The position numbers and the translations under genes were made by a program. Shown one piece after another: positions 1-64,000 of a stretch of 64,000 nt of DNA (position 1 is the stretch's first letter; every line of letters starts with the position of its first letter). The stretch comes from Bacillota bacterium (GTDB lineage Bacteria; Bacillota; UBA5301), in contig JACDOJ010000002.1 of the NCBI GenBank assembly GCA_017656135.1, positions 1 to 64,000 of the forward strand. The letters are read 5' to 3'. The notes beneath the pieces are model-generated. The model saw only the letters and a list, made by a program, of their open reading frames with translations, did not search any database and was not told the DNA's origin.

Positions 1-1
1 A

Positions 2-196
2 AACGACGGTATCGAATTAAAAGCTGCGTTAAACAAGGCTGTTGAAGCGGCTCGAGTTGGTGCTGATTCTACCGCTAATCTGGTAGGGAAAAAAGGACGC
101 AGCCGCTTTTTAGGAGAAAGCGGCGTTGATTTCCAAGATGCTGGGGCTAATAGCACCTATTATTTATTCAAAGCGATGGCCGAAGCAGTACGCTGA
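2..196 (+). CDS. dhaL: Dihydroxyacetone kinase subunit DhaL, C-terminal fragment
   Basis: Open reading frame entering from the left edge and ending at TGA 194-196; 64 residues are visible. The stretch GRSRFLGESGVDFQDAGANS matches the conserved GRASYLGERS-x-DPGA-S segment of the DhaL/DAK2 nucleotide-binding domain, followed by the terminal helix. DhaL holds ADP/ATP in the Dha kinase complex that phosphorylates dihydroxyacetone, using either ATP or the DhaM phosphoryl relay. The rest of the gene, and presumably dhaK, lie outside the window. Followed at once by a terminator, so it is the last gene of its operon. It could instead belong to a DAK2-fused protein, but the stop right after the motif favours a stand-alone DhaL. 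Confidence 0.8.
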   Translation, partial: NDGIELKAALNKAVEAARVGADSTANLVGKKGRSRFLGESGVDFQDAGANSTYYLFKAMAEAVR

Positions 197-210
197 GATG
201 TTGGGTGTAA

Positions 211-242
211 GCTGCTGACAAAGTGTCAGCAGCCTTATTATT
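211..242 (+). terminator. Rho-independent terminator after dhaL
   Basis: Perfect 10-bp inverted repeat GCTGCTGACA / TGTCAGCAGC (211-220 and 224-233) with a 3-nt loop, followed by a T-rich stretch (CTTATTATTT). Confidence 0.8.
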
Positions 243-370
243 TGGGGTGGGAATGAGGGGGGATAAAGGATTTTATTGCTGTGAAAGAGTTAAAACTTTA
301 ACTGTGCTCCCACCCATTCCCTGCTTTGACTCAGGCCTCTTGGGGAAAATAGCTCTAGGAGGTTGATGAC

Positions 371-607
371 ATGACGATTGGCAAAAAGCTGCATACGACC
401 TTAGCAAGCATGGAGTCGGCCAAGGCTAATCTCGAAACCTTCGGTCTTGAAACTCAGGATAAGCTCGCCCAGAAAATGTACTTCGAAATGGCTGAAGAGC
501 TGGGAAGCATGATCAATAAGTTTCGGGGCCGGGTCAATTACGTTGAGAGCCAGGAGCCGCAGTATAAGGTCAAACAACAGGCTCTGCAGCCAAAGCAAGG
601 CCAGTAA
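371..607 (+). CDS. DUF1657 domain-containing protein
   Basis: 78-residue helical protein with a strong Shine-Dalgarno AGGAGGT at 357-363 before ATG 371. The pattern of leucine-rich helix, 'TLASMESAKANLETF', 'LETQD', and a C-terminal 'EPQYK' is that of the DUF1657 family. DUF1657 proteins occur in spore formers, often beside spoVA genes; the molecular role is unknown. It stands alone here, bounded by terminators on both sides (211-242 and 630-667), so it is a monocistronic unit. No membrane segment or signal peptide is visible. Confidence 0.8.
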   Translation: MTIGKKLHTTLASMESAKANLETFGLETQDKLAQKMYFEMAEELGSMINKFRGRVNYVESQEPQYKVKQQALQPKQGQ

Positions 608-629
608 AAGTCAGATCAATCTCATCATG

Positions 630-667
630 GGGGAGCAGCTGACAACCTTCTGCTCCCCTTTACTTGT
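630..667 (+). terminator. Rho-independent terminator after DUF1657 gene
   Basis: GGGGAGCAG (630-638) pairs perfectly with CTGCTCCCC (650-658), 11-nt loop, then TTTACTTGT. Confidence 0.75.
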
Positions 668-776
668 CCCACATCTACTCATCTTTCCATTTCCCCACCA
701 TTTTTCGCAACTGGCAGGAACATGCTCTATAAACAAGAATAGTTATTATCATCAAATGAGATCAAGGAGGATCTCT

Positions 777-863
777 ATGGTGAGAGTACAAGCGATACTA
801 TTTGTAGTGGGAGCCTTGCCGGTCCTTGATCTTCAAACAGCCAACCTGATTGTGCCAGTCTAA
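777..863 (+). CDS. Possible 28-residue small ORF upstream of superoxide reductase
   Basis: ATG 777 follows a near-ideal Shine-Dalgarno AAGGAGG (764-770) at good spacing, and the frame runs 28 codons to TAA 861-863, 22 nt before the superoxide reductase start. The peptide is mostly hydrophobic (MVRVQAILFVVGALPV at the N-terminus). It could be a small membrane peptide or a translated leader coupled to the next gene. No family recognised; the strong ribosome site is the only support. Confidence 0.4.
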   Translation: MVRVQAILFVVGALPVLDLQTANLIVPV

Positions 864-885
864 TAAATGCGGAGAGGTGAGTACA

Positions 886-1266
886 GTGACCAAAGAACAG
901 CAAATCTATAAGTGTGAAATCTGTGGGAACATAGTGGAAGTGGTTCGATCCGGGAAAGGGCAGCTGGTTTGCTGCGGACAGCCCATGGCTTTGCTGGAGG
1001 AAAACACGACCGACGCCGCCAGAGAGAAACATGTTCCAGAGCTCAAACAGAATGGTAAGCAGCTGACTGTCAAGGTGGGCAGCACCCCTCATCCTATGGC
1101 CGAAACCCACTTCATCGAGTGGATCGAGCTCATCGCCAAAGATAGGGTTGAATGCCACCGCTTGACGCCTGGAAATGCTCCGGAAACCACCTTTGACTTT
1201 GAAGGAACTTCAGCAGTGGTGAGGGCCTACTGTAACCTGCACGGCTTGTGGAAAACTTTGTGGTAG
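886..1266 (+). CDS. dfx: Desulfoferrodoxin (2Fe superoxide reductase)
   Basis: Reduces superoxide to hydrogen peroxide without releasing oxygen, the usual defence of anaerobes; cytoplasmic. GTG 886 is preferred over an in-frame ATG at 850 because GGAGAGG lies just ahead of it and the protein then has the standard 126-residue length. All metal ligands are present: C10, C13, C29, C30 of the rubredoxin-like centre I, and H49, H69, H75, C116, H119 of the catalytic centre II, with E47-K48 beside H49. Numbering coincides with the classical desulfoferrodoxins. No rubredoxin or rubrerythrin gene is adjacent. The upstream region holds a short ORF (777-863) with its own strong ribosome site. Confidence 0.95.
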   Translation: MTKEQQIYKCEICGNIVEVVRSGKGQLVCCGQPMALLEENTTDAAREKHVPELKQNGKQLTVKVGSTPHPMAETHFIEWIELIAKDRVECHRLTPGNAPETTFDFEGTSAVVRAYCNLHGLWKTLW

Positions 1267-1416
1267 TTTTTCCCGAAATCGAATAGGTTCTGGGCCGGCG
1301 ACTCTCTTCATTTAGCTGACGGTGGTGGATAGGGTTGTTGGCCTGCTTTTTTCTGAAAATCTGATTATTTAGTAAGCGAGGTAACTTGGAGGGATTTCAT
1401 CGTCCCGAAGAAAATA

Positions 1417-1908
1417 TTGGATACCATGAAACTGCTCTATGTTGTCACCGCCGGCCTTCTCATTCTCTCAGCCCTGGCTGACCGGGGTAAGACCTATCAG
1501 GCTTTGAAAGTGGCCTGGAAAAGGTTTGCTAAGATTTTTCCGTCCTTTTTGACGATGCTGATATTTGTATCCATCCTGACTTATTTGGTTCCCAACGAAC
1601 TCATAGTGCGCTACTTAGGAGGTGCCGGCAACTGGGTTGGCCTCGCCTTAGCCTCCCTGTTCGGTTCCATTACCCTGATGCCCGGTTTTATCGCTTTCCC
1701 TTTGAGCGGCCTCTTGCTTAAACAGGGTGTCAGCTACATGACGATTTCGGCCTTCACCACAACCTTGATGATGGTAGGGGTTTTAACCTTTCCGGTGGAA
1801 CAGAAGTATTTTGGAACCAGGGCCGCCTTTTTGCGCAATCTGGCCAGCCTCTTGGTGGCTGTAGTCGTGGCTCTTTGCATCGGTATAGTTTATGGGGAGG
1901 TCTTTTAG
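1417..1908 (+). CDS. Permease, first half (UPF0718/DUF318-type, split)
   Basis: 163-residue membrane protein with about four to five hydrophobic segments and a central glycine/proline-rich 'GSITLMPGFIAFPLSG' motif, the repeat unit of the COG0701 predicted permease family. In many bacteria this is one protein with two such halves; here the two halves are separate adjacent genes (next gene at 1909). Substrate unknown. The annotated TTG 1417 has no ribosome site at normal distance: GGAGGG is at 1388-1393, 23 nt upstream, and only non-canonical codons (ATC 1399, GTC 1402) lie in frame at good spacing. The true start is therefore uncertain. Confidence 0.75.
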   Translation: MDTMKLLYVVTAGLLILSALADRGKTYQALKVAWKRFAKIFPSFLTMLIFVSILTYLVPNELIVRYLGGAGNWVGLALASLFGSITLMPGFIAFPLSGLLLKQGVSYMTISAFTTTLMMVGVLTFPVEQKYFGTRAAFLRNLASLLVAVVVALCIGIVYGEVF

Positions 1909-2415
1909 GTGAAGCTGAACAAAGTGTTGATCCCTGCTTTTCTATTGGCCGTTTCCGCCTCGTATCTGGTGGGGTTTGAACCAGGCCAGGAGGTCGGACG
2001 AAACCTCTTCACCTTTTTCCTTGACATGGCCAAGGTCTTGCCCTGTGCCTTTATTCTGATTGGTCTTTTTGAAACCTGGGTCAAGAGCGAGACCGTGGAG
2101 AAGATCATGGGTGATGCCACTGGCTTCAAGGGTTATCTCAGTGCCATTTTACTGGCGGCTACCACGGTGGGCGGTGTTTACGTGGCCTTTCCGGTGGCCT
2201 ACTCCCTGCGCCAGAAAGGGGCCAGTCTGGTTAACATCTTCATTTATCTGGGAGCTTCGGCGATAGTGCGGATTCCGATGACTACCTTTGAAGCTTCCTT
2301 TCTGGGGTTAAAGTTCACTCTGATCAGGCTGGTGGTTTCCCTTCCCTTGGTCATTGTCTCCTCGATTCTTCTCGGCAGCTACTTTGAAAAGCGGGTCCGC
2401 TTCCTTCCTCTCTAG
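1909..2415 (+). CDS. Permease, second half (UPF0718/DUF318-type, split)
   Basis: 168-residue membrane protein starting at GTG 1909, directly after the TAG of the first half, so the pair is translationally coupled (GGGGAGG just upstream). It repeats the same architecture with the motif 'ATTVGGVYVAFPVAYSL' in the position where the first half has 'GSITLMPGFIAFPLSG', as expected for an internally duplicated permease split into two chains. About five hydrophobic stretches. The two probably assemble as a heterodimer in the membrane. Substrate not deducible from the sequence. Confidence 0.75.
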   Translation: MKLNKVLIPAFLLAVSASYLVGFEPGQEVGRNLFTFFLDMAKVLPCAFILIGLFETWVKSETVEKIMGDATGFKGYLSAILLAATTVGGVYVAFPVAYSLRQKGASLVNIFIYLGASAIVRIPMTTFEASFLGLKFTLIRLVVSLPLVIVSSILLGSYFEKRVRFLPL

Positions 2416-2555
2416 AGGTATTCTAGGCGTACTATGGAAAATGATAAGTGTGGAGAGGCAGGGAGGGGAGAATTTCAACCGGACCTTTCAGGTCTGACCA
2501 GTGCGCTGCACGTAATAGAGTCCCTTGCCGTAGAGGTCAAGTGAACATACTTTAG

Positions 2556-3479
2556 GTGGTGCTGGATTTGAAACAAAACAAAGATATTGCCTTACTCTTA
2601 GCTCTGGCACTCCTAGTTACTATTACGCCTACAGCTGAGGCAGATGAGATGACTGCCGCCAAGTGGAGCGGGATTAAGGGAATAGTGGTGAGCGCCCAAG
2701 ATTCCAATGACGAGAGATTAGGGGAGTACCTCCAAGACGTGGCCTTTGTGGAATTAAGGAGTAAGCTCCCCGGCCTCGAGGTAACTACTGATACCACCAG
2801 GCTGGCCGAGGGCTACTTCTTGGTTGACATCAGTGTTACCAGAGACGACTTGGCCGGAGGCTATTGGTACGGGTCTCTGGAACTGGAAGTGGCCCGGATG
2901 GTTACTACCAAGGACTTGAAGATCTTTCCGGCGGTTATTTACTCCGACGGTTTCATCTTTCACTTTGCAGAATCATCGCTCAGAAGTGAATTTAAAGAGG
3001 CTGTTGAGGAACTAATCCTTAACATGGCCAAAGAGTATTACCAGTACGCCGAAACAACGGGGACTGGGTTAAGCCTGGATCAGCTGATTCGAAGGGGCGA
3101 CCAGGCTTACGACAACGGAGACTATGAGCGAGCTATTTTTTACTACGAAAAGGCCTTGAGCATCAATCCGAATCTGGTGGCGACTCTGGTGGATCTTGGC
3201 AACTGTTACTGGTTTCGGCAGCCGTCTGATCCTAAGAAAGCCATTGAGCTGTTTGATAAGGCCATTGAGCTGGATCCAGAGTTCATCAATGCCTACTTTA
3301 ACAAAGGTATTGTCTTGCACTACGGTTTGAACAGGCCTGCTGAAGCCATCCGCTGTTGGGAGAAGGTGTTGGCTTTAGACCCACCCCAAGAGTACGTGGA
3401 AACCATTAAATACGACCTCATACCGGAAGCTCAGGCGGTTTTGGAGGAGATAATCGGCAGCGAGACCTGCACGTTGTAG
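2556..3479 (+). CDS. Secreted TPR-repeat protein
   Basis: About 303-307 residues. The N-terminus has a basic start, a long leucine/alanine hydrophobic run and a likely signal-peptidase site near AEADE, so it is probably exported; there is no lipobox cysteine. Residues 30-165 form a domain I do not recognise. From about residue 170 there are three TPR-like units (for example 'GDQAYDNGDYERAIFYYEKA' and 'AIELFDKAIELDPEFINAYF'). Three in-frame starts are possible: GTG 2556, GTG 2559 and TTG 2568, the last with AGGTGG at 2554-2559. The gene abuts the remains of a DMT transporter, suggesting a deletion or insertion junction at its 3' end. Confidence 0.7.
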   Translation: MVLDLKQNKDIALLLALALLVTITPTAEADEMTAAKWSGIKGIVVSAQDSNDERLGEYLQDVAFVELRSKLPGLEVTTDTTRLAEGYFLVDISVTRDDLAGGYWYGSLELEVARMVTTKDLKIFPAVIYSDGFIFHFAESSLRSEFKEAVEELILNMAKEYYQYAETTGTGLSLDQLIRRGDQAYDNGDYERAIFYYEKALSINPNLVATLVDLGNCYWFRQPSDPKKAIELFDKAIELDPEFINAYFNKGIVLHYGLNRPAEAIRCWEKVLALDPPQEYVETIKYDLIPEAQAVLEEIIGSETCTL

Positions 3480-3808
3480 GAAATATCGAAGCCACTTTCG
3501 TTTCTTTTGTTGTTGGAGGTGTAGCAGTAGTCTCTTGACCATCTTCGCAGGAAATGGAGACTTGCGCCTGGTTACTCAGGTGCCGCCCTATCTCTTCCTG
3601 GGAGGGCTCTTTGACGTAGTTATTGTCTTTTCCGTCGTATCGGCGGTGCAGACCCTGGGGATTAACCTTGATGATTATCGGGCAGTTGGTTACGGTGCTC
3701 TTAATTGACCACTTTGGCCTCTTTGGAACACTGCGTATACCCGTGGATTGGCTGTGTTTCTTTGGAGTGCTTTTACTGGTAGCTGGGGCCCGCTTGATTA
3801 TCAAGTGA
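3479..3808 (+). pseudogene. Decayed DMT-family transporter (YdcZ/DUF606) remnant
   Basis: Three successive frames give one continuous DUF606-like protein. Frame from 3479: 'GNIEATFVSFVVGGVAVVS' then TGA. Frame of 3541-3660: 'VTQVPPYLFLGGLF' and 'VFSVVSAVQTLG'. Frame of 3670-3808: 'MIIGQLVTVLLIDHFGLFG' to 'GVLLLVAGARLIIK'. The order matches the family (SFxVG, P-x(2)-L-x-GG-L, GQ-x(5)-L-x-DHFGLFG), but at least two frameshifts (near 3533 and 3660) break it, and the N-terminal helix is missing because the preceding gene ends exactly there. The last 61 codons alone form an open frame but are not a functional protein. Confidence 0.75.
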
Positions 3809-3864
3809 GTGATAAACGTGACTGCTTTCAATTATTGGGCCTTTCTTTTTACCGTCCATCCCCT

Positions 3865-5160
3865 CTAGTCCATTTTATCCGCAAAGGCATCCAGGTGCAG
3901 TAAGGCAAGGCAGCTCAAGCCTACTAAAACCGCGACTGCAGTAAACACCCAGAGATAACCGGCGCTGGAAAAGAATCCTGCCGCGTCAGAAGAGAAGAAG
4001 GAGAGCAGGGCGCCGGTTCCCCACTGGAAAATGATGACTCCGGTAAACGTGAAAAGGTTCATAGCTCCAAAAAGTGCTCCACCCCGCCCCTTGGTAGCGA
4101 TATCATTAACGCCGGCGGTGAGATGATCATGACTGATCCCGGCGCTGGCGCCAAGCAGGAAACCCAATACTCCTACGACTACCAGTGGCCAGTGCAGGGC
4201 GATGGCCGTAACGAGAACAATATAGGTTGCGGCATAGGCCAGGGTGGCTCCGCTGATGGCAGCCTTCCTCTGGGAGGGAGATGGGGCCAGGTGACCTCCG
4301 ATGTAATTGCCTACCATCACGCCAATACCGATAAAGGTGGCCCAGAACCTGGCAGATGCCTGTTGGACACTGTAGGCCGACTGAAACCAGGAAACCGCCC
4401 ATAAACCTTGTAAAGCCAGTAAAGAGCCAAGAGAGGTAGCCCAGATGATGCTCATTGACCTCAGCTGTCGTGAACAGAGAATAAGCGTAAAGGCATCCTG
4501 CAGCTGCCTCCAGATACCGTGGATGGTGACAGCGCTGTACTGAATTCTGTTGGCCACAGGATCACTGTCGCGGGTGTAGATCAATAGCATGGCCAGGGTC
4601 AAGTTCAAGCAGGCCAAGGCCGTAAATACCGCAAATCGCCCCCAGACATCCAGTGCTGCACCCAAGGGGGTAACAGATGCCACTGCTCCCAGGTTGCCGA
4701 CAGTGTAGGTTATTCCGGAGAAAAAGGCATAGCGCTGCTTTGGAAAAGACTCTGCTTGATAGACCAAGACCCCTGATAACATCGGCGCCAAGCCTAGTCC
4801 AGTCAACAGGCGTCCCAGGGCAATTGCCAGAGGGTTGGCCCCTAGAGCAAAAAGGCCGGCACCAACTGCTGTGACAGTTATGCCGGCAGAGACCACTCTG
4901 GTCGGTCCGAAGCGGTCATTCAGTGCCCCGCTGACCGGTTGCATTAGCGCATAGGCATAAAAATAGAGGCTTGAAATGAATCCGGTTAAAGAAGCGCTCA
5001 ACTTCCAATCCGCTGCCAGCTGGGGCAAGACCACCGAGGCCGATACCCTAAAGAAATAGGAGAAGAAATAGGCGCCAACTAAAAGCAGAAAGGTCAGATA
5101 GGTGGATAAAGCAGTTGGTTTATTGATTTTGGTTTGAACTCCGGAGGGTTCTGAACACAT
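3865..5160 (-). CDS. Major facilitator superfamily transporter
   Basis: Inner-membrane secondary transporter with about 12 hydrophobic segments and the MFS signature 'GALNDRFGPTRVV' in the loop between helices 2 and 3. The start chosen is ATG 5160 (431 residues), because the 30 residues added by the upstream ATG 5250 are polar, lack a ribosome site and precede the first membrane helix. A weak promoter (TTGACT 5275-5270, TACAAT 5254-5249, 15-bp spacing) would also place transcription start downstream of the longer start. Substrate not evident. Single gene on the minus strand, divergent from the thiamine operon. Confidence 0.8.
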   Translation of the reverse strand: MCSEPSGVQTKINKPTALSTYLTFLLLVGAYFFSYFFRVSASVVLPQLAADWKLSASLTGFISSLYFYAYALMQPVSGALNDRFGPTRVVSAGITVTAVGAGLFALGANPLAIALGRLLTGLGLAPMLSGVLVYQAESFPKQRYAFFSGITYTVGNLGAVASVTPLGAALDVWGRFAVFTALACLNLTLAMLLIYTRDSDPVANRIQYSAVTIHGIWRQLQDAFTLILCSRQLRSMSIIWATSLGSLLALQGLWAVSWFQSAYSVQQASARFWATFIGIGVMVGNYIGGHLAPSPSQRKAAISGATLAYAATYIVLVTAIALHWPLVVVGVLGFLLGASAGISHDHLTAGVNDIATKGRGGALFGAMNLFTFTGVIIFQWGTGALLSFFSSDAAGFFSSAGYLWVFTAVAVLVGLSCLALLHLDAFADKMD

Positions 5161-5397
5161 TTTCTGAAGTTTTCCTTTCCGGGAAACCCTGGAACAAGCA
5201 TGAGGATTAAATCTTGCTGTAAGTATATTAATCTTTTTCAGAATAATCATTGTAAAGAGAGGTTTTCGTAGTCAATTTGTAGCCTGGTGGCAGCACTCAT
5301 GAGATCATGAAAAGTGTTGGTGCAGGTATAAAAATTATTGAAGTTATAGAGGAATCTTGCGCTTGAGTTATAATAAATAATCAAAACCACATAACTT

Positions 5398-5484
5398 ACG
5401 CGCTAGGGGAGCCTTTTGGCTGAGAAAGAGGTAAGCTCTGACCCTTTGAACCTGCTCAGGTTAGTACCTGCGGAGGGAAGCTGC
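5398..5484 (+). promoter_or_regulatory. TPP riboswitch (THI element)
   Basis: Contains the conserved blocks GGGGAGCC, GGCTGAGA, GACCCTTTGAACCTG and CAGGTTAGTACCTGCGGAGG in the right order and spacing for the thiamine pyrophosphate aptamer. A -10 TATAAT at 5369-5374 lies about 30 nt upstream; I see no good -35. An intrinsic terminator follows before thiT, so excess TPP should stop transcription of the transporter and kinase genes. Confidence 0.95.
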
Positions 5485-5508
5485 TTTTTCTTAGACCTTC
5501 CTTTGCAG

Positions 5509-5534
5509 GCTCTACCTTTCGCGTAGGGCTTTTA
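5509..5534 (+). terminator. Riboswitch-controlled terminator before thiT
   Basis: GCTCTAC (5509-5515) pairs with GTAGGGC (5523-5529, one G-U pair), followed by TTTTAATTT; the expression platform of the TPP riboswitch. Confidence 0.7.
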
Positions 5535-5552
5535 ATTTAGGAGGGATTTGCT

Positions 5553-6074
5553 GTGGACAGAAAAAAACTGCAGTTGATGACCTACATCGGTGTAGGGGTG
5601 GGGTTGGCCCTGGTTCTTCAGTTTGTCCGGGTCTTCCGCATGCCCCAGGGTGGTTCAGTCTCCCTAGAAACCCTGCCCATCGTCATTTTGGCTTTTGCTT
5701 TCGGACCCAGAATCGGCATGCTGAGCGGCCTGCTTTTTGGCATACTACAGTTGATGCTGGATGCCTACATCGTTCACCCAGTTCAGCTTTTGTTGGACTA
5801 CCCGCTGCCGTTTGCTGCGATTGGCCTGGCGGGACTCTGGAAAGAACGCAAGGCACTAAGTCTGGCTTTGGCCTACTTCTTGCGGTTCCTCTTCCACTTT
5901 ATCAGTGGGGTGGTCTTTTTTGGCGAGTACGCTCCGGAAGGCAGCAATGTGCTGGTCTATTCGGCGGTATATAACGGCTCTTACCTGATACCCGAAGCTA
6001 TTATCGTGGGCCTGGTAGGAGTCTGGCTCTGGAGGAGAATCGAAAGTCGTGGATTCATATCCCTGGAAGGGTAA
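5553..6074 (+). CDS. thiT: Energy-coupled thiamine transporter ThiT
   Basis: Substrate-binding membrane (S) component of an ECF transporter that takes up thiamine with a shared EcfAA'T module encoded elsewhere. 173 residues, about six hydrophobic segments, with family features 'GGSVSLETLPI', 'FGPRIGMLSGLLFGILQ', 'DYPLPFAAIGLAG' and 'YNGSYLIPEAII', which carry thiamine-contacting residues. GTG 5553 follows AGGAGGG at ideal distance. The upstream TPP riboswitch and the downstream thiamine pyrophosphokinase gene, which overlaps it, agree with the assignment. Confidence 0.95.
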   Translation: MDRKKLQLMTYIGVGVGLALVLQFVRVFRMPQGGSVSLETLPIVILAFAFGPRIGMLSGLLFGILQLMLDAYIVHPVQLLLDYPLPFAAIGLAGLWKERKALSLALAYFLRFLFHFISGVVFFGEYAPEGSNVLVYSAVYNGSYLIPEAIIVGLVGVWLWRRIESRGFISLEG

Positions 6075-6732
6075 GACGGTTTTAATAGTCGCCGACGGTG
6101 AACCGGTTTCCCAGCAGAAGCTGCGTGAGCTTTCTCAGAAGTCCGATGTCGTTATCGGAGTCGACGGCGGGACCAGGCAAGCGTATGCGGCCGGGTTGCC
6201 GGTTCACCTTTTGCTCGGCGACTTAGACTCCATCGACCCGGATTTGCTCCGGTACCTGACCGAGCAAGAAACGCCCATCGCTAAATTCCCGCCGGAAAAG
6301 GATGCCACAGACACTGAGCTAGCCTTGGACCTGGCCAAGAGTTGGGGAGCCCGGCGGGTCTATTTGGTTTCCGGTGTAGGTAGTCGGCTCGATCACAGCC
6401 TCGCCAATCTTCTTCTGCTTACCAGATTTGCCAGGTATTTCGATTCTTTGGTCCTGGAGACCGCTCTGGCCACCGTTTATTACCTCTCTGAAGCCCATTC
6501 CCGCTTCAGTTTTGACCTGGCTTTAGGCCGTCCCTTCAGTTTGCTGGCCTTAACCCCTGAGGCAGCAGGTATTTCCATATCCGGTGCCAAATATCTGTTA
6601 AATAATGCTACTTTGACTTTCGGTTCCACCTTAGGCGTCAGCAACGAAGGTCTAGGCGGCGAGGTGGAGGTCTCTTTGGAGAGCGGGGTTTGCGCCCTGA
6701 TTGTTCCAGGTGGGAGCGAGGATGACGGTTAG
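6049..6732 (+). CDS. thiN: Thiamine pyrophosphokinase
   Basis: Converts thiamine plus ATP to thiamine pyrophosphate and AMP, completing salvage of thiamine imported by ThiT. 227 residues with conserved 'GVDGGTRQA', 'LLGDLDSID' and 'KDATDTELAL' motifs (the aspartates bind magnesium and substrate) and the C-terminal beta-sandwich 'VSNEGLG'. GTG start overlaps thiT by 26 nt; GGAGGAG 6031-6037 lies inside thiT. Under the same TPP riboswitch. Confidence 0.95.
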   Translation: MDSYPWKGKTVLIVADGEPVSQQKLRELSQKSDVVIGVDGGTRQAYAAGLPVHLLLGDLDSIDPDLLRYLTEQETPIAKFPPEKDATDTELALDLAKSWGARRVYLVSGVGSRLDHSLANLLLLTRFARYFDSLVLETALATVYYLSEAHSRFSFDLALGRPFSLLALTPEAAGISISGAKYLLNNATLTFGSTLGVSNEGLGGEVEVSLESGVCALIVPGGSEDDG

Positions 6733-7108
6733 CAAAGAAGATCTCCGAAAACTGCAAGCTGCTCTGGAGAATAACCGGCGCTGGGATCCCGGTGTCGCCA
6801 AGCCCCAAAGCCTGCCCAAAAAGGCCCGTAAGTCTAAAGGCCATGAGGCTCGCTTGAGGCGGCCGAAACCCTTTGATGAACCTGGACAAGCCCTGGGCGA
6901 GCCCTTAGATGGGGTCGGGTTAGGCTACAATGGACTCCGGCCGGTTTTTTTGGTGCGCCAAGGCCGGTTCATCGATATCACCCGGATTGAGGACTGTTTG
7001 GAGTTTAACTCGGCGGAGGCGAAGTATAAAGTTGTCACGGAAGAAGGGCGCTTCATCATCAGTAAAAAGGGGACCAGCTGGCTGTTGGAAAAACACTTGG
7101 ACCAATAA
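6722..7108 (+). CDS. Hypothetical protein
   Basis: 128 residues from ATG 6722, which overlaps the end of thiN and has GGGAGCGAGG just upstream; an earlier in-frame ATG at 6701 lacks support. First 65 residues are basic and probably disordered (many K, R, P). The C-terminal half, 'VFLVRQGRFIDITRIEDCLEF' to the end, is predicted beta-rich and could be a small nucleic-acid or ligand-binding fold. No family recognised. Co-transcribed with the thiamine genes and with the membrane-protein genes that follow. Confidence 0.6.
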   Translation: MTVSKEDLRKLQAALENNRRWDPGVAKPQSLPKKARKSKGHEARLRRPKPFDEPGQALGEPLDGVGLGYNGLRPVFLVRQGRFIDITRIEDCLEFNSAEAKYKVVTEEGRFIISKKGTSWLLEKHLDQ

Positions 7109-7121
7109 GAGGTGTTAACAA

Positions 7122-7601
7122 ATGTCACTTTTGGCCGGAAAAATCCTAGTGGTAGTCTTTAGTTTAGTGGGACTGGCTGGGACCATAATTCCCAGCTTGC
7201 CTGGGATCTTGTTGATTTGGCTTGCGGCCGGCATCTTCGCCTACGCTACTGAATTCACTCTAATCACATCTAAGTCACTGCTCTATTTGACAGGACTGGC
7301 CCTCTTGGGCCAGCTTTTAGGTTACCTATTTTCCCTGGTTGGAGCGAGGTTTGGCGGCGCCACCAAGCGCGGGGTGACCGGCGCCCTGATCGGTGCGGTG
7401 ATTGGCCTTATCATTGCAGGCCCGCCCGGTCTTTTTCTTGGTTCTTTTTTGGGGGCCGTGCTATTGGAACTGTCCCAGAAAGATTTATCTGCAGCCCTTA
7501 GAGCAGGCTTAGGTGCTCTCTTAGGCGCCATGGGCGGTGTGGTCCTGGAGTTCATCATTGGCCTCATCATGGTCTTCATGGTCTTTACAGCGATCTTCTA
7601 G
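7122..7601 (+). CDS. DUF456 family membrane protein
   Basis: 159 residues, highly hydrophobic, with glycine-rich repeats 'GARFGGATKRGVTGALIGAVIG' and 'GPPGLFLGSFLGAVLLEL' typical of DUF456 proteins, which have four to five membrane segments and glycine-zipper-like stretches. Function unknown. AAGAGGTG precedes ATG 7122 and the gene sits 13 nt after the previous stop. Confidence 0.8.
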   Translation: MSLLAGKILVVVFSLVGLAGTIIPSLPGILLIWLAAGIFAYATEFTLITSKSLLYLTGLALLGQLLGYLFSLVGARFGGATKRGVTGALIGAVIGLIIAGPPGLFLGSFLGAVLLELSQKDLSAALRAGLGALLGAMGGVVLEFIIGLIMVFMVFTAIF

Positions 7602-7617
7602 GGGGGGAGTGAGGCTT

Positions 7618-8412
7618 GTGCAGTTTTTGATGATTTTGGTCTTGTTTTTCTCTTTAGTGGTGGCGGTCTTTGCGGTGCAAAATGCCGTCTTGGTGCCGGT
7701 CAACTTTATCACCTGGCATTTTGAGACCTCTTTGGTCTTCGTGATTCTCGTGGCCACCGCCTTAGGGGCGGTCATCGTCGGTCTCTTAGGGCTCTTTACC
7801 GGCATTAAACAGCGCTGGAAGATCAAGGGTTTGGATAATACCAACTCAAAACTTTCTCAGGAAGTGGACAGGCTCACCGGCCAGAACGAGGAACTTAAGG
7901 CTGCTGTCAATCAGCTGGAAGAAAAGCTCCGGGAGGCCAAGGAGATCTTCAGTTTACAGCTGGCCTCCGGTGACTCTGAGAAAGCTGTACAGCTTAAAAA
8001 AGAGCTTTCCGGCGCTGAGTTCGTAGTCTGGGATGAACCCCTCACACGGGTTCGGCTGGCAGCGGGTGATGCCGACAGGGTTCGGGAGGCCCTCGGTGAT
8101 TGTGCCGGTTTTTACCAGCTTACAGTCACTGGGTCTGAAACCAGCCTGGTGGTTAACGCCGACTACTGGCAGACCGTGGAAACCCAGTATCCTGATGCCG
8201 AGATGGACGGGCCTTGGCGGGGAATTCTCTTAAGGCAAGAGGCGGCCCTACCTGTTGCTGATGCCTTTTTCAGCTTACTGGTCACCAGGCTATCGGAATC
8301 TGTGCCGAGCTATGCGGTTACGACTATTCACTCCCAGTACCTGCTGTTGGTCAAGGAAGATGACCTGGCTACAGCAGTCCAGAAATTACAGGTTATACTT
8401 GACATGATATAA
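7618..8412 (+). CDS. LapA-domain membrane protein fused to an ACT-like regulatory domain
   Basis: 264 residues from GTG 7618 (GGGGGGAG upstream). Residues 1-70 are a LapA/DUF1049 unit: a helix, the signature 'FAVQNAVLVPVNFITWHFETS', then a second helix 'VFVILVATALGAVIVGLLGLF'. Residues 75-120 form a coiled coil. Residues 140-264 resemble the COG3603/CASTOR-like ACT pair: 'RVRLAAGDADRVREAL', 'TSLVVNADYW', 'GPWRGILL' and a C-terminal 'YAVTTIHSQYLLLVKEDDL', matching the 'aisTfdtDyiLVkeedl' motif of ACT_7. A membrane-tethered ligand sensor is plausible, but this is inference from motif similarity alone. Confidence 0.65.
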   Translation: MQFLMILVLFFSLVVAVFAVQNAVLVPVNFITWHFETSLVFVILVATALGAVIVGLLGLFTGIKQRWKIKGLDNTNSKLSQEVDRLTGQNEELKAAVNQLEEKLREAKEIFSLQLASGDSEKAVQLKKELSGAEFVVWDEPLTRVRLAAGDADRVREALGDCAGFYQLTVTGSETSLVVNADYWQTVETQYPDAEMDGPWRGILLRQEAALPVADAFFSLLVTRLSESVPSYAVTTIHSQYLLLVKEDDLATAVQKLQVILDMI

Positions 8413-8472
8413 AGAGGTTATCGGTTTTTTTGTGTTGAATTTATAATCGTTTAAAAAAAGGAGAGAGTACCA

Positions 8473-8973
8473 GTGAACGCACAAACTATTAATGCCTTTT
8501 TAGCTGCTACCACCAGGGTATTCAAGCAATTTTGCAACTACGAGATTACCATGCTTAGGGATGAAATCGCCCTACGTAAGTCTCCGATTAAACTCTACGA
8601 GATAAATGTGCACGTTGGCATCGTCGGCGATCTCAACGGAGTGGTTTACTATAGTTTTCCGCCGGATGTAGCGGCCCAGATTGCTTCTTTAATGACCGGT
8701 TTGAACAGCTACGAAGACGGCCAACTGAGCGAGCTGGCTAAAAGTGCCTTATGTGAGCTCTGTAACATAATCAGCGGTCAGGCGGCCATCGAGCTCAGCA
8801 ATGACGGTTATCGTCTGGACCTCAGCCCACCCTCTCTCTTCACCGGGCACGGGGTGTTGACCTCCAGCTTCCACGGCTACCTTTTGGGCATCCCCATGCA
8901 GACGCCTGTGGGTAAGTTCGAGATCGATGTCGCTTTGAGCGAGGATAAGAGCCTAGCAACTCGGAGTAAATAG
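8473..8973 (+). CDS. cheX: CheX-like chemotaxis phosphatase domain protein
   Basis: 166-residue single-domain protein of the CheX/CheC class, which dephosphorylates CheY-P. The helix 'LSELAKSALCELCNIISGQAAIEL' carries the conserved E-x2-N active-site pattern (E and N in 'ELCNIISG'), and 'LYEINVHVGIVGDLNGVVYYSF' is the characteristic first strand pair. GTG 8473 follows AAAGGAGAGA. No other chemotaxis genes are nearby; it sits just 8 nt before the recJ fusion, so it may work with a distant CheY or another response regulator. Confidence 0.8.
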   Translation: MNAQTINAFLAATTRVFKQFCNYEITMLRDEIALRKSPIKLYEINVHVGIVGDLNGVVYYSFPPDVAAQIASLMTGLNSYEDGQLSELAKSALCELCNIISGQAAIELSNDGYRLDLSPPSLFTGHGVLTSSFHGYLLGIPMQTPVGKFEIDVALSEDKSLATRSK

Positions 8974-8981
8974 GGTCCGTC

Positions 8982-11900
8982 ATGACAACTCTCACTACTC
9001 CCACCAAGGTCAAGTGGATCTTTCCAGATGAGCAGGTGGACCAGACCGAGCTGGACCGCTTGGTTAAGGCCACCGGTGCCAGCCGTCTCACGGTGGAGAT
9101 CCTCTACCGCAGGGGCTTTTGCACCTCAGAGGAGATTAAAAGGTTTCTGGCTCCTGATCAGAGCCAATTACACGACCCCCGGCTGCTTCCGGGGGTTTCG
9201 CAAGCTATCGAGCGGGTTCTGGCGGCCCAAAGAAGCGGCGAACCGGTGGTGGTCTACGGTGACTACGATTGTGACGGGATCACCAGTACCTATACAATGC
9301 TTCAGGTTTTGAGGGCCCTGGGGATAGCTGCCGACTACTACATTCCCAACCGGCTGGATGAAGGCTACGGGTTGAACGCTGAGGCGGTGACGAAACTTGC
9401 CGAAAAGTACAGCCTAATGATCACCGTGGACTCTGGTATCACTGCCTGCCGGGAGGTGGAGTTGGCCAACAGCTTAGGTTTGGATGTCATCATCACCGAT
9501 CACCACACCCCAGGCGAGGAGCTTCCTCCTGCTCTGGCGGTGATCAACCCGAAAATCGCCGAAAGCAAATACCCCTTCCCAGAGCTGGCCGGAGTCGGAG
9601 TGGCCTACAAGGTGGCCCAGGCTCTCTGGGAGGCGGCCCAACCGGATCTTCCTGTTCCTCTTTCCCCGGCAGTGGTCATGCTGGGCACCGTCGCTGATAT
9701 CGTTCCGTTAGTTGATGAAAACCGCATCATCGTTGCCCAGGGTTTGGCCAACTTGCCTGCCACCGATAACCTTGGGCTTAAGGCGTTGATCCAGGAAGCC
9801 GGGAAAAACCCTGCTGAGGTCACCGCCGGCCAGGTTGCCTTCAACCTGGCCCCCCGCATCAATGCTGCCGGCCGGCTGGGCCAGGCTGATCTGGCTCTCC
9901 AGCTCCTGCTCTGCACCGATCAGACTGAGGCTTTTCGGATCGCCCGTAAGCTCTCACAGCTCAACGCCAAGAGGCAGTCCATTGAGGAGGAGATCCTGGC
10001 CGAGGCGGTTAAGGCGGTGGAGGAGACCTGGCAGCCGGAGGATAAAGCCATTGTGGTGGCCGGCGAGGGCTGGCACAGCGGCGTGGTGGGCATAGTCGCT
10101 GCTAGACTCGTGGAGCTCTACTCCCGGCCCAGCGTAGTCATCACCCTGGAGGGGGACGAGGGTCACGGCTCCGCCCGGAGTGTCCCGGGCGTCAATATCT
10201 ATGATGCTTTGAGCCGGTGTTCCCACCTCTTGTTGGGTTTCGGCGGGCACAGTGGAGCGGCCGGTCTCAGCATCCACAGGGAGAAAGTGGGAGAGCTACG
10301 CCAGGAGTTCTGCCGGGTCGTCGACGAGATGATCAGCGCCGAAGATCTGGTTCCGCAGCTGGTCATTGATGCTGAGGCCACACTTGAGGATATCACTGAG
10401 CAGCTGGTCAACGAATACGCCGCTCTAGAACCCTTTGGCTATGGTAATCCTAAACCGGTTTTGGCTATCCGAGGTCTCCAGCTGCAGGAAGTGCGGAAAG
10501 TGGGGCACAGCAATGATCACCTTAAACTTACTGTTGCCCAAGGCAACACGATCTGTGATGCCATTGGTTTCAGTCTAGGTGCCTGGGCCGATATTTTGGA
10601 CTGGTACTGCGGCCCGGTGGATCTGGCTTTTACTCCGGAGATCAACCAGTGGCGGGGCCAGAAGAACATCCAGCTTCAGCTTAAAGACGTTCGGATTCCC
10701 GAGGAAGAGATCTCCCCGGTGGACCGGCTCTTCATCGACGAAACCGCTGCCACTACCGACCCCTATGCCTCCATCGGCGCTGCCCAGGAGTTCTATACAA
10801 AGATAGTAGGTGTTACTTTTGAGGACCGCCAGGAAGTGGTCTCTTCTTTACGGAGCGGTCAAAAGCTCAAGCTGGTCCGGGAGGTGGACAACCCCCATGA
10901 CCCCAATGCCATCGCCGTCACCACCCTGGACGGTAAGCAAGTCGGCTACTTAAGAAGGGGCATTGCTAAGCACCTGGCTCCCCTCTTAGACGGCGAAACC
11001 GGTTATGAGGCCACCGTCTCCCAGGTCACCGGCGGGGGAGAAGGAAAGTCTTTGGGAGTCAATGTCTTTGTCCGCAAAGAGGAGGACCCTGAGGAGTACC
11101 TGCGCTGGCTCGCGGGAAAGGACACCCGCCGGAGGCTGACTGGGCTCCCTGATGAGGAGCTAAAAACCGCCATCAGCCGGGCGATCATCGGAGAACACTC
11201 TTACCACCCAAAACAGGCTGAGGCCTTAGAGGCCTTGCAAAGGGGAGCCAACACCCTCCTTATAATGGGAACCGGCCGGGGGAAATCCGCTGTTTTCCAG
11301 TCCATGGCAGCCTATAAGGCCCTACGCCACCGACAGGCCACGGTGATCATCTACCCCCTCAGGGCTTTGGTCAACGACCAGCTCCGTTCAATGCAGGCCA
11401 AGCTGGCACCCCTGGGAATCAGAGTTCTAAAAGCCACTGGTTCCCTGACCACCCGAGAGAGGGAGGAGCTGAACACGGCCCTCCACCTTGGCGAGGCCGA
11501 CGTCCTTCTGGCCACTCCGGAGTTTGTCCAGCGCAACCTGGCTCAGCACCCTGGGCTCCTCTCCCGCCTAGGCCTTTTTGTGGTGGATGAGAGTCACCAC
11601 ATCGGTAGGCTGAACTCCCAACGTTCCGCTTACCGAAGTCTGGACAGGCTTAGAGAGCAGTTGGGCAATCCTTTGACCCTGGCGGTGACGGCTACCGCTG
11701 ATGATCAGGTGGCAGAGGCCATCATTCAAGCCCTCTCCATTGACACGGTGATTGTGGATCCCCATATCCGGGCCAACCTCTCAGTGGTCGATCAGAGGGG
11801 GCTGACTGAGGGAGCCAAGTTTGCCTACCTGCTGGATCTAGTGAAAGAAGGGGAGAAGGCCATCATCTATGTGAACAGCCGTGAAGGGGCCACCAACCTC

Positions 11901-12629
11901 TCCCGGGACCTTCGTAGGGCCCTTAGGCACTTGAAGGACCGGATCGCCTTTTACCACGGCGGCCTCACCAACAGCCAGCGGGTCATGGTGGAGGAAATGT
12001 TCGCTGTAGGCTCACTGCGTACTGTGGTTTCCACCAGTGCCTTTGGTGAGGGGGTGGATATCCCTGATATCCGCCATGTTCTTCACTACCACCTGACCTT
12101 TAACTTCACCGACTTCAACCAGCAGAGCGGACGGGCCGGCCGGGACGGCAAGCCGGCGGCAATCCATCTCCTTTACAACCAAGAAGATGTGGAGATTAAC
12201 CGTTTCATTTTAAGGTCCAAGGCGCCGGACCGGGATGTGCTGGCAGCCTTGTACCGCGCCCTTATTCGCAACGCCGACCAAGAGGGCCGGGTCAGCCTCA
12301 CCAATGCCGAGCTGGCCGAGGTGATGCAGGGCCTGCTCAAAGGGGCCGGAGAGTTCTTCCGCCCCTCACCGGAGACGGTTTCTGCAGCCTTAGGGGTCCT
12401 CTATGAGTTGGGGCTCATCGACCGGGAGAAGACCGGAAGCTCCCGGGTGATCTACCTGGCTCCCCGCCCCGAGGGCAAGCTAGACTTAAATGATTCAGTC
12501 AGGTATAATGAAGGTATTGTGGAAAAAGAGGTTTTTGAAGAGTTTCAAAAGTGGGCACTCTGTGCATCCAAGGAGGAAATATTATCCCTGATAAATAAGC
12601 CCATATATCCAGTTCACCTGGAAAGATAG
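8982..12629 (+). CDS. recJ: RecJ exonuclease-HIRAN-RecQ-like helicase fusion
   Basis: 1215 residues in one open frame, far longer than ordinary RecJ (550-800). Order: RecJ DHH core with GDYDCDG (93-99) and DHH (173-175), DHHA1 part with GGHSGAAG near 421, and an OB-like region to about 590. Then a HIRAN domain (about 607-695, 'IVGVTF', 'NPHDPNAIAV', 'GYLRRGIAKHLAPLL'), then a superfamily 2 helicase with Walker A MGTGRGKS (762-769), Walker B DESHH (869-873), 'TATADD', and motif VI QQSGRAGRDG (1047-1056), and a winged-helix-like tail. RecJ degrades 5' single strands; RecQ-family helicases unwind for it, so this fuses partners in RecF-type repair. HIRAN binds 3' ends or stalled forks in other proteins. 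Position before apt and relA matches the usual recJ locus. Confidence 0.9.
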   Translation: MTTLTTPTKVKWIFPDEQVDQTELDRLVKATGASRLTVEILYRRGFCTSEEIKRFLAPDQSQLHDPRLLPGVSQAIERVLAAQRSGEPVVVYGDYDCDGITSTYTMLQVLRALGIAADYYIPNRLDEGYGLNAEAVTKLAEKYSLMITVDSGITACREVELANSLGLDVIITDHHTPGEELPPALAVINPKIAESKYPFPELAGVGVAYKVAQALWEAAQPDLPVPLSPAVVMLGTVADIVPLVDENRIIVAQGLANLPATDNLGLKALIQEAGKNPAEVTAGQVAFNLAPRINAAGRLGQADLALQLLLCTDQTEAFRIARKLSQLNAKRQSIEEEILAEAVKAVEETWQPEDKAIVVAGEGWHSGVVGIVAARLVELYSRPSVVITLEGDEGHGSARSVPGVNIYDALSRCSHLLLGFGGHSGAAGLSIHREKVGELRQEFCRVVDEMISAEDLVPQLVIDAEATLEDITEQLVNEYAALEPFGYGNPKPVLAIRGLQLQEVRKVGHSNDHLKLTVAQGNTICDAIGFSLGAWADILDWYCGPVDLAFTPEINQWRGQKNIQLQLKDVRIPEEEISPVDRLFIDETAATTDPYASIGAAQEFYTKIVGVTFEDRQEVVSSLRSGQKLKLVREVDNPHDPNAIAVTTLDGKQVGYLRRGIAKHLAPLLDGETGYEATVSQVTGGGEGKSLGVNVFVRKEEDPEEYLRWLAGKDTRRRLTGLPDEELKTAISRAIIGEHSYHPKQAEALEALQRGANTLLIMGTGRGKSAVFQSMAAYKALRHRQATVIIYPLRALVNDQLRSMQAKLAPLGIRVLKATGSLTTREREELNTALHLGEADVLLATPEFVQRNLAQHPGLLSRLGLFVVDESHHIGRLNSQRSAYRSLDRLREQLGNPLTLAVTATADDQVAEAIIQALSIDTVIVDPHIRANLSVVDQRGLTEGAKFAYLLDLVKEGEKAIIYVNSREGATNLSRDLRRALRHLKDRIAFYHGGLTNSQRVMVEEMFAVGSLRTVVSTSAFGEGVDIPDIRHVLHYHLTFNFTDFNQQSGRAGRDGKPAAIHLLYNQEDVEINRFILRSKAPDRDVLAALYRALIRNADQEGRVSLTNAELAEVMQGLLKGAGEFFRPSPETVSAALGVLYELGLIDREKTGSSRVIYLAPRPEGKLDLNDSVRYNEGIVEKEVFEEFQKWALCASKEEILSLINKPIYPVHLER

Positions 12630-12642
12630 AGGAGGACGGAGC

Positions 12643-13167
12643 ATGGATTTGCGTGCGAAGATCAGAGAGATTCCGGATTTTCCAAAGCCGGGCATCAGTT
12701 TCAAGGATGTCACTACTCTCTTTAAGGATAGTGAGGCCCTGAGATACACTATCGACGAGTTGGCCAGGCAGTTTGAGGATCTGGAACCGGACATGATTAT
12801 AGGCGTGGAGTCCCGGGGTTTCATCTTAGGCGCTCCCTTGGCGTATAAGATGGGTACCGGGTTTGTGCTGGTCCGCAAGCCGGGTAAACTCCCGGCAGAG
12901 TGTGAACGGATCGAGTACGAGCTGGAGTACGGCAGTGACGCCCTGGAGATTCACTGTGACTCCTTGGAGCCGGGCCAGCGGGTTCTCATCATCGACGACC
13001 TTCTGGCCACCGGTGGGACCGTTGGCGCTGCCACCCAGCTAGTGAAGAAATTGGGGGCTAAGATCGTAGGTTACGGTTTCATCATTGAACTTACTCCTCT
13101 AGGTGGGCGCTCCAAATTGGATAAAGAGGCCCGAGTTGTCACTTTGGTTCAGTATGACGAAGACTAA
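12643..13167 (+). CDS. apt: Adenine phosphoribosyltransferase
   Basis: Salvages adenine: adenine plus PRPP gives AMP and pyrophosphate. 174 residues, full length. The PRPP-binding loop 'VLIIDDLLATGGT' and the N-terminal 'IPDFPKPGISFKD' and 'GVESRGFILGAPLA' motifs are present. AGAGGAGG precedes ATG 12643, 13 nt after the recJ fusion and 24 nt before relA, the standard recJ-apt-relA order of Firmicutes. Confidence 0.97.
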   Translation: MDLRAKIREIPDFPKPGISFKDVTTLFKDSEALRYTIDELARQFEDLEPDMIIGVESRGFILGAPLAYKMGTGFVLVRKPGKLPAECERIEYELEYGSDALEIHCDSLEPGQRVLIIDDLLATGGTVGAATQLVKKLGAKIVGYGFIIELTPLGGRSKLDKEARVVTLVQYDED

Positions 13168-13191
13168 CCAATGTAACAGGAGTTTTTTGCC

Positions 13192-15360
13192 TTGAGCGAA
13201 ACCGGGATTGACAGGCTGATAGCCAAGATAAAAGAATACAACCCGGATATCGATACCAACCTCATCCGGCGGGCTTACGAGTTTGCCGACAAGGCCCATG
13301 AAGGTCAAAAGCGGGAGTCAGGTGAGCCTTACGTGGACCACCCTTTAGAGGTGGCTATGCTCCTGGCTGAACAGGAGATGGACCAGGAAACTCTGATCGC
13401 AGGCTTGCTTCACGACGTTGTCGAGGATACCGACACTCCCCTGGAGACCGTGGAAGCCCAGTTTGGTCCCAACGTCGCCATGTTAGTGAATGGCGTCACC
13501 AAGCTGGGTCAGATTCCCACCCTTTCCAAAGAAGAACGCCAGGCGGAGAACCTGCGCAAAATGCTCTTGGCCATGGCCAAGGACCTCAGGGTCATTATCA
13601 TTAAGCTGGCGGACAGGCTCCACAATATGCGGACCCTCAAAGCCCTGCCCCCGGAGAGACAGCGTAAGGTTTCCAAAGAGACTTTGGAGATCTACTCACC
13701 CATTGCGCATAGGCTCGGCATGTGGCGAATAAAGTGGGAGCTGGAAGATTTAGCCCTGCGCTACCTGGAACCGAAGGAGTACTACAAACTGGTCGAGATG
13801 GTCAACGAAAAACTCCAGGAACGGCAGGGCTTTATCAATGAAGCCATCGCCAAGATTAGTGCCCGCTTGGACGAGCTAGGGATCAAGTATCACATTGAAG
13901 GCCGGCCTAAGCACTTCTACAGCATCTACAATAAGATGAAGAAACAGGGCAAGCAGTTTGACGAGATCTTTGACCTCATTGGTATCAGGGTCTTGGTGGA
14001 GACCGTCAAGGACTGCTACGCTGTGCTGGGCATTGTTCACGTGCTCTGGAAACCGATCCCCGGCCGGTTCAAAGACTACATTGCCATGCCTAAATCTAAT
14101 ATGTACCAGTCCCTGCATACTACCGTGGTGGGGGAAAACGGACGCTCGTTTGAGGTGCAGATCAGGACTTGGGAGATGCACCGGACTGCCGAGTACGGTG
14201 TGGCTGCCCACTGGAAGTATAAAGAAGGTAAAACCGGCACGGATGTGGAGTTCGAGAAGAAGGTCGCCTGGCTCAGGCAGCTCCTGGAATGGCAAAGAGA
14301 GACCAAAGACATTGACGACTTCATGGAAACCCTCCGCATCGATCTCTTCGAGGATGAGGTCTTTGTTTTTACGCCCAAAGGGGATGTGAAGACTTTACCC
14401 GCCGGCTCGACTCCGGTGGATTTCGCCTACAGCGTGCATACTGATATCGGTCACCATACAGTGGGGGCGAAGGTCAACGGCAAGATCGTACCGCTGGACT
14501 ACAAGCTGAAAAACGGCGAGTTTGTGGAGATCCTGACTTCCAAAAACGGCCGCCCCAGTCGGGACTGGCTGTCGATTGTGAAGACCTCCAAGGCCCGGTC
14601 CAAAATCCGCTCTTGGCTCAGAGAGCAGAACCGGGAGCGGATGATGCTTAAAGGCCGGGAGATTTTGGAGAGACACGCCCAAAAATACGGTTTCGACCTG
14701 GGTGAGTTTCTCAAAGAGGCCGATCTTGAGGAAGTGGCCCAAAAGAACGGGTATGCCAACTTTGATGATCTCCTGGCCAATGTAGGTTACGGTAAGGTCA
14801 CCGCGAATCAGGTGCTCTCCCGCTTGGTCGGGGAGGAGGAGTGGCGCAAAAAACAGCTGGAGTTGAAGCGCCAGTACCGTCAGAAAAAATTAGCGAGAAA
14901 GAGCACTAATAGAGCGGGGATCGGGGTCAAGGGCATCGACAATCCTCTGGTGCGCACGGCCAGGTGCTGTAACCCGGTTCCTGGAGATCCGATCATCGGC
15001 TACATTACCCGGGGCCGGGGGGTTTCCGTCCACCGGGCGGACTGCCCCAACATCTCTGAACTGAGTAAGGACCCAGAGCGCCAGATTGAGGTCTTTTGGA
15101 AGGAAAAACGGGAGGGCACTTATGCGGTGGAACTGGAAGTGGAAGCCGTCGACCGCAGACAGCTGCTCTCTGATGTCATTGATGCGGTTTCCAAAGCCGG
15201 TACTGGCATCGATGCTGTTAACGCCAGAACCACCAAAAACCACCTGGCGATCATCAACATTAAAGTTATCATCGCCGATGTGGAACACATGCAGAAAGTC
15301 ATTGAGGCCATCTCCAAGGTGGACGGGGTAATCCACGTCTGCCGCGCAAATCCTACGTAA
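13192..15360 (+). CDS. relA: Bifunctional (p)ppGpp synthetase/hydrolase (Rel)
   Basis: Makes and degrades the stringent-response alarmone. 722 residues with an intact HD hydrolase domain ('HEGQKRESGEPYVDHPLEVA', 'HDVVEDTD' near residue 74, 'KLADRLHNMRTL'), a synthetase domain around 235-345 ('FYSIYNKMKKQ', 'DLIGIRVLV', 'YQSLHTTV'), TGS ('VFTPKGDVKTLPAGSTPVDFAY'), a zinc-finger region and C-terminal ACT. Both active sites are conserved, so it is the bifunctional long Rel. Starts at TTG 13192 with CAGGAGT upstream. Confidence 0.97.
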   Translation: MSETGIDRLIAKIKEYNPDIDTNLIRRAYEFADKAHEGQKRESGEPYVDHPLEVAMLLAEQEMDQETLIAGLLHDVVEDTDTPLETVEAQFGPNVAMLVNGVTKLGQIPTLSKEERQAENLRKMLLAMAKDLRVIIIKLADRLHNMRTLKALPPERQRKVSKETLEIYSPIAHRLGMWRIKWELEDLALRYLEPKEYYKLVEMVNEKLQERQGFINEAIAKISARLDELGIKYHIEGRPKHFYSIYNKMKKQGKQFDEIFDLIGIRVLVETVKDCYAVLGIVHVLWKPIPGRFKDYIAMPKSNMYQSLHTTVVGENGRSFEVQIRTWEMHRTAEYGVAAHWKYKEGKTGTDVEFEKKVAWLRQLLEWQRETKDIDDFMETLRIDLFEDEVFVFTPKGDVKTLPAGSTPVDFAYSVHTDIGHHTVGAKVNGKIVPLDYKLKNGEFVEILTSKNGRPSRDWLSIVKTSKARSKIRSWLREQNRERMMLKGREILERHAQKYGFDLGEFLKEADLEEVAQKNGYANFDDLLANVGYGKVTANQVLSRLVGEEEWRKKQLELKRQYRQKKLARKSTNRAGIGVKGIDNPLVRTARCCNPVPGDPIIGYITRGRGVSVHRADCPNISELSKDPERQIEVFWKEKREGTYAVELEVEAVDRRQLLSDVIDAVSKAGTGIDAVNARTTKNHLAIINIKVIIADVEHMQKVIEAISKVDGVIHVCRANPT

Positions 15361-15376
15361 CAAGGAGGTTCGGTAG

Positions 15377-15826
15377 ATGCGGGCTGTACTGCAGCGGGTC
15401 TCTAGGGCCCGGGTCAAGGTCCGTGGAAAAGTAATCGGGGAAATTGGCCCCGGTTTTCTCATTTTGTTAGGGGTGGAAGAGGGAGATACTGAAGAGGACC
15501 TGGCTTACCTGCTCAAAAAGACCTCTGAGGTGAGGATCTTTCCTGATGACCGGGGCCGGTTCAACCTGACTCCTAAGGAGGTCGGCGCCGAGATGCTGGT
15601 GGTTTCCCAGTTCACTTTGCTGGGGGATTGCCGCAAGGGAAGGCGCCCCAATTTCTCGGCTGCTGCTCACCCTGATGAGGCCAAGGCCCTCTACCAAGAG
15701 TATGTTGCAGGCTTGAGGGAGCTGGGCTTTAAGGTCCAGGAAGGAGAGTTTGCCGCCTATATGCAGGTGGAGTTGGTCAACGACGGTCCGGTTACCCTGC
15801 TTTTAGATTCCAGGCGGCGGTTTTAA
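15377..15826 (+). CDS. dtd: D-aminoacyl-tRNA deacylase
   Basis: Hydrolyses D-amino acids and mischarged glycine from tRNA. 149 residues, normal length, with both hallmark motifs: 'SQFTLLGDCRKGRRPNF' and the C-terminal 'VNDGPVTLLLDS' (cross-subunit Gly-cisPro equivalent is GP). AAGGAGG is 12 nt before ATG; lies 16 nt after relA, as in Bacillus. Confidence 0.97.
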   Translation: MRAVLQRVSRARVKVRGKVIGEIGPGFLILLGVEEGDTEEDLAYLLKKTSEVRIFPDDRGRFNLTPKEVGAEMLVVSQFTLLGDCRKGRRPNFSAAAHPDEAKALYQEYVAGLRELGFKVQEGEFAAYMQVELVNDGPVTLLLDSRRRF

Positions 15827-15840
15827 GGGAGGTAGAACCG

Positions 15841-16464
15841 ATGCAAGTCTTAAGAATGCCAGTGGGACAGCTTTCTACCAACTGCTATCTGCTGTACACT
15901 GAACCTGGAGGTCAGGGAGCCCTGATTGATCCAGGGGCCGAGACTCTGACCATCTTGACAGCCATCGAGAAACGCCGGCTCGACCTTAAGACCATCCTCT
16001 TGACTCACGGGCACGCCGACCATATCGGAGCTGCCGCCAAGGTAAGGGAGAAGACCGGAGCCAAGATCTATATCCACAGCCAAGATGCGGAAATGGCCAA
16101 GGACCCGGAGCTGAACCTCTCCCCGTACATCGGTTTCGGCAGTTTGGTCCTGGAGCCTGACCGGTTGCTGGCCGAGGGGGAGTCGGTGGAGGTTTGCGGA
16201 GAGCGTCTGAAGGTTCTCTACACACCGGGACATACTCCTGGCAGTGTTTGCTACTATTGCCAAAAGTTGGGCGTGCTCTTTAGCGGAGATACCCTTTTCG
16301 CCGGCGGTTTTGGTCGTACCGACCTGGTGGGAGGAGATGAGGCCCAGCTCAAAGCCTCCCTGGAGAAGATATTACCTAATCTACCAGAAGAAACTCTGGT
16401 CTATCCTGGGCATGGAGGCAAAACCACTATCGGCGGGGAACAGGGCCTTTTGGGGCTTCTATAG
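15841..16464 (+). CDS. MBL-fold metallo-hydrolase (glyoxalase II-like)
   Basis: 207-residue metallo-beta-lactamase fold protein with the dinuclear metal site THGHADHIG (H56, H58, D60, H61), 'TPGHTPGSVCYY', 'SGDTLFAGGFGRTDL' and 'YPGHGGKTTIGGE'. This subgroup resembles hydroxyacylglutathione hydrolase and Bacillus YrvJ/YqgX-type thioester hydrolases; the actual substrate is unknown. Cytoplasmic; last gene of the recJ-relA run, followed by a promoter for the next unit. Confidence 0.9.
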   Translation: MQVLRMPVGQLSTNCYLLYTEPGGQGALIDPGAETLTILTAIEKRRLDLKTILLTHGHADHIGAAAKVREKTGAKIYIHSQDAEMAKDPELNLSPYIGFGSLVLEPDRLLAEGESVEVCGERLKVLYTPGHTPGSVCYYCQKLGVLFSGDTLFAGGFGRTDLVGGDEAQLKASLEKILPNLPEETLVYPGHGGKTTIGGEQGLLGLL

Positions 16465-16501
16465 GCCTAAATCACCTGGGAAAAATAGGTATACTCAGAA
16501 T

Positions 16502-16530
16502 TTGACTATTGCAAATAGCTGCGGTAAAAT
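16502..16530 (+). promoter_or_regulatory. Sigma-A-type promoter for PpiC-TPR gene
   Basis: TTGACT (16502-16507), 17-bp spacer, TAAAAT (16525-16530), about 45 nt before the next start codon. Confidence 0.75.
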
Positions 16531-16580
16531 AGCCTCGTCCCTGTATTTATCCTATCTAAAAAATTAGGGGGAATTACCCG

Positions 16581-18026
16581 ATGTTGATGACTAAAATGCG
16601 GCGCAACATGAAACCAGTGATAATTATCGTGGCTATTGCGTTTGCAGTAGGCTTGCTGTACTTGGGCCTACCGGGTGGAGGATTCTTCAGCGGTACCGCC
16701 AAGGCCAACGTAGTGGCGACTGTGAACGGAGAACCGATTTACCAGTCCACTTTTCGCAATACTCTTATCCAGTACGTAACTCAGCTTGAGGCTCAGAACG
16801 GTACCTTGCCTTCTGGCCAGATCGAATTGATCAGTGCCCAGCTTTTGAACCAGATGATCGATGAGAAAATCATCTTGCAGGCTGCTAAAGAAGCGGGCAT
16901 CAAAGTGAACGACGAAGAGTTGGAAAAGGTCGTAGCTGACTTTAAGGAACAGATCGGCGGGGAAGAACATTTTGACCAGCTCCTCAAGAGCCAGAACGTC
17001 TCTCTGGATGAGTTTAACCGGCGAGTCACCGAGCAGATTATGATCCAGAAGATGCTGGAGAAGGTGGCCGGCGAGGGTACCGTCAGCGATGACGAGATCG
17101 CTAAGGCTTACGAAGAGGTTCACGCCAAACACATTCTGATCCGGACCTCCGAGGAGGCCGGCGACGAAGAAGCCAAGGCCAAGATCGAGGAGATCCGGGC
17201 TGAATTGGCTAATGGTGCCTCCTTCTCTGAACTGGCCAAGAAGTACTCCGAGGATCCCGGCTCCAAGGACAACGGCGGTGACTTGGGCTTCATCTCCCGA
17301 GGCCAGACCGTTCCCGAGTTTGAAAGGGCCGCCTTCGCTTTGGCTGAAGGCGAGGTCAGTGAGCCGGTCAAGACCCAGTTCGGTTACCACCTGATCAAGG
17401 TCGTCGAGCGTAAGGAGGCTAAAGGCGAGGAGTTTGAGAAGGCCAAACCTGAGCTGGAGGAGCAGCTGAGAAAGGCCAAACAGAACAAGCTGCTCACCGA
17501 GTGGTTCCGGAAACAGAAGGAGCAGGCTGAAGTAGTGATCAACGACGTCAAACTCTCAGCTTACACCGCTAAACTGCAGGGCGACGTCGACAAGGCGGTA
17601 GAGCTCTTTGAAGAGGCCACCGGGCTTGAGCCGGAGAACGGTTATCTCTACGCCAACCTAGGTGAGCTCTACGAGCGGAAAGGCGACACCGATAAGGCTT
17701 TGAAAAACTACAAGAAAGCAGCTGAACTGGTAAAGACCGATGCCAGCCTCTACTTCGTCTTGGGTACCCTCTACCAGAATAAGGATCAGAAAGAGGAGGC
17801 CATCGCTGCCTACCAGAAAGCCAGCGAGTTGGATCCCAACAACTTCTACCTGCACTACTCCCTCTACGGTACCTTCAAGCAGTTGGGTGCCGAGGATCTG
17901 GCTGAAAAAGAGCAGAAGATCTTAGAGGAGATGCAGAAACAGGCGGAAGAGGCTCAGAAACAGGCTGAAGAGCAGGCTGAGAAGGCTGAGCCAGAGTCTC
18001 AAGAGGCAACTCAGTCTGCAGAATAA
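16581..18026 (+). CDS. Membrane-anchored peptidyl-prolyl isomerase (PpiC/SurA type) with TPR tail
   Basis: Extracytoplasmic foldase of the SurA/PrsA class. 481 residues: an N-terminal signal anchor (residues 12-31, no lipobox cysteine, so not a PrsA lipoprotein), a SurA-type chaperone region with 'VVATVNGEPIYQS' (about 45-170), and one parvulin domain (about 178-275: 'HAKHILIRTSEEAGD', 'KYSEDPGSKDNGGDLGFISR', 'FGYHLIKVVER'). After it come three TPR units (330-440) and a charged Gln/Glu-rich coil at the end. Addition of TPRs to a parvulin foldase is uncommon. Monocistronic, with promoter at 16502 and a strong terminator at 18053. Confidence 0.9.
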   Translation: MLMTKMRRNMKPVIIIVAIAFAVGLLYLGLPGGGFFSGTAKANVVATVNGEPIYQSTFRNTLIQYVTQLEAQNGTLPSGQIELISAQLLNQMIDEKIILQAAKEAGIKVNDEELEKVVADFKEQIGGEEHFDQLLKSQNVSLDEFNRRVTEQIMIQKMLEKVAGEGTVSDDEIAKAYEEVHAKHILIRTSEEAGDEEAKAKIEEIRAELANGASFSELAKKYSEDPGSKDNGGDLGFISRGQTVPEFERAAFALAEGEVSEPVKTQFGYHLIKVVERKEAKGEEFEKAKPELEEQLRKAKQNKLLTEWFRKQKEQAEVVINDVKLSAYTAKLQGDVDKAVELFEEATGLEPENGYLYANLGELYERKGDTDKALKNYKKAAELVKTDASLYFVLGTLYQNKDQKEEAIAAYQKASELDPNNFYLHYSLYGTFKQLGAEDLAEKEQKILEEMQKQAEEAQKQAEEQAEKAEPESQEATQSAE

Positions 18027-18052
18027 CGAAATCTACGGGTCCGTTCTTATTT

Positions 18053-18088
18053 GGAAGTGGCAGGAGTCTGCCACTTCCTGTCGTATTT
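18053..18088 (+). terminator. Strong intrinsic terminator
   Basis: Perfect 11-bp stem GGAAGTGGCAG / CTGCCACTTCC with a 4-nt loop (18053-18078), followed by TGTCGTATTT. Confidence 0.85.
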
Positions 18089-18131
18089 AATCCAAATTAC
18101 TGGGTAGAAGATAGTTTTAGGTTGAGGAGCG

Positions 18132-19442
18132 ATGGTAGTGAAGATTCAAGTCCCCAGGGGCACTCAGGATATCCTGCCCGGCCAGGTGGAAAAGTGGCAC
18201 TATGTCGAAGGGGTCATGCGCCGCCTGGCAGCTGAATACGGGTTTCAGGAGATCAGAACCCCTGTTTTTGAACACACCGAACTTTTCCAGCGGGGCGTCG
18301 GCGAAACCACTGACATCGTGGAAAAAGAGATGTACACCTTCGAGGATAAGAAGGGCCGCTCCCTGACCCTGCGTCCGGAAGGTACCGCCGGAGCGGTTCG
18401 GGCCTTCATCGAACACAGTTACTTCGCCCAGCCCCAGCCCACCAAGTTTTACTACATCGGCCCCATCTTCCGGTACGAGGCCCCTCAGGCCGGCAGGTAC
18501 CGACAGCACCACCAGTTCGGTATCGAGGTCTTTGGCAGCGCCGAACCCATCACCGATGCCGAGGTGATCCTGGTCGCGGTGGACCTCTTTTCTCGCTTGG
18601 GTCTTGCGGATTTGACTGTCAAACTGAACAACATTGGCTGTCCCAAGTGCCGGAAGGACTACCGGGAGGCGCTTATCGCCTATTTCCGGCCCCAGGTCGA
18701 GGCCCTCTGCGCTGACTGTCGGAACCGGCTGGAGCGAAACCCCCTGCGTATCCTAGACTGCAAACAGGAGTCCTGCCGTGAGGTGGTGGCCGGGGCACCG
18801 GAGATCACCTCTCACCTGTGCGCCGAGTGTCAGGAGCACTTCAGCGGGGTCCAGAGATATCTCGAGGCTGCTGGGGTGAAGTATGAAGTCGATTCAGGTA
18901 TCGTTCGGGGGCTTGACTACTACACCCGCACTGTCTTCGAGATCATTTACACCGGCTTAGGGGCCCAAAGCACGGTCTGCGGCGGTGGGCGCTACGACAA
19001 CCTCATTGAGACCGTCGGCGGGCCACCCACGCCGGGGGTGGGTTTCGGCATGGGCATTGAAAGGCTCCTGTTGACCCTGGAGAAAACCGGCTGCTACCTG
19101 CCTGAGAAAGCAGGACCTGACCTCTATATCGCCACCTTAGGTCAGGCCGCCAAGGAGGCTGCTTTTGCCGCTCTCCTTGACCTGCGCCGGGCCGGTTTGA
19201 GAGCGGTTACCGACCTCATGGGCCGGAGTCTCAAAGCACAGCTCAAGTACGCTAATAAGATCAATGCCAGGTACGTAGCTATACTCGGCGAAAACGAGTT
19301 GGCTCAAGGTCGGGTCCAGGTCAAGCGGATGGCAGACGGGCAAGATGCGGAGGTGGCCTGGCCTGACCTTTTGGCCTGGTTGAAGGCCCAGATGCAGGCT
19401 GATTCAAGGAAAGAGGAGGAAGTACAGGATGATTCAAGATAA
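18132..19442 (+). CDS. hisS: Histidyl-tRNA synthetase
   Basis: Charges tRNA-His. 436 residues. Class II motifs are visible: 'RGTQDILPGQVEKW', motif 2 'FYYIGPIFRYEAPQAGRYRQ', the histidine-binding 'GLDYYTRTVFEI' and motif 3 'GFGMGIERLLL', with a C-terminal anticodon-binding domain. A cysteine-rich insertion (CPKC, CADC, CAEC) lies near residues 172-237, as in many bacterial HisRS. No T-box is present upstream. It overlaps aspS by 14 nt, so the two are cotranscribed. Confidence 0.97.
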   Translation: MVVKIQVPRGTQDILPGQVEKWHYVEGVMRRLAAEYGFQEIRTPVFEHTELFQRGVGETTDIVEKEMYTFEDKKGRSLTLRPEGTAGAVRAFIEHSYFAQPQPTKFYYIGPIFRYEAPQAGRYRQHHQFGIEVFGSAEPITDAEVILVAVDLFSRLGLADLTVKLNNIGCPKCRKDYREALIAYFRPQVEALCADCRNRLERNPLRILDCKQESCREVVAGAPEITSHLCAECQEHFSGVQRYLEAAGVKYEVDSGIVRGLDYYTRTVFEIIYTGLGAQSTVCGGGRYDNLIETVGGPPTPGVGFGMGIERLLLTLEKTGCYLPEKAGPDLYIATLGQAAKEAAFAALLDLRRAGLRAVTDLMGRSLKAQLKYANKINARYVAILGENELAQGRVQVKRMADGQDAEVAWPDLLAWLKAQMQADSRKEEEVQDDSR

Positions 19443-21225
19443 AGCGGCACAAAACAACCCAGAGAGGATAGGCTGTGGCCAGGTGAGCCTCGATTTAGTC
19501 GGCAAAAAGATAACTCTGGCCGGTTGGGTCCATAGGCGCCGGGACCACGGCGGCGTTATTTTCATCGATCTCCGGGACCGCAGCGGCCTGGTTCAGGTCG
19601 TCTTCAACCCTCAGGAAGCACCTGATATTTTCAGGGTAGCGGAGAGGCTGCGCTCTGAGTACGTGATCAAAGTCATTGGTGAGGTCAGACGCAGGCCGGA
19701 AGGTTCAGCCAACCCGAACCTGGTCACCGGGGAGGTGGAGGTGTATGCTGACCAGTTGGAGGTCTTGAACCCGGCTAAGACGCCGCCTTTTGAGATCGCC
19801 GACTACCGGGAAGTGGATGAGGCCCTGCGCTTAAAATACCGCTATTTGGACCTGCGCCGGCCTGAGATGCAGTCCAAGATCATCGCCAGGCATAGGATCA
19901 CCAAAGCGGTTAGGGACTACCTGGACAAGCAAGGCTTCCTAGAGATTGAGACTCCGGTTTTAACCAGGAGCACCCCGGAAGGGGCCCGGGACTACCTGGT
20001 CCCCAGCCGGGTTCACCAGGGGAGTTTTTACGCCCTCCCTCAATCCCCGCAGCTCTTCAAACAGATCTTGATGGTCTCCGGTTTCGAGAAGTACTTCCAG
20101 ATCGTCAAGTGTTTCCGGGATGAGGATCTCAGGGCCGATCGTCAGCCGGAGTTTACCCAGATCGATATCGAGATGTCTTTCGTTGAGCCTGAGGATGTGC
20201 AGCGTCTAGCTGAAGGCATGCTGGCCTACGCCTACAAAGAAGTCTTCGGTAAGGACCTACCTGTGCCTTTCCCTAGAATGACTTGGGCTGAGGCCATGGA
20301 CCGCTACGGCACCGACCGCCCGGACCTTCGGTTTGGCCTGGAACTGATCAATTTTACCGACTTGGTGAAAGACTCCCAGTTCAAGGTGTTCGCTAAGGTG
20401 GCCCAGGCCGGTGGCGAGGTCAAGGGCATCAACGCCAAGGGAGGATCGGTGCTCAGCCGGCGGGAGCTCGACGGGCTAACCGAGTTCGTCGGAGAATTCG
20501 GCGCCAAGGGCCTGGCTTGGATGGTCATCGGGGAGAATGAGATTAAATCGCCGATCACCAAGTTTTTCACCGCTGAGGAGCTGGATTCCATTTTAGAGAG
20601 AGCTCAGGCCGAGCCTGGGGACCTGCTCCTCTTTGTCGCCGACGAACCCCAGGTGGTGGCGGCATCTCTCGGAAACCTCCGGCTGAAGCTGGCTGGGCGC
20701 TTGGGGCTCATCTCAGAGACCAGCGAGGACCGGTACGTCTGGATCACTGATTTTCCGATGTTTGAATACTCCGAGGAGGAGGGTCGCTACGTCGCCCTGC
20801 ATCACCCCTTCACCTCGCCGAAGGAAGAGGACTTGAAGCTCTTAGGATCGGATCTGTCTGCGGTGAAGGCCAAAGCCTACGACCTGGTTCTGAATGGTTT
20901 GGAGCTCGGCGGCGGCAGCATCCGTATCCACCGCCCCGAGGTCCAGCAGCAGGTCTTTGAGGCCTTGAAAGTCAGCCCTGAGGAGGCCGCTGACAAGTTT
21001 GGTTTTCTCTTGGACGGGCTGAGTTACGGTGCGCCACCCCACGGCGGCATTGCCTTTGGCCTGGACCGGCTGGTCATGCTCTGGACCGGCTCTGAGTCCA
21101 TCCGGGAAGTCATCGCCTTCCCCAAGACCCAGAGTGCCATGGACCTAATGGTGAAGGCCCCCGCTCCGGTAGAGAAGAAGCAGCTGGATGAGTTAGGCAT
21201 CGAGCTGGCCGATTTTCGGGAGTAA
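19429..21225 (+). CDS. aspS: Aspartyl-tRNA synthetase
   Basis: 598-residue bacterial-type AspRS: N-terminal OB fold for the anticodon ('TLAGWVHRRRDHGGVIFIDLRD'), class II catalytic core with motif 2 'FRDEDLRADRQPEFTQID' and motif 3 'GLDRLVMLWTG', and the GAD insertion. It may be discriminating or non-discriminating (Asp/Asn); gatCAB presence elsewhere would be needed to tell. ATG 19429 lies inside the hisS end with GGAGGA upstream. Confidence 0.97.
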   Translation: MIQDKAAQNNPERIGCGQVSLDLVGKKITLAGWVHRRRDHGGVIFIDLRDRSGLVQVVFNPQEAPDIFRVAERLRSEYVIKVIGEVRRRPEGSANPNLVTGEVEVYADQLEVLNPAKTPPFEIADYREVDEALRLKYRYLDLRRPEMQSKIIARHRITKAVRDYLDKQGFLEIETPVLTRSTPEGARDYLVPSRVHQGSFYALPQSPQLFKQILMVSGFEKYFQIVKCFRDEDLRADRQPEFTQIDIEMSFVEPEDVQRLAEGMLAYAYKEVFGKDLPVPFPRMTWAEAMDRYGTDRPDLRFGLELINFTDLVKDSQFKVFAKVAQAGGEVKGINAKGGSVLSRRELDGLTEFVGEFGAKGLAWMVIGENEIKSPITKFFTAEELDSILERAQAEPGDLLLFVADEPQVVAASLGNLRLKLAGRLGLISETSEDRYVWITDFPMFEYSEEEGRYVALHHPFTSPKEEDLKLLGSDLSAVKAKAYDLVLNGLELGGGSIRIHRPEVQQQVFEALKVSPEEAADKFGFLLDGLSYGAPPHGGIAFGLDRLVMLWTGSESIREVIAFPKTQSAMDLMVKAPAPVEKKQLDELGIELADFRE

Positions 21226-21264
21226 ACAAGCAATAATTGGGTAAACTAGAGCCAAAGCACCTAG

Positions 21265-21294
21265 TTGAAAAGAAACGGCTCCCTGTGATATGAT
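21265..21294 (+). promoter_or_regulatory. Promoter of 6S RNA
   Basis: TTGAAA (21265-21270), 18-bp spacer, TATGAT (21289-21294), placing the start at about 21300 where the RNA closing stem begins. Confidence 0.7.
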
Positions 21295-21298
21295 GAAG

Positions 21299-21510
21299 GT
21301 GAGCCAAATAAGTATTAAATAGCAGCCCTACAGTGTTCGTGGTGAAGCTGATATGTGTTGTGAACCAACACTCAACGCTAGGGAGCCTGGACTCCGGTTG
21401 TGGAAGAAAAGCCGCCCCGGGAGCGGACTTCGGAAGCAGTCGGGAGGGCACCCACCTGGATACCAGGTTCAGCAACGACTCAGCTGTTAACGGCATTTGT
21501 GGGGCTCACG
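21299..21510 (+). ncRNA. ssrS: 6S RNA
   Basis: About 210 nt without an ORF between aspS and tcdA, the same place as 6S-1 (bsrA) in Bacillus subtilis. The ends pair as a long closing stem (GTGAGCC 21299-21305 with GGCTCAC 21503-21509), its own promoter lies just upstream and its own terminator just downstream. 6S RNA mimics an open promoter and sequesters sigma-A RNA polymerase. The identification rests on locus, size, closing stem and transcription signals; I could not fold the central bubble fully by eye. Confidence 0.8.
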
Positions 21511-21514
21511 GAAA

Positions 21515-21538
21515 CCCGCTCACCAGAGCGGGTTTTAT
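21515..21538 (+). terminator. Terminator of 6S RNA
   Basis: CCCGCTC (21515-21521), loop ACCA, GAGCGGG (21526-21532), then TTTTATG. Confidence 0.75.
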
Positions 21539-21587
21539 GCTGCAATTGGAGCAGGATATTGATGAGATTAGATGAAAGGATATCAGC

Positions 21588-22301
21588 ATGGATCCTAGAT
21601 TCACCCGCACAGTCATGCTCATCGGAGAAGAGGGACTAGCCGCCTTGTCCAGGGCCTCCGTTCTGGTCTGTGGATTAGGCGGGGTTGGCTCGTATCTGGC
21701 CGAGGCCTTGGCAAGGAGCGGCATCGGCCGCATTGGCCTGGTGGATTACGACCGGGTGGAGATCACCAACTTGAACCGCCAGCTGCCGGCGCTCACTTCC
21801 ACTCTCGGCCAGCTGAAAACCGATGTTGTGGCCGAAAGGCTTGCCGATATCAACCCGGCTCTGGTCGTGGAGAAACTGCCCCTTATGGTGAGTCAGGAAA
21901 CCATCACAGAGATACTGGCCGGCAACTGGGGTTACGTCGCCGATGCCATCGACGATGTCGAGGCCAAGATCCTGCTGATCCAGGAGTGCCTGGAACGGAA
22001 GATTCCCATTATCAGCAGTATGGGAGCCGGGAACAAATTGGATCCCACCAGAGTGCAAACCACTGATATCAGTAAAACCCACGGCTGTCCCTTGGCCAAG
22101 GTCATCCGGCGGCGTCTGCGCCAGCTGGGGATCGTCTCAGGGGTGAAGACCGTCTTTTCCCCGGAACAGCCTCTCCAGACCAAAGCTCCCGGCTCCACCC
22201 CGGCAAGCATGGCCTTTGTTCCCGGTACCTTCGGTTTGACCATGGCCGCCGAAATCACCCGGGATTTGCTTTCAGGATATGGGCAGGAGGGAAAGTCTTG
22301 A
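21588..22301 (+). CDS. tcdA: tRNA threonylcarbamoyladenosine dehydratase
   Basis: E1-like enzyme that cyclises t6A37 to ct6A in ANN-decoding tRNAs, using ATP. 237 residues with the ThiF nucleotide-binding motif 'GLGGVGSYLAEALARSG', 'VDYDRVEITNLNRQ', 'AIDDVEAKILLI' and the basic 'KTHGCPLAKVIRRRLRQ' tRNA-binding segment diagnostic of TcdA/CsdL. ATG 21588 has GATGAAAGGA upstream. Its C-terminus overlaps rarA by 4 nt. Confidence 0.93.
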   Translation: MDPRFTRTVMLIGEEGLAALSRASVLVCGLGGVGSYLAEALARSGIGRIGLVDYDRVEITNLNRQLPALTSTLGQLKTDVVAERLADINPALVVEKLPLMVSQETITEILAGNWGYVADAIDDVEAKILLIQECLERKIPIISSMGAGNKLDPTRVQTTDISKTHGCPLAKVIRRRLRQLGIVSGVKTVFSPEQPLQTKAPGSTPASMAFVPGTFGLTMAAEITRDLLSGYGQEGKS

Positions 22302-23620
22302 ACCTGTTTTCCAGCAGCATTTCAGAGAACAATAAACCTCTGGCCGCAAGGATGCGTCCTCAGAGCTTGAGTGAGTTCGTGGGCCAGTCCCACCTGGTTG
22401 GCCCAGGCAAGATGCTGAGGCGAATGATTGAGGCGGACCAGTTGGCCTCGATCATCCTCTACGGACCGCCGGGGACAGGCAAGACCACCTTGGCAGAGAT
22501 CATCGCCAAAAGTACCAACTCCCGGTTTCTCCGGTTAAACGCAGTTACCTCTGGGGTCAAGGAGGTCCGGGAGGTGATCGCCGAGGCCGAGGAGGCCCTC
22601 AGCCTGTACGGTCAGAGGACGGTTCTCTTCATCGATGAGATCCACCGGTTCAACAAAGCCCAACAGGATGTTTTGCTGGGGGCCGTGGAAGACGGGGTGA
22701 TTATTCTCATCGGGGCCACCACCGAAAACCCCTATTTCGAAGTCAATAGTGCCCTGCTCTCAAGGTCCCGGATCTTTCAGCTTCAGCCCTTAAGCCGGGA
22801 AGAGCTGAAGGAGATCGCTAAAAGGGCCCTGGAGTCCGAGAAAGGGTTGGCCCAGTACCGGCCTAAGGTGACCGAGGAGGCTTTAGACTTTCTGCTGCAG
22901 GCCAGCGGCAGTGATGCCCGGGTGCTCTTAAACGCTTTGGAGCTGGCGGTCTTAACCACGCCTCCAGGCCAGGATGGGCAGAGGCTCGTCGATTTGGAGG
23001 TCGCCCAGGAGAGTATACAAAAATCCGCCTTGAAGTATGATAAAGCTGGAGACAACCACTATGACGTAGCTTCAGCTTTCATCAAGAGCATCCGCGGCTC
23101 CGACCCGGATGCCGCGCTGTACTGGTTGGCCCGGATGCTGGTGGCCGGGGAAGACCCTAAGTTCATCGCCAGGCGGATAATCATCTCCGCGTCTGAAGAC
23201 ATCGGTAACGCCAACCCTCAGGCCCTGCCGCTGGCGGTGGCCGCTTTCGATGCTGTGGATAAGGTGGGGATGCCGGAGGCCCGGATCATTCTGGGACAAG
23301 TCGTGGCTTACCTGGCGGCTTCTCCCAAGAGCAACCGGGCCTATCTGGCTATCAATGAGGCCATCGCCGATGTTAAAAAGGATCCCTCCCCTCAGGTACC
23401 CCTGCACCTTAGAGACGCCAGTTACCGGGGGGCCAAGGAGTTTGGTCACGGGCTGGGCTACAAATACCCCCACGATTACCCAGGTGCGTGGGTTGAGCAG
23501 CAGTACCTTCCTGCGGAACTGGCCGGCAAGACTTACTACCATCCCAGTGAAAACGGGAGCGAACTGAAGATTAAGGAGCGCCTGGAGAGGCTGCGCCAAA
23601 GCTCTGGAAAGCCCACCTGA
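22298..23620 (+). CDS. rarA: Replication-associated recombination protein RarA (MgsA)
   Basis: AAA+ ATPase of the clamp-loader family acting at stalled replication forks. 440 residues with '[19 protein letters not shown]', Walker A '[13 protein letters not shown]', Walker B '[16 protein letters not shown]', sensor '[18 protein letters not shown]' and the tetramerisation tail ending in '[16 protein letters not shown]'. TTG 22298 start after GGCAGGAGGG; coupled to tcdA. Confidence 0.96.
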
Positions 23621-23628
23621 TCCGGTGA

Positions 23629-23657
23629 TTGACTCCGATGATGGGTTATGCTATGAT
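23629..23657 (+). promoter_or_regulatory. Promoter of the isc operon
   Basis: TTGACT (23629-23634), 17-bp spacer, TATGAT (23652-23657). Confidence 0.75.
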
Positions 23658-23667
23658 AAAACATGAC

Positions 23668-23692
23668 AATTCCGATTAGACTACTAGGAATT
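23668..23692 (+). promoter_or_regulatory. Candidate Rrf2-type operator
   Basis: AATTCC (23668-23673) and GGAATT (23687-23692) form an inverted repeat just after the expected transcription start of iscR, a place suited to autorepression by the Rrf2 regulator. The second arm reads CTAGGAATTCC, reminiscent of the TAGGAAT half-site of Rrf2 proteins. Overlap with the Shine-Dalgarno region means a bound protein would block the start of the message. Confidence 0.4.
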
Positions 23693-23706
23693 CCAGGAGG
23701 CAGGCT

Positions 23707-24132
23707 ATGCGCTTATCGACCAAAGGAAGATACGGATTAAAGGCCATGGTGGACTTGGCCCTGCATTATCAGGGAGAGGTCACTCCATTGGGTGAGATTG
23801 CCGAGCGCCAGGGCATCAGCGGGGCGTACCTGGAGCAGTTAATGAGCAGCCTGCGCAAGTCGGGGTTGGTCCATTCGGTCCGGGGTGCCCAGGGTGGGTA
23901 CAAGCTGACCAGGCCCCCGGAGGAGATTACTGTCGGCGAGGTCCTGCGTTCCCTGGAAGGACCTCTGGCTCCGGTGGAGTGTGTGGATGAAACCGGTGCC
24001 GGTTGTTCCCGGATGGATGACTGTTACACCGTGGTGGTCTGGGAGAGGCTCAGGGACGCCATCAATGGTGTTCTGGATTCCACGAGCCTGGCAGACCTGC
24101 TTGACCAGGCTCACCAAAAAGAAGATCAGTAG
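23707..24132 (+). CDS. iscR: Rrf2-family Fe-S cluster regulator (IscR-like)
   Basis: 141-residue winged-helix regulator starting '[19 protein letters not shown]', the Rrf2 signature. Unlike CymR, which occupies this locus in Bacillus, it has three cysteines, C92, C100 and C106, in the loop where IscR binds a [2Fe-2S] cluster; spacing is C-x7-C-x5-C rather than C-x5-C-x5-C. It probably senses Fe-S status and controls the adjoining iscS-iscU-mnmA genes. Its own promoter and a possible operator lie directly upstream. Confidence 0.88.
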
Positions 24133-24140
24133 GAGTGGTG

Positions 24141-25301
24141 ATGTTGAGAGTATACTTGGATCATGCCGCAACAACTCCGGTGCGCCCGGAAGTAGTGGAG
24201 GAGATGCTCCCCTATTTTACTGAAAAATTCGGAAACCCTTCCAGTATCTACCGGATCGGCTGGGAAAACCGCAGTGTCCTCGATGACGCCCGGGACCGGA
24301 TTGCCGCCCAGCTGGCGGCGGATTCGTCGGAGATCATCTTCACCAGCGGTGGTTCCGAAGCCGATAACCTGGCCATCAAAGGCTATGCCCTGGCTAACCA
24401 AAAAAGGGGCAAGCACATCATTACCACTTCCGTGGAGCACCACGCGGTGCTGGACACCGCTAAATACATGGAGAAGCTGGGCTTTGAGGTCACCTTCTTG
24501 CCGGTAGACGAGTACGGTTTGGTATCCCCTAAGCAGCTCGCTGAGGCCATCCGGCCCGACACCATCCTGGTTTCCATCATGTACGCCAATAACGAGGTGG
24601 GCACCATCATGCCCATCAAAGAGCTGGCCAAAGTGGCCCGGGAGGCTAGGGTCGCCTTCCACACTGATGCCGTGCAAGCCGGAGGATCTTTGTCTTTGGA
24701 TGTCCAGGACTTAGGCGTTGACATGCTTTCTCTCTCGGCCCACAAGTTTTACGGACCCAAAGGTGTCGGACTCCTGTACGTTCGGAAAGGAATCAGGCTG
24801 GATCCCCTCATCCACGGCGGCGGGCAGGAACGCCGGCGCCGGGCCGGCACCGAGAATGTCCCGGGAATTGTCGGCATGGCCAAAGCCTTGGAACTAGCCA
24901 ACGCTGAGCGGGAAGAGAACATGCGGCGGATCACCGCTCTCCGGGATAAGCTCATTCTGGGCTTGAGGGACCGGATCCCGGAGATCAAGCTCAACGGGCA
25001 TCCCACCCAGCGGCTGCCCAACAACGTCAACATCTCCATCAAGTACATTGAAGGTGAGTCTCTGCTTCTAAACTTGGATATGAAAGGTATTGCCGCCTCC
25101 AGTGGTTCGGCCTGCACTTCAGGGTCCTTGGAGCCCTCTCATGTCCTCTTGGCCATGGGCGTTCCCCATGAAATCGCTCACGGTTCCCTCCGGCTAACCC
25201 TGGGACGGGAGACCACTGAAGAGGAGATCGACTACGTTTTAGCAGAGCTGCCACCGATTGTAGAAAAACTGCGGGCCATGTCGCCCTTGTATCAAGAGTG
25301 A
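24141..25301 (+). CDS. iscS: Cysteine desulfurase
   Basis: PLP enzyme that takes sulfur from cysteine (leaving alanine) for Fe-S clusters and tRNA thiolation. 386 residues with '[13 protein letters not shown]', the PLP-lysine motif '[12 protein letters not shown]', and the mobile active-site loop '[16 protein letters not shown]'. The start is ATG 24141, with AGGAG at 24131-24135; GTG codons at 24135 and 24138 overlap the ribosome site and are unlikely. Between iscR and iscU, and two genes from mnmA, its likely sulfur client. Confidence 0.95.
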
Positions 25302-25313
25302 GGAGGTTCGGTT

Positions 25314-25706
25314 ATGTACAGTGAAAAAGTCATGGAACACTTCATGAACCCAAGGCATGTAGGGGAAATTAGTGATGCCGACGGTGTCGGCACCGAAGGC
25401 AATCCGGTCTGCGGTGACATCATGCGGATTTATTTAAAGGTAGATGAAGAGGATAAGATTACTGACATTAAGTTTAAGACTTTCGGCTGCGGGGCGGCCA
25501 TCGCCACCAGCGACATGGTTTGTGAGATGGTGTTAGGTAAGACTTTGGATGAAGCCATGCAAGTCACCAATGCCGTGGTGGCTGAGGCTCTGGACGGTTT
25601 GCCCCCCAACAAGATGCACTGCTCCAACCTGGCGGCCGATGCTCTGCACAAGGCGATAGAGGACTTAAAATCGAGGCGGCAAAAACGGAAAGCAGAGTCC
25701 AGCTAA
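25314..25706 (+). CDS. iscU: Fe-S cluster scaffold IscU/NifU N-domain
   Basis: 130-residue scaffold on which IscS-derived sulfur and iron assemble into clusters. Ligands C33, D35 ('GNPVCGDIM'), C59 ('FKTFGCGAAIATSD') and C103 ('KMHCSNLAADAL') are intact. GAGGAGG precedes ATG 25314. No hscBA or fdx genes follow, so it is a minimal Clostridia-type isc set. Confidence 0.95.
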   Translation: MYSEKVMEHFMNPRHVGEISDADGVGTEGNPVCGDIMRIYLKVDEEDKITDIKFKTFGCGAAIATSDMVCEMVLGKTLDEAMQVTNAVVAEALDGLPPNKMHCSNLAADALHKAIEDLKSRRQKRKAESS

Positions 25707-25722
25707 ACTAGGAGTGGACTTG

Positions 25723-26820
25723 ATGGCGCCAGCGGGAAAAAAGGTACTGATTGCGATGAGCGGCGGAGTGGACAGTTCAGTGGCCGCCGCTTTGCTTGTG
25801 GAGGCCGGCTACGAGTGTGTAGGAGCCACCATGCAGCTCTGGCCCAGGGCCCTGCCTGGTTTGGAAGAGAATGAGCGGGGTTGCTGCTCTTTGAGCGCAG
25901 TGGAAGACGCCCGGAGGGTTGCGAATCAGCTGGGCATTCCCTATTACGTCCTGAACATGCAGGATGAGTTCGAGGAGCACGTGGTTAAGGATTTCACCGC
26001 TGAGTACCTAGCCGGGAGGACCCCCAACCCCTGTATAGTCTGTAACCGGAAAATAAAGTTTGAGGCTTTTCTGGCCAAAGCCTGCCAGCTGGGATTGGAT
26101 TATATTGCCACCGGTCACTACGCCCGGATTGGTTTCGATGAAGAGAGCCGGCGCTACACTTTGAAAAAAGGGGTCGACCTAGGAAAAGACCAGAGCTATG
26201 TCTTGTACTCCATGACCCAGACCCAGCTCCGGCACACCTTGATGCCCCTGGGTACCTACACCAAAGAGGAAACCCGTCGAATCGCCCAGCGGCTGGGCCT
26301 GAGGACCGCGGGCAAACCCGAAAGCCAGGAGATCTGCTTCATTCCTGATAACGACTACCATCGTTTTCTCCGGGACTACGCTCCAGAGGCCGAAAACCCA
26401 GGCGAGATTGTTAACACCAAAGGCGAGGTCCTGGGTACCCACCGGGGTATCGCCTTCTACACCGTGGGCCAGAGAAGAGGCCTGGGGATTTCCGGCCCGG
26501 AGCCCTACTATGTGGTTAGGCTGGAACCGGAGACCAATCGGGTAGTGGTAGGTACCGCCGAGGAGGTCTTTGCAAAGTCCTGTACCATCGAGAAACTCAA
26601 CTGGGTCTCCATGGCTCCTCCTGAACCGGGGGAGAGTTTTGAGACCGGTGTGAAGATCAGGTACAACGCTTCGGTGGTTTCGGGGGTGGCCACTTTGGTT
26701 GGGCCGGACCGGCTGAAAGTGGAATTCGCCGAACCCCAGCGGGCAGTAACACCTGGGCAAGCCGGTGTCTTGTACCAAGGGGATTTGGTCTTGGGCGGAG
26801 GGACTATAACTGGAACCTGA
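25723..26820 (+). CDS. mnmA: tRNA-specific 2-thiouridylase
   Basis: Makes s2U34 in tRNA-Lys, Glu and Gln with ATP and persulfide sulfur from IscS. 365 residues; ATP-pyrophosphatase loop SGGVDSS (13-19), catalytic cysteines in 'TPNPCIVCNRKIKF' and 'ESQEICFI', and 'GHYAR'. ATG 25723 is used with AGGAG at 25710-25714; the earlier in-frame GTG 25714 overlaps that ribosome site. Last gene of the isc operon. Confidence 0.95.
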   Translation: MAPAGKKVLIAMSGGVDSSVAAALLVEAGYECVGATMQLWPRALPGLEENERGCCSLSAVEDARRVANQLGIPYYVLNMQDEFEEHVVKDFTAEYLAGRTPNPCIVCNRKIKFEAFLAKACQLGLDYIATGHYARIGFDEESRRYTLKKGVDLGKDQSYVLYSMTQTQLRHTLMPLGTYTKEETRRIAQRLGLRTAGKPESQEICFIPDNDYHRFLRDYAPEAENPGEIVNTKGEVLGTHRGIAFYTVGQRRGLGISGPEPYYVVRLEPETNRVVVGTAEEVFAKSCTIEKLNWVSMAPPEPGESFETGVKIRYNASVVSGVATLVGPDRLKVEFAEPQRAVTPGQAGVLYQGDLVLGGGTITGT

Positions 26821-26879
26821 TTCGCCTAATGTTTTTTCCCAAAAGGCTGCATACTAGGCTGTGAAAGGAGAAACCTGGT

Positions 26880-27017
26880 ATGCGTTCTTTCTGGAAGGGA
26901 TTGTTAATCGCTGCCGTTTTAGGTTGCCTTGGGTGGCGGGTCTATGAACACAGAAAAAGGCGAGTCAAGCCTGTATTGTTAAGGGGCCTTTTCAAACTCC
27001 CCAGGCTGATCAGGTAG
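26880..27017 (+). CDS. Small single-pass membrane protein, 45 residues
   Basis: ATG 26880 has a strong AAAGGAG (26865-26871) at a workable distance. The peptide begins MRSFWKGLLIAAVLGCLGWR, one hydrophobic helix, followed by a highly basic tail (HRKRRVKPV and a final LPRLIR). Stop TAG at 27015-27017, 9 nt before the AI-2E-family transporter gene, so it is probably in the same unit. No family recognised. Confidence 0.55.
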   Translation: MRSFWKGLLIAAVLGCLGWRVYEHRKRRVKPVLLRGLFKLPRLIR

Positions 27018-27026
27018 GGTTGGCTC

Positions 27027-28064
27027 ATGGCCTGGCTCTATAGAGAACAACTGTTCTGGCTGGGATTTACTCTCCTGGCCATCTTTCTATTGGTTCTGGT
27101 CAGGGCCATTCTTTTTCCCTTCATCCTAGGAGTTTTCTTGACTTACCTGACCCTGCCGGCAGTGGACGTCCTACAGCGCCGGGAAGTCCCCCGCTGGATC
27201 GCCATCATCATCGTCTACATCAGCCTGGGCATTCTGGTCTGGGCCGGTACATATTACCTTTTGCCTGTGGTCTTGGAGGATCTGAACTCACTTCTGACCA
27301 ACCTCCAGCAGCAGACGGAGAAGCTGGACGGGATGACCCGCTATCTCTACCTGCAGCTGCAACGTTTGGAGCTCCCCGAGACTGTGCGGGGAGGCATTGA
27401 CCAGGGAATAGACTCCCTCCGGCAGTTTCTAGAGAACCTGATCACCAGAGTCATCGACCTCATCATTCAGCTGATTTCTAAGAGTTTCTACCTAGTTTTG
27501 GCTCCTATTCTAGCCTATTACATGACCCGCGACATTGAGGTGGTGAAGAGAACTATCATTGGGGTTTTTCCCCGGAGCTGGCGGCCGGAGGTCATAGCGG
27601 TGGGCCGGGAGATCAACCGGGTTTTGCGTGGTTTCATCCGGGGCCAGCTTCTGGTGAGTTTGTTTGTGGGGGCCAGTGTAACCCTGGGGCTCTTGCTCTT
27701 AGGGGTGCGCTACGCCGTAGTGATCGGGATCGTCGCTGGCATCTTCAACATCATCCCCTATTTTGGCCCGGTGGTGGGGGCTATACCGGCACTTTTGGCC
27801 GCTTCTGCCGATTCCCCAGCGAAGATTTTATATGTTTTGGGACTCTTTTTAGTGGTGAACCAGTTTGAGGCGGCGGTTTTAGCTCCGGTTATCCTCCAGG
27901 AGCAGGTGGGGCTGCATCCTCTTTTGGTCATCTTTGCGGTACTGGCCGGAGGCCACCTCTACGGGATCGTCGGTACCTTGGTGGCTGTTCCCCTGGCAGC
28001 CATCTTTAAAGTCCTTTTCTTTTACTTTCAGGGCAAGCTGGCTCCGGTGGAGGGCCGGAGTTGA
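27027..28064 (+). CDS. AI-2E family transporter (PF01594-like permease)
   Basis: 345-residue polytopic membrane protein with the family architecture: two N-terminal helices ('FPFILGVFLTYLTLPAVD'), an amphipathic region, 'LAPILAYYMTRD', and a C-terminal block with 'GFIRGQLLVSLFVGA', 'GIVAGIFNIIPYFGPVVGAIPA' and 'QLLA/ILQEQVGLHPLLVIFAVLAGG'-type motifs. Family members export autoinducer-2 or act as sodium/proton exporters; no specific substrate can be read here. Its stop codon overlaps the -35 box of the alaS promoter. Confidence 0.88.
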   Translation: MAWLYREQLFWLGFTLLAIFLLVLVRAILFPFILGVFLTYLTLPAVDVLQRREVPRWIAIIIVYISLGILVWAGTYYLLPVVLEDLNSLLTNLQQQTEKLDGMTRYLYLQLQRLELPETVRGGIDQGIDSLRQFLENLITRVIDLIIQLISKSFYLVLAPILAYYMTRDIEVVKRTIIGVFPRSWRPEVIAVGREINRVLRGFIRGQLLVSLFVGASVTLGLLLLGVRYAVVIGIVAGIFNIIPYFGPVVGAIPALLAASADSPAKILYVLGLFLVVNQFEAAVLAPVILQEQVGLHPLLVIFAVLAGGHLYGIVGTLVAVPLAAIFKVLFFYFQGKLAPVEGRS

Positions 28065-28090
28065 CAACCTGGTATTGGCAAAGGTATCAT
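28061..28090 (+). promoter_or_regulatory. Promoter of alaS
   Basis: TTGACA (28061-28066), 18-bp spacer, TATCAT (28085-28090). The leader to the start codon is only about 50 nt, too short for a T-box. Confidence 0.7.
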
Positions 28091-28146
28091 TAGATTCAAG
28101 GTTTTAACAATTAAAATTAGGCGCAAAAGTAGCACGGAGGGTTAAT

Positions 28147-30792
28147 ATGCATAGGCTGTCAGGCAACGAGATCCGGGAGAAATTCCTCGAGTTTTTTGAA
28201 AGCAAAGGTCACCTTAGGTTGCCAGGTGCTTCTCTGATTCCCAAAAACGATCCTACTCTGCTCCTCACCGGAGCCGGGATGGTTCCCTTCAAACCCTATT
28301 TTCTAGGTCAGGAGAAACCCCCGAGAACCCGCATCACCACTTGCCAACCTTGCATTAGGACTCCTGATATTGACCGGGTAGGGTACACCGACCGGCACGG
28401 GACCTTCTTTGAGATGCTGGGTAACTTCTCCTTCGGAGACTACTTCAAATCTGAGGCCATCGCTTGGGCCTGGGAGTTTGTGACCCAGGTTTTTGGGCTA
28501 CCGGAAGATCGGCTGTGGGTGAGCGTCTATGAGAAAGACGATGAGGCCGCAGGGATCTGGCACGAAGAAGTAGGAGTTCCCAAAGAGCGCATCGTCCGCT
28601 TGGGGAAAGATGATAACTTCTGGGAAATCGGGGTCGGACCTTGTGGCCCTTGTTCTGAGATTCACCTGGATCGCGGGCCTGAGCACGGCTGCGGCCGTCC
28701 GGACTGTTCCCCTGGCTGCGACTGTGACCGGTTCATGGAAATCTGGAACCTGGTCTTCATCCAGTTCCGCCGAGATGAAGAAGGCAACTACCACGAACTG
28801 GAGAGCAAAAACATCGATACCGGCATGGGTTTGGAGCGGGCAGCCGTCATCCTCCAGGGCGTAAACAACATTTTCGAAACCGACTTGGTGAAACCGATCC
28901 TGGATAAGGTGGCGGAGCTAGCCGACACCAGCTACGGGGCGGATCCGAAGAAAGATGTTTCCCTGCGGGTCATCACAGACCACGTCCGGGGGATCACCTT
29001 TATGGTCAAGGACGGCATCGTTCCCAGCAATGAGGGAAGGGGCTATGTCCTGCGCCGTTTGTTGCGCCGGGCGGTGCGCCACGGGCGTCTCCTTCAGATC
29101 CAGCTCCCCTTCTTGGCCGAGGTGGTGGAGACGGTGGTCGCTCAGATGGGCCAGGCTTACCCGGACCTGGTGGAACGTAAGGACTACATCTTAAATGTGA
29201 TCTCTCAGGAAGAAGAGAGGTTCCGCCAGACCCTGGACCAGGGTGTGGAGCTTTTAGAGAAAACCTTGGCGGAGTTGAAGTCTAAGGGAAAAGAGGTGCT
29301 GCCGGGGTTTTATGCCTTCCGGCTCTACGATACCTACGGGTTCCCCTTTGAGCTCACCAAGGAGATCGCCGGTGAGGCCGGCTTCAACGTGGATGAAGAC
29401 GGTTTCCACCAGGCCATGGACCAGCAGCGCCAGCGTGCCCGGGAGGCCAGAGGCGACAGCGGCTACGTGGACCTGGAGGAACAGTTCTACACTGACTTGG
29501 CCAAAGAACGGAACCTGCGCTCGAAGTTTGTCGGTTACGACCAAACTACGGCCACTGCCGCCATCACTGCCTTGGTTAAGGACGGCAAGCTCGTAGACAG
29601 CCTCAGTGAAGGTGAAGAAGGACAGGTTGTCTTGGATGTCACCCCCTTCTACGCCGAGAGCGGTGGACAGGTGGCTGACACCGGGAAGATTACCGGAGAA
29701 AACGGCGAACTGGCGGTGACCGATGTCAAACGGGTTGGTGGCAGCCTCATTGCTCACACCGGAAAGGTGAAGAGGGGGCAGCTGGCCACAGGGGATAAGG
29801 TGGAGGCTGAGGTTGCAGCGGCCATCCGGCTGGATACCGCCCGCAATCACACCGCCACCCACCTCTTGCACAAAGCCCTGCGCTCCCTCTTAGGTGAACA
29901 TGCCACTCAGGCCGGTTCGCTAGTGGCCCCCGAGTACCTGCGTTTTGACTTCCAACACTATGCCGCTCTCACCCCTGAACAGCTGGCCGAAGTGGAGGAG
30001 AGGGTGAACGCTGAGATCCTGGCGAACCACCCGGTGACCACAGAAGTCACCTCTTATCAAGAAGCAGTGGATAAAGGGGCCATGGCTCTCTTTGGCGAAA
30101 AGTACGGGGATCGGGTCCGGGTGGTGCAGGTCGGCTCCTACTCTACCGAGCTCTGTGGGGGCACCCACGTCTGCAGTACCGGACAGATTGGCCTCTTCAA
30201 GATCATTTCCGAGAGCGGGGTGGCAGCTGGCACCCGCCGGATTGAGGCTCTCACCGGCCGCCATGCCCTCCGGTGGTTAAATGAACGCAACCGGCTGTTG
30301 GAAGGGGTGGCCTCTCAGCTTAAGGTCAACCCGGAACAGGTCCAAAGTAAAGTCGCTCGCTTAGTGGAGAATTTGAAATCCGCCGAGAAGGAGCTGAAGA
30401 ACCTCAAACACCAACTAGCTCAGGAGGAGCTGGATAACCCCGCTGAGCTCGCCCAGGATGTGCAAGGGGTAAAGCTCTTAGCCAGGCGGATCGATGATTT
30501 GGATGTGCCTGGCATGCGCAACCTCGTGGACGAACTCCGGGCCAAGCTCGGTAGCGGCGTGGTGGTTCTGGGCAGCGCTGCCGGGGGCAAAGTTGTGCTG
30601 GTCGCCGGCGCCACCAAGGACGTAGTGGAAAATGGCATCCACGCCGGAAAACTGGTGGGAGCCCTGGCCAAGCTGGTCGGGGGCGGCGGTGGTGGCCGTC
30701 CGGATATGGCCCAAGCCGGAGGTAAGGATCCGGCCAAACTTGATGAAGCTTTGGCCAGTGCTGCACAGGTCCTAGCGGAACAGTTGTCCTAA
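28147..30792 (+). CDS. alaS: Alanyl-tRNA synthetase
   Basis: 881 residues, full bacterial length. Class II core ('FFESKGHLRLPGASLIP', 'HTFFEMLGNFSFGDYF'-type motif 2, 'GMGLERAAVILQG'), the editing domain with zinc ligands in 'NHTATHLLHKAL' (near 567) and 'LCGGTHVCSTGQIGLF' (near 670), and a C-terminal DHHA1-type domain with a glycine-rich 'GGGGGGRPDMAQAGGKDP' segment. AGCACGGAGGG precedes ATG. Unlike many Firmicutes alaS genes it lacks a T-box, which is interesting given the alanine-type T-boxes at 34.1-34.6 kb. Confidence 0.98.
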   Translation: MHRLSGNEIREKFLEFFESKGHLRLPGASLIPKNDPTLLLTGAGMVPFKPYFLGQEKPPRTRITTCQPCIRTPDIDRVGYTDRHGTFFEMLGNFSFGDYFKSEAIAWAWEFVTQVFGLPEDRLWVSVYEKDDEAAGIWHEEVGVPKERIVRLGKDDNFWEIGVGPCGPCSEIHLDRGPEHGCGRPDCSPGCDCDRFMEIWNLVFIQFRRDEEGNYHELESKNIDTGMGLERAAVILQGVNNIFETDLVKPILDKVAELADTSYGADPKKDVSLRVITDHVRGITFMVKDGIVPSNEGRGYVLRRLLRRAVRHGRLLQIQLPFLAEVVETVVAQMGQAYPDLVERKDYILNVISQEEERFRQTLDQGVELLEKTLAELKSKGKEVLPGFYAFRLYDTYGFPFELTKEIAGEAGFNVDEDGFHQAMDQQRQRAREARGDSGYVDLEEQFYTDLAKERNLRSKFVGYDQTTATAAITALVKDGKLVDSLSEGEEGQVVLDVTPFYAESGGQVADTGKITGENGELAVTDVKRVGGSLIAHTGKVKRGQLATGDKVEAEVAAAIRLDTARNHTATHLLHKALRSLLGEHATQAGSLVAPEYLRFDFQHYAALTPEQLAEVEERVNAEILANHPVTTEVTSYQEAVDKGAMALFGEKYGDRVRVVQVGSYSTELCGGTHVCSTGQIGLFKIISESGVAAGTRRIEALTGRHALRWLNERNRLLEGVASQLKVNPEQVQSKVARLVENLKSAEKELKNLKHQLAQEELDNPAELAQDVQGVKLLARRIDDLDVPGMRNLVDELRAKLGSGVVVLGSAAGGKVVLVAGATKDVVENGIHAGKLVGALAKLVGGGGGGRPDMAQAGGKDPAKLDEALASAAQVLAEQLS

Positions 30793-30805
30793 GGAGGCAG
30801 CCGGT

Positions 30806-32239
30806 ATGCGGGTAGGGGAAATCACCCGGATTGTGGTGGGCCCTGATGACCAGGTTAACCACCTGGTCAGAAAGATCAACGCCGCCAAGGGCGAGATCGT
30901 CGTGTTGGAAGTGCCTGTTTCCACCAGGGTCACTGACTCCGGTGCCAATTTACGCCTGCTCAAATTTTACGCCGAACGGGCTGGGAAAGAGCTCTACCTC
31001 GCTACCGACCTTCCTGAGGTTTTGGCGAGAGCAGCCGAACACGGCGTGCAGATCTACACCCCTGAGAAGGCTTTGGAGACGGTCCGCCGCAGTGAAACTC
31101 GCCGGGCCCAAAGGCAGTTTAGGCCCCGCTGGTATCACCTTCTGGGTCTTCCCCTGCTGATTGTAGCCATCGCTGTTTACACCCTCTACGCCCCTGAACC
31201 TGTTAAGGTGGTTTTGATTCCTACAGTCCGGCCCTACCAGGGCAGTTTTCAGGTTCCCTTGAGCGAGCTGAAGCTAGAGACCATTGAGGCTCAGTTCACC
31301 CTAGGCCATCAGCTGGCAGCCAGCGGGCGCGCTACCCAAGGGGTGGCCCATGCCAAAGGCAGGGTGATTTTCTTCAATGATTCCGCCGACCCGGTCCAGG
31401 TACCTGCCGGAACAGTTGTCGCTACCGCCGGTGACGTGCGCTATCAAACTACCGCTTCCGTCCGGGTCCCCGGCCGCCAGCCCGAGTTTTTCCACGATAT
31501 CCCGGTGGGAGTCCGGGCCGGGCAAGCCGAGGTCGGGGTAAGGGCGGTGGAGCCCGGCACAGAAGGCAATGTCGCTACCGGCCGGATCACCAAAGTACCC
31601 GCCTTTCCTGAACTGAAGGTGGTTAACCCGGAGCCGGTTACCGGCGGAGCCGAACGGACTTTGACGGTGGTTACCGAGGAAGACCTGGCGGCCCTCAAAG
31701 ACCAGTTGGCCCGCTTAGCTGCTGAACAGGCTGAAGCCGAGCTGAAACTGGCCGCAGGAGAAGGGCGGGAACTGCTTTTGGCTACTTTAGACAGGGAATT
31801 CAGCCAGATCCAACTGACCCCGAAACCGGGAGAGCAGGCCGGAACCGCTCAGGGAAAAGCTATGGTCCGAGCCAGCTGTCAAGGGGTGGACCGAAAAGAG
31901 CTTTCTTCCTACCTCACCCAATTGGTCTTAGACGAATTGGATAAAATCGGTGAGACCCTGGCCACGCCGGTGGAGCTGGTTTCCCTTCGCTTGGAGCCGG
32001 AAGGCAGGCTCTTCTGTCAGGTGGAGGCCATCGCCCGGCCGGTTTTGTTTCCTGTCAAATTAGCCAAGATGGTCACCGGTCTGCCTCTGGATGAGGCCTC
32101 CGCTGCCCTTGCTGCCCTGGAGAACATCAGTTCGGTGGAAATTGAAGCCGGAGAGAGAAAGAGGATGCCCCTCTTTTATCAGTTCATTCAGGTAGAGATC
32201 ACTTCTCCCACAGAGGAAGCTGTGTCCGGTGGAGTATAG
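30806..32239 (+). CDS. Membrane-anchored baseplate J/gp47-like protein
   Basis: 477 residues. Residues 1-95 are a soluble cytoplasmic domain ('IVVGPDDQVNHLVRKINAA', alternating helix-strand pattern). A single hydrophobic helix spans about 111-130. The remainder is beta-rich and extracellular, with 'GRVIFFNDSADPVQVPAGTVV' and 'VGVRAGQAEVGVRAVEPGTEGN', the pattern that places such proteins in the baseplate J/gp47 family (PF04865). There are no phage genes around, so this is a cell-envelope protein of unknown role rather than a virion part. GGAGGCAG precedes ATG; cotranscribed with alaS and overlapping the next gene by 11 nt. Confidence 0.55.
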   Translation: MRVGEITRIVVGPDDQVNHLVRKINAAKGEIVVLEVPVSTRVTDSGANLRLLKFYAERAGKELYLATDLPEVLARAAEHGVQIYTPEKALETVRRSETRRAQRQFRPRWYHLLGLPLLIVAIAVYTLYAPEPVKVVLIPTVRPYQGSFQVPLSELKLETIEAQFTLGHQLAASGRATQGVAHAKGRVIFFNDSADPVQVPAGTVVATAGDVRYQTTASVRVPGRQPEFFHDIPVGVRAGQAEVGVRAVEPGTEGNVATGRITKVPAFPELKVVNPEPVTGGAERTLTVVTEEDLAALKDQLARLAAEQAEAELKLAAGEGRELLLATLDREFSQIQLTPKPGEQAGTAQGKAMVRASCQGVDRKELSSYLTQLVLDELDKIGETLATPVELVSLRLEPEGRLFCQVEAIARPVLFPVKLAKMVTGLPLDEASAALAALENISSVEIEAGERKRMPLFYQFIQVEITSPTEEAVSGGV

Positions 32240-33176
32240 AGAGCTGGGAAAGACCGGTCTTAAAGTCTCCCGCCTTTGTTTTGGCAGTTTAGGTCTGGGG
32301 CCGCTCCAAGGAAACTTGCCGGTGGCGGAAGGAGCCCGGCTAATTAGGCTCGCTCTTCAAAAAGGCGTCAATTTCATTGATACCGCCGAGTACTACCGCA
32401 ATTACCGGTACATCAGGGAGGCCCTGGCCGGTTTCACCGGTGAGGTTCACCTGGCCAGCAAATCCTATGCTTCAACCGGCGCGGAAATGGAAGCCAGCCT
32501 CAAGTACGCCCTTCGTGAACTAGGAGTCGACAGGCTTTCTCTTTTTCTCCTCCATGAGCAAGAGTCAGCACACACTCTGAAAGGGCACCGCGGCGCCTTA
32601 GAGCAGTTGGTTAAAGCGAAGACCAAAGGAATTATTCAGGCTGTTGGGGTTTCCACCCACTATGTGGCAGGAGTGAGGGCCGCTGCTCTGACCCCGGAGA
32701 TCGATGTCATTCACCCCCTGATCAATATAGCGGGGATCGGCATCGTTGACGGCACCCGGGAAGAGATGCTGGAGGCCATCGCCTTCGCCCGCCAGATGGG
32801 CAAGGGCATCTACGGCATGAAGGCCCTCGCCGGTGGGCACCTCCACCGCCAGGCCGAAAAGGCTCTGAGGTGGGCCTTTGACCTCGATCTTCTGGACTCG
32901 GTGGCTGTGGGAATGAAGAGCACCGCCGAGGTTGAGGCTAATATTGCCCTTGTGAACAAGGAAGTTAGGGCAGCTCGCTTGTTGGCTGAGGCCGCAGGCC
33001 GACAAAAACGCCTCTTGGTGGAAGAGTGGTGTCAGGGTTGTGGGGCCTGTGTGGCCAGATGCCCAAGTAAGGCGCTGGTGATCTCCGGTGGCAGGGCGAC
33101 AGTGGATCCGACCAAGTGCGTTCTCTGCGGGTACTGCGGCCCGGTCTGTCCGGAATTCGCTTTGAAAATAATCTGA
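32229..33176 (+). CDS. Aldo/keto reductase with C-terminal 2x[4Fe-4S] ferredoxin domain
   Basis: 315 residues. The N-terminal 260 residues are an AKR barrel ('YRELGKTGLKVSRLCFGS', catalytic 'FIDTAEYYRNY', 'KSYAS', 'LFLLHEQ'). The last 50 carry two clusters, CQGCGACVARCP and CVLCGYCGPVCP, so electrons probably come from or go to ferredoxin rather than only NADPH. The class is common in anaerobes; substrate unknown. GTG 32229 lies inside the previous gene, giving an 11-nt overlap. Confidence 0.9.
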   Translation: MEYRELGKTGLKVSRLCFGSLGLGPLQGNLPVAEGARLIRLALQKGVNFIDTAEYYRNYRYIREALAGFTGEVHLASKSYASTGAEMEASLKYALRELGVDRLSLFLLHEQESAHTLKGHRGALEQLVKAKTKGIIQAVGVSTHYVAGVRAAALTPEIDVIHPLINIAGIGIVDGTREEMLEAIAFARQMGKGIYGMKALAGGHLHRQAEKALRWAFDLDLLDSVAVGMKSTAEVEANIALVNKEVRAARLLAEAAGRQKRLLVEEWCQGCGACVARCPSKALVISGGRATVDPTKCVLCGYCGPVCPEFALKII

Positions 33177-33192
33177 GGTGGGAGCGGGTTCT

Positions 33193-33642
33193 ATGCGCAT
33201 CATGGCCCTGGATGTGGGCACTAAACGCATTGGTGTGGCCATCACCGACCCTCTGGGGATGCTGGCCCAGCCCCTGACGGTGGTTCAGAGGAAGAGTGAC
33301 GAAGCCGCGATTGAAGAGATTTTGAAACTGATTGCCGAAAAGGGGGTCGGGGAAGTGGTGGTAGGCTTACCTAGGAGGACCGACGGCAGTGAGGGCCCGG
33401 AAGCTGCTGCTGTGCGGCAGTTTGCGGCTAAACTGCAGGAGAGGTGCAATGCCCCCCTCGCCTGGTATGATGAGCGGCTGACTACCGCTCTCGCTCAGAA
33501 TGTTTTGCTGGAGGCCGACCTCTCCCGGGCCAAGCGCAAGAAAGTTGTGGACCAGGTGGCTGCCTCTGTGATCTTACAGGGGTACCTGGAATATAGAGGA
33601 ACGGGTCTCGGAAAGAATACCCGTATCAAAAACGAGGAGTGA
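33193..33642 (+). CDS. ruvX: Holliday junction resolvase-like RuvX/YqgF
   Basis: 149-residue RNase H-fold nuclease involved in 16S rRNA 5' maturation and implicated in recombination. Motifs 'MALDVGTKRIGVAITDP', 'VVVGLPRRTDGSEGP', 'WYDERLTTALAQ' and the terminal 'KKVVDQVAASVILQGYLE' carry the acidic active site. ATG 33193 is preferred over ATG 33178 because GGTGGGAG fits the former. Locus alaS-ruvX-DUF1292 matches Bacillus alaS-yrzL-yrrK-yrzB. Confidence 0.93.
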   Translation: MRIMALDVGTKRIGVAITDPLGMLAQPLTVVQRKSDEAAIEEILKLIAEKGVGEVVVGLPRRTDGSEGPEAAAVRQFAAKLQERCNAPLAWYDERLTTALAQNVLLEADLSRAKRKKVVDQVAASVILQGYLEYRGTGLGKNTRIKNEE

Positions 33643-33647
33643 TTGTT

Positions 33648-33920
33648 GTGACTGAGGAAAACATGGATACTTTGACTTTGGTGGATGAAGAAGGTCAGGA
33701 GCACGAGTTTCAGCTTTTGAACATGCTGGAGATTAAAGATAAACGCTACGCCGTCTTGATCCCCTTAGATGAAGAGGACAATGACAAAGAGGAAGGAACC
33801 GCTGTGGTCTTGAGGGTGGAAGAAGATGAGAACGGCGAGGAATACTTAACAGACATCGCTGACGATGAGGAGTTCAACATGGTTGTAGAGGCTTTAGAGG
33901 CCCTGGATGCAGCTGAGTAG
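33648..33920 (+). CDS. DUF1292 family protein (YrzB-like)
   Basis: 90-residue very acidic protein ('EFQLLNMLEIKDKRYAVLIPL', 'EEDENGEEYLTDIADDEEF'), the DUF1292 signature. GAGGAG at about 33633-33638 supports GTG 33648 (or ATG 33663) rather than GTG 33639. Function unknown; normally located between ruvX and mltG, but here mltG is 6.1 kb further on. Confidence 0.88.
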   Translation: MTEENMDTLTLVDEEGQEHEFQLLNMLEIKDKRYAVLIPLDEEDNDKEEGTAVVLRVEEDENGEEYLTDIADDEEFNMVVEALEALDAAE

Positions 33921-33961
33921 CCACCTTTTTCCTCTTAGTTTACATTTGGAGGTTGCTGGAC

Positions 33962-34000
33962 CTGACCCACGAATCGTTGCCACAGACAACTCGGGGTCAG
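33962..34000 (+). repeat. Inverted repeat upstream of T-box promoter
   Basis: CTGACCC-A-CGA (33962-33972) and TCG-GGGTCAG (33991-34000) are complementary arms of 10 bp with one bulged base. There is no T-run, so it is not a terminator; it ends 4 nt before the -35 of the next promoter and could be a protein-binding site. Confidence 0.4.
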
Positions 34001-34003
34001 TGA

Positions 34004-34032
34004 TTGACAGGAATAGCGCTATATGATATAGT
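34004..34032 (+). promoter_or_regulatory. Promoter of the tandem T-box leader
   Basis: Consensus TTGACA (34004-34009), 17-bp spacer, TATAGT (34027-34032); transcription should start near 34039, about 30 nt before Stem I of the first T-box. Confidence 0.8.
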
Positions 34033-34067
34033 ATCACCTAAAATAAAAGTAAATCTTAATATAAATG

Positions 34068-34329
34068 GCGATGACAGGGCGAAGGGAAAAATGCTTTGCT
34101 TAAAGAGAGCCGGGTATGGTGGGAACCGGTACAGGTATTTTCCCAAGCCACCCTGGAGCTGGAGGCGAAAGGATCTATCCCCAAGTCTCCCGGCCGGTGA
34201 AAATCCGGGAGCGTCCGTTAACGCGCCGAACTGGAAGATGCCAGTTCTTGAGGCCGAAAGCCGCGAGGTGCCGGTGAAGAGGGTGGTAACGCGAGTCTCC
34301 TCGCCCCTTGTAGGGTGAGGAGTTTTTTA
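34068..34329 (+). promoter_or_regulatory. T-box riboswitch 1 (specifier GCC, alanine)
   Basis: Stem I: GA-motif GATGA (34070-34074), CAGGG (34075-34079) pairing CCCTG (34151-34155), specifier loop CGAA opposite AAGCCA (34145-34150), GGGAAAA (34084-34090) pairing TTTTCCC (34138-34144), then the AGAGAG bulge and GGTGGGAACC distal loop. The specifier is read as GCC (34147-34149), flanked by A, which would pair with tRNA-Ala(GGC). T-box sequence AGGGTGGTAACGCG (34280-34293) deviates slightly from ACCGCG; its TGGT would pair with an ACCA acceptor end. Terminator CTCCTCGCCC / GGGTGAGGAG (34297-34322) plus T6. Confidence 0.85.
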
Positions 34330-34353
34330 TTTCCAGAATATACTTAGACGGGC

Positions 34354-34589
34354 TATGAAGGGACTAAATCAACGGCAGGGATCCCAGAGAGGCAGCGGCA
34401 GGTGTGAGCTGCCATCCCCCCGGGTGATGCGCCATCCCGGAGCCTTGGGCGATGAGTCCACGGTGGGCACCGTTACCGCCTGCACGGCTAAGCCGTCGCG
34501 AGCGACCGGAACCAAAACGGTAAGCAGAGTGGTACCGCGGGAAGCACCTCGTCTCTGTAACAGGAGACCGAGGTGCTTATTTTTTTTAA
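34354..34589 (+). promoter_or_regulatory. T-box riboswitch 2 (specifier GCC, alanine), tandem copy
   Basis: Second complete leader 25 nt after the first. Stem I: TATGA (34354-34358), GGGA (34360-34363) pairing TCCC (34435-34438), specifier loop CTAA opposite GCGCCA, ATCA (34368-34371) pairing TGAT (34425-34428), CGG/CCG and GGGAT/ATCCC above, then AGAGAGG and the distal loop. Specifier GCC (34431-34433) followed by A, the same as copy 1. T-box GAGTGGTACCGCGGG (34527-34541). Terminator AAGCACCTC-GTCTC / GAGAC-C-GAGGTGCTT (34542-34578) with T8. Sequence is otherwise unlike copy 1, so this is not a recent duplication. Confidence 0.85.
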
Positions 34590-34603
34590 TGGAGGTATAT
34601 GTT

Positions 34604-35839
34604 ATGATCAACTATCAGGACTTTTTTGCTGAACGGGCCCAGCTCATGCAGGCTTCTGATATCAGGGAAGCTTTTAAACTAACAGAGAATGCGGACATAA
34701 TCTCTTTTGCCGGAGGGTTCCCCAGCGCTGAATACTTCCCCGTCCAGGAAGTGGAAGAAATTGTTTCCGAGCTATTGGCCTCTTCGCCGGGGATCGCCTT
34801 GCAGTACGGGCCGACAGAGGGGATCGCAGAACTGCGCTGTCAGGTAGCGGAACTCATGAGTAGCAAAGGTGTGAGGTGCAGCGGTGACCAGGTACTCATC
34901 ACCTCAGGGTCCCAGCAGGCCCTGGACCTGATCGGTAGGGTCTTCCTGAATCCAGGCGATCTGGTGCTCATGGAAACTCCGGGATATATAGGAGCTTTGG
35001 GGGCTTTGAAGGCATACCAACCAATCTTCGAAGGTGTCCCCTTGGACGAAGATGGCCTTAGGGTGGATGTATTGGCCCAGCGCCTGGAGGAGTTGGCAAG
35101 TGAAGGGAAGTCGCCGAAGTTGTTGTACACCGTTGCCACTTTTCACAATCCCACAGGGGTGACGATGAGCATGGAACGGAGACGGCACCTAGTCCGGCTG
35201 GCGGAGAAATACCGTTTTCTGATAGTCGAGGATAACCCCTATGAAGAAATCTTCTTTGAGGGGGAACCGGTCTCGTCGATTAAGTCGCTGGATACCAGTG
35301 GTTTAGTAATATACTTGGGTTCTTTTTCCAAAATCTTTCTGCCTGGTTTGCGAGTAGGCTGGGTGACAGCGGAACGATCTATGGTCGAGAAATTAGCTAT
35401 AGCCAAGCAATCCATGGACCTATGTGGGAGCACTTTGGGACAGAAAATTGTTTCTACTGCAATCAAGCGGGGTTTTTTCTCTCGCCACATTCCGGCACTC
35501 CGGTTTTCCTACCGAAAAAAGAGGGACGTCATGCTGACATCTCTGGAAAGGTTTGCTCCGGAAGGAGTGGTGTGGACCCGGCCGCAGGGAGGTTTCTTCG
35601 TTTGGTTGACTCTGCCTGAAAGGATGGATGCCAAGGTCATTCTTTCAGAGGCAATCCATAAAAAGGTAGCCTACGTCTGCGGCAGTGGTTTCCATTTGGA
35701 CGGTGGAGGCCACAACACTATCCGCCTAGCCTTTAGCCAGAACACTGAGGAACAGATAAGGGAAGGAGTCCGCCGCCTGTGTCTGGTATTGAAGGAAAAC
35801 CTAGGCGGCAGAGAAGTAGGGGTTGCCCGTGCAGTGTAA
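34604..35839 (+). CDS. PLP-dependent aminotransferase, class I/II (LysN-like), T-box regulated
   Basis: 411 residues from ATG 34604 with GGAGGT ahead; the frame is open further upstream to 34355, but that part is T-box leader. Fold-type I aminotransferase: 'FAGGFPSAEYFPVQEV', 'YGPTEGIAELR', 'TSGSQQALDLIGRVFLNPGD', 'HNPTGVTMS', 'VEDNPYEEIFFEG', PLP-lysine in 'LGSFSKIFLPGLRVGW', and 'RPQGGFFVW'. This is the group containing 2-aminoadipate/branched-chain and MocR-related transaminases. Two leaders reading tRNA-Ala suggest it makes alanine from pyruvate; that is inference from the regulation, not from the protein itself. Confidence 0.9.
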   Translation: MINYQDFFAERAQLMQASDIREAFKLTENADIISFAGGFPSAEYFPVQEVEEIVSELLASSPGIALQYGPTEGIAELRCQVAELMSSKGVRCSGDQVLITSGSQQALDLIGRVFLNPGDLVLMETPGYIGALGALKAYQPIFEGVPLDEDGLRVDVLAQRLEELASEGKSPKLLYTVATFHNPTGVTMSMERRRHLVRLAEKYRFLIVEDNPYEEIFFEGEPVSSIKSLDTSGLVIYLGSFSKIFLPGLRVGWVTAERSMVEKLAIAKQSMDLCGSTLGQKIVSTAIKRGFFSRHIPALRFSYRKKRDVMLTSLERFAPEGVVWTRPQGGFFVWLTLPERMDAKVILSEAIHKKVAYVCGSGFHLDGGGHNTIRLAFSQNTEEQIREGVRRLCLVLKENLGGREVGVARAV

Positions 35840-36007
35840 GTACTGCCTTGACGGCCAGGCGAGATATAGACCGAAGCGGGCCAGGGGAGAACTATGCATC
35901 CCGAGACTTAGTGAGATCTTCGACCCTCAACCCATATTGTCCAGACTCCAGGGGGTAAAGGAGTGCGAGCCCGCTGCCAACCATAATTTATAACTCGGAC
36001 TGCAAAG

Positions 36008-36778
36008 CTATAGATTGAGGCGGACTAACTCCAGATCTCCTTTGACGGCCAGGCGGTCCTCCTTGATGGCTAGGGCGCCGGTGACGCCCGGGATTGTTAC
36101 GGCCCATTCTACGGCTGGCTGCAGGTCACACGTCGCCAGGACCCGGTTTCCCATCGCGGTGGCGACGGCATCGGCCAGGGCTGGGTTGCGCGCCACAACC
36201 ATAGCTGTGTCGGCAGTCCCGAAACTGAGGGAAGGCCCGACAGTGCCTGCCGAGGTGCAGACCCCGGCAGGCGTCTGGCAGGGACGCAGTTTGATCCCCA
36301 GCCGCCCGGAAAACGGAGATTCTCCTGCAAAAATAGCGATGACGCGGGGTTCGGTAGAGGCGATGTAAATGTCTCCGCCGTTTTCGACGATGACTTCGCT
36401 GGAATACGCCTTTAATTCCTCCCCGGTCTGCCAGGCGATGGCACCGGCCACCGCAGCCATGGGTCCAACGCCGGCCAGTTGGGCGGCTTGGGCCATGAGT
36501 TTTGCGATCCATGGCGACCAATCGGGGATAACCAGGGGTTCCAGGGCCCGCTGGAAAGAAGGCTGCTTTAATAAGAAAGTTTCCAGGGAAAGGCGGAGCT
36601 TTTTAACGCTTGCCTCAGTCAGGTGGCGTAGGCCCTCTACCTCATGAGGGTCGGCTTTTATCCTTACCAGCAGATCGGTTTCCTTGACTGTCACCGTGAA
36701 GCTGGCCAGACACCCGTCGTCTTTGGTCCAGGCCCGGTAATACCGGTCAATGTAGGATTGAGGACGTGTAATAGCCAT
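36008..36778 (-). CDS. UPF0280 (ApbE-like) protein of the homocysteine operon
   Basis: 256 residues from ATG 36778 (GGAGACATTCTG upstream; the longer ORF start at 36841 has no ribosome site). Motifs 'GVGPMAAVAGAIAW', 'VIVENGGDIYIAS', 'GVCTSAGTVGPSLSFGTADTAMV' mark the UPF0280/COG2122 family, structurally related to ApbE flavin transferases. COG2122 has been linked genetically with DUF39 and NIL-ferredoxin proteins in homocysteine formation in sulfate reducers; the three genes are together here. Its start overlaps the NIL-ferredoxin stop by one base (TGATG). Confidence 0.88.
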   Translation of the reverse strand: MAITRPQSYIDRYYRAWTKDDGCLASFTVTVKETDLLVRIKADPHEVEGLRHLTEASVKKLRLSLETFLLKQPSFQRALEPLVIPDWSPWIAKLMAQAAQLAGVGPMAAVAGAIAWQTGEELKAYSSEVIVENGGDIYIASTEPRVIAIFAGESPFSGRLGIKLRPCQTPAGVCTSAGTVGPSLSFGTADTAMVVARNPALADAVATAMGNRVLATCDLQPAVEWAVTIPGVTGALAIKEDRLAVKGDLELVRLNL

Positions 36779-37188
36779 CAGAATGTCTCCTTCAATATAC
36801 CCAAGGGGCAGGCGGTAGTGCAAAGCCCGCATATGATGCACTTACTCTGGTCGAAAGAAAGCTCCCAGGAGTCAAGATCGAGGGCCAGCGCCTTTGGGCG
36901 GCAGACTGCGGTACACGCGCCGCAATGGATGCACTCTTTCTCATTCCAGGAGATGGCCCTGGCCAAGGTCTCCACCTGGACTCCCTGGGAACGCAGGAAA
37001 TTAATCCCCTGTTCTACTTGTTCCAAGGAGGAATTGCCAATTTCCAGGATCAACTTTCCTTCTTCATTCGGGGTGATGCGGGCAAAGAGGATGTTGATGA
37101 CGAGGTCGAATTCCTTCACCAGAGAATAGGTGAGGGGTTTTCCCGCAAGGCCAGCGGGGAAAGTGATCAGGACGCGTCTCGTGGCCAT
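36778..37188 (-). CDS. NIL domain-ferredoxin protein
   Basis: 136 residues: an N-terminal NIL domain ('VLITFPAGLAGKPLTYSLVKEF'), the ligand-binding fold seen at the end of methionine ABC ATPases, then two [4Fe-4S] motifs, CIHCGACTAVCRP and CIICGLCTTACPL. It is the MA1822-type partner of the DUF39 protein in reductive transfer of sulfide to aspartate semialdehyde, giving homocysteine. AGGAGGATTA precedes the start, which lies 1 nt from the DUF39 stop. Confidence 0.9.
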   Translation of the reverse strand: MATRRVLITFPAGLAGKPLTYSLVKEFDLVINILFARITPNEEGKLILEIGNSSLEQVEQGINFLRSQGVQVETLARAISWNEKECIHCGACTAVCRPKALALDLDSWELSFDQSKCIICGLCTTACPLGILKETF

Positions 37189-37189
37189 A

Positions 37190-38329
37190 TTAATCCTCCT
37201 TTTCTTCCGGGATGGTTGGCAGTGAGCGGACTGGTTCGGTCAGGGTAAACTCTCCCGACAGGATCCGGTCTTTAAGAACCGATGCTATTTCCCGAGCTTT
37301 AACGATACTGCTCAAGGGAGCAGTAGGAACAGTTTTCCCATTTATGGTGACGGAGCCTGTTCTGAGCTGTGCATATGTCACCTGTCCCAGTACTGGACGG
37401 GACAGCTCCGGTACCCCGTAATCGAATATTTTGGTTACGATGTCTTCGTCCCGCACAGCGAGGTTCAGAGCCATATCCTTGTCAAGGACGGGGATAGGCA
37501 CGCCGATGCCGACATAGAGGGAGACCCCGTAATTATGGAAGAACGCTGCCTTCAGAAAGCGGTGGTCCATTTCTTTGAGGTTACCAATGAGGGCCAAGGT
37601 TCCGGCAGCACCCACGGGAATGCCCCTTTCAGTCCGGGGAGCACCGGGATTATGCTGGGTCCCCTCCCAGGCAACGAAGCCTTCCGCTCCTGCCAAGAAT
37701 ACCTTGGTCCCAATGCCGATGGTCCGATAATAGGGGTCATTTAACAAAGGGCTCAGTTTACCTGATGTGGAGTAGGTGACATTCCCGTACCTGGGCAGCA
37801 GGGAACCCATGTAGGTATGGATTACCCGATCGGATCCGTTGGATGCTGCCCCGTAGTTCTGATAAGCGTTGCGGGGGTTGAATAAGTAGGCTTGGTTTAG
37901 GTCGGACAGGTGAAACCAGGACTCTATTTCTTTTCTGGGGTAACAATCAGTACCTTGGGATGTGGCCTTGAGGCGCACTTTCTCCCCCTTGACCAGAGCT
38001 TCGATTACGAATGCGCCGCCGTAGGTGGGATCAGTTTGCGAGGGTTCGGTGGCGCCGAGGAACACATCCATGGCAGCCAGGCCACCGTATGCGGGAACAT
38101 CGTTTAACGTGACCCGGCTCAGCTTCATCGGTGGGTCGGTGTGTTTGAAGTTGAAAAAGGCACCTGATGAGCACATGGCGCCAAAGGTTGCTGTGGTTAC
38201 CACGTCTACTTTACGGGCGGCGCTATCTACACCCTCCTCATCCACCACCTCGAGAAACTCCTCTTTGGTCAAGACCACTGCTTTACCACGCTTAATCCGG
38301 CTGTTTATCTCCTCAATACTCCTGGCCAT
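37190..38329 (-). CDS. Homocysteine biosynthesis protein (DUF39/HcyBio)
   Basis: 379 residues from ATG 38329 (GGAGGTGCCGT upstream; ATG 38344 rejected). DUF39 family, with 'VVTTATFGAMCSSGAFFNF', 'GGAFVIEALVKGE', 'GTDCYPRKEIE', 'FLAGAEGFVAWEGTQHNP' and 'IPVLDKDMAL'. Members such as MA1821 of Methanosarcina form homocysteine directly from aspartate semialdehyde and sulfide, bypassing O-acetylhomoserine. The conserved cysteines in 'MCSSG' and 'TDCYP' are likely sulfur carriers. First gene of a three-gene operon under a SAM-I riboswitch, which fits a methionine-pathway role. Confidence 0.93.
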   Translation of the reverse strand: MARSIEEINSRIKRGKAVVLTKEEFLEVVDEEGVDSAARKVDVVTTATFGAMCSSGAFFNFKHTDPPMKLSRVTLNDVPAYGGLAAMDVFLGATEPSQTDPTYGGAFVIEALVKGEKVRLKATSQGTDCYPRKEIESWFHLSDLNQAYLFNPRNAYQNYGAASNGSDRVIHTYMGSLLPRYGNVTYSTSGKLSPLLNDPYYRTIGIGTKVFLAGAEGFVAWEGTQHNPGAPRTERGIPVGAAGTLALIGNLKEMDHRFLKAAFFHNYGVSLYVGIGVPIPVLDKDMALNLAVRDEDIVTKIFDYGVPELSRPVLGQVTYAQLRTGSVTINGKTVPTAPLSSIVKAREIASVLKDRILSGEFTLTEPVRSLPTIPEEKED

Positions 38330-38353
38330 ACGGCACCTCCTCAACTTGATACC

Positions 38354-38506
38354 AAAAAGAAAGCACCTTCCTGCAGATACAAAAGGTGCTGGTTAGCTTG
38401 CTTCTCATTTCTCAGGAATCTTCCTGCAGGACTTGGCACCGGTGCACATAGGTGTCGGTTGCCGAGGTTTCATTGGGCCAGTCCCTCCGCCTCTCTCCAT
38501 GAGAAC
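38354..38506 (-). promoter_or_regulatory. SAM-I riboswitch (S-box) with terminator
   Basis: On the minus strand from 38506 to 38402: P1 arms TTCTCAT (38505-38499) and ATGAGAA (38408-38402), with GAGAGAGGCGGAGGGACTGG, CCCAATGAAACCTCGGCAACC-type core, GGTGCCAAGTCCTGCAGG and TTCCTGAGAAATGAG, all S-box signatures. The terminator hairpin AGCACCTT / AAGGTGCT (38390-38383 and 38369-38362) with a U-run (38358-38354) follows. High SAM should switch the homocysteine operon off. Confidence 0.95.
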
Positions 38507-38527
38507 GTTATCAAATTATTAGCACTG

Positions 38528-38556
38528 ATTCTACTACCAAACGCGACGGATGTCAA
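38528..38556 (-). promoter_or_regulatory. Promoter of the homocysteine operon
   Basis: Minus strand TTGACA (38556-38551), 17-bp spacer, TAGAAT (38533-38528), about 23 nt before the S-box. Confidence 0.85.
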
Positions 38557-38644
38557 TGTTTTTTTCCTCTTCCCACGTTTGCCTTGATTTTTATTTTTAG
38601 GTAGGGTAAAGTTAAGGAACAACAAGTAGGGGGGCATATGGTAA

Positions 38645-39295
38645 ATGAAGCTGAAAGTAAGAGACCCCGTTAGTGGGTACACCCACTTGGCCGGGGTCTT
38701 CCTGTCTGTCTTGGGGTTAGTTCTACTAGTTTATCATGCGGCTATCAGCGCTTCGGCCTGGCATGTGGTCTCATTCGCAATTTTTGGAACCAGCTTGATC
38801 CTGCTGTATACAGCCAGCACCCTATATCACCTGCTGCCGGTATCGGAGAAAGGCACCCGGGTTCTCAGGCGGATTGATCACATGATGATCTACGTCCTGA
38901 TTGCCGGGACATATACTCCTATCTGCCTGGTGCCGCTACGGGGAGGGTGGGGTTGGAGCTTTCTCGTGACCATCTGGGTTATCGCGGTAACTGGGATTAT
39001 CCTTAAAGGAGTATGGTTTAACGCTCCCCGGTGGCTCTCAACCCTTTTCTACACTGTTATGGGCTGGCTGGTGGTGATTGCATTTCTTCCCCTTGTAAAG
39101 TCGGTCCCTGTGGCTGGGATCGGTTGGCTGGTGGCCGGCGGCATCCTGTATACCATCGGTGCGGCCATTTATGGCTTAAAGTGGCCAAGGGGTGTCACCT
39201 TATTCGGGTTCCATGAGATCTTTCACCTTTTTGTTTTAGCTGGCAGCTTCTGCCACTTCTGGGTAATGTACAAGTACATCCTGTATCTGAAATAG
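38645..39295 (+). CDS. Hemolysin III family membrane protein (TrhA/YqfA-like)
   Basis: 216 residues, seven hydrophobic segments, PAQR superfamily. Conserved 'YTHLAGVFLSVLGL', 'YTASTLYHLLP', 'LRRIDHMMIYVLIAGTYTP' and 'GFHEIFHLFVLAGSFCHFW' contain the histidines and aspartate of the zinc site. Bacterial members are linked to membrane lipid homeostasis; the hemolysin name is historical. Stands alone between the divergent SAM-regulated operon and the MarR gene. Confidence 0.92.
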   Translation: MKLKVRDPVSGYTHLAGVFLSVLGLVLLVYHAAISASAWHVVSFAIFGTSLILLYTASTLYHLLPVSEKGTRVLRRIDHMMIYVLIAGTYTPICLVPLRGGWGWSFLVTIWVIAVTGIILKGVWFNAPRWLSTLFYTVMGWLVVIAFLPLVKSVPVAGIGWLVAGGILYTIGAAIYGLKWPRGVTLFGFHEIFHLFVLAGSFCHFWVMYKYILYLK

Positions 39296-39372
39296 CTAGC
39301 GTAAAAAGGCATTGGTGACCAGTATGTTGACTGGGTCCGTTTTGGGGGGAATCATTATAAGCAGGGAGAGGA

Positions 39373-39840
39373 ATGGCTGTGGAGGACAAAAGTAAATCGA
39401 TTGGGCGATTGATTTCCATTTTACACCGGCATACTCAAATATATTTCAGAAGAGAGCTGGGACCTTACGGAATAGGTAAGGGACAGTTCATTTTCTTGGC
39501 AGCCCTTTTTGAACGTGACGGCGTAAGCCAGGAATACCTGTCAAATCGACTTCTTATAGATAAGGGAGTAACGGCACGGGCGATCCAAAAACTGGAGGAA
39601 GCCGGGTATGTAATAAGGGAGGTTGATCCAGACGATAAGCGGGTAAATGTGATCTGTCTTACTAAAAAGGCTTTGGAATTAAGAACAATTTTCAAAGAAG
39701 TGGCAGAACGGTGGACAAACATGTTGACCTCTGACTTTAGTGAAGAAGAGAAAGAATTAGCATTGATGTTACTTAGAAGAATGGCGGAAAACGTGGCATA
39801 TCTAAGAACTGATATGCGAACCAGGCCTAAAATAGATTAA
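39373..39840 (+). CDS. MarR-family transcriptional regulator
   Basis: 155 residues with the MarR winged helix: 'LGPYGIGKGQFIFLAALFERDG', 'YLSNRLLIDKGVTARAIQKLEEAGYVIR', and wing 'DPDDKRVNVICLTKKAL'. No cysteine or other sensor feature is evident. Base composition is visibly more AT-rich than its neighbours, which suggests transfer. No transporter is attached; the palindrome at 39993-40022, over the next promoter, is a candidate binding site. Confidence 0.9.
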   Translation: MAVEDKSKSIGRLISILHRHTQIYFRRELGPYGIGKGQFIFLAALFERDGVSQEYLSNRLLIDKGVTARAIQKLEEAGYVIREVDPDDKRVNVICLTKKALELRTIFKEVAERWTNMLTSDFSEEEKELALMLLRRMAENVAYLRTDMRTRPKID

Positions 39841-39982
39841 TACAGTTATGAGGCAAACGCAGAGAGCCCGATTGCTTTCAAGGTCTCTTACCTGCAGTTG
39901 GCTCACAACGTCTGGGATCCCAAAGCGGGTTGTGCGGTGGGTCTGATGTGGAGCGTGTATATAGGTTGCCTTTTTCCTGAGT

Positions 39983-40011
39983 TTGCCTTGATCCTATAGG
40001 AGTCCTATAAT
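39983..40011 (+). promoter_or_regulatory. Promoter of mltG
   Basis: TTGCCT (39983-39988), 17-bp spacer, consensus TATAAT (40006-40011). Expected start near 40018, leaving an untranslated leader of only about 13 nt before GTG 40031. Confidence 0.65.
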
Positions 40012-40022
40012 AGGACTATAGG
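39993..40022 (+). repeat. Palindrome covering the mltG -10 box
   Basis: Core AGTCCTATAATAGGACT (40001-40017) is a perfect 7-bp-arm palindrome centred on the -10 element; CCTATAG and CTATAGG flank it symmetrically apart from a 2-base offset. Likely a repressor operator, the regulator perhaps being the MarR protein encoded just upstream. Confidence 0.5.
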
Positions 40023-40030
40023 GTTGTGGG

Positions 40031-41044
40031 GTGAAGCATTTGCACAGGAGACTCGCCTATCCAGCAATTGTTTTGGCCTTGCTCGTGATTTTGGTTGGCA
40101 TCGGTGTCAGCACTTTCCAGACCAAACCGGCGGGTCAGTCTGTGAGAGTGGAAATACCTGCCGGCGCTTCCAGTGCCGAAATTAGTCAGATCTTGGAAGA
40201 GGCCGGAGTAGTCAGTGATGCCTGGATTTTCAGGGCCTATGCCAAACTGGCCGGTGTTGAGGGAACCCTGAAAGCCGGGCATTATCAGTTGGAAACCGCG
40301 ATGCCGGTGATCCAGCTGCTGAGGGTTTTGGTGAAAGGAACCCCGGAAACCATTGCGGTGACCATCACTGAAGGCCAGACCCTCAAGGAAATAGCACGAA
40401 CTTTGGAAGAAGCCGGAATCGTCAACGCAGTCGAGTTTCAACGCTTGGCCTATGACCCCAAGTACGTTCTAGGGGATGAAATGCCCCACTGGCTTTTGGG
40501 GGCCAAGTCGCTGGAGGGTTTTCTCTTTCCGGATACCTACCTCTTTGCTCCAGGGCAAGGCGCCCGGGAAGTCCTGCGGGTGATGTTCAAACAGTTTCTG
40601 GCCAAGACCGAGGAGCTCAGGGAGAAGAGCCCGTATGTGGCCCAGCTGGGAGTAGTACGGTGGGTGACTTTGGCCTCCATTGTGGAGAAAGAGGGCAGGC
40701 TCCCTGAGGAACTTCCCATCATCGCTTCGGTCTTTGCCAACCGATTGGAGCGTGGTATGTACCTTCAGTCCTGTGCTACGATCCAGTACGCGCTGGGAAG
40801 GAGGAAACCGCAGCTCACCGAAGAAGACCTGCAGGTGGATTCACCCTATAACACCTACAAAAACGGCGGGTTGCCCCCGGGACCCATTGCGAGCCCAGGG
40901 CTTTCTGCCCTTAAGGCCGCTGCCTACCCAGCAGAAACCGATTACCTGTACTTCGTAGCTAAGGGAGACGGTTCCCACATCTTCTCCAAGAACTACCGGG
41001 AACACCTCAGGGCCAAAACCCAAGCCGAGAAAGGAACAGAGTAG
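40031..41044 (+). CDS. mltG: Endolytic murein transglycosylase MltG
   Basis: Cleaves nascent glycan strands in the membrane, setting peptidoglycan chain length. 337 residues: one N-terminal membrane helix (about 10-28), LysM-like region ('ITEGQTLKEIARTLEEAG') and the YceG catalytic domain with 'LEGFLFPDTYLF', the active-site glutamate in 'LASIVEKEGRLPEE', 'ASVFANRLERGMYLQSCATIQYALG' and 'SPYNTYKNGGLPPGPIASPG'. GTG start with a weak ribosome site and a very short leader. Heads a new unit with the U32 peptidase gene. Confidence 0.95.
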   Translation: MKHLHRRLAYPAIVLALLVILVGIGVSTFQTKPAGQSVRVEIPAGASSAEISQILEEAGVVSDAWIFRAYAKLAGVEGTLKAGHYQLETAMPVIQLLRVLVKGTPETIAVTITEGQTLKEIARTLEEAGIVNAVEFQRLAYDPKYVLGDEMPHWLLGAKSLEGFLFPDTYLFAPGQGAREVLRVMFKQFLAKTEELREKSPYVAQLGVVRWVTLASIVEKEGRLPEELPIIASVFANRLERGMYLQSCATIQYALGRRKPQLTEEDLQVDSPYNTYKNGGLPPGPIASPGLSALKAAAYPAETDYLYFVAKGDGSHIFSKNYREHLRAKTQAEKGTE

Positions 41045-41045
41045 G

Positions 41046-42269
41046 ATGGCAAAGAAACCCATAGAACTTCTGGCCCCGGCCGGGAACATGGAAAAACTGC
41101 AGGCAGCGGTATACTACGGTGCCGATGCCGTCTATTTTGCCGGCCCCTCCTTTGGCCTTAGAGCCTTTGCTCCTAACTTCAGCTGGCTTCAATTAGCAGA
41201 AGCTATTTCTTTTTGCCACCGCCATGGGGTTAAGGCCTACATTACAGTGAATGTCTACGCCCACAATCAAGATCTCGAGGGACTCCCTTCCTACATTCGG
41301 CACCTGGCTGAAAGCGGGGCCGATGCGGCGATTGTGGCCGACCCTGGGGTGCTTTCAGTTGTCAAGGCTGAGGCTCCCCAGCTGCCTGTGCACCTCAGTA
41401 CCCAGGCCAACACCACTAATAAGCTCTCTGCCCGGTTTTGGCAGGAGCAGGGTGTGAGCCGGGTGGTCCTGGCCCGAGAGCTCACCAGAGGGGAAGTCAC
41501 TGAGATCGCCAAAGCCGTTCCCGACTTGGAGCTGGAGGTTTTCGTCCATGGAGCCATGTGCATCTCCTACTCCGGGCGCTGTCTTTTGAGTAAGTTCATG
41601 ACCGGCCGGGATGCCAACAAGGGAGAGTGCGCCCAGGTCTGCCGCTGGAACTTCGCCCTGGTGGAGGAGAAGCGACCCGGGGAGTATTACCCCATCGCCC
41701 AGGATGAACGGGGTACTTACATCTTGAACTCACGGGACCTCTGCCTGCTGGAGTACCTGCCTGAGCTGGTGGAGGCCGGAGTTCGCTCTTTTAAGATCGA
41801 AGGCCGGATGAAGAGCGTCTACTATGTGGCCACGGTGACCAAGATCTGGCGGGAGGCCATCGACTCCTATCTGACCGACCCCGATTCTTTTCAGGTTAAA
41901 AAAGAGTGGCTTGAGGAGTTGGGCAAGGTGAGTCACCGCCCCTACACCAGCGGTTTCTGGGCCAGCGGGGGAGGGGAGCCCAGGCCTGCTCTGACCCATT
42001 TAGAAACCAGTAAATACTTGCGGAGTTATGACTTTGTTGGCCTCGTGACCGGCGTGGACCCTGGAACCGGCGCGTTTGAAGTAGAGGCCAGAAACCCCAT
42101 CGACCGGGGAGACCGGCTGGAAGTAGTCTCTCCCCGCGGTCCTGTCCAAGAATTCATCTTCCCCTTGGAGCGGGTCAACCCTAACCAGACCTTTACCCTC
42201 TCCTATCAAGGATTATTCGCCAATCCTCCGCAAGTCTGGAGTTTGCTCAGGCGGGCCAAAAAAAGTTAG
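41046..42269 (+). CDS. Peptidase U32 family protein (TrhP/YrrO-like)
   Basis: 407 residues. N-terminal barrel 'IELLAPAGNMEKLQAAVYYGADAVYF', the U32 signature 'ELEVFVHGAMCISYSGRCLLS' and cluster cysteines 'GECAQVCRW' and 'NSRDLCLLE'. Although named peptidases, U32 proteins of this type (TrhP, RlhA) hydroxylate tRNA uridine 34 or rRNA using prephenate-derived oxygen chemistry and an Fe-S cluster. Bacillus carries two such genes (yrrN-yrrO) after mltG; only one is here. One nt separates it from mltG. Confidence 0.9.
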   Translation: MAKKPIELLAPAGNMEKLQAAVYYGADAVYFAGPSFGLRAFAPNFSWLQLAEAISFCHRHGVKAYITVNVYAHNQDLEGLPSYIRHLAESGADAAIVADPGVLSVVKAEAPQLPVHLSTQANTTNKLSARFWQEQGVSRVVLARELTRGEVTEIAKAVPDLELEVFVHGAMCISYSGRCLLSKFMTGRDANKGECAQVCRWNFALVEEKRPGEYYPIAQDERGTYILNSRDLCLLEYLPELVEAGVRSFKIEGRMKSVYYVATVTKIWREAIDSYLTDPDSFQVKKEWLEELGKVSHRPYTSGFWASGGGEPRPALTHLETSKYLRSYDFVGLVTGVDPGTGAFEVEARNPIDRGDRLEVVSPRGPVQEFIFPLERVNPNQTFTLSYQGLFANPPQVWSLLRRAKKS

Positions 42270-42361
42270 TCGCCTATTTTTATTTCGGTTCAGCGGACTG
42301 GCACTTTCCGTATTTAGGGCACATAAGATGGTTTGGACCTTTAAATTAGGGGTGAACCATC

Positions 42362-43066
42362 ATGTTGCCCGTATTCATTATTCTTGCAGTTTTATCCCTG
42401 TTAGAAGGCGCTGTCTTTCTGGTTTCCCACGTCGCCAACAGCAACGTCTTCCCCCAGCCCCTATCTCCAGAGGAAGAAGAAAAGTGCCTGAACCGGATGA
42501 AAGCCGGGGACCTGGAAGCCAGAAACATACTGGTGGAACGGAACCTACGCCTGGTAGCCCACATTGTCAAGAAGTTTGACAACACCGGTCAGGATGCTGA
42601 TGATCTGATCTCCATTGGTACTATCGGTCTGATTAAGGCCATCGGTACTTACGACCAGAGCAAGAAGACCCGCTTGGCCACGTATGCTGCCCGCTGCATC
42701 GAAAACGAAATCCTGATGTACCTACGCTCCAATAAGAAGACCAAAAGTGAGGTCATGCTGCATGAGCCCATCGGCTCCGATAAGGAAGGTAACGAGATCA
42801 CCCTTATTGATGTCCTTGGTACTGAGCACGATGTGGTGGTTGAAACGGTGGAAAACGAGATTGAAAAGGCGAAACTCCGGGAGAAGCTAAAGAATTTGAC
42901 CAAACGGGAGCTCAAAGTCTTAGAGATGCGTTTCGGGTTGATTGACGGGGTTAGATACACCCAAAGAGAGATAGCCAAAAAGCTCGGGATTTCCCGTTCT
43001 TACGTCTCCCGCATCGAGAAAAAGGCCATAACTAAGCTGCACAAAAATCTGTGCGCCGATTTGTAG
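42362..43066 (+). CDS. sigK: Sporulation sigma factor SigK (pro-sigma-K)
   Basis: Late mother-cell sigma factor. 234 residues: the N-terminal 20 residues form the hydrophobic pro-sequence ('[19 protein letters not shown]') that SpoIVFB removes, then region 2 ('[34 protein letters not shown]', '[16 protein letters not shown]') and region 4 ('[24 protein letters not shown]'). The gene is intact, without a skin-type prophage insertion. AGGGGTGA precedes ATG. Confidence 0.96.
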
Positions 43067-43070
43067 GTTG

Positions 43071-43100
43071 TTGGTAATCTAAGGTTAATTACGGTATAAT
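43071..43100 (+). promoter_or_regulatory. Promoter of yqeG-yqeH
   Basis: TTGGTA (43071-43076), 18-bp spacer, TATAAT (43095-43100). Confidence 0.6.
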
Positions 43101-43151
43101 AGCTCTGGGGCTCATACCCAGGGTCTTTGTTTTGGAAGGAGGAAGGCTTTT

Positions 43152-43694
43152 TTGGTTTTGCGCAAATTCTGCCCGAACCAGCATGTTGACTCCCTCGCCG
43201 GCATTGACCTGGAAGCACTGGCACAGGCGGGGATCAAGGGCATTATAGTTGATGTAGATAACACTTTGGTGGAGTGGGATAAAGAGGTTTTAAGCGAGGC
43301 CAGCGTGAGCTGGGTCAAGCGGGCCAAAGAGCTGGGGCTGGGAGTCTGTATCGTCTCCAACGGCAAAGAGGAGCGGGTCGCAAGGTTCGCCGGGGAGCTG
43401 GAGGTTCCCGGTTTTGCCAAGGCCATCAAGCCCCGGAAGAAGGGCTTTCTCAAGGCTTTGGAAGTCTTGGGAACCAAACCGGAGGAAACCGCCATTGTCG
43501 GTGATCAGCTTTTCACTGATGTCCTCGGAGGCAACCGTACTGGCTTGTACACGATTTGGATGACCCCCCTCAGTGACAAGGAGCTCTTCAGCACTAAGTG
43601 TATGCGCCGACTGGAGCAGCAGATAACCCGCAAACTGGAGGAGAGAGGTATGCTCTGCCGGGAGACCAGCCGAGATGAGGAGAAAGCCGGATGA
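43152..43694 (+). CDS. yqeG: YqeG-family HAD phosphatase
   Basis: 180 residues, HAD superfamily subclass IIIA, with 'GIIVDVDNTLVEWD' (nucleophile aspartate), 'VCIVSNGKEERV', and 'AIVGDQLFTDVLGGNRTGLYTI'. Bacterial relatives act on phosphatidylglycerol phosphate or unidentified small phosphates; substrate here unproven. TTG start with AAGGAGG (43136-43142); overlaps yqeH by 4 nt, the usual yqeG-yqeH pair. Confidence 0.93.
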   Translation: MVLRKFCPNQHVDSLAGIDLEALAQAGIKGIIVDVDNTLVEWDKEVLSEASVSWVKRAKELGLGVCIVSNGKEERVARFAGELEVPGFAKAIKPRKKGFLKALEVLGTKPEETAIVGDQLFTDVLGGNRTGLYTIWMTPLSDKELFSTKCMRRLEQQITRKLEERGMLCRETSRDEEKAG

Positions 43695-44821
43695 CCCACA
43701 AAGTAGGAGAGATCTGCCCTGGCTGTGGCGTCCCCTTTCAAGAAACCCGGCCTGACCAGCCCGGTTACCTCCCACCGGGAGTGCGGGAAAGCCGTCCGGG
43801 CGAGGAACTGATCTGCCGGTCTTGCTATCGCCTGGCCCACTACGGTGAGTTTCTGCCCAGAGAGAATTGGAGTGACGAGGAGTACCATCAGGTCCTGAAG
43901 GAAGCTTTGAGCCTGGCGGATCTGGCCCTGGTCATTATCGATCTCTTAGATTTCGAGGGTAGCTGGTGGCCGGCGATTTGGGATGAGATTCCTGCCGAAA
44001 TGCCGGTGGTTTTCATCGGTAACAAAGTGGACCTGCTGCCGAAGGTGGCCCAGCCCGAGGAGATCAGGGACTGGCTGGCAGGCCAAGTGAAAAGAACCGG
44101 CAGGAAGATTCAGAAGATCATTCTGACCAGCGCCAAGACCGGAGAAGGCTTTGAGGAACTGGAAAAGATCGTCGCTGCCTCCGGTAGCACAGCGGTGATC
44201 GGTGCCACCAACACCGGCAAATCCTCTTTAGTCCACAGACTCATGGCCGGCACCGGTTCCAGGAGAGCCCCGGTGGTTTCAGCTTTTCCCGGGACCACTT
44301 TAGGGGTGATTCCGGTGCAGGTACGTGGGGAGAACCGGACGCTTTTAGATACCCCAGGCTTGATCCCGCCTGGGCGCCTCAGTGACTACTACTGCTCCCA
44401 GTGTGCCTCCCGGTTCATTCCGGATAAACCCATCACCAGCCTGCTTTATGAGCTTAAACCCGGCCAGAGCCTCCTTTTTGGCGCCGTGGCAGCCCTGACT
44501 TTGGAAGAGATGGCCCAGGGAGAGAGGGCGGTGCTCCTCTGTTATGCCCCCGGCGGGGTCAAGATCCACCGGACGAACAGCAGGCGGATCCCGGAGATCT
44601 TCGAGCATGCCGGAGACTGGCTGGTACCGCCGTGTCGGGAGTGTTCCGTCCCGGAATACGCCAACTGGGACCGGGTTTCCGTTGAGGTACCGGAAGGCCA
44701 GGACCTGGCTATCAGCGGACTGGGCTGGATCAGCCTGCGTAAGACCGGCGCCCGGCTCAAACTGGAGCTCTTGCCGGGAACCCGTTTCCGGACCCGGCCG
44801 GCTCTGATTGGTCCCCGGTAA
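43691..44821 (+). CDS. yqeH: Ribosome-biogenesis GTPase YqeH
   Basis: 376-residue circularly permuted GTPase needed for 30S assembly. N-terminal zinc finger CPGCGVPFQ...ICRSCY, G4 'IGNKVDLLP' before G1 'GATNTGKSSLVHRL', then G3 'LLDTPGLIPP', the permuted order. The C-terminal RNA-binding part includes 'VSVEVPEGQDLAISGLGWISL'. Cotranscribed with yqeG. Confidence 0.95.
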   Translation: MTHKVGEICPGCGVPFQETRPDQPGYLPPGVRESRPGEELICRSCYRLAHYGEFLPRENWSDEEYHQVLKEALSLADLALVIIDLLDFEGSWWPAIWDEIPAEMPVVFIGNKVDLLPKVAQPEEIRDWLAGQVKRTGRKIQKIILTSAKTGEGFEELEKIVAASGSTAVIGATNTGKSSLVHRLMAGTGSRRAPVVSAFPGTTLGVIPVQVRGENRTLLDTPGLIPPGRLSDYYCSQCASRFIPDKPITSLLYELKPGQSLLFGAVAALTLEEMAQGERAVLLCYAPGGVKIHRTNSRRIPEIFEHAGDWLVPPCRECSVPEYANWDRVSVEVPEGQDLAISGLGWISLRKTGARLKLELLPGTRFRTRPALIGPR

Positions 44822-44862
44822 CTTCCTGAACCGGAAATCGATTCCTCTTAGGTATATTATTT

Positions 44863-44915
44863 CCCCCTTCGGACATATACTGAGATATCAGACCTGTCCA
44901 AAAGGGGGATTTTTT
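44863..44915 (+). terminator. Terminator after yqeH, overlapping the next ribosome site
   Basis: CCCCCTT-C-GGACA (44863-44875) pairs with TGTCC-A-A-AAGGGGG (44895-44908), followed by ATTTTTT. The 3' arm AAGGGGGA is also the Shine-Dalgarno of the next gene (ATG 44918), so folding would both terminate and mask translation. Confidence 0.65.
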
Positions 44916-44917
44916 CT

Positions 44918-45160
44918 ATGTCTGAACCCATTAAAATCGTTGAACTGATGCCGCTTCCGGAATCTAGCCGTTTTCGCAGCCGTTCCGCCCAGTTTCTGCG
45001 GATGGTGAAATTGGCAGTGGGCAGGGTGCGCAGGGGTCATCCGGAGTTGGAAGGGACCTCCTTGTATGACATCGGAATCAGGCGGCTGCCTGAGGCCGGC
45101 AAACTGGAAGTGACCCTCTACTTCCGCCGGGACAGCGAGCAGAAGCAGGCCGGTGCCTGA
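44918..45160 (+). CDS. Hypothetical protein, 80 residues
   Basis: Small basic protein ('SSRFRSRSAQFLRMVKLAVGRV', then 'LYDIGIRRLPEAGKLEVTLYFRRD'), mixed helix and beta, no membrane segment. ATG 44918 follows GGGGGA at 8 nt. Not recognised. It is isolated between two hairpin terminators (44863-44915 and 45235-45261), and expression would rely on read-through from yqeH or a promoter I could not find. Confidence 0.55.
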   Translation: MSEPIKIVELMPLPESSRFRSRSAQFLRMVKLAVGRVRRGHPELEGTSLYDIGIRRLPEAGKLEVTLYFRRDSEQKQAGA

Positions 45161-45234
45161 TTTCCGGGAGGGAATGATGGTTCAAAGTGGAAATATATTT
45201 TTGACTCGGTAAATTGGACATGCTAAGGGTAAAT

Positions 45235-45261
45235 ACCGAATCCTAATCGGATTCGGTTCTT
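45235..45261 (+). terminator. Intrinsic terminator before tldD
   Basis: Perfect 9-bp stem ACCGAATCC / GGATTCGGT (45235-45243, 45249-45257), then TCTTTA. Ends 4 nt before the tldD ribosome site GGAGGT. Confidence 0.65.
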
Positions 45262-45276
45262 TATGGAGGTTTGGCC

Positions 45277-46680
45277 ATGGAGTGGACACAGGAGTCTTTA
45301 AGGCGAGTTTTGGCTAAAGCCCTGGAAAACGGAGGAGACTTCGCCGACGTTTATCTTGAAAATAGGCACTCCCTGCGAATGGTCCGAGAGAACCAGCAGC
45401 TTGACAAGGTCAGTATCGGTACCGACCGAGGCGCAGGTGTGCGGGTGGTTATGAGTGGTTCTACCGCCTACGCCTATACCAACGATCTGACCGAAGAGGG
45501 GCTTTTGGAGATCGCTGGGGTGGTGGCCAAAGCGGTGGAAAAGGGTGAACAAAAGAAGCTGAAACCTTTTCGGCAGGCGGAGAGCAATGTGCAGGTGGCA
45601 CCGGCCATCGACCCCCGCCAGGTCAAGCTGGCTGGGAAGGCACAGCTTCTGGAGAAGGCGGATGAGGCGGCCCGGGCTGTGGATAAGCGGGTCACCCAGG
45701 TTTCCGTGGTTTACCGGGAAACCCTTCAAGATGTGCTCATCGCCAATTCCCGAGGCTACTGGGCTCAAGACAATCGGTGCCGGGTGGCGCTGGCGATTAT
45801 GGTCATCGCCAAGGATGGCGAGATCATGCAGACCGCCTACGAATCCATCGGCGGCGCTGCCGGCTTCGAGCTCTTAGCTGAGGAATCGGTCCTGGAGGCA
45901 GCCAGAAAAGCCGCAGAGGTGGCCGTGCGGATGCTCTCGGCCAAACCGGCTCCCTCAGGGAAGATGCCGGTGGTCTTGGCCGCCGAGGCTGGTGGTACCA
46001 TGGTCCATGAGGCCTGCGGCCACGGCCTTGAGGCTGACCTGGTTCAGAAAGGGGTTTCCGTCTACGCTGGAAAACTGGGTGAGCAGGTGGCTGCCAAAGG
46101 CGTCACCGTCATTGATGATGCCACTTTGCCTAATCACTACGGTTCCTACCGCTATGATGACGAGGGGATCCCGGCCCAGCGCACGGTGTTGATTGAAGAT
46201 GGGATCCTTAAAGGGTACATGTACGATCTCTTGACCGCCGAGAAGGATGGGGTGGAGTCTACCGGCAACGGCCGACGGGAATCCTATCATCACCGGCCCA
46301 TCCCGCGGATGTCCAATACCTTTATCGCTCCAGGTACCGACAAGGCCGAGGATATCATCGCCGATACCCCTTATGGCCTTTATGTGACCAAGATGGGCGG
46401 GGGGCAGGTGAATACCGCCACCGGTGATTTCGTCTTCGAGGTGTCGCAGGGTTTTCTGATCAGAGATGGGGCTGTGGCCGAGCCGGTCAGAGGAGCCACC
46501 CTCACCGGCAACGGGCCTGAAGCTTTAAAGCTCATCGACCGGATCGGGAACGATCAGGGTTTCACCATTGGAACTTGCGGCAAGAACGGCCAGGGAGCTC
46601 CGGTCTGTGATGCCCAGCCCACCATCAGGATCAAGGAGCTGGTTGTAGGCGGTATTGCCGATGAGGAGGATGCCCAGTGA
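45277..46680 (+). CDS. tldD: TldD metalloprotease subunit
   Basis: 467 residues from ATG 45277 (GGAGGT at 45265-45270; TTG 45271 is in frame but too close). The zinc motif HEACGH (244-249) is the diagnostic HExxxH of TldD, with the terminal cysteine region 'TIGTCGKNGQGAPVCDAQP'. TldD pairs with PmbA (TldE), which lacks the zinc site, to form a tunnel-shaped protease acting on unfolded peptides and some modified-peptide leaders. The partner follows, overlapping by 4 nt. Confidence 0.95.
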   Translation: MEWTQESLRRVLAKALENGGDFADVYLENRHSLRMVRENQQLDKVSIGTDRGAGVRVVMSGSTAYAYTNDLTEEGLLEIAGVVAKAVEKGEQKKLKPFRQAESNVQVAPAIDPRQVKLAGKAQLLEKADEAARAVDKRVTQVSVVYRETLQDVLIANSRGYWAQDNRCRVALAIMVIAKDGEIMQTAYESIGGAAGFELLAEESVLEAARKAAEVAVRMLSAKPAPSGKMPVVLAAEAGGTMVHEACGHGLEADLVQKGVSVYAGKLGEQVAAKGVTVIDDATLPNHYGSYRYDDEGIPAQRTVLIEDGILKGYMYDLLTAEKDGVESTGNGRRESYHHRPIPRMSNTFIAPGTDKAEDIIADTPYGLYVTKMGGGQVNTATGDFVFEVSQGFLIRDGAVAEPVRGATLTGNGPEALKLIDRIGNDQGFTIGTCGKNGQGAPVCDAQPTIRIKELVVGGIADEEDAQ

Positions 46681-48011
46681 GTACAATTTTAGATTTGGCC
46701 CAGCAGGCAGTGGAGATCGCCAAGTCTCAAGGAGTCAGCGAGGTCGAAGCTTACTCCAGCCAGGTGGCTGAGTTAGAGGTGGAGGTCAGCGACGGGCAGG
46801 TGGAAAACCTGCAGAAGGCGGAGGAGACCGGTCTCAGCCTCCGGATTTTAAAGAACGGCCGCTTAGGTTTCGCATATACTAACGATTTGAGCCGCCAGGG
46901 TCTGGAAAGAGCCGTCCAGGAAGCGATAGAGATCACTCAGGTAGTCCCCGAGGATAGGTTCTACTCCTTTCCTGACCCCATAGACTACGAACCCCTTGAT
47001 CTTTTGGACCGGGAATATAGTCGGGTTCCGGTGGAAGAGAAGATCGAGCTGGCTAAGGAGATCGAAGCCGCGGCCAGGGCCTATGACTCCCGGGTGCGGA
47101 AGGTCAGAATGGCCCAGTACTCAGAGCGGTTTTACGAGGTCGCTATAGCCAACTCCCACGGCTTGGCCATCTTCTACCAGGTGACCGGTTTTTCCGGGAG
47201 TACCATGGCGGTGGCCGAGGCTGATGGGGTCTCCGAGACCGGCTGGGGTTTTGATTTTGCTCACCGGCTAAAGGAGCTAGATCCCAAAAGAATTGGGGAA
47301 GAGGCCGCCAGGCGCAGCGTCGAGATGCTGGGCGCCAAGAGAGTTGCCAGCCAAAAGGCGGATATCGTCTTGGACCCGGTGGTCGGAGCGGAGTTTTTAG
47401 GTGTTATCGCCCCGGCCCTCACCGGTGAGGCGGTCCAGAAAGGGAAGTCCCTCTTCTACGATAAAGTGGGTCAGGAGGTGGCCTCTAAAGTAGTGAACAT
47501 CGTGGATGACGGGCGCCAGGTCCAGGGAGCGGCAGCGGCACCTGTGGATGATGAGGGGGTTCCCACCGGCCGGACCCAATTGGTGGCTGAGGGGAAGCTC
47601 CAGGGCTTTCTGCACAGTATCTACACCGCGGGTAAAGCTGGGGTAGAGCCGACGGGAAACGGCTTGCGCAGTTCCTACCGGGGAAGGCCCGAATCCAGCC
47701 CCTCCAACATCTACCTGGTGCCTGGGGACAAAGGGGGCGAACAGATTATCTCAGAGGTCCAAAAAGGCCTCTATGTGACCAGTGTCATGGGGATGCACAC
47801 AGCCAACCCCATCTCCGGAGATTTCTCCCTGGGGGCTTCAGGCCTCTGGATTGAAAACGGCGAGATTGCTTATCCGGTCAGAGGTGTGGCCATTGCCGGC
47901 AACATTGTTTCTTTCCTGAAGTCGGTGGTGGAGGTCGGCAGCGACCTGCGGTTCACCGGTTCCTACGGCGCCCCGACCGTGAGGGTTTCGGGGATCTCTA
48001 TCAGCGGTTAA
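46677..48011 (+). CDS. pmbA: PmbA/TldE metalloprotease partner
   Basis: 444 residues, PmbA branch: 'VEAYSSQVAELEVEVSDGQVEN', 'GLSLRILKNGRLGFAYTND' and the C-terminal 'SGDFSLGASGLWIENGEIAYPVRG'. No HExxxH motif, as expected for the non-catalytic subunit. GTG start overlaps tldD, so the two are made in step. No ribosomally synthesised peptide cluster is visible nearby, which fits a housekeeping TldDE. Confidence 0.95.
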   Translation: MSTILDLAQQAVEIAKSQGVSEVEAYSSQVAELEVEVSDGQVENLQKAEETGLSLRILKNGRLGFAYTNDLSRQGLERAVQEAIEITQVVPEDRFYSFPDPIDYEPLDLLDREYSRVPVEEKIELAKEIEAAARAYDSRVRKVRMAQYSERFYEVAIANSHGLAIFYQVTGFSGSTMAVAEADGVSETGWGFDFAHRLKELDPKRIGEEAARRSVEMLGAKRVASQKADIVLDPVVGAEFLGVIAPALTGEAVQKGKSLFYDKVGQEVASKVVNIVDDGRQVQGAAAAPVDDEGVPTGRTQLVAEGKLQGFLHSIYTAGKAGVEPTGNGLRSSYRGRPESSPSNIYLVPGDKGGEQIISEVQKGLYVTSVMGMHTANPISGDFSLGASGLWIENGEIAYPVRGVAIAGNIVSFLKSVVEVGSDLRFTGSYGAPTVRVSGISISG

Positions 48012-48035
48012 GTTTACCCTTTGAGGTGGTAATTA

Positions 48036-48902
48036 GTGATCACTGGCAGCACAAGGGTGGTTGGACTGCTCGGCCACCCTGTTCGACATTCACTCTCGCC
48101 TATTATGCACAACGCAGGGTTTCAGGCGGCCGGTTTAGACTGGGTTTATATCCCTTTTCCAACTGCTCCTGAACACCTGGAGGAAGTTTTGGCAGGCCTT
48201 TACCACGTTGGGGTAGCCGGCCTCAATGTCACGGTGCCCCACAAAGTTGCCGTCGTGGATCACTTGGCCGGGCTCACCGAAGAAGCCCTGCGGATCGGGG
48301 CCGTTAACCTCCTCATTCCCTCACCTCAAGGTTGGATTGGGGACAACACCGATGGCCAGGGGTTCATCAGGGCGCTGACCGAGGCCGGCTTTGAGGCCGA
48401 AGGGAAGCGGGTCTTGCTGCTTGGGGCTGGAGGTGCCGCCAGGGCGGTGGCCCATGCCCTACTGGCTGAAGGTGCAGCAGGTTTGGTGATCTCTAACCGG
48501 ACCTGGGAAAACGCCAAGGACCTTGAGGCTGAGCTGGATCCGTACTACTCCGATGCGGAGTTGGATATCGTCCCTTGGAAAGAGCGCAATGATCCCGGAC
48601 TGCTTATGGAAACGGACCTGATTGTGAACACTACGGTAGTTGGAATGCACGCCAAGAAGTCCGACCCCCCTTTGCTTCACTTCTCTGAGCTCTCTTCAGA
48701 CCACCGGCCTTTTGTGGCGGATATCGTTTACACTCCCCTGGAAACCCCGCTCGTCAGAGAGGCCAAAAAGCACGGGCTCCCGGTGTTGACCGGGGAGAAG
48801 ATGCTGCTCTACCAGGGGGTCATGTCCTGGGAGGCCTGGACGGGGCAACCGGCTCCGATCCAGGAGATGGTCAAGGCTTTGGTTTGGGCCCTGGAACGCT
48901 AG
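48036..48902 (+). CDS. aroE: Shikimate dehydrogenase
   Basis: Reduces 3-dehydroshikimate to shikimate with NADPH. 288 residues with 'GLLGHPVRHSLSPIMHNAGF' (substrate site serines), catalytic lysine and aspartate in 'NVTVPHKVAVVDHL' and 'NTDGQGF', and the dinucleotide loop 'LLGAGGAARAVAHAL'. GTG 48036 after TGAGGTGG. First of four shikimate-pathway genes in this stretch. Confidence 0.96.
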   Translation: MITGSTRVVGLLGHPVRHSLSPIMHNAGFQAAGLDWVYIPFPTAPEHLEEVLAGLYHVGVAGLNVTVPHKVAVVDHLAGLTEEALRIGAVNLLIPSPQGWIGDNTDGQGFIRALTEAGFEAEGKRVLLLGAGGAARAVAHALLAEGAAGLVISNRTWENAKDLEAELDPYYSDAELDIVPWKERNDPGLLMETDLIVNTTVVGMHAKKSDPPLLHFSELSSDHRPFVADIVYTPLETPLVREAKKHGLPVLTGEKMLLYQGVMSWEAWTGQPAPIQEMVKALVWALER

Positions 48903-48960
48903 AGGGATTTGTTGCCGGCTTGTCGAAGAGTTTTACATTCTTCGCAGGGGGGAAACCGCC

Positions 48961-49245
48961 GTGGCAAGAGAACCTAGATTACGGAACCTGATGGAGGATA
49001 TGGTATTAAAACTCCTGCCCGAGGTGGCCAAGGAGTACCCTGAGGTCTGTTCCTGCCCAAAGTGCCGACGGGACGTGGTGGCTTTGGCCCTGAACGAACT
49101 GGGTTCCAAGTATGTCACCAGTTCTCAGGGAGAAACCAGAGCCCGGGTGGAGTTAGAGAGCCGACAGGGGCAGATCGATATTTGGCTGGCCCTGAGAGCC
49201 GCTTTTCAGCAAGTGGCTAAAGTACCTCATCACCAACGGGACTAG
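48961..49245 (+). CDS. ComFB-like late competence protein
   Basis: 94 residues: 'LMEDMVLKLLPEVAKEYPEVCSC' and 'CPKCRRDVVALALNELGSKYV'. The cysteines of CSCPKC (and nearby) form the zinc site of ComFB-family proteins, some of which bind cyclic dinucleotides. No other competence genes are near; it sits within the shikimate cluster. GTG 48961 follows GGGGGGAAACCGCC. Confidence 0.85.
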   Translation: MAREPRLRNLMEDMVLKLLPEVAKEYPEVCSCPKCRRDVVALALNELGSKYVTSSQGETRARVELESRQGQIDIWLALRAAFQQVAKVPHHQRD

Positions 49246-49260
49246 GAGTGAAGAAATTAG

Positions 49261-50424
49261 ATGTTGCGTTTTTTGACAGCAGGAGAGTCCCACGGACCGG
49301 CGCTTTTAGCGATCATCGAAGGGCTGCCTGCCGGAGTGTCCATTGATGTTGACGCCATTGATCAGGAGCTGGCCCTCAGGCAGCGGGGAGCCGGACGGGG
49401 AGGTCGGATGAAGATCGAGAAAGACCGGGTCAAAATCCTCTCCGGCCTGCGTTTTGGTCGAACTTTGGGCTCTCCGGTGAGTCTAATGATTGAAAACAGG
49501 GATTGGGTCAACTGGCAGGAGGTTATGAGTCAGACGCCTCTTCCGGACGAGCCAGCCCCGCTCGAGGAACCCCGGCCTGGGCACGCAGATTTAGCCGGGG
49601 TTTTGAAGTATAAGCACGCAGATTGCCGCAATGTCTTGGAACGGGCCAGCGCCAGGGAGACTGCGGCCAGAGTGGCGGTGGGGGCCGTAGCCAAACAGTT
49701 CTTGGCCAACTTTGGCGTGCAGCTGGGCAGTCAAGTGCTCAGGATCGGATCAAAATCCACTGACAAGAGGCTCATCTCTCCTGATGAGATGGCCGAGGTC
49801 AGAGCCTCTGATCTGCACTGCTTGGACCGGGATGCCGCCAAAGAGATGCGGTCTCTTATCGACCAGGCTCGCAGTCAAGGCGAAAGCCTGGGGGGCGTTC
49901 TTGAGGTGCTGGCCTGGAATGTTCCGGTGGGGCTGGGCTCCCACGTCCACTGGGACCGGCGTCTGGACGCCCGGCTGGCAGCTGCGGTGATGAGCATCCC
50001 CGCCATCAAAGGGGTGGAGATTGGCGACGGGTTTGATCTGGCCGGGCGGCTGGGCTCTAAAGCCCACGATCCCATCTATTACGATGAGGAGGGCGGGTTT
50101 TACCGCGAAACCAACCACGCCGGCGGGATCGAAGGAGGAATTTCCAACGGTTCTCCCATCAGACTGGTGGCCGCCATGAAACCTATTCCCACTTTGATGA
50201 GCCCCCTTCCTTCAGTGAACATCCGCACTAAAGAGGCCGTCTCAGCCTCTCGGGAGCGAAGTGATGTCTGTGCGGTGCCGGCGGCGGCAGTGGTGGCTGA
50301 AGCCGTCGTCGCTTGGGTTCTGGCCCAGGCTCTCGTGGAGAAGTTCGGTGGGGATCACTTGGAGGATACCTTGGCTGCCTATGCCAGTTACCGGAGGAGG
50401 TTGGCCTCAGATGTTCAGGAATAA
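49261..50424 (+). CDS. aroC: Chorismate synthase
   Basis: Forms chorismate from EPSP with reduced FMN. 387 residues with the three signatures: 'GESHGPALLAIIEGLPAG', 'GHADLAGVLKYKHADCRNVLERASARETA' and 'RSDVCAVPAAAVVAEA'. AGGAGTGAAG precedes ATG. It overlaps the aroK-aroB fusion by 14 nt. Confidence 0.97.
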   Translation: MLRFLTAGESHGPALLAIIEGLPAGVSIDVDAIDQELALRQRGAGRGGRMKIEKDRVKILSGLRFGRTLGSPVSLMIENRDWVNWQEVMSQTPLPDEPAPLEEPRPGHADLAGVLKYKHADCRNVLERASARETAARVAVGAVAKQFLANFGVQLGSQVLRIGSKSTDKRLISPDEMAEVRASDLHCLDRDAAKEMRSLIDQARSQGESLGGVLEVLAWNVPVGLGSHVHWDRRLDARLAAAVMSIPAIKGVEIGDGFDLAGRLGSKAHDPIYYDEEGGFYRETNHAGGIEGGISNGSPIRLVAAMKPIPTLMSPLPSVNIRTKEAVSASRERSDVCAVPAAAVVAEAVVAWVLAQALVEKFGGDHLEDTLAAYASYRRRLASDVQE

Positions 50425-52015
50425 GCCCAACATCGTGCTGGTGGGCTTCATGGGGGCCGGAAAGAGCACCATCGGTAAGGCCTTGGCCGAACTGCTGCAC
50501 CGCCCTTTTGTGGATACTGATGAGTTAATCGTGGAGAAAGCCGGGCTAAGCATCCCGGAGGTCTTCGCTCAGAGGGGTGAGGCGGCTTTCCGAGAGCTAG
50601 AAGCCGCTGTCATCCAAGAGGCAGCCCAAAGAGAAGGCGCGGTCATCGCCGTCGGTGGGGGCAGTGTCACCCGGGTGGAGAGCCTCATGAACTTGCGGCA
50701 GAAAGGGGTTCTCGTCCACCTTGCCCCCCCTTTTGAACTGATTTTGCCTCGAATTATGTCTGATCCCGAACGACCCATGGCCGCTTTAGGTGAGGAGGGG
50801 CTCCGGCGCCTGTACCAAGAGCGGGCCCAGTGGTACAACCTGGCAGATTACGAGTTTTCCTACGGGGCAGAGGATTCACCTGCTGAGGTGGCGAAGAGAA
50901 TCGCCAGCCTCTTAGCCAGGGATAGCTTGACTTTCACTGTAAAGGCCAAAACCCGGAGCTACTCCTATTTGTTAGGCTCGGACTTTACCTTCCAGACTGA
51001 GCTGGCGAATCTCCGAAGGGCCACCTCAGCCAAGGCTCTTCTGGTCACTGACACCACCGTAGGTGAGCTCTACGGAGCAGAGGTCAGCCAGATCCTCTCG
51101 GGGCTGGGCTGGCAGGTCAAGGTGGTGAGTTTCCCCAGTGGAGAAGGGGCCAAGAATCTACAGAGCGTTGAGGCCATCTGGGAGGCCGGTTTCGACTTTG
51201 GTTTGGACCGAAAGAGCGTCATTTTTGCTTTGGGTGGAGGGGTCATCGGCGATTTGGCCGGGTTCGCTGCTGCCACCTTCATGCGGGGCATTCCCTTTGT
51301 GATTCTTCCCACCACCCTTTTGGCCATGGTAGACAGTTCCGTCGGCGGCAAGACTGGGGTCAACCACCGGCGGGGTAAGAACTTGGTCGGAGCCTTTCAC
51401 CAGCCTTGGGGGGTTTACGCTGCTCTCAAAACCCTGGGTACTTTAGATGACCGCAACCTCGCCGCCGGCTGGGCAGAGGTGGTCAAATCGGCCCTCATCG
51501 GCGATCCAGCCTACTATCACCACTTGGCGAGTTCTAAGCCTTCCTTGAGAGATGTGGAGCACCAGGCGGAGGCCATCTTCCGCTCGGCCAAAGTCAAGGC
51601 TTCCATTGTAGCCCGGGATGAGCACGAGGCAGGGCTGCGCAAGCAGTTGAACCTCGGCCACACTCTGGGTCACGGCTTGGAGCAGGCCCTGGGTTACGGC
51701 ACTTGGCTGCACGGGGAGGCGGTCAGCGTGGGGCTGGTTTCGGAGGCTTGGATTGCCGGGAAGTTGGGCCTGGCCAAGCCGGAGTTAGCTAATGAGCTGG
51801 CCGCGCTCTTGGCCCACTATGGGCTGCCGGTGAGTTGGCCGGAAGGGTTAGAACTGGATGCGGTGATGGCTCCGATCCTTTTAGATAAGAAAAACACCGG
51901 CGGCCGGATCACCCTACTTTTGGTGGTCCGCCCCGGCCAAATCCAGGAAGTCGCTCTCTCCCAGCGGGATTACCGAAATCTACTCGCGGAATTCAGAGGT
52001 GAGAAGTTGTGTTAA
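50411..52015 (+). CDS. aroKB: Fused shikimate kinase-3-dehydroquinate synthase (AroK-AroB)
   Basis: 534 residues in one frame from ATG 50411 (GGAGGAGG about 10 nt upstream inside aroC; an ORF extension to 50261 is an overlap artefact). Residues 1-165: shikimate kinase with P-loop GFMGAGKST (12-20), '[11 protein letters not shown]', and 'IAVGGGSV'. Residues 175-534: dehydroquinate synthase with '[15 protein letters not shown]', '[21 protein letters not shown]', '[19 protein letters not shown]', and zinc histidines in '[13 protein letters not shown]' and 'LHGEAVSVG'. The two enzymes catalyse non-consecutive steps (2 and 5). Both active sites look intact. Confidence 0.95.
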
Positions 52016-52449
52016 AGATAGCAGTTATTCACGGTCCCAACCTCAACCTCCTGGGGACCAGGGAGCCTGAGGTTTACGGTACGATGACTTTGGCTGAGAT
52101 AAATGAGGCTATTGGTGACAAAGCCACTGAACTGGGTCTAGAGGTAAAGATCGCCCAGTACAACAGCGAGGGGGAGATCATCACCGCCCTGCACCAGGCG
52201 GCCCAGTGGGCCGACGGGGTGGTGATTAACCCAGGCGCCTACACCCACTACAGCTATGCCATCAGAGATGCCCTGGCCGCCACTGGCCTCCCGGCCGTGG
52301 AGGTCCATCTCTCCAACATCCACGCCCGGGAGGACTTCCGCCGCACCTCGGTGACGGCTCCGGCCTGCCACGGGGTGATCACCGGCTTTGGGGCTTTAGG
52401 GTATTTGCTGGCTTTAGAGAGTTTTGCGCAGAAAGGGGAAGTGGTATGA
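52009..52449 (+). CDS. aroQ: 3-Dehydroquinate dehydratase, type II
   Basis: Step 3 of the shikimate pathway. 146 residues, with '[18 protein letters not shown]' (catalytic tyrosine), '[15 protein letters not shown]', '[16 protein letters not shown]' and '[18 protein letters not shown]' (catalytic histidine). GTG 52009 overlaps the end of aroKB; 4-nt overlap with the next gene. Confidence 0.97.
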
Positions 52450-53513
52450 GCCGGCTTGCGAGACTGCGGGAGAAACTGGCGGAGAAGGGTCTTGACGGTT
52501 TTTTGGCCTTCAAAATCGAAAACGTTTTTTATTTATCAGGTTTTACCGGTGACACCGGAGCCGTTCTGATCACCGCTGATGCGGCCTATTTCTTTGCGGA
52601 TTCCCGGTTTCAGCTGCAGGCGAGCCAAGAGGCCGAGGGTTATGAGGTTGTACCGGTGGAGCGCAGCTACTTCGGGAGCATCGCCGAATTCATCTCCGGC
52701 CGTTCTTTGAAGCGCATCGGAGTGGAGGCCAACCACCTGACAGTCGGGGGGTTCCAGAGCCTCCAAGAGAAGTTGGGCGAGGTTTGTACTCTGGTGCCCG
52801 AAGACCAGTTGATCGAGGGCCTCAGGATGGTTAAGGAGCCTGGTGAACTAGATATACTGAAAAAGGCTGTAGAGCTCACAGAGGAGGCCTTCAGCCGCTT
52901 GCAGCCTCTGATTGTTCCGGGAGTAACCGAGGAGTACCTCCGGGTGGAGCTGCTCAAGCTCATGTACGAGCAGGGTTTCACGGGCCCCAGCTTTGATTTC
53001 ATCATCGCCAGCGGCGAGCGAGGTGCTCTGCCCCACGGAGTGGCTTCCCAGAAGGAGATTCGCCGGGGCGAGCTGGTCACCTTCGATTTTGGAGGCATCT
53101 ACAAGCACTATTGTTCTGATATGACCCGGACACTGGCGATAGGCGAGGTGGATTCGGAGCTCAAGGAGATTTACGAGGTGGTGCGGCAGGCGCAACAGGC
53201 AGCTGAAGAAGCGGCCAAGCCGGGAATGACCGGGGTCGAGCTGGATAAGGTTGCCCGACAGGTTATCGAGGAGGCCGGTTACGGCCAGTACTTCGGTCAT
53301 GGTCTAGGCCACGGTGTCGGGCTGGAGGTGCATGAACTTCCCACTGCTTCGCCCAAAGGAGAAATCGCCTTGGAGCCCGGGATGGTCATCACTATCGAGC
53401 CCGGCATTTACATACCCGGCCGAGGTGGGGTCCGGATCGAGAATGAGATTGTCATTACCGAAGAGGGCGCCCAGTCTCTGAACCGCTTCCCTAAGGAACT
53501 CTTGAGTTTATAG
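52446..53513 (+). CDS. Xaa-Pro aminopeptidase/dipeptidase (M24B)
   Basis: 355 residues. N-terminal creatinase-type domain then the pita-bread catalytic domain with the five metal ligands in '[18 protein letters not shown]', '[14 protein letters not shown]', '[21 protein letters not shown]'. Corresponds to YqhT in Bacillus, also located between aroQ (yqhS) and efp. ATG overlaps aroQ stop (ATGA). Confidence 0.94.
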
Positions 53514-53595
53514 AGGTAAGCAGGGAAACTTATCCTAATAAAGAATAAACCTAGAGGAATTCACACATTACAAGAATGAACCAGGAGGGGCTAAC

Positions 53596-54153
53596 GTGAT
53601 TTCGACCAATGATTTCAGGACCGGTCTGACCATCGAGATCGATGGAGAACCCTGGTCCGTCGTTGAGTTTCTACATGTAAAACCAGGGAAGGGGGCTGCC
53701 TTCGTCCGCACCAAGCTCAAAAACGTGAAAACCGGAGCAGTGCAGGAGCGCACCTTCCGGGCAGGGGAGAAAGTGCCCAAGGCCCATGTGGATTACAAGG
53801 AGGTTCAGTACCTCTACAACGACGGCACCGACTACTACTTCATGGATACCAACACTTATGAACAGTTCTCGCTTAATAAAGAACAGCTTGGAGATACTAT
53901 TTACTACCTAAAGGAGAACATGCTGATCACAGTCTCTTACCACAAAGGGGTACCCATCGGCATCGAGCCGCCGAACTCTGTGGAGCTGACTGTGGTCCAG
54001 ACTGAACCGGGTTTCAAAGGGGATACGGCTACCGGCGGCTCAAAACCGGCGACCTTAGAGACCGGTCTGGTGGTTCAGGTTCCCTTGTTCATTTCAGAGG
54101 GCGATGTGGTGAAGATAGATACTCGCACTGGGCAGTATCTGTCCAGGGCGTAA
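53596..54153 (+). CDS. efp: Elongation factor P
   Basis: Relieves ribosome stalling at polyproline. 185 residues with three OB-like domains. The tip loop '[17 protein letters not shown]' presents K32 as the modifiable residue (KPGKGA); no epmA/epmB are adjacent. GTG start with AGGAGGGG. Preceding gap 53514-53595 shows no clear promoter. Confidence 0.96.
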
Positions 54154-54172
54154 AACGCGAAAAGGAGCGATC

Positions 54173-54583
54173 ATGATGAGTGCACGGGAAAAGGTTGCCT
54201 ACCTGAGAGGCCTGATTGAGGGCTCTGATTTTACCGGAGGGGATGAAAAGGCCAGAAGCGTCTGGACTGCCGTCTTGGACGTCTTGGAAGAGCTCACAGA
54301 GGACGTCGAGGCCCTGGATATGGACCAGGCCGAACTGGAGAACTATGTGGATGCCATCGATGATGATCTCTCCTATTTGGAAGACGTCTTCTATGATGAC
54401 GAGGAGGAAGACGAGGCCACAGTGGAGATTGAGTGCCCGGAATGTGGGGAGATAGTCTGCTTCGACGAGGATCTGCTTTATGAGGACGACGTCGAAGTGA
54501 CCTGCTACAACTGTGGCGCCGTTGTCTACACCACCGATGACGAAGAGTACGTCGAGGACGAGGAATCTGACACCGAGGAATAA
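54173..54583 (+). CDS. CD1247 N-terminal domain-containing protein
   Basis: 136 residues, extremely acidic. N-terminal helical domain 'REKVAYLRGLIEGSDF', then 'LEELTEDVEALDMDQAELENYVDAIDDDLSYLEDVFYDDE', then a C-terminal zinc-ribbon 'IECPECGEIVCFDE' and 'VTCYNCGAVVYTT' (four cysteines). This arrangement is found in Clostridia next to efp and spoIIIA; function unknown, possibly transcription-related. AAAGGAG precedes ATG 54173. Ends with a terminator. Confidence 0.82.
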   Translation: MMSAREKVAYLRGLIEGSDFTGGDEKARSVWTAVLDVLEELTEDVEALDMDQAELENYVDAIDDDLSYLEDVFYDDEEEDEATVEIECPECGEIVCFDEDLLYEDDVEVTCYNCGAVVYTTDDEEYVEDEESDTEE

Positions 54584-54613
54584 TCTGACCTGAAAAATAT
54601 ACTCTTTACCGTG

Positions 54614-54640
54614 ACCAGCCACTTTCGGCTGGTTTTTTCT
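54614..54640 (+). terminator. Terminator after the efp unit
   Basis: ACCAGCC (54614-54620), loop ACTTTC, GGCTGGT (54627-54633), then TTTTTCTTT. Confidence 0.85.
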
Positions 54641-54726
54641 TTGCATGACTCACTCATATTTTCCACTTTGTCCCCATAAACATTTCCTTAGAAGTCCTGG
54701 ACTTGCTGTGGGGGCGGTGCATCTCA

Positions 54727-55704
54727 GTGAACATCGACTTGATTCTAGCCAACCTTGCGCCCAGTTTGCGGGGCCTAATTTTTTCTTTGCCTGAGAACAT
54801 CTTGGAAACGCTGGAAGAAATCAGGCTGCGAAAGCTGCGGCCCTTGGCTCTCTCCTACAGAGGCAAAATAGCCTTCGTCACTGCCCGGGGAGAAATCACT
54901 TCAAATTCCCAGGAGGCTTATGTGGTTTCTCCGGAAGAACTGGAGCTGACGGTTCAAATTATCTCCAAATCCTCGCTGTACGCCTTCGCTGAGGAGTTGA
55001 AGAACGGTTTTTTAACTCTCCCCGGCGGGCACCGGGTCGGGGTCGGTGGCCGGTTTACCCTGGTAGACGGAAAAATTGCCGGCGTCAAAGAGATCGGTTC
55101 GCTGAACTTCCGCCTGGCCCGGGAGGTCACCGGCTGCACGGTTTCTCTCCTTCCCCAGCTGGTGGATCCTGGTGGGAAACCCTATAGCACCCTGGTGGTT
55201 TCTCCGCCTCAGTGCGGCAAGACCACCTTCCTCCGAGACTTGGCCTATCAGTTCAGCACCGGCGCGCCTAGCCTGGGCCTGGCCGGCTCCAAAGTGGTGA
55301 TCGTCGATGAGCGCTCAGAGATTGCCGGGGTGTACGAGGGAATCCCCCAGATGAATGTGGGCTCCTCCACTGATGTGTTGGATGCCTGCCCTAAAGCCGA
55401 GGGGATTTTGATTGCGGTGCGCGCTCTCTCTCCGGATGTGATCATCACCGATGAGATCGGGACCTCCCGGGATGTGGAGGCCCTGCAGGAAGCGGTAAAT
55501 AGCGGGGTTAGGGTGATGGCCTCTGTGCACGCCGGTTCCTGGCGTGAGCTGGAGGAGCGGCCCAGTCTCAAACCCCTCTTTGCCGAATCAACCTTCCAGC
55601 GAGCGGTTCTGCTCAGTCACCGCCGGGGGCCGGGAACGGTGGAGGGGATCCTGCGCCTGGACCGGCCAGAGCCAGAAGCAGGTGAGGTGGCTGAAGGTGC
55701 TTAG
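54727..55704 (+). CDS. spoIIIAA: Stage III sporulation protein AA (SpoIIIAA ATPase)
   Basis: 325 residues. ATPase of the SpoIIIA-SpoIIQ feeding-tube channel linking mother cell and forespore, related to secretion ATPases. Walker A 'VVSPPQCGKTTFLRDL', Walker B-like 'VVIVDERSEIAGVYEG', and 'VIITDEIGTSRDVEALQEAVN'. GTG 54727 is chosen (GGGGGCGG upstream) over TTG 54703. First of eight genes in standard order; sigma-E control is expected, but I did not find a clear sigma-E promoter. Confidence 0.95.
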   Translation: MNIDLILANLAPSLRGLIFSLPENILETLEEIRLRKLRPLALSYRGKIAFVTARGEITSNSQEAYVVSPEELELTVQIISKSSLYAFAEELKNGFLTLPGGHRVGVGGRFTLVDGKIAGVKEIGSLNFRLAREVTGCTVSLLPQLVDPGGKPYSTLVVSPPQCGKTTFLRDLAYQFSTGAPSLGLAGSKVVIVDERSEIAGVYEGIPQMNVGSSTDVLDACPKAEGILIAVRALSPDVIITDEIGTSRDVEALQEAVNSGVRVMASVHAGSWRELEERPSLKPLFAESTFQRAVLLSHRRGPGTVEGILRLDRPEPEAGEVAEGA

Positions 55705-56221
55705 TTACAAGCTTCTAGGGGCCCTGTTGATCGTTGCCGCATCAACCGCGGCAGGGTACCGTCTGGCCGGAGCTTTGAGGCTTAGGGCCCACATCTTACA
55801 GGACCTGGTTTACGCCCTTCAGGCCCTGGAGACCGAGGTAACCACTTTACTTTCACCCTTGCCTGAGGCTGCCGCGAGGATCAGCCAAGGCGCCAGAACT
55901 CAACAAGTGGCCCACTTTTTCCGGATTTTCGGGAACAAGCTACGGACTGGTCAGGAAAGTACCCACGAGATTTGGGTTCGTACCGCCAGGCAGGTTTTGG
56001 GTTCTGCCGGGCTTGCGCCAGAGGATTTGGCAGCCATGGAGAGGTTAGGTCGGCACCTGGGCCGTTCTGATCGGCAGGATCAGCTGAAACACATCGCCAG
56101 GGCCAGGGCCGATTTAGAGGGCGCGGTGCAAAGAGCTAGGGAGCAATGGGAAACCTACGGCAGCCTCTACAAAAAGCTGGGAATCACAGCCGGTTTGATT
56201 ATTGTGTTACTGTCCTGGTAG
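55697..56221 (+). CDS. spoIIIAB: Stage III sporulation protein AB
   Basis: 174 residues from GTG 55697 (GAGGTGG upstream, overlapping the end of spoIIIAA). N-terminal membrane helix, 'LRLRAHILQDLVYALQALETEVT', a GspF-like helical domain, and a C-terminal membrane helix 'LGITAGLIIVLLSW'. The reading frame extends upstream into spoIIIAA, but that part is out of family. Confidence 0.93.
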   Translation: MLSYKLLGALLIVAASTAAGYRLAGALRLRAHILQDLVYALQALETEVTTLLSPLPEAAARISQGARTQQVAHFFRIFGNKLRTGQESTHEIWVRTARQVLGSAGLAPEDLAAMERLGRHLGRSDRQDQLKHIARARADLEGAVQRAREQWETYGSLYKKLGITAGLIIVLLSW

Positions 56222-56238
56222 AAGGAGGATAAGATTCA

Positions 56239-56433
56239 GTGGATATGAACCTGGTCTTCCGAATCCTAGGATTCGGCATTTTAATTGCTGTTTTCAGTAG
56301 CTACCTCAAGGGCCTCGGCCGGGATGACCTGGCCCAGATGTTCACCTTGGCCGGGCTGGCCGTCATTTTGATGATGGTTCTCCAGCTGGTTCAGGAGCTG
56401 TTCCAGAGTATCCGAATGACTTTCCAGTTTTGA
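56239..56433 (+). CDS. spoIIIAC: Stage III sporulation protein AC
   Basis: 64 residues, two membrane helices joined by 'LKGLGRDDLAQMFTLAGLA', the family signature. GTG 56239 after GAAGGAGG. Channel subunit. Confidence 0.96.
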   Translation: MDMNLVFRILGFGILIAVFSSYLKGLGRDDLAQMFTLAGLAVILMMVLQLVQELFQSIRMTFQF

Positions 56434-56442
56434 GGTGGTGGC

Positions 56443-56829
56443 ATGGATATCCTGAAGGTGGCTGCGACCGGCTTGATTGTCGCCTGTCTCCTGGTGTACC
56501 TGCGGCAGCACCAGGGTGAGCTGGCAGTTCCCATCAGCCTGATGATGGGCGTCATCGTCTTTCTTTTAATCAGAGAGGAACTGGCTGCCGTCGTTTACCA
56601 GCTGGCCGAGTTGGCGTCCAGGGCCGGTCTTAACAATCTGTATCTGGAAACAGTCCTTAAAGTCATCGGCATTAGTTATCTGGTGGGTTTCGCTGCCGGG
56701 GCTTGCCGGGATGCCGGGGAAAAGGTCGTGGGAGAGCAGGTGGAGTTTGCCGGCAAAGTCTTGATTCTCTTTGTAGCAGTTCCGGTCATGCTGGCGGTGC
56801 TGGAGTCGATTTTGGATTTGCTGCCATAA
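56443..56829 (+). CDS. spoIIIAD: Stage III sporulation protein AD
   Basis: 128 residues, three to four membrane helices, with 'LRQHQGELAVPISLMMGVIVF' and 'ETVLKVIGISYLVGFAAGACRDAGE'. ATG after TGAGGTGG, 9 nt from spoIIIAC. Confidence 0.96.
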   Translation: MDILKVAATGLIVACLLVYLRQHQGELAVPISLMMGVIVFLLIREELAAVVYQLAELASRAGLNNLYLETVLKVIGISYLVGFAAGACRDAGEKVVGEQVEFAGKVLILFVAVPVMLAVLESILDLLP

Positions 56830-56845
56830 ACGGGGAGGGCGACTC

Positions 56846-58030
56846 TTGCAGCCTAGATTTCTGGCAATACTTGTAATCAGCATCATAGTCTGCTGCTCTC
56901 CTTTGGGCGTTCTGGCCGAGGAAGACAGCATCGAGCCAGGGGAGATCTACCGGTCTCAAGTAGAAGAGTTGGACCTGGCTGAACTGGAGCAGTTTTTGAG
57001 CGGTTTGGACAGAGAGGTCCAGGAGCTCTTACCCTCCTTGGATTTGAAATCGCTCCTTTCGGATCCTACCGGAAAGGGGTGGGGGAAGGTCTTTGTCGAC
57101 CTGGGACAGGGTCTCTTGACCTATTTCTTCCGGGAGGTTTTGGCTAATACCAGGCTCATGGGGCAGCTCTTAGTGCTGGCGGTGGCCCTTTCCTTTTTAA
57201 GCCATCTACAGGGGGCCTTTGGGGATAAAACTTTCCGGGATCTGGCCTTGGCCGTTTGTTATCTGGTTTTAATCCTTTTAGGGCTGCGTAGCTTCAACCT
57301 GGCGATCGGTTACGGTTTGCAGGCCATCAACAATATGGTCAGCTTGATGCAGGCCCTTTTGCCTACTTATACCCTGCTGCTGGCCGGGGTCGGGGCTATG
57401 ACCACCGCAGCACTTTTGAGCCCGATCATGTATGGGTTTTTGACCTTGATTACCAGTTTGATTAGCCGGATTGTCTTACCGCTGTTGTTTTTCAGTGTGG
57501 TGATCGGTTTAATCGGGAACATCTCCGGCCGGTTCACCCTTTCCAAACTGGCCGGGCTCTTTAAGCAGGGGGCCACGGTGACTTTGGGCCTGCTCTTCGC
57601 GTCTTTTTTAGGGGCCTCTGTGGTCAGAGGGGTAACGGCCCCGGTTACTGATGGAGTGGCCCTAAGGACCACCAAGTTTTTGGCCGGCTCCTTTGTTCCG
57701 GTGATCGGCAAGATGTACTCTGAGGCCATCGAGGTGGTGGTAGGCGGCTCTTTGCTACTGAAAAACGCAGTGGGAATCTTAGGCATCTTTTTGATCCTGC
57801 TTCTTTGCGCTCTGCCTATGGCCAAAATAACGGCGGTGCTTCTTGTTTACAAGTTTGTCAATGCGGTGGTCGAACCCATCAGCGACAGCCAGTTCACCAA
57901 GGGCCTCAGCCAGCTGGAGTCAGGACTGACTCTGCTCTTTGTGGTTGTCGCTGCGGTCTCCCTGTTCTTCTTCGTCAGTCTGACCATTATCATCGGCGCC
58001 GGGAACCTGGCCGTAGTGATGCGGGGGTGA
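56846..58030 (+). CDS. spoIIIAE: Stage III sporulation protein AE
   Basis: 394 residues: cleavable signal peptide, a short extracytoplasmic segment, then seven to eight membrane helices including 'YGLQAINNMVSLMQALLPTY' and 'VVGGSLLLKNAVGILGIF'. The large polytopic subunit of the channel. TTG 56846 start with GGGGAGGG. Confidence 0.95.
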   Translation: MQPRFLAILVISIIVCCSPLGVLAEEDSIEPGEIYRSQVEELDLAELEQFLSGLDREVQELLPSLDLKSLLSDPTGKGWGKVFVDLGQGLLTYFFREVLANTRLMGQLLVLAVALSFLSHLQGAFGDKTFRDLALAVCYLVLILLGLRSFNLAIGYGLQAINNMVSLMQALLPTYTLLLAGVGAMTTAALLSPIMYGFLTLITSLISRIVLPLLFFSVVIGLIGNISGRFTLSKLAGLFKQGATVTLGLLFASFLGASVVRGVTAPVTDGVALRTTKFLAGSFVPVIGKMYSEAIEVVVGGSLLLKNAVGILGIFLILLLCALPMAKITAVLLVYKFVNAVVEPISDSQFTKGLSQLESGLTLLFVVVAAVSLFFFVSLTIIIGAGNLAVVMRG

Positions 58031-58037
58031 TTGCGGG

Positions 58038-58517
58038 ATGCACGCAGTGAGCGAATGGATACGTACTCTGGCCTATCTGGTTCTGGCTGTAACTTTTCTG
58101 GAGCTCTTGGCCCCCCAGAACCAGATGAAGGGTTTGGTCAAGATAGTGATCGGTTTCTTCATCACCGCCGCTGTGGTCATGCCGGCGATCAACTGGATGC
58201 GGTCTCAGCGGGACTTGGAGGTTTTTCCCTTCTACCAGGAGTTCCAAGAAGCGGCGCCATCTTTTGGGCGCTGGGAGGTCTCCGAACCTGGGCAAAGGCA
58301 GGCCGAGGCTCTCTACCGGGCCGCCATTGGTTTAGAGGCCACCAGGCGGCTGCAGGCAGAAGGGATCCCGGCTCAGGTCCGGGTGGAGTGGTCATCCGAA
58401 GAGGGGATCAGCGCCGTCTACGCTGAGCTTACTGGCAAAGCCGATCCGGAAAAGGTGCGCTCTGTCTTGGCCGAGTTTTTAGGGGTTTCTCCCCAGCGTA
58501 TTAGAGTCAAATATTAA
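58038..58517 (+). CDS. spoIIIAF: Stage III sporulation protein AF
   Basis: 159 residues: two N-terminal membrane helices ('LAYLVLAVTFLELLAP', 'VIGFFITAAVVMPAINW') and a soluble ring-building-motif-like domain ending 'LGVSPQRIRVKY'. ATG 58038, 7 nt after spoIIIAE. Confidence 0.94.
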   Translation: MHAVSEWIRTLAYLVLAVTFLELLAPQNQMKGLVKIVIGFFITAAVVMPAINWMRSQRDLEVFPFYQEFQEAAPSFGRWEVSEPGQRQAEALYRAAIGLEATRRLQAEGIPAQVRVEWSSEEGISAVYAELTGKADPEKVRSVLAEFLGVSPQRIRVKY

Positions 58518-58538
58518 CCAATGGATGAGGTGAACAAC

Positions 58539-59144
58539 ATGTCAAGCTGGTCAAAGCTGGTTCAAGCCATTGGCACGAAAGGCCAGGGCCCAGGCAAGAT
58601 GCCGACCTTTTTAATTGTGGCCCTGGCTGCACTGGGTTTTCTCCTAATCTTCGGGGCGGACTTCCTGGCTCCGGCAGAACCTTCTCTTCCTCAGGGGCAA
58701 ACCGCCCCTCGGGCCCCGGAAATGAGCACCGAGTCTGAACCGGATTACGTGGCTCAGTACGAGGAGTCATTGCGGAAGACGGTTTCCGCCATTGCCGGGG
58801 TTGGAGAGGTGACAGTGGATGTCTTTTTGGCCTCTAGTCCCCGCAAGGAATATGCCCGGAGCACAGATGCCACTGAAAAGACTGTTCAGGACCAGTCCAC
58901 CAGCGGTGCTGTTTCCAAGGTGACTTCGGAAGTCCGTAGCAACAGCCAAATTACCCTGCGCCGCGCGGGAACCTGGGAGGAGCCTCTGGTGGTGCAGACC
59001 TTCGCGCCCGCCATTCAAGGGGTGCTGGTCGTTGCTGAGGGGGCCGAGGATCCCCGGGTCCGGCTGGAACTTAGTCGGGCGGTTCAGACAGCTCTAGGAA
59101 TTCCCGCCCACCGGGTTCGGGTAATGTCAAAGGAGGGACGGTAA
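58539..59144 (+). CDS. spoIIIAG: Stage III sporulation protein AG
   Basis: 201 residues from ATG 58539 (GAGGTG upstream); ATG 58521 is in frame but has no ribosome site. One membrane helix ('FLIVALAALGFLLIFGADFL'), a proline-rich linker, and a ring-forming domain ('EESLRKTVSAIAGVGEVTV', 'PAIQGVLVVAEGAEDPRVR'). Forms the large ring of the feeding-tube channel. Confidence 0.95.
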   Translation: MSSWSKLVQAIGTKGQGPGKMPTFLIVALAALGFLLIFGADFLAPAEPSLPQGQTAPRAPEMSTESEPDYVAQYEESLRKTVSAIAGVGEVTVDVFLASSPRKEYARSTDATEKTVQDQSTSGAVSKVTSEVRSNSQITLRRAGTWEEPLVVQTFAPAIQGVLVVAEGAEDPRVRLELSRAVQTALGIPAHRVRVMSKEGR

Positions 59145-59756
59145 ATGGCCTGCCGTTTTGTGAACGGTCGTTATCTGATGATGGCTCTAGTGGTTATCTT
59201 GGGAGTGGCTATCGGGGTGGTGATTAAGACCGTCAATTACCGGCCACCGGTGGCCCAGTTCCATGAGCTGCCCGAGGCCGGAACCACTTCCCAGCCCCCG
59301 GCAGAGGTTTCCCAGCCGGAACCGGCGGAGACTGAGAGCGCAGCAGAACCTACCGCCGCCCGGTCTTACCCCTTACCGGCTATAGAACCGGCTGAGCCTG
59401 ATCCCCAGGACCTTCTCGTAGAGTACACCCTTACCCGGGAGCAGAGCCGCAGCGCCCAACTGGAGTTGCTCAAAGAGGTGGCCTCTGACCCTGAGAGCTC
59501 TCCCATCGTCAAACAGGAAGCCCAGAAGCGCATACTGGACCTGGCCCGTCTTCAGGAGCTGGAGGTAAACTTGGTGGGGCTGCTGCAGTCTCAGGGTTTC
59601 ACAGATCCGGTGGTGGTTGCCAGTTCCCACGGGGTGACCATCAGCCTCGGCAACAGTTTGACCAGTTCAGAGGCGGCCGCAGTGGGGAATCTCGTAGCCA
59701 AACTGAGCGGAATCGATCCGGAGAAAATCGTCATTCTGGAACGGGGGACTCTGTAA
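59145..59756 (+). CDS. spoIIIAH: Stage III sporulation protein AH
   Basis: 203 residues: membrane helix near the start, a long Pro/Glu/Ala-rich linker (about 45-85), and a YscJ/FliF-like ring domain ('TREQSRSAQLELLKEVASD', 'SLTSSEAAAVGNLVAKLSG'). It docks with forespore SpoIIQ. ATG lies directly after the spoIIIAG stop with AAGGAGGG inside that gene. Confidence 0.95.
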   Translation: MACRFVNGRYLMMALVVILGVAIGVVIKTVNYRPPVAQFHELPEAGTTSQPPAEVSQPEPAETESAAEPTAARSYPLPAIEPAEPDPQDLLVEYTLTREQSRSAQLELLKEVASDPESSPIVKQEAQKRILDLARLQELEVNLVGLLQSQGFTDPVVVASSHGVTISLGNSLTSSEAAAVGNLVAKLSGIDPEKIVILERGTL

Positions 59757-59783
59757 GAATCCTGTATACATCGGGTGGATTGG

Positions 59784-59813
59784 TTGACACCCCTGTTGCC
59801 CGAAAAGTATAAT
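59784..59813 (+). promoter_or_regulatory. Promoter of oadA-accB operon
   Basis: Consensus TTGACA (59784-59789), 18-bp spacer, TATAAT (59808-59813); start expected near 59820, just ahead of the hairpin at 59830. Confidence 0.75.
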
Positions 59814-59829
59814 TTTTTAAAATCTAGTC

Positions 59830-59856
59830 GCTCAGGTGAGCAGCCTGAGCTTTTTT
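59830..59856 (+). terminator. Terminator hairpin between spoIIIAH and oadA-accB
   Basis: Perfect GCTCAGG / CCTGAGC stem (59830-59836, 59844-59850), 7-nt loop, T6. It ends the spoIIIA transcript but also lies about 10 nt inside the leader of the downstream promoter. Confidence 0.8.
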
Positions 59857-59878
59857 CTGAGTGCTTGAGGGTGAGAAC

Positions 59879-61717
59879 ATGGGAAAAATGATCAAAATAA
59901 CCGATACGACCCTGCGAGATGCCCACCAGAGCCTCTGGGCTACCAGGATGCGAACGGTGGATATGCTCCCGGTGGCCAAAAAGATCGATGAGATTGGCTA
60001 CTACAGCCTAGAGGTTTGGGGCGGTGCCACCTTCGACGTCTGCATGCGCTTTCTCGGGGAAGACCCTTGGGAGAGACTGCGGGCCCTGAAAAAGGTGGTC
60101 ACCAAAACCCCCTTGCAGATGCTTCTCAGGGGCCAAAATCTGGTCGGTTACCGGCACTATCCTGACGACATCGTGGAGCGGTTCATTCACAAGGCGGTGG
60201 AGAACGGCATTGACATCATGCGCATCTTCGATGCCTTGAATGATGTTCGCAACCTGGAGCGCTCCATCATCGCTTCCAAGGAGGCCGGGGCCCATGTCCA
60301 GGCTGTGGTCGTTTACACCAGGAGCCCGATTCACTCTATCGACCACTACCTGCACACTGCCGAAGCCTTGGTGGAGTTGGGGGCCGATTCCCTCTGCCTC
60401 AAGGATATGGCCGGGCTACTCACACCCTACACCGCTCAGGAGCTGGTGGTCAGGTTCAAATCCGAATTTAACCTTCCTGTTCACCTGCACACCCACTACA
60501 TTGGCGGCCTGGCACCGATGACCTACCTAAAAGCTATTGAGGCGGGAGTGGACGGGATTGACACAGCCTCAGCACCTCTAGCCTTCGGTGCTAGCCAACC
60601 TCCGGTGGAGACCCTGGTCAGCGCCTTGGAAGGCAGCGAGTACAGTACCGGTTTGGATCTGGATTCCCTCTTTGAGGTCGCCCTTTATTTTGAGAAACTT
60701 CGGCGGGAGAGAGGTTTTGAACGGGGAGTTACCCGAATCAGCGATATGCAGGTCTTCTCTCACCAGGTGCCCGGGGGAATGATCTCCAACCTGGTTGCCC
60801 AGTTGGAGGTCCAGAAAGCCCTGGATAAGCTGGAAGATGTGCTGAAAGAGATTCCCAAGGTCAGGGCCGACTTGGGTTACCCGCCTCTGGTCACTCCCAC
60901 CAGCCAGATTGTGGGAATTCAGGCGGTTTTAAACGTTCTCTGCGGGGAACGCTACAAGGTGGTCCCTGATGAGGTCAAAGCCTACGTCCGGGGCTATTAC
61001 GGCCGTCCGCCGGGAGAGATTTCCCAGGAACTTATAGAAAAACTTGGCGGGACTGGAGAGATTATTGAAGGTAGACCAGCCGACCATCTCGAACCAATAT
61101 GGGAAAAAATGAAGAAAGAGTCTGCCGCGCTGGCCAAGAGTGATGAGGATGTCCTGTCTTACGCCCTCTTTCCGACTATCGCCAAGAAGTTTCTGGCCGA
61201 GCGCAATGCCGGGCTAATTCCGGCGGCAGAGGAAGCTACTGAGGAGGTTGGAGATTTGAACCTTAATGAGCTAAAAGAACTGCTTGCTCTGGTCAATGAG
61301 ACTGATATATCTGAATTAAGCCTGGAAAGCGACGGAATCAAGGTCAGCATCAAAAAAGGAGGCCAAGTGGTAACGAAGCCTATTGAGGCCGCTCCCAGCC
61401 CTCCTGTGGCAGAGCCGGCTGTTCCCAGCGCCCCTGCTCCTCAGCCTGAGCCGGTGGAAGAGAAGCTAGGCGCCAATGAGGTACAAATTGTCGCTCCTAT
61501 GGTCGGGACTTTCTATCGGGCTCCTGCTCCTGATGCCGATCCCTATGTTCAGGTCGGTGATATGGTCAAGATCGGACAGCCCCTCTGCATCATCGAGGCC
61601 ATGAAGCTGATGAATGAGATCGAGTCAGAGGTGGAGGGCAAGATCAAGAAGATTCTGGTGGAGAACGGCCAGCCGGTGGAGTACGGTCAGCCACTATTCA
61701 TCATCGAGAAGGCCTAG
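59879..61717 (+). CDS. Carboxyltransferase (OadA/PycB)-AccB biotin carrier fusion
   Basis: 612 residues from ATG 59879 (GAGGGTGA upstream). Residues 1-455: pyruvate/oxaloacetate carboxyltransferase barrel, '[15 protein letters not shown]', '[21 protein letters not shown]', '[13 protein letters not shown]' and the metal site 'HLHTHYIGG'. Residues 463-500 are the start of AccB ('[21 protein letters not shown]'), then an Ala/Pro linker, then the biotinyl domain with the biotin lysine K576 in EAMKLMNE. With AccC next door it can form a two-chain pyruvate carboxylase; it might also supply biotin carrier to acetyl-CoA carboxylase. It occupies the place of accB in Bacillus. Confidence 0.9.
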
Positions 61718-61734
61718 CGATAGGAGGACGTGCT

Positions 61735-63081
61735 TTGTTTAGGAAGATACTTGTTGCCAACCGAGGGGAGATCGCCCTCCGGGTCATGCGGACCTGCCAC
61801 GAGCTGGGAATAGCTACGGTGGCAGTCTATTCAGAAGCTGACCGGGATGCCCTACACGTCCGTTACGCTGATGAGGCGGTCTGTATCGGGTCGGCTTCGG
61901 CGGTCAAGAGTTATCTGAACATCCCTAATATTATCAGTGCTGCTGTTATTACCGGTGTGGATGCCATCCACCCGGGTTATGGTTTTTTAGCGGAGAATGC
62001 CTATTTTGCCGAAATCTGTGAAACCCACGGTTTGAAGTTTATTGGTCCCACCGCTGCGGCCATCGCCAAAATGGGGGATAAGGCCCAGGCCAAAGAGGCA
62101 ATGGCGGCCGCCGGAGTTCCGGTGGTTCCAGGCAGCGACGGCCCGGTGGCCGATGATGCTGTAGCCATCAAGTGCGCCCAGGAAATCGGTTATCCGGTGA
62201 TCGTCAAGGCCTCAGCTGGCGGCGGCGGCAAAGGAATGCGCATCGCCTACGATGACGAGGACCTGGCCCGGGCCCTGAGGATGGCCCGGAACGAGGCCGA
62301 GGCCGCATTCGGCAACCCTGAGGTGTACTTGGAAAAGTTTATTGAGAATCCCAGGCACATTGAGTTTCAGATTATTTGTGATGAACACGGCAACGGGGTG
62401 CACCTGGGAGAAAGGGACTGCAGCCTACAGCGGCGGCACCAGAAGGTTCTGGAAGAGGCACCGGCTGTGGGAATCACCCCCGAGGTCCGCTCCGAAATGG
62501 GCCAAAAGGTGGTTTCCGCCGCTTTGGAGCTGGGCTATACCAACGCCGGAACCGTCGAGTTTCTGCTGGATGCCTACGGCAATTTCTATTTCATCGAAAT
62601 GAACACCAGGATTCAGGTGGAACACCCAGTGACTGAGCTGGTCTACGGGGTGGACCTGGTTAAAGAGCAGATCCGGGTGGCCGCCGGCGAAAAACTCAGC
62701 TGGACCCAGGATGAGCTGGTACCCAGGGGTCACGCCATCGAGTGCAGGATCAATGCCGAAGATTACGAGAACAACTTCCGCCCTTCCCCAGGCCGGGTTT
62801 TGACCTACCTGCCGCCGGGAGGAACAGGGGTTAGGGTGGATAGCGCCCTTTACCCCGGTTATGTCATTCCGCCCTACTACGACTCTATGGTCGCCAAGGT
62901 TTTGGCTTGGGGAGAGGATCGGGAGACCGCCATCAAGCGGATGCTGAGGGCTCTGGATGAGACGGTCATCGAGGGGGTCAAAACCACTATTCCCTTCTAC
63001 CGCAAGATCCTGGAAAACCCCTTGTTTGTGGCTGGGGAGATCAACACCGGCTTCCTCCAACAGGTCATCCTCGAAGATTAG
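61735..63081 (+). CDS. accC: Biotin carboxylase (AccC)
   Basis: Carboxylates biotin using bicarbonate and ATP. 448 residues, ATP-grasp fold: '[17 protein letters not shown]', '[15 protein letters not shown]', glycine loop '[12 protein letters not shown]', '[23 protein letters not shown]', '[14 protein letters not shown]'. TTG 61735 with AGGAGGACG. Shared subunit for acetyl-CoA and/or pyruvate carboxylase; accA and accD are not in the window. Confidence 0.96.
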
Positions 63082-63088
63082 GGCAAGT

Positions 63089-63117
63089 TTGCCAACTTCT
63101 GTCCACTCAGGTATAAT
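63089..63117 (+). promoter_or_regulatory. Promoter of the Asp23-amaP unit
   Basis: TTGCCA (63089-63094), 17-bp spacer, TATAAT (63112-63117). Confidence 0.7.
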
Positions 63118-63150
63118 AAGTGCAGAATGCCATAGCAAGGAGGTCCTAGT

Positions 63151-63546
63151 GTGGCTGATAAGGAGAATAAAACCGATATTGGTTCCATTCGCATTGCCAA
63201 TGAGGTAGTCGGCGTCATCGCCGGTCTGGCTGCAACGGAGGTTGAGGGAGTTGCGGGAATGAGTGGTGGTATCGCCGGTGGGATTGCCGAGATGCTCGGG
63301 CGGAAGAACCTCTCCAAGGGCGTGAAGGTGGAAGTCGGCGAGACCGAAGCTGCCGTGGATTTATACATCATCGTCTCTTACGGGGTGGTCATCCCCGAGG
63401 TCTGTCTAGAGGTCCAAAAGAACGTCAAAAAAGCCATCACCAGTATGACCGGCTTGGATGTCGTAGAGGTCAATGTTCACGTTCAGGGAGTTCATTTCCC
63501 CTCTGAGGAAAAGACTGAATCAGAGCGAGAGCCCCGGGTCAAGTAG
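63151..63546 (+). CDS. Asp23/Gls24 family envelope stress protein (YqhY-like)
   Basis: 131 residues with 'GSIRIANEVVGVIAGLAATEVEGVAGMSG' and 'VDLYIIVSYGVVIPEVCLEVQKNVKKAI', diagnostic for Asp23. In Bacillus the homolog YqhY is encoded after accBC and affects acetyl-CoA carboxylase activity; the order is the same here. GTG 63151 after AAGGAGGT. Confidence 0.95.
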   Translation: MADKENKTDIGSIRIANEVVGVIAGLAATEVEGVAGMSGGIAGGIAEMLGRKNLSKGVKVEVGETEAAVDLYIIVSYGVVIPEVCLEVQKNVKKAITSMTGLDVVEVNVHVQGVHFPSEEKTESEREPRVK

Positions 63547-63557
63547 GAGGATCCTGG

Positions 63558-64000
63558 ATGAATTTGGTTACACGGATCGTGCTTTTCATCTTTAGTCTTT
63601 TGGTCTTGGTCTTGGCCATCGGGGCCCTAGGTGTCGCTGTTGGTTGGGATCCGGAACTTACCTTCCTCGCTGTCAATCAGTGGCTGGTTGCCAGTCGGGT
63701 GGAAGCCGGCCTCATCGGCCTAATCGCCCTGGGCTTGGCGATCTTGGCGGTGGTCTTGGTCTTTCGCAAATCCGAAGATGTTCCGACGATCATCAAGGAA
63801 ACCAATTTAGGGACCATCCGTATTTCTCTTCAGGCGGTGGAAACCCTGATAAAGAGAGCCGCCGGCGAGATCGACGGGGTCCGGGGGATTCACTCTAAGC
63901 TGCGGATGGTTGATGGGGAGCTAGGCATTGACCTGGCGTTGGAGGTTGCTCCCGATACCAACATTCCGGAACTGGCCGACAAGGTACAAACGAGAGTCAA
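63558..64000 (+). CDS. amaP: AmaP alkaline-shock membrane anchor, N-terminal part
   Basis: Runs off the right edge; 147 codons visible. Two membrane helices (about 5-28 and 52-75), then an Asp23-like soluble domain ('TNLGTIRISLQAVETLIKRAAG', 'GIDLALEVAPDTNIPELADKV'), the AmaP layout that tethers Asp23 to the membrane. ATG 63558 with TAGGAGGATCCTGG; 11 nt after the Asp23 gene. Confidence 0.88.
   Translation, partial: MNLVTRIVLFIFSLLVLVLAIGALGVAVGWDPELTFLAVNQWLVASRVEAGLIGLIALGLAILAVVLVFRKSEDVPTIIKETNLGTIRISLQAVETLIKRAAGEIDGVRGIHSKLRMVDGELGIDLALEVAPDTNIPELADKVQTRV

Follow-up and report, generated by a model that had tools for sequence, protein, structure and literature searches.

A RecJ-HIRAN-helicase fusion of Bacillota as a candidate single-chain 5′-end resection enzyme

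Introduction

The textbook account of 5′-end resection in the RecF pathway pairs RecJ with RecQ. Nucleases and helicases are also combined in other well-known systems. WRN carries an exonuclease and a RecQ-type helicase in one polypeptide; its nuclease, however, is a 3′-5′ exonuclease that is unrelated to RecJ and acts with the opposite polarity, and WRN has no HIRAN domain. AddAB and RecBCD are functional analogues that bring helicase and nuclease together for end resection, but they are multi-subunit complexes composed of an unrelated SF1 helicase and nuclease. In HLTF and Rad5, HIRAN precedes an SF2 motor, which in their case belongs to another SF2 subfamily, the SWI/SNF translocases. Both contain a RING domain and neither contains a nuclease.

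RecJ digests 5′-ended single-stranded DNA and RecQ opens the duplex for RecJ (PMC4846377, PMC11442139); how the two cooperate has been described as unclear (PMC11442139). Here, we analyze a gene in which a complete RecJ is joined to a HIRAN domain and a RecQ-like SF2 helicase, a natural single-chain version of this pair. Fusions of helicases with nucleases are known, as are HIRAN-SF2 proteins, whereas the RecJ-HIRAN-helicase combination and the origin of the RecJ domain PF10141 are undescribed in the literature that we searched. That literature, outside of which most subscription journals lie, yielded no description of a HIRAN-RecJ link, of PF10141 or of a RecJ-RecQ fusion.

Domain architecture of the fusion protein

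The window, a 64,000-nucleotide stretch of a Bacillota genome, contains an open reading frame that starts with ATG and encodes 1215 amino acids with zero internal stops. A sequence-only reading had proposed that RecJ, HIRAN and helicase parts follow one another in this single uninterrupted frame. The translation bears this out, and a Pfam search returned, from the N to the C terminus, DHH, DHHA1, RecJ_OB, HIRAN, DEAD and Helicase_C. The gene and its parts are as follows.

8982..12629, + strand: recJ-HIRAN-helicase fusion gene; open frame, six Pfam domains far above gathering cut-offs
9246..9632, + strand: DHH nuclease domain, residues 89-217 (Pfam PF01368, 3e-24)
10044..10322, + strand: DHHA1 domain, residues 355-447 (Pfam PF02272, 2.2e-13)
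10365..10688, + strand: RecJ OB domain, residues 462-569 (Pfam PF17768, 6.4e-31)
10788..11033, + strand: HIRAN domain, residues 603-684 (Pfam PF08797, 1.3e-15)
11208..11717, + strand: helicase RecA1 (DEAD) domain, residues 743-912 (Pfam PF00270, 1.2e-25)
11265-11288, + strand: Walker A motif MGTGRGKS, residues 762-769, in RecA1
11586-11600, + strand: DESHH motif, residues 869-873, in RecA1
11817..12149, + strand: helicase RecA2 (Helicase_C) domain, residues 946-1056 (Pfam PF00271, 2.3e-25)
12120-12149, + strand: QQSGRAGRDG motif, residues 1047-1056, in RecA2
12174..12626, + strand: C-terminal region, about residues 1065-1215 (AlphaFold fragment 925-1215, pLDDT 88)

The first 570 residues are those of an ordinary RecJ (TIGR00644; 5f55, 8y30) encoded at the canonical locus. 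They score 529 bits against the NCBIfam recJ equivalog model TIGR00644, above its cut-off of 396.9, and contain, as expected of RecJ, the domains DHH, DHHA1 and RecJ_OB and the motifs DHH and GGH. The DHH domain contains GDYDCDG (residues 93-99) and DHH (residues 173-175), and GGH lies inside GFGGHSGAAG (residues 419-428) of DHHA1. The protein differs from RecJ in about 640 extra residues, which comprise HIRAN and an intact SF2 helicase. DHH, MGTGRGKS, DESHH and QQSGRAGRDG all occupy the residues that the earlier reading had assigned to them, and its view that both active sites are complete agrees with the intact sets of predicted catalytic motifs in the two halves.

The predicted model of the full protein aligns with Deinococcus radiodurans RecJ (5f55) over model residues 1-560 (Z 54.0, 2.2 Å) and with RecQL5 over residues about 709-1193 (Z 21.6). 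The arrangement of the two halves is not fixed by this model, which has a pLDDT of 79 and a pTM of 0.53. Fragment 925-1215, modeled with a pLDDT of 88, matches RecA2 of RecQ (4tmu; Z 20.6, 184 residues) and RecQL4 (Z 19.2, 266 residues). The C-terminal region, which contains the motifs APDRDVLAALY (residues 1081-1091), YELGLI (1141-1146) and KLDLNDSVRY (1166-1175), is predicted to be helical with a beta hairpin and to resemble a winged helix.

HIRAN scores 57.4 bits against PF08797 (gathering score 24.7), and its nearest solved relatives are the HLTF HIRAN chains 2mzn, 4xzf and 4s0n, matched at E about 4e-6. Two tyrosines of HLTF, Y72 and Y93, stack on bound DNA (PMC4666394). The window protein has F613 and H639 at these positions, the equivalence to Y93 coming from the HMMER alignment and that to Y72 from alignment by hand. 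Because F613 and H639 replace the stacking tyrosines, HLTF-like binding of 3′ ends cannot be assumed, and the ligand of this HIRAN may differ from that of HLTF.

The helicase half has a RecQ-type SF2 core whose motifs I-VI are intact when set beside those of two RecQ proteins. It shares the RecA1-RecA2 core and RecQ-like motifs with the RecQ family (TIGR00614, TIGR01389; 4tmu, 1oyw, RecQL5, WRN), and the nearest solved structures to the core are RecQL5, WRN and RecQ. The initial designation of the helicase as RecQ-class suits this core but not the protein as a whole, which falls below the cut-offs of the curated RecQ models (190.5 bits versus 219.8 for TIGR00614; 184 versus 640.2 for TIGR01389). 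A Pfam search at E<=1 returned neither HRDC nor the RecQ zinc domain, which is weak evidence by itself as HRDC-less RecQ-type proteins exist. Because the curated cut-offs are missed, we call the helicase RecQ-like rather than RecQ. It further differs from RecQ in having its own C-terminal region and a HIRAN domain ahead of it. The similarity to RecQ implies that the fused helicase would move with 3′-to-5′ polarity.

Locus and host genome

The fusion gene is the host's own recJ and lies in an ordinary Bacillota recJ-apt-relA locus, with the following neighbors.

8473..8973, + strand: CheX/CheC-like ORF, directly upstream (Pfam CheX 6e-14)
12643..13167, + strand: apt, adenine phosphoribosyltransferase (named from translation)
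13192..15360, + strand: relA/spoT-type (p)ppGpp synthetase (named from translation)

Two relatives from this family also have the CheX/CheC-like ORF upstream, and it is probably on one transcript with the fusion gene. Many loci of the intact, decayed and Bacilli types have apt downstream of recJ, and in most loci a relA/spoT-type gene comes after recJ, whether or not apt is there. Among loci with enough flanking sequence, the recJ-apt/relA order is common to the intact, decayed and Bacilli types. The host genome (1.9 Mb, 99% complete, an 86-contig draft) encodes an AddA-like helicase. A check for a separate recQ or a second recJ, as the sequence-only reading had advised, found neither in this genome; the fusion is the sole RecJ detected.

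Distribution and constraint of the intact fusion

The reading had also left open how widespread the architecture is. A survey across Bacillota found the full-length fusion in 27 of 398 genomes; these carriers fall into 10 families. Named contigs that carry it belong to Firmicutes UBA5301, Orenia metallireducens and Thermincola; the scan for named species used exact peptide patterns, which detect close relatives only and say nothing on other phyla.

The fragmented draft state of the host genome lends some weight to an assembly or frame artefact that joined recJ to a neighboring helicase gene, the event that had been named as fatal to the original proposal. However, the frame is open in all relatives that carry the fusion, the identical in-frame architecture recurs independently in many genomes, one of them (G320) a single contig, and dN/dS in relatives reveals constraint over both halves. 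There is next to no chance that the fusion is such an artefact, and we consider this explanation ruled out.

Motifs 0, I, Ia, II, III, IV, V and VI are kept in all 28 of the intact helicase halves in the motif table, which are those of 26 fusions, the window protein and the free-standing HIRAN-helicase L088. The divergent copy L084 likewise retains motifs 0, I, Ia and II-VI; in five further fusions, motif II alone was checked. For close intact pairs, dN/dS of the helicase half versus the RecJ half was 0.075/0.098, 0.138/0.153 and 0.144/0.193. Purifying selection on the helicase half is at least as strong as that on the RecJ half. The fusion is a maintained architecture and, as far as motifs and constraint indicate, a working one.

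The intact state does not follow the absence of RecQ or AddAB. Full RecQ is kept by 11 of 26 intact carriers and most carriers have AddA-like proteins, which does not support the fused helicase as a simple replacement for RecQ or AddAB.

A model for single-chain 5′-end resection

We think it quite probable that the complete, old fusion of RecJ, HIRAN and a RecQ-like SF2 helicase acts as a single-chain 5′-end resection enzyme. In our model, HIRAN and the winged-helix-like C-terminal region would bind a DNA end or a junction between single- and double-stranded DNA. The helicase half would travel 3′-to-5′ on one strand and open the duplex, and the freed 5′-ended strand would pass to the RecJ half and be digested 5′-to-3′, leaving 3′ single-stranded DNA for RecA. 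Recognition of an end, unwinding and digestion by one chain is plausible. From the sequence, we infer the ATPase and nuclease activities, the coupling of the two halves and the HIRAN ligand. The fusion lends itself to a direct test of coupling because one point mutation would kill each activity in the same molecule.

The main rival to end resection is a role at stalled forks or post-replication gaps, in which the helicase, as a separate activity, would have been joined to RecJ mainly for co-recruitment and would serve HIRAN-guided fork remodeling and gap enlargement. This reading draws on the relationship of HIRAN to the HIRAN domain of HLTF, which is active in fork remodeling (PMC4666394), and on the AddA-like helicase of the same genome, by which double-strand ends may already be served. 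The fused layout, however, mirrors the RecJ-RecQ pairing of RecF-pathway resection (PMC4846377, PMC11442139), and the gene context gives nothing specific to forks. We regard a fork or gap role as possible but rather unlikely, and favor end resection.

Probable helicase remnants in other Bacillota RecJ proteins

Extensions that follow RecJ_OB in Bacillota measure 640, 584, 510, 449, about 360-420 or about 210 residues, or are lacking altogether. A search with an HMM of 26 intact C-terminal parts recovers most of the other RecJ extensions at E<1e-3, compared to 5.9 for the best of the control sequences (five shuffles each). The RecQ profile scores these extensions far lower than does the intact-part HMM. 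The single-pass HMM search gave no significant match for six extensions (L118, L119, L127, L130, L131 and L132), and the Bacilli extensions among them are linked through intermediates only.

A profile of 30 eroded extensions that includes no intact fusion matches RecA2 of solved helicases with E down to 2e-11. The 21 most distant extensions give a 99.9% match (score 211; 0.2% when reversed) to the fused RecA2 plus C-terminal region, versus 90.7% (score 56) for RecQ; their match to Bacilli RecJ tails is 98.4% (reversed controls <=0.3%). The remnants and the fusion have in common a region beyond RecA2 that is absent from RecQ.

PF10141 (ssDNA-exonuc_C; B. subtilis, S. aureus 8y30), the C-terminal domain of Bacilli RecJ, follows RecJ_OB, as does the extension of the fusion, and the two contain the colinear motifs DxRG, PxRDxxxxxY, ExL and K-x-L-xx-SxxY. 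PF10141 tails, however, have no RecA1 and no ATPase motifs and are about 200 residues long, versus 640. Matches to PF10141 among 14 control genomes were confined to B. subtilis and L. lactis. The window protein has no Pfam match to PF10141 at the gathering score; its intact relative L011 has a sub-threshold match at residues 1070-1168. In the remnant copy L134, Helicase_C (611-713) overlaps PF10141 (660-848), both below threshold, and the two overlap in L016 as well.

Direct profile matches between the Bacilli CTD and the fused helicase range from 60 to 88%, and the link between them rests on intermediates and one structural alignment. The alignment involves 8y30, the one solved Bacilli-type RecJ, which is from S. 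aureus and close to Bacillus RecJ. It spans residues 1 to 1199 of the full model (654 residues), in comparison with other RecJ structures, which are without the tail and end near 560 with about 520 residues aligned. Its rmsd is 20 Å, and the match is therefore a correspondence of parts, not a common layout. It was seen with the full model only; 8y30 is absent from the best 50 matches to the RecA2 fragment alone.

The C-terminal region of the fusion is, by profile and motif comparison, homologous to the PF10141 part common to Bacilli RecJ. PF10141 of Bacillus-type RecJ appears to be a shrunken remnant of the fused helicase that has lost its ATPase motifs, and S. aureus RecJ appears to join this series by its fold. 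Judged by sequence, the majority of the other RecJ proteins in Bacillota contain a reduced and catalytically dead form of this helicase. These comparisons offer an origin for PF10141, a domain to which no function has been assigned and which one review describes as non-conserved in S. aureus RecJ.

Direction of evolution

Intact copies are scattered over the RecJ-core tree, such that 8 to 9 changes are needed, and their placement in a single clade is rejected (p-AU 2e-58). The helicase tree recovers the same main groups. L085, which is full length and dead, is nested in an intact family with full support; L134, which has only a remnant, groups with the intact copies of f55 and f123 (support 99 for RecJ, 98 for the helicase). 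The RecJ tree is unrooted and weakly supported at its deep branches.

These data could also be read to mean that other RecJ proteins of Bacillota end in unrelated or independently gained RecA-like domains and that the fusion is recent and laterally spread. The weak direct similarity between the Bacilli tail and the fused helicase, the poor resolution of deep RecJ branches and the inability of change counts alone to separate losses from gains all leave room for this view. It is nonetheless improbable: the post-RecA2 region unites remnants and fusion to the exclusion of RecQ, the RecJ and helicase trees are concordant, intact copies do not form a clade, and two remnants lie inside intact clades. 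In addition, the remnants form a graded series and recJ-apt/relA synteny is constant throughout. Profile searches, congruent trees, synteny and Pfam overlaps support the descent of the tails from the fused helicase, and an old intact fusion that decayed repeatedly is the simplest reading; given the weak deep branches and the unrooted tree, an early lateral spread is a less likely alternative. An active RecJ-HIRAN-helicase resection enzyme is likely to have been the ancestral RecJ in much of Bacillota.

Loss of ATPase motifs during decay

ATPase motifs decay first. We compared helicase-motif positions with other positions among residues that are >=95% conserved in intact copies. L105 has lost 24 of 41 motif residues versus 17 of 65 others (p=0.001), and six further decayed copies differ in the same direction (p 0.0003 to 0.04). 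In three of four control copies, every motif residue is retained; the fourth, the divergent L084, has lost 6 of 41. L105 still scores 505 bits for similarity to the helicase, and its motifs I, II, III, V and VI are altered. With this nearly whole helicase scaffold included, the graded series would constitute a natural record of an enzyme becoming a scaffold.

Intact and free-standing, the HIRAN-helicase L088 is encoded in the same genome as L105, in a region also catalogued as viral; the standalone HIRAN-helicase L088/L142 lies in a provirus of G152. Phage and plasmid collections yielded no close relatives, only RecQ-type matches of about 30% identity, and no Bacilli-type RecJ was found in viral contigs. 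With no close relatives in these phage and plasmid collections and one provirus copy, a mobile-element origin of the fused helicase was rejected.

In a decayed pair, dN/dS was 0.293 for the extension versus 0.124 for RecJ. Because the extension, though faster, evolves well under neutrality, the remnant is probably useful.

HIRAN-helicases with and without RecJ

The genome G152 encodes a protein in which HIRAN is joined to a RecQ-like helicase without RecJ:

G152:C1, locus L129, 6843-8789: free-standing HIRAN-helicase, 648 aa

Sampled loci L088 and L142 represent this same gene. Every motif of the free-standing helicase is intact, and the catalytic motifs are lost in L105, the RecJ-fused helicase of the same host. 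The free-standing gene is surrounded by phage- or plasmid-like genes, including neighbors that we take, from reading their translations, to be ParM-like, SSB, and DndC/PAPS-reductase-like; IMG/VR lists the 58 kb region around it as a viral contig.

L085 (1441-5004 in G298) encodes RecJ-HIRAN-helicase at full length that has lost its helicase motifs, while the remaining sampled members of its family are intact. L085 is a recent pseudo-helicase.

RecJ of G034 (L030) carries a tail of ~100 residues whose match to the fused helicase is confined to the region beyond RecA2, the second helicase core domain. This sequence match suggests that the region may be retained by itself.

Other observations

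Upstream of recJ in the window, 8 bases separate the gene from a preceding ORF:

8473-8973: CheX/CheC-like phosphatase ORF

Conservation of this ORF ahead of recJ is confined, among the sampled loci, to the family group to which the window belongs.

Separate from the RecJ fusion, a RecQ-type helicase core lies inside each of three open reading frames of great length (1605 to 2161 aa):

G017:C11:205520
G129:C47:51842
G037:C51:5793
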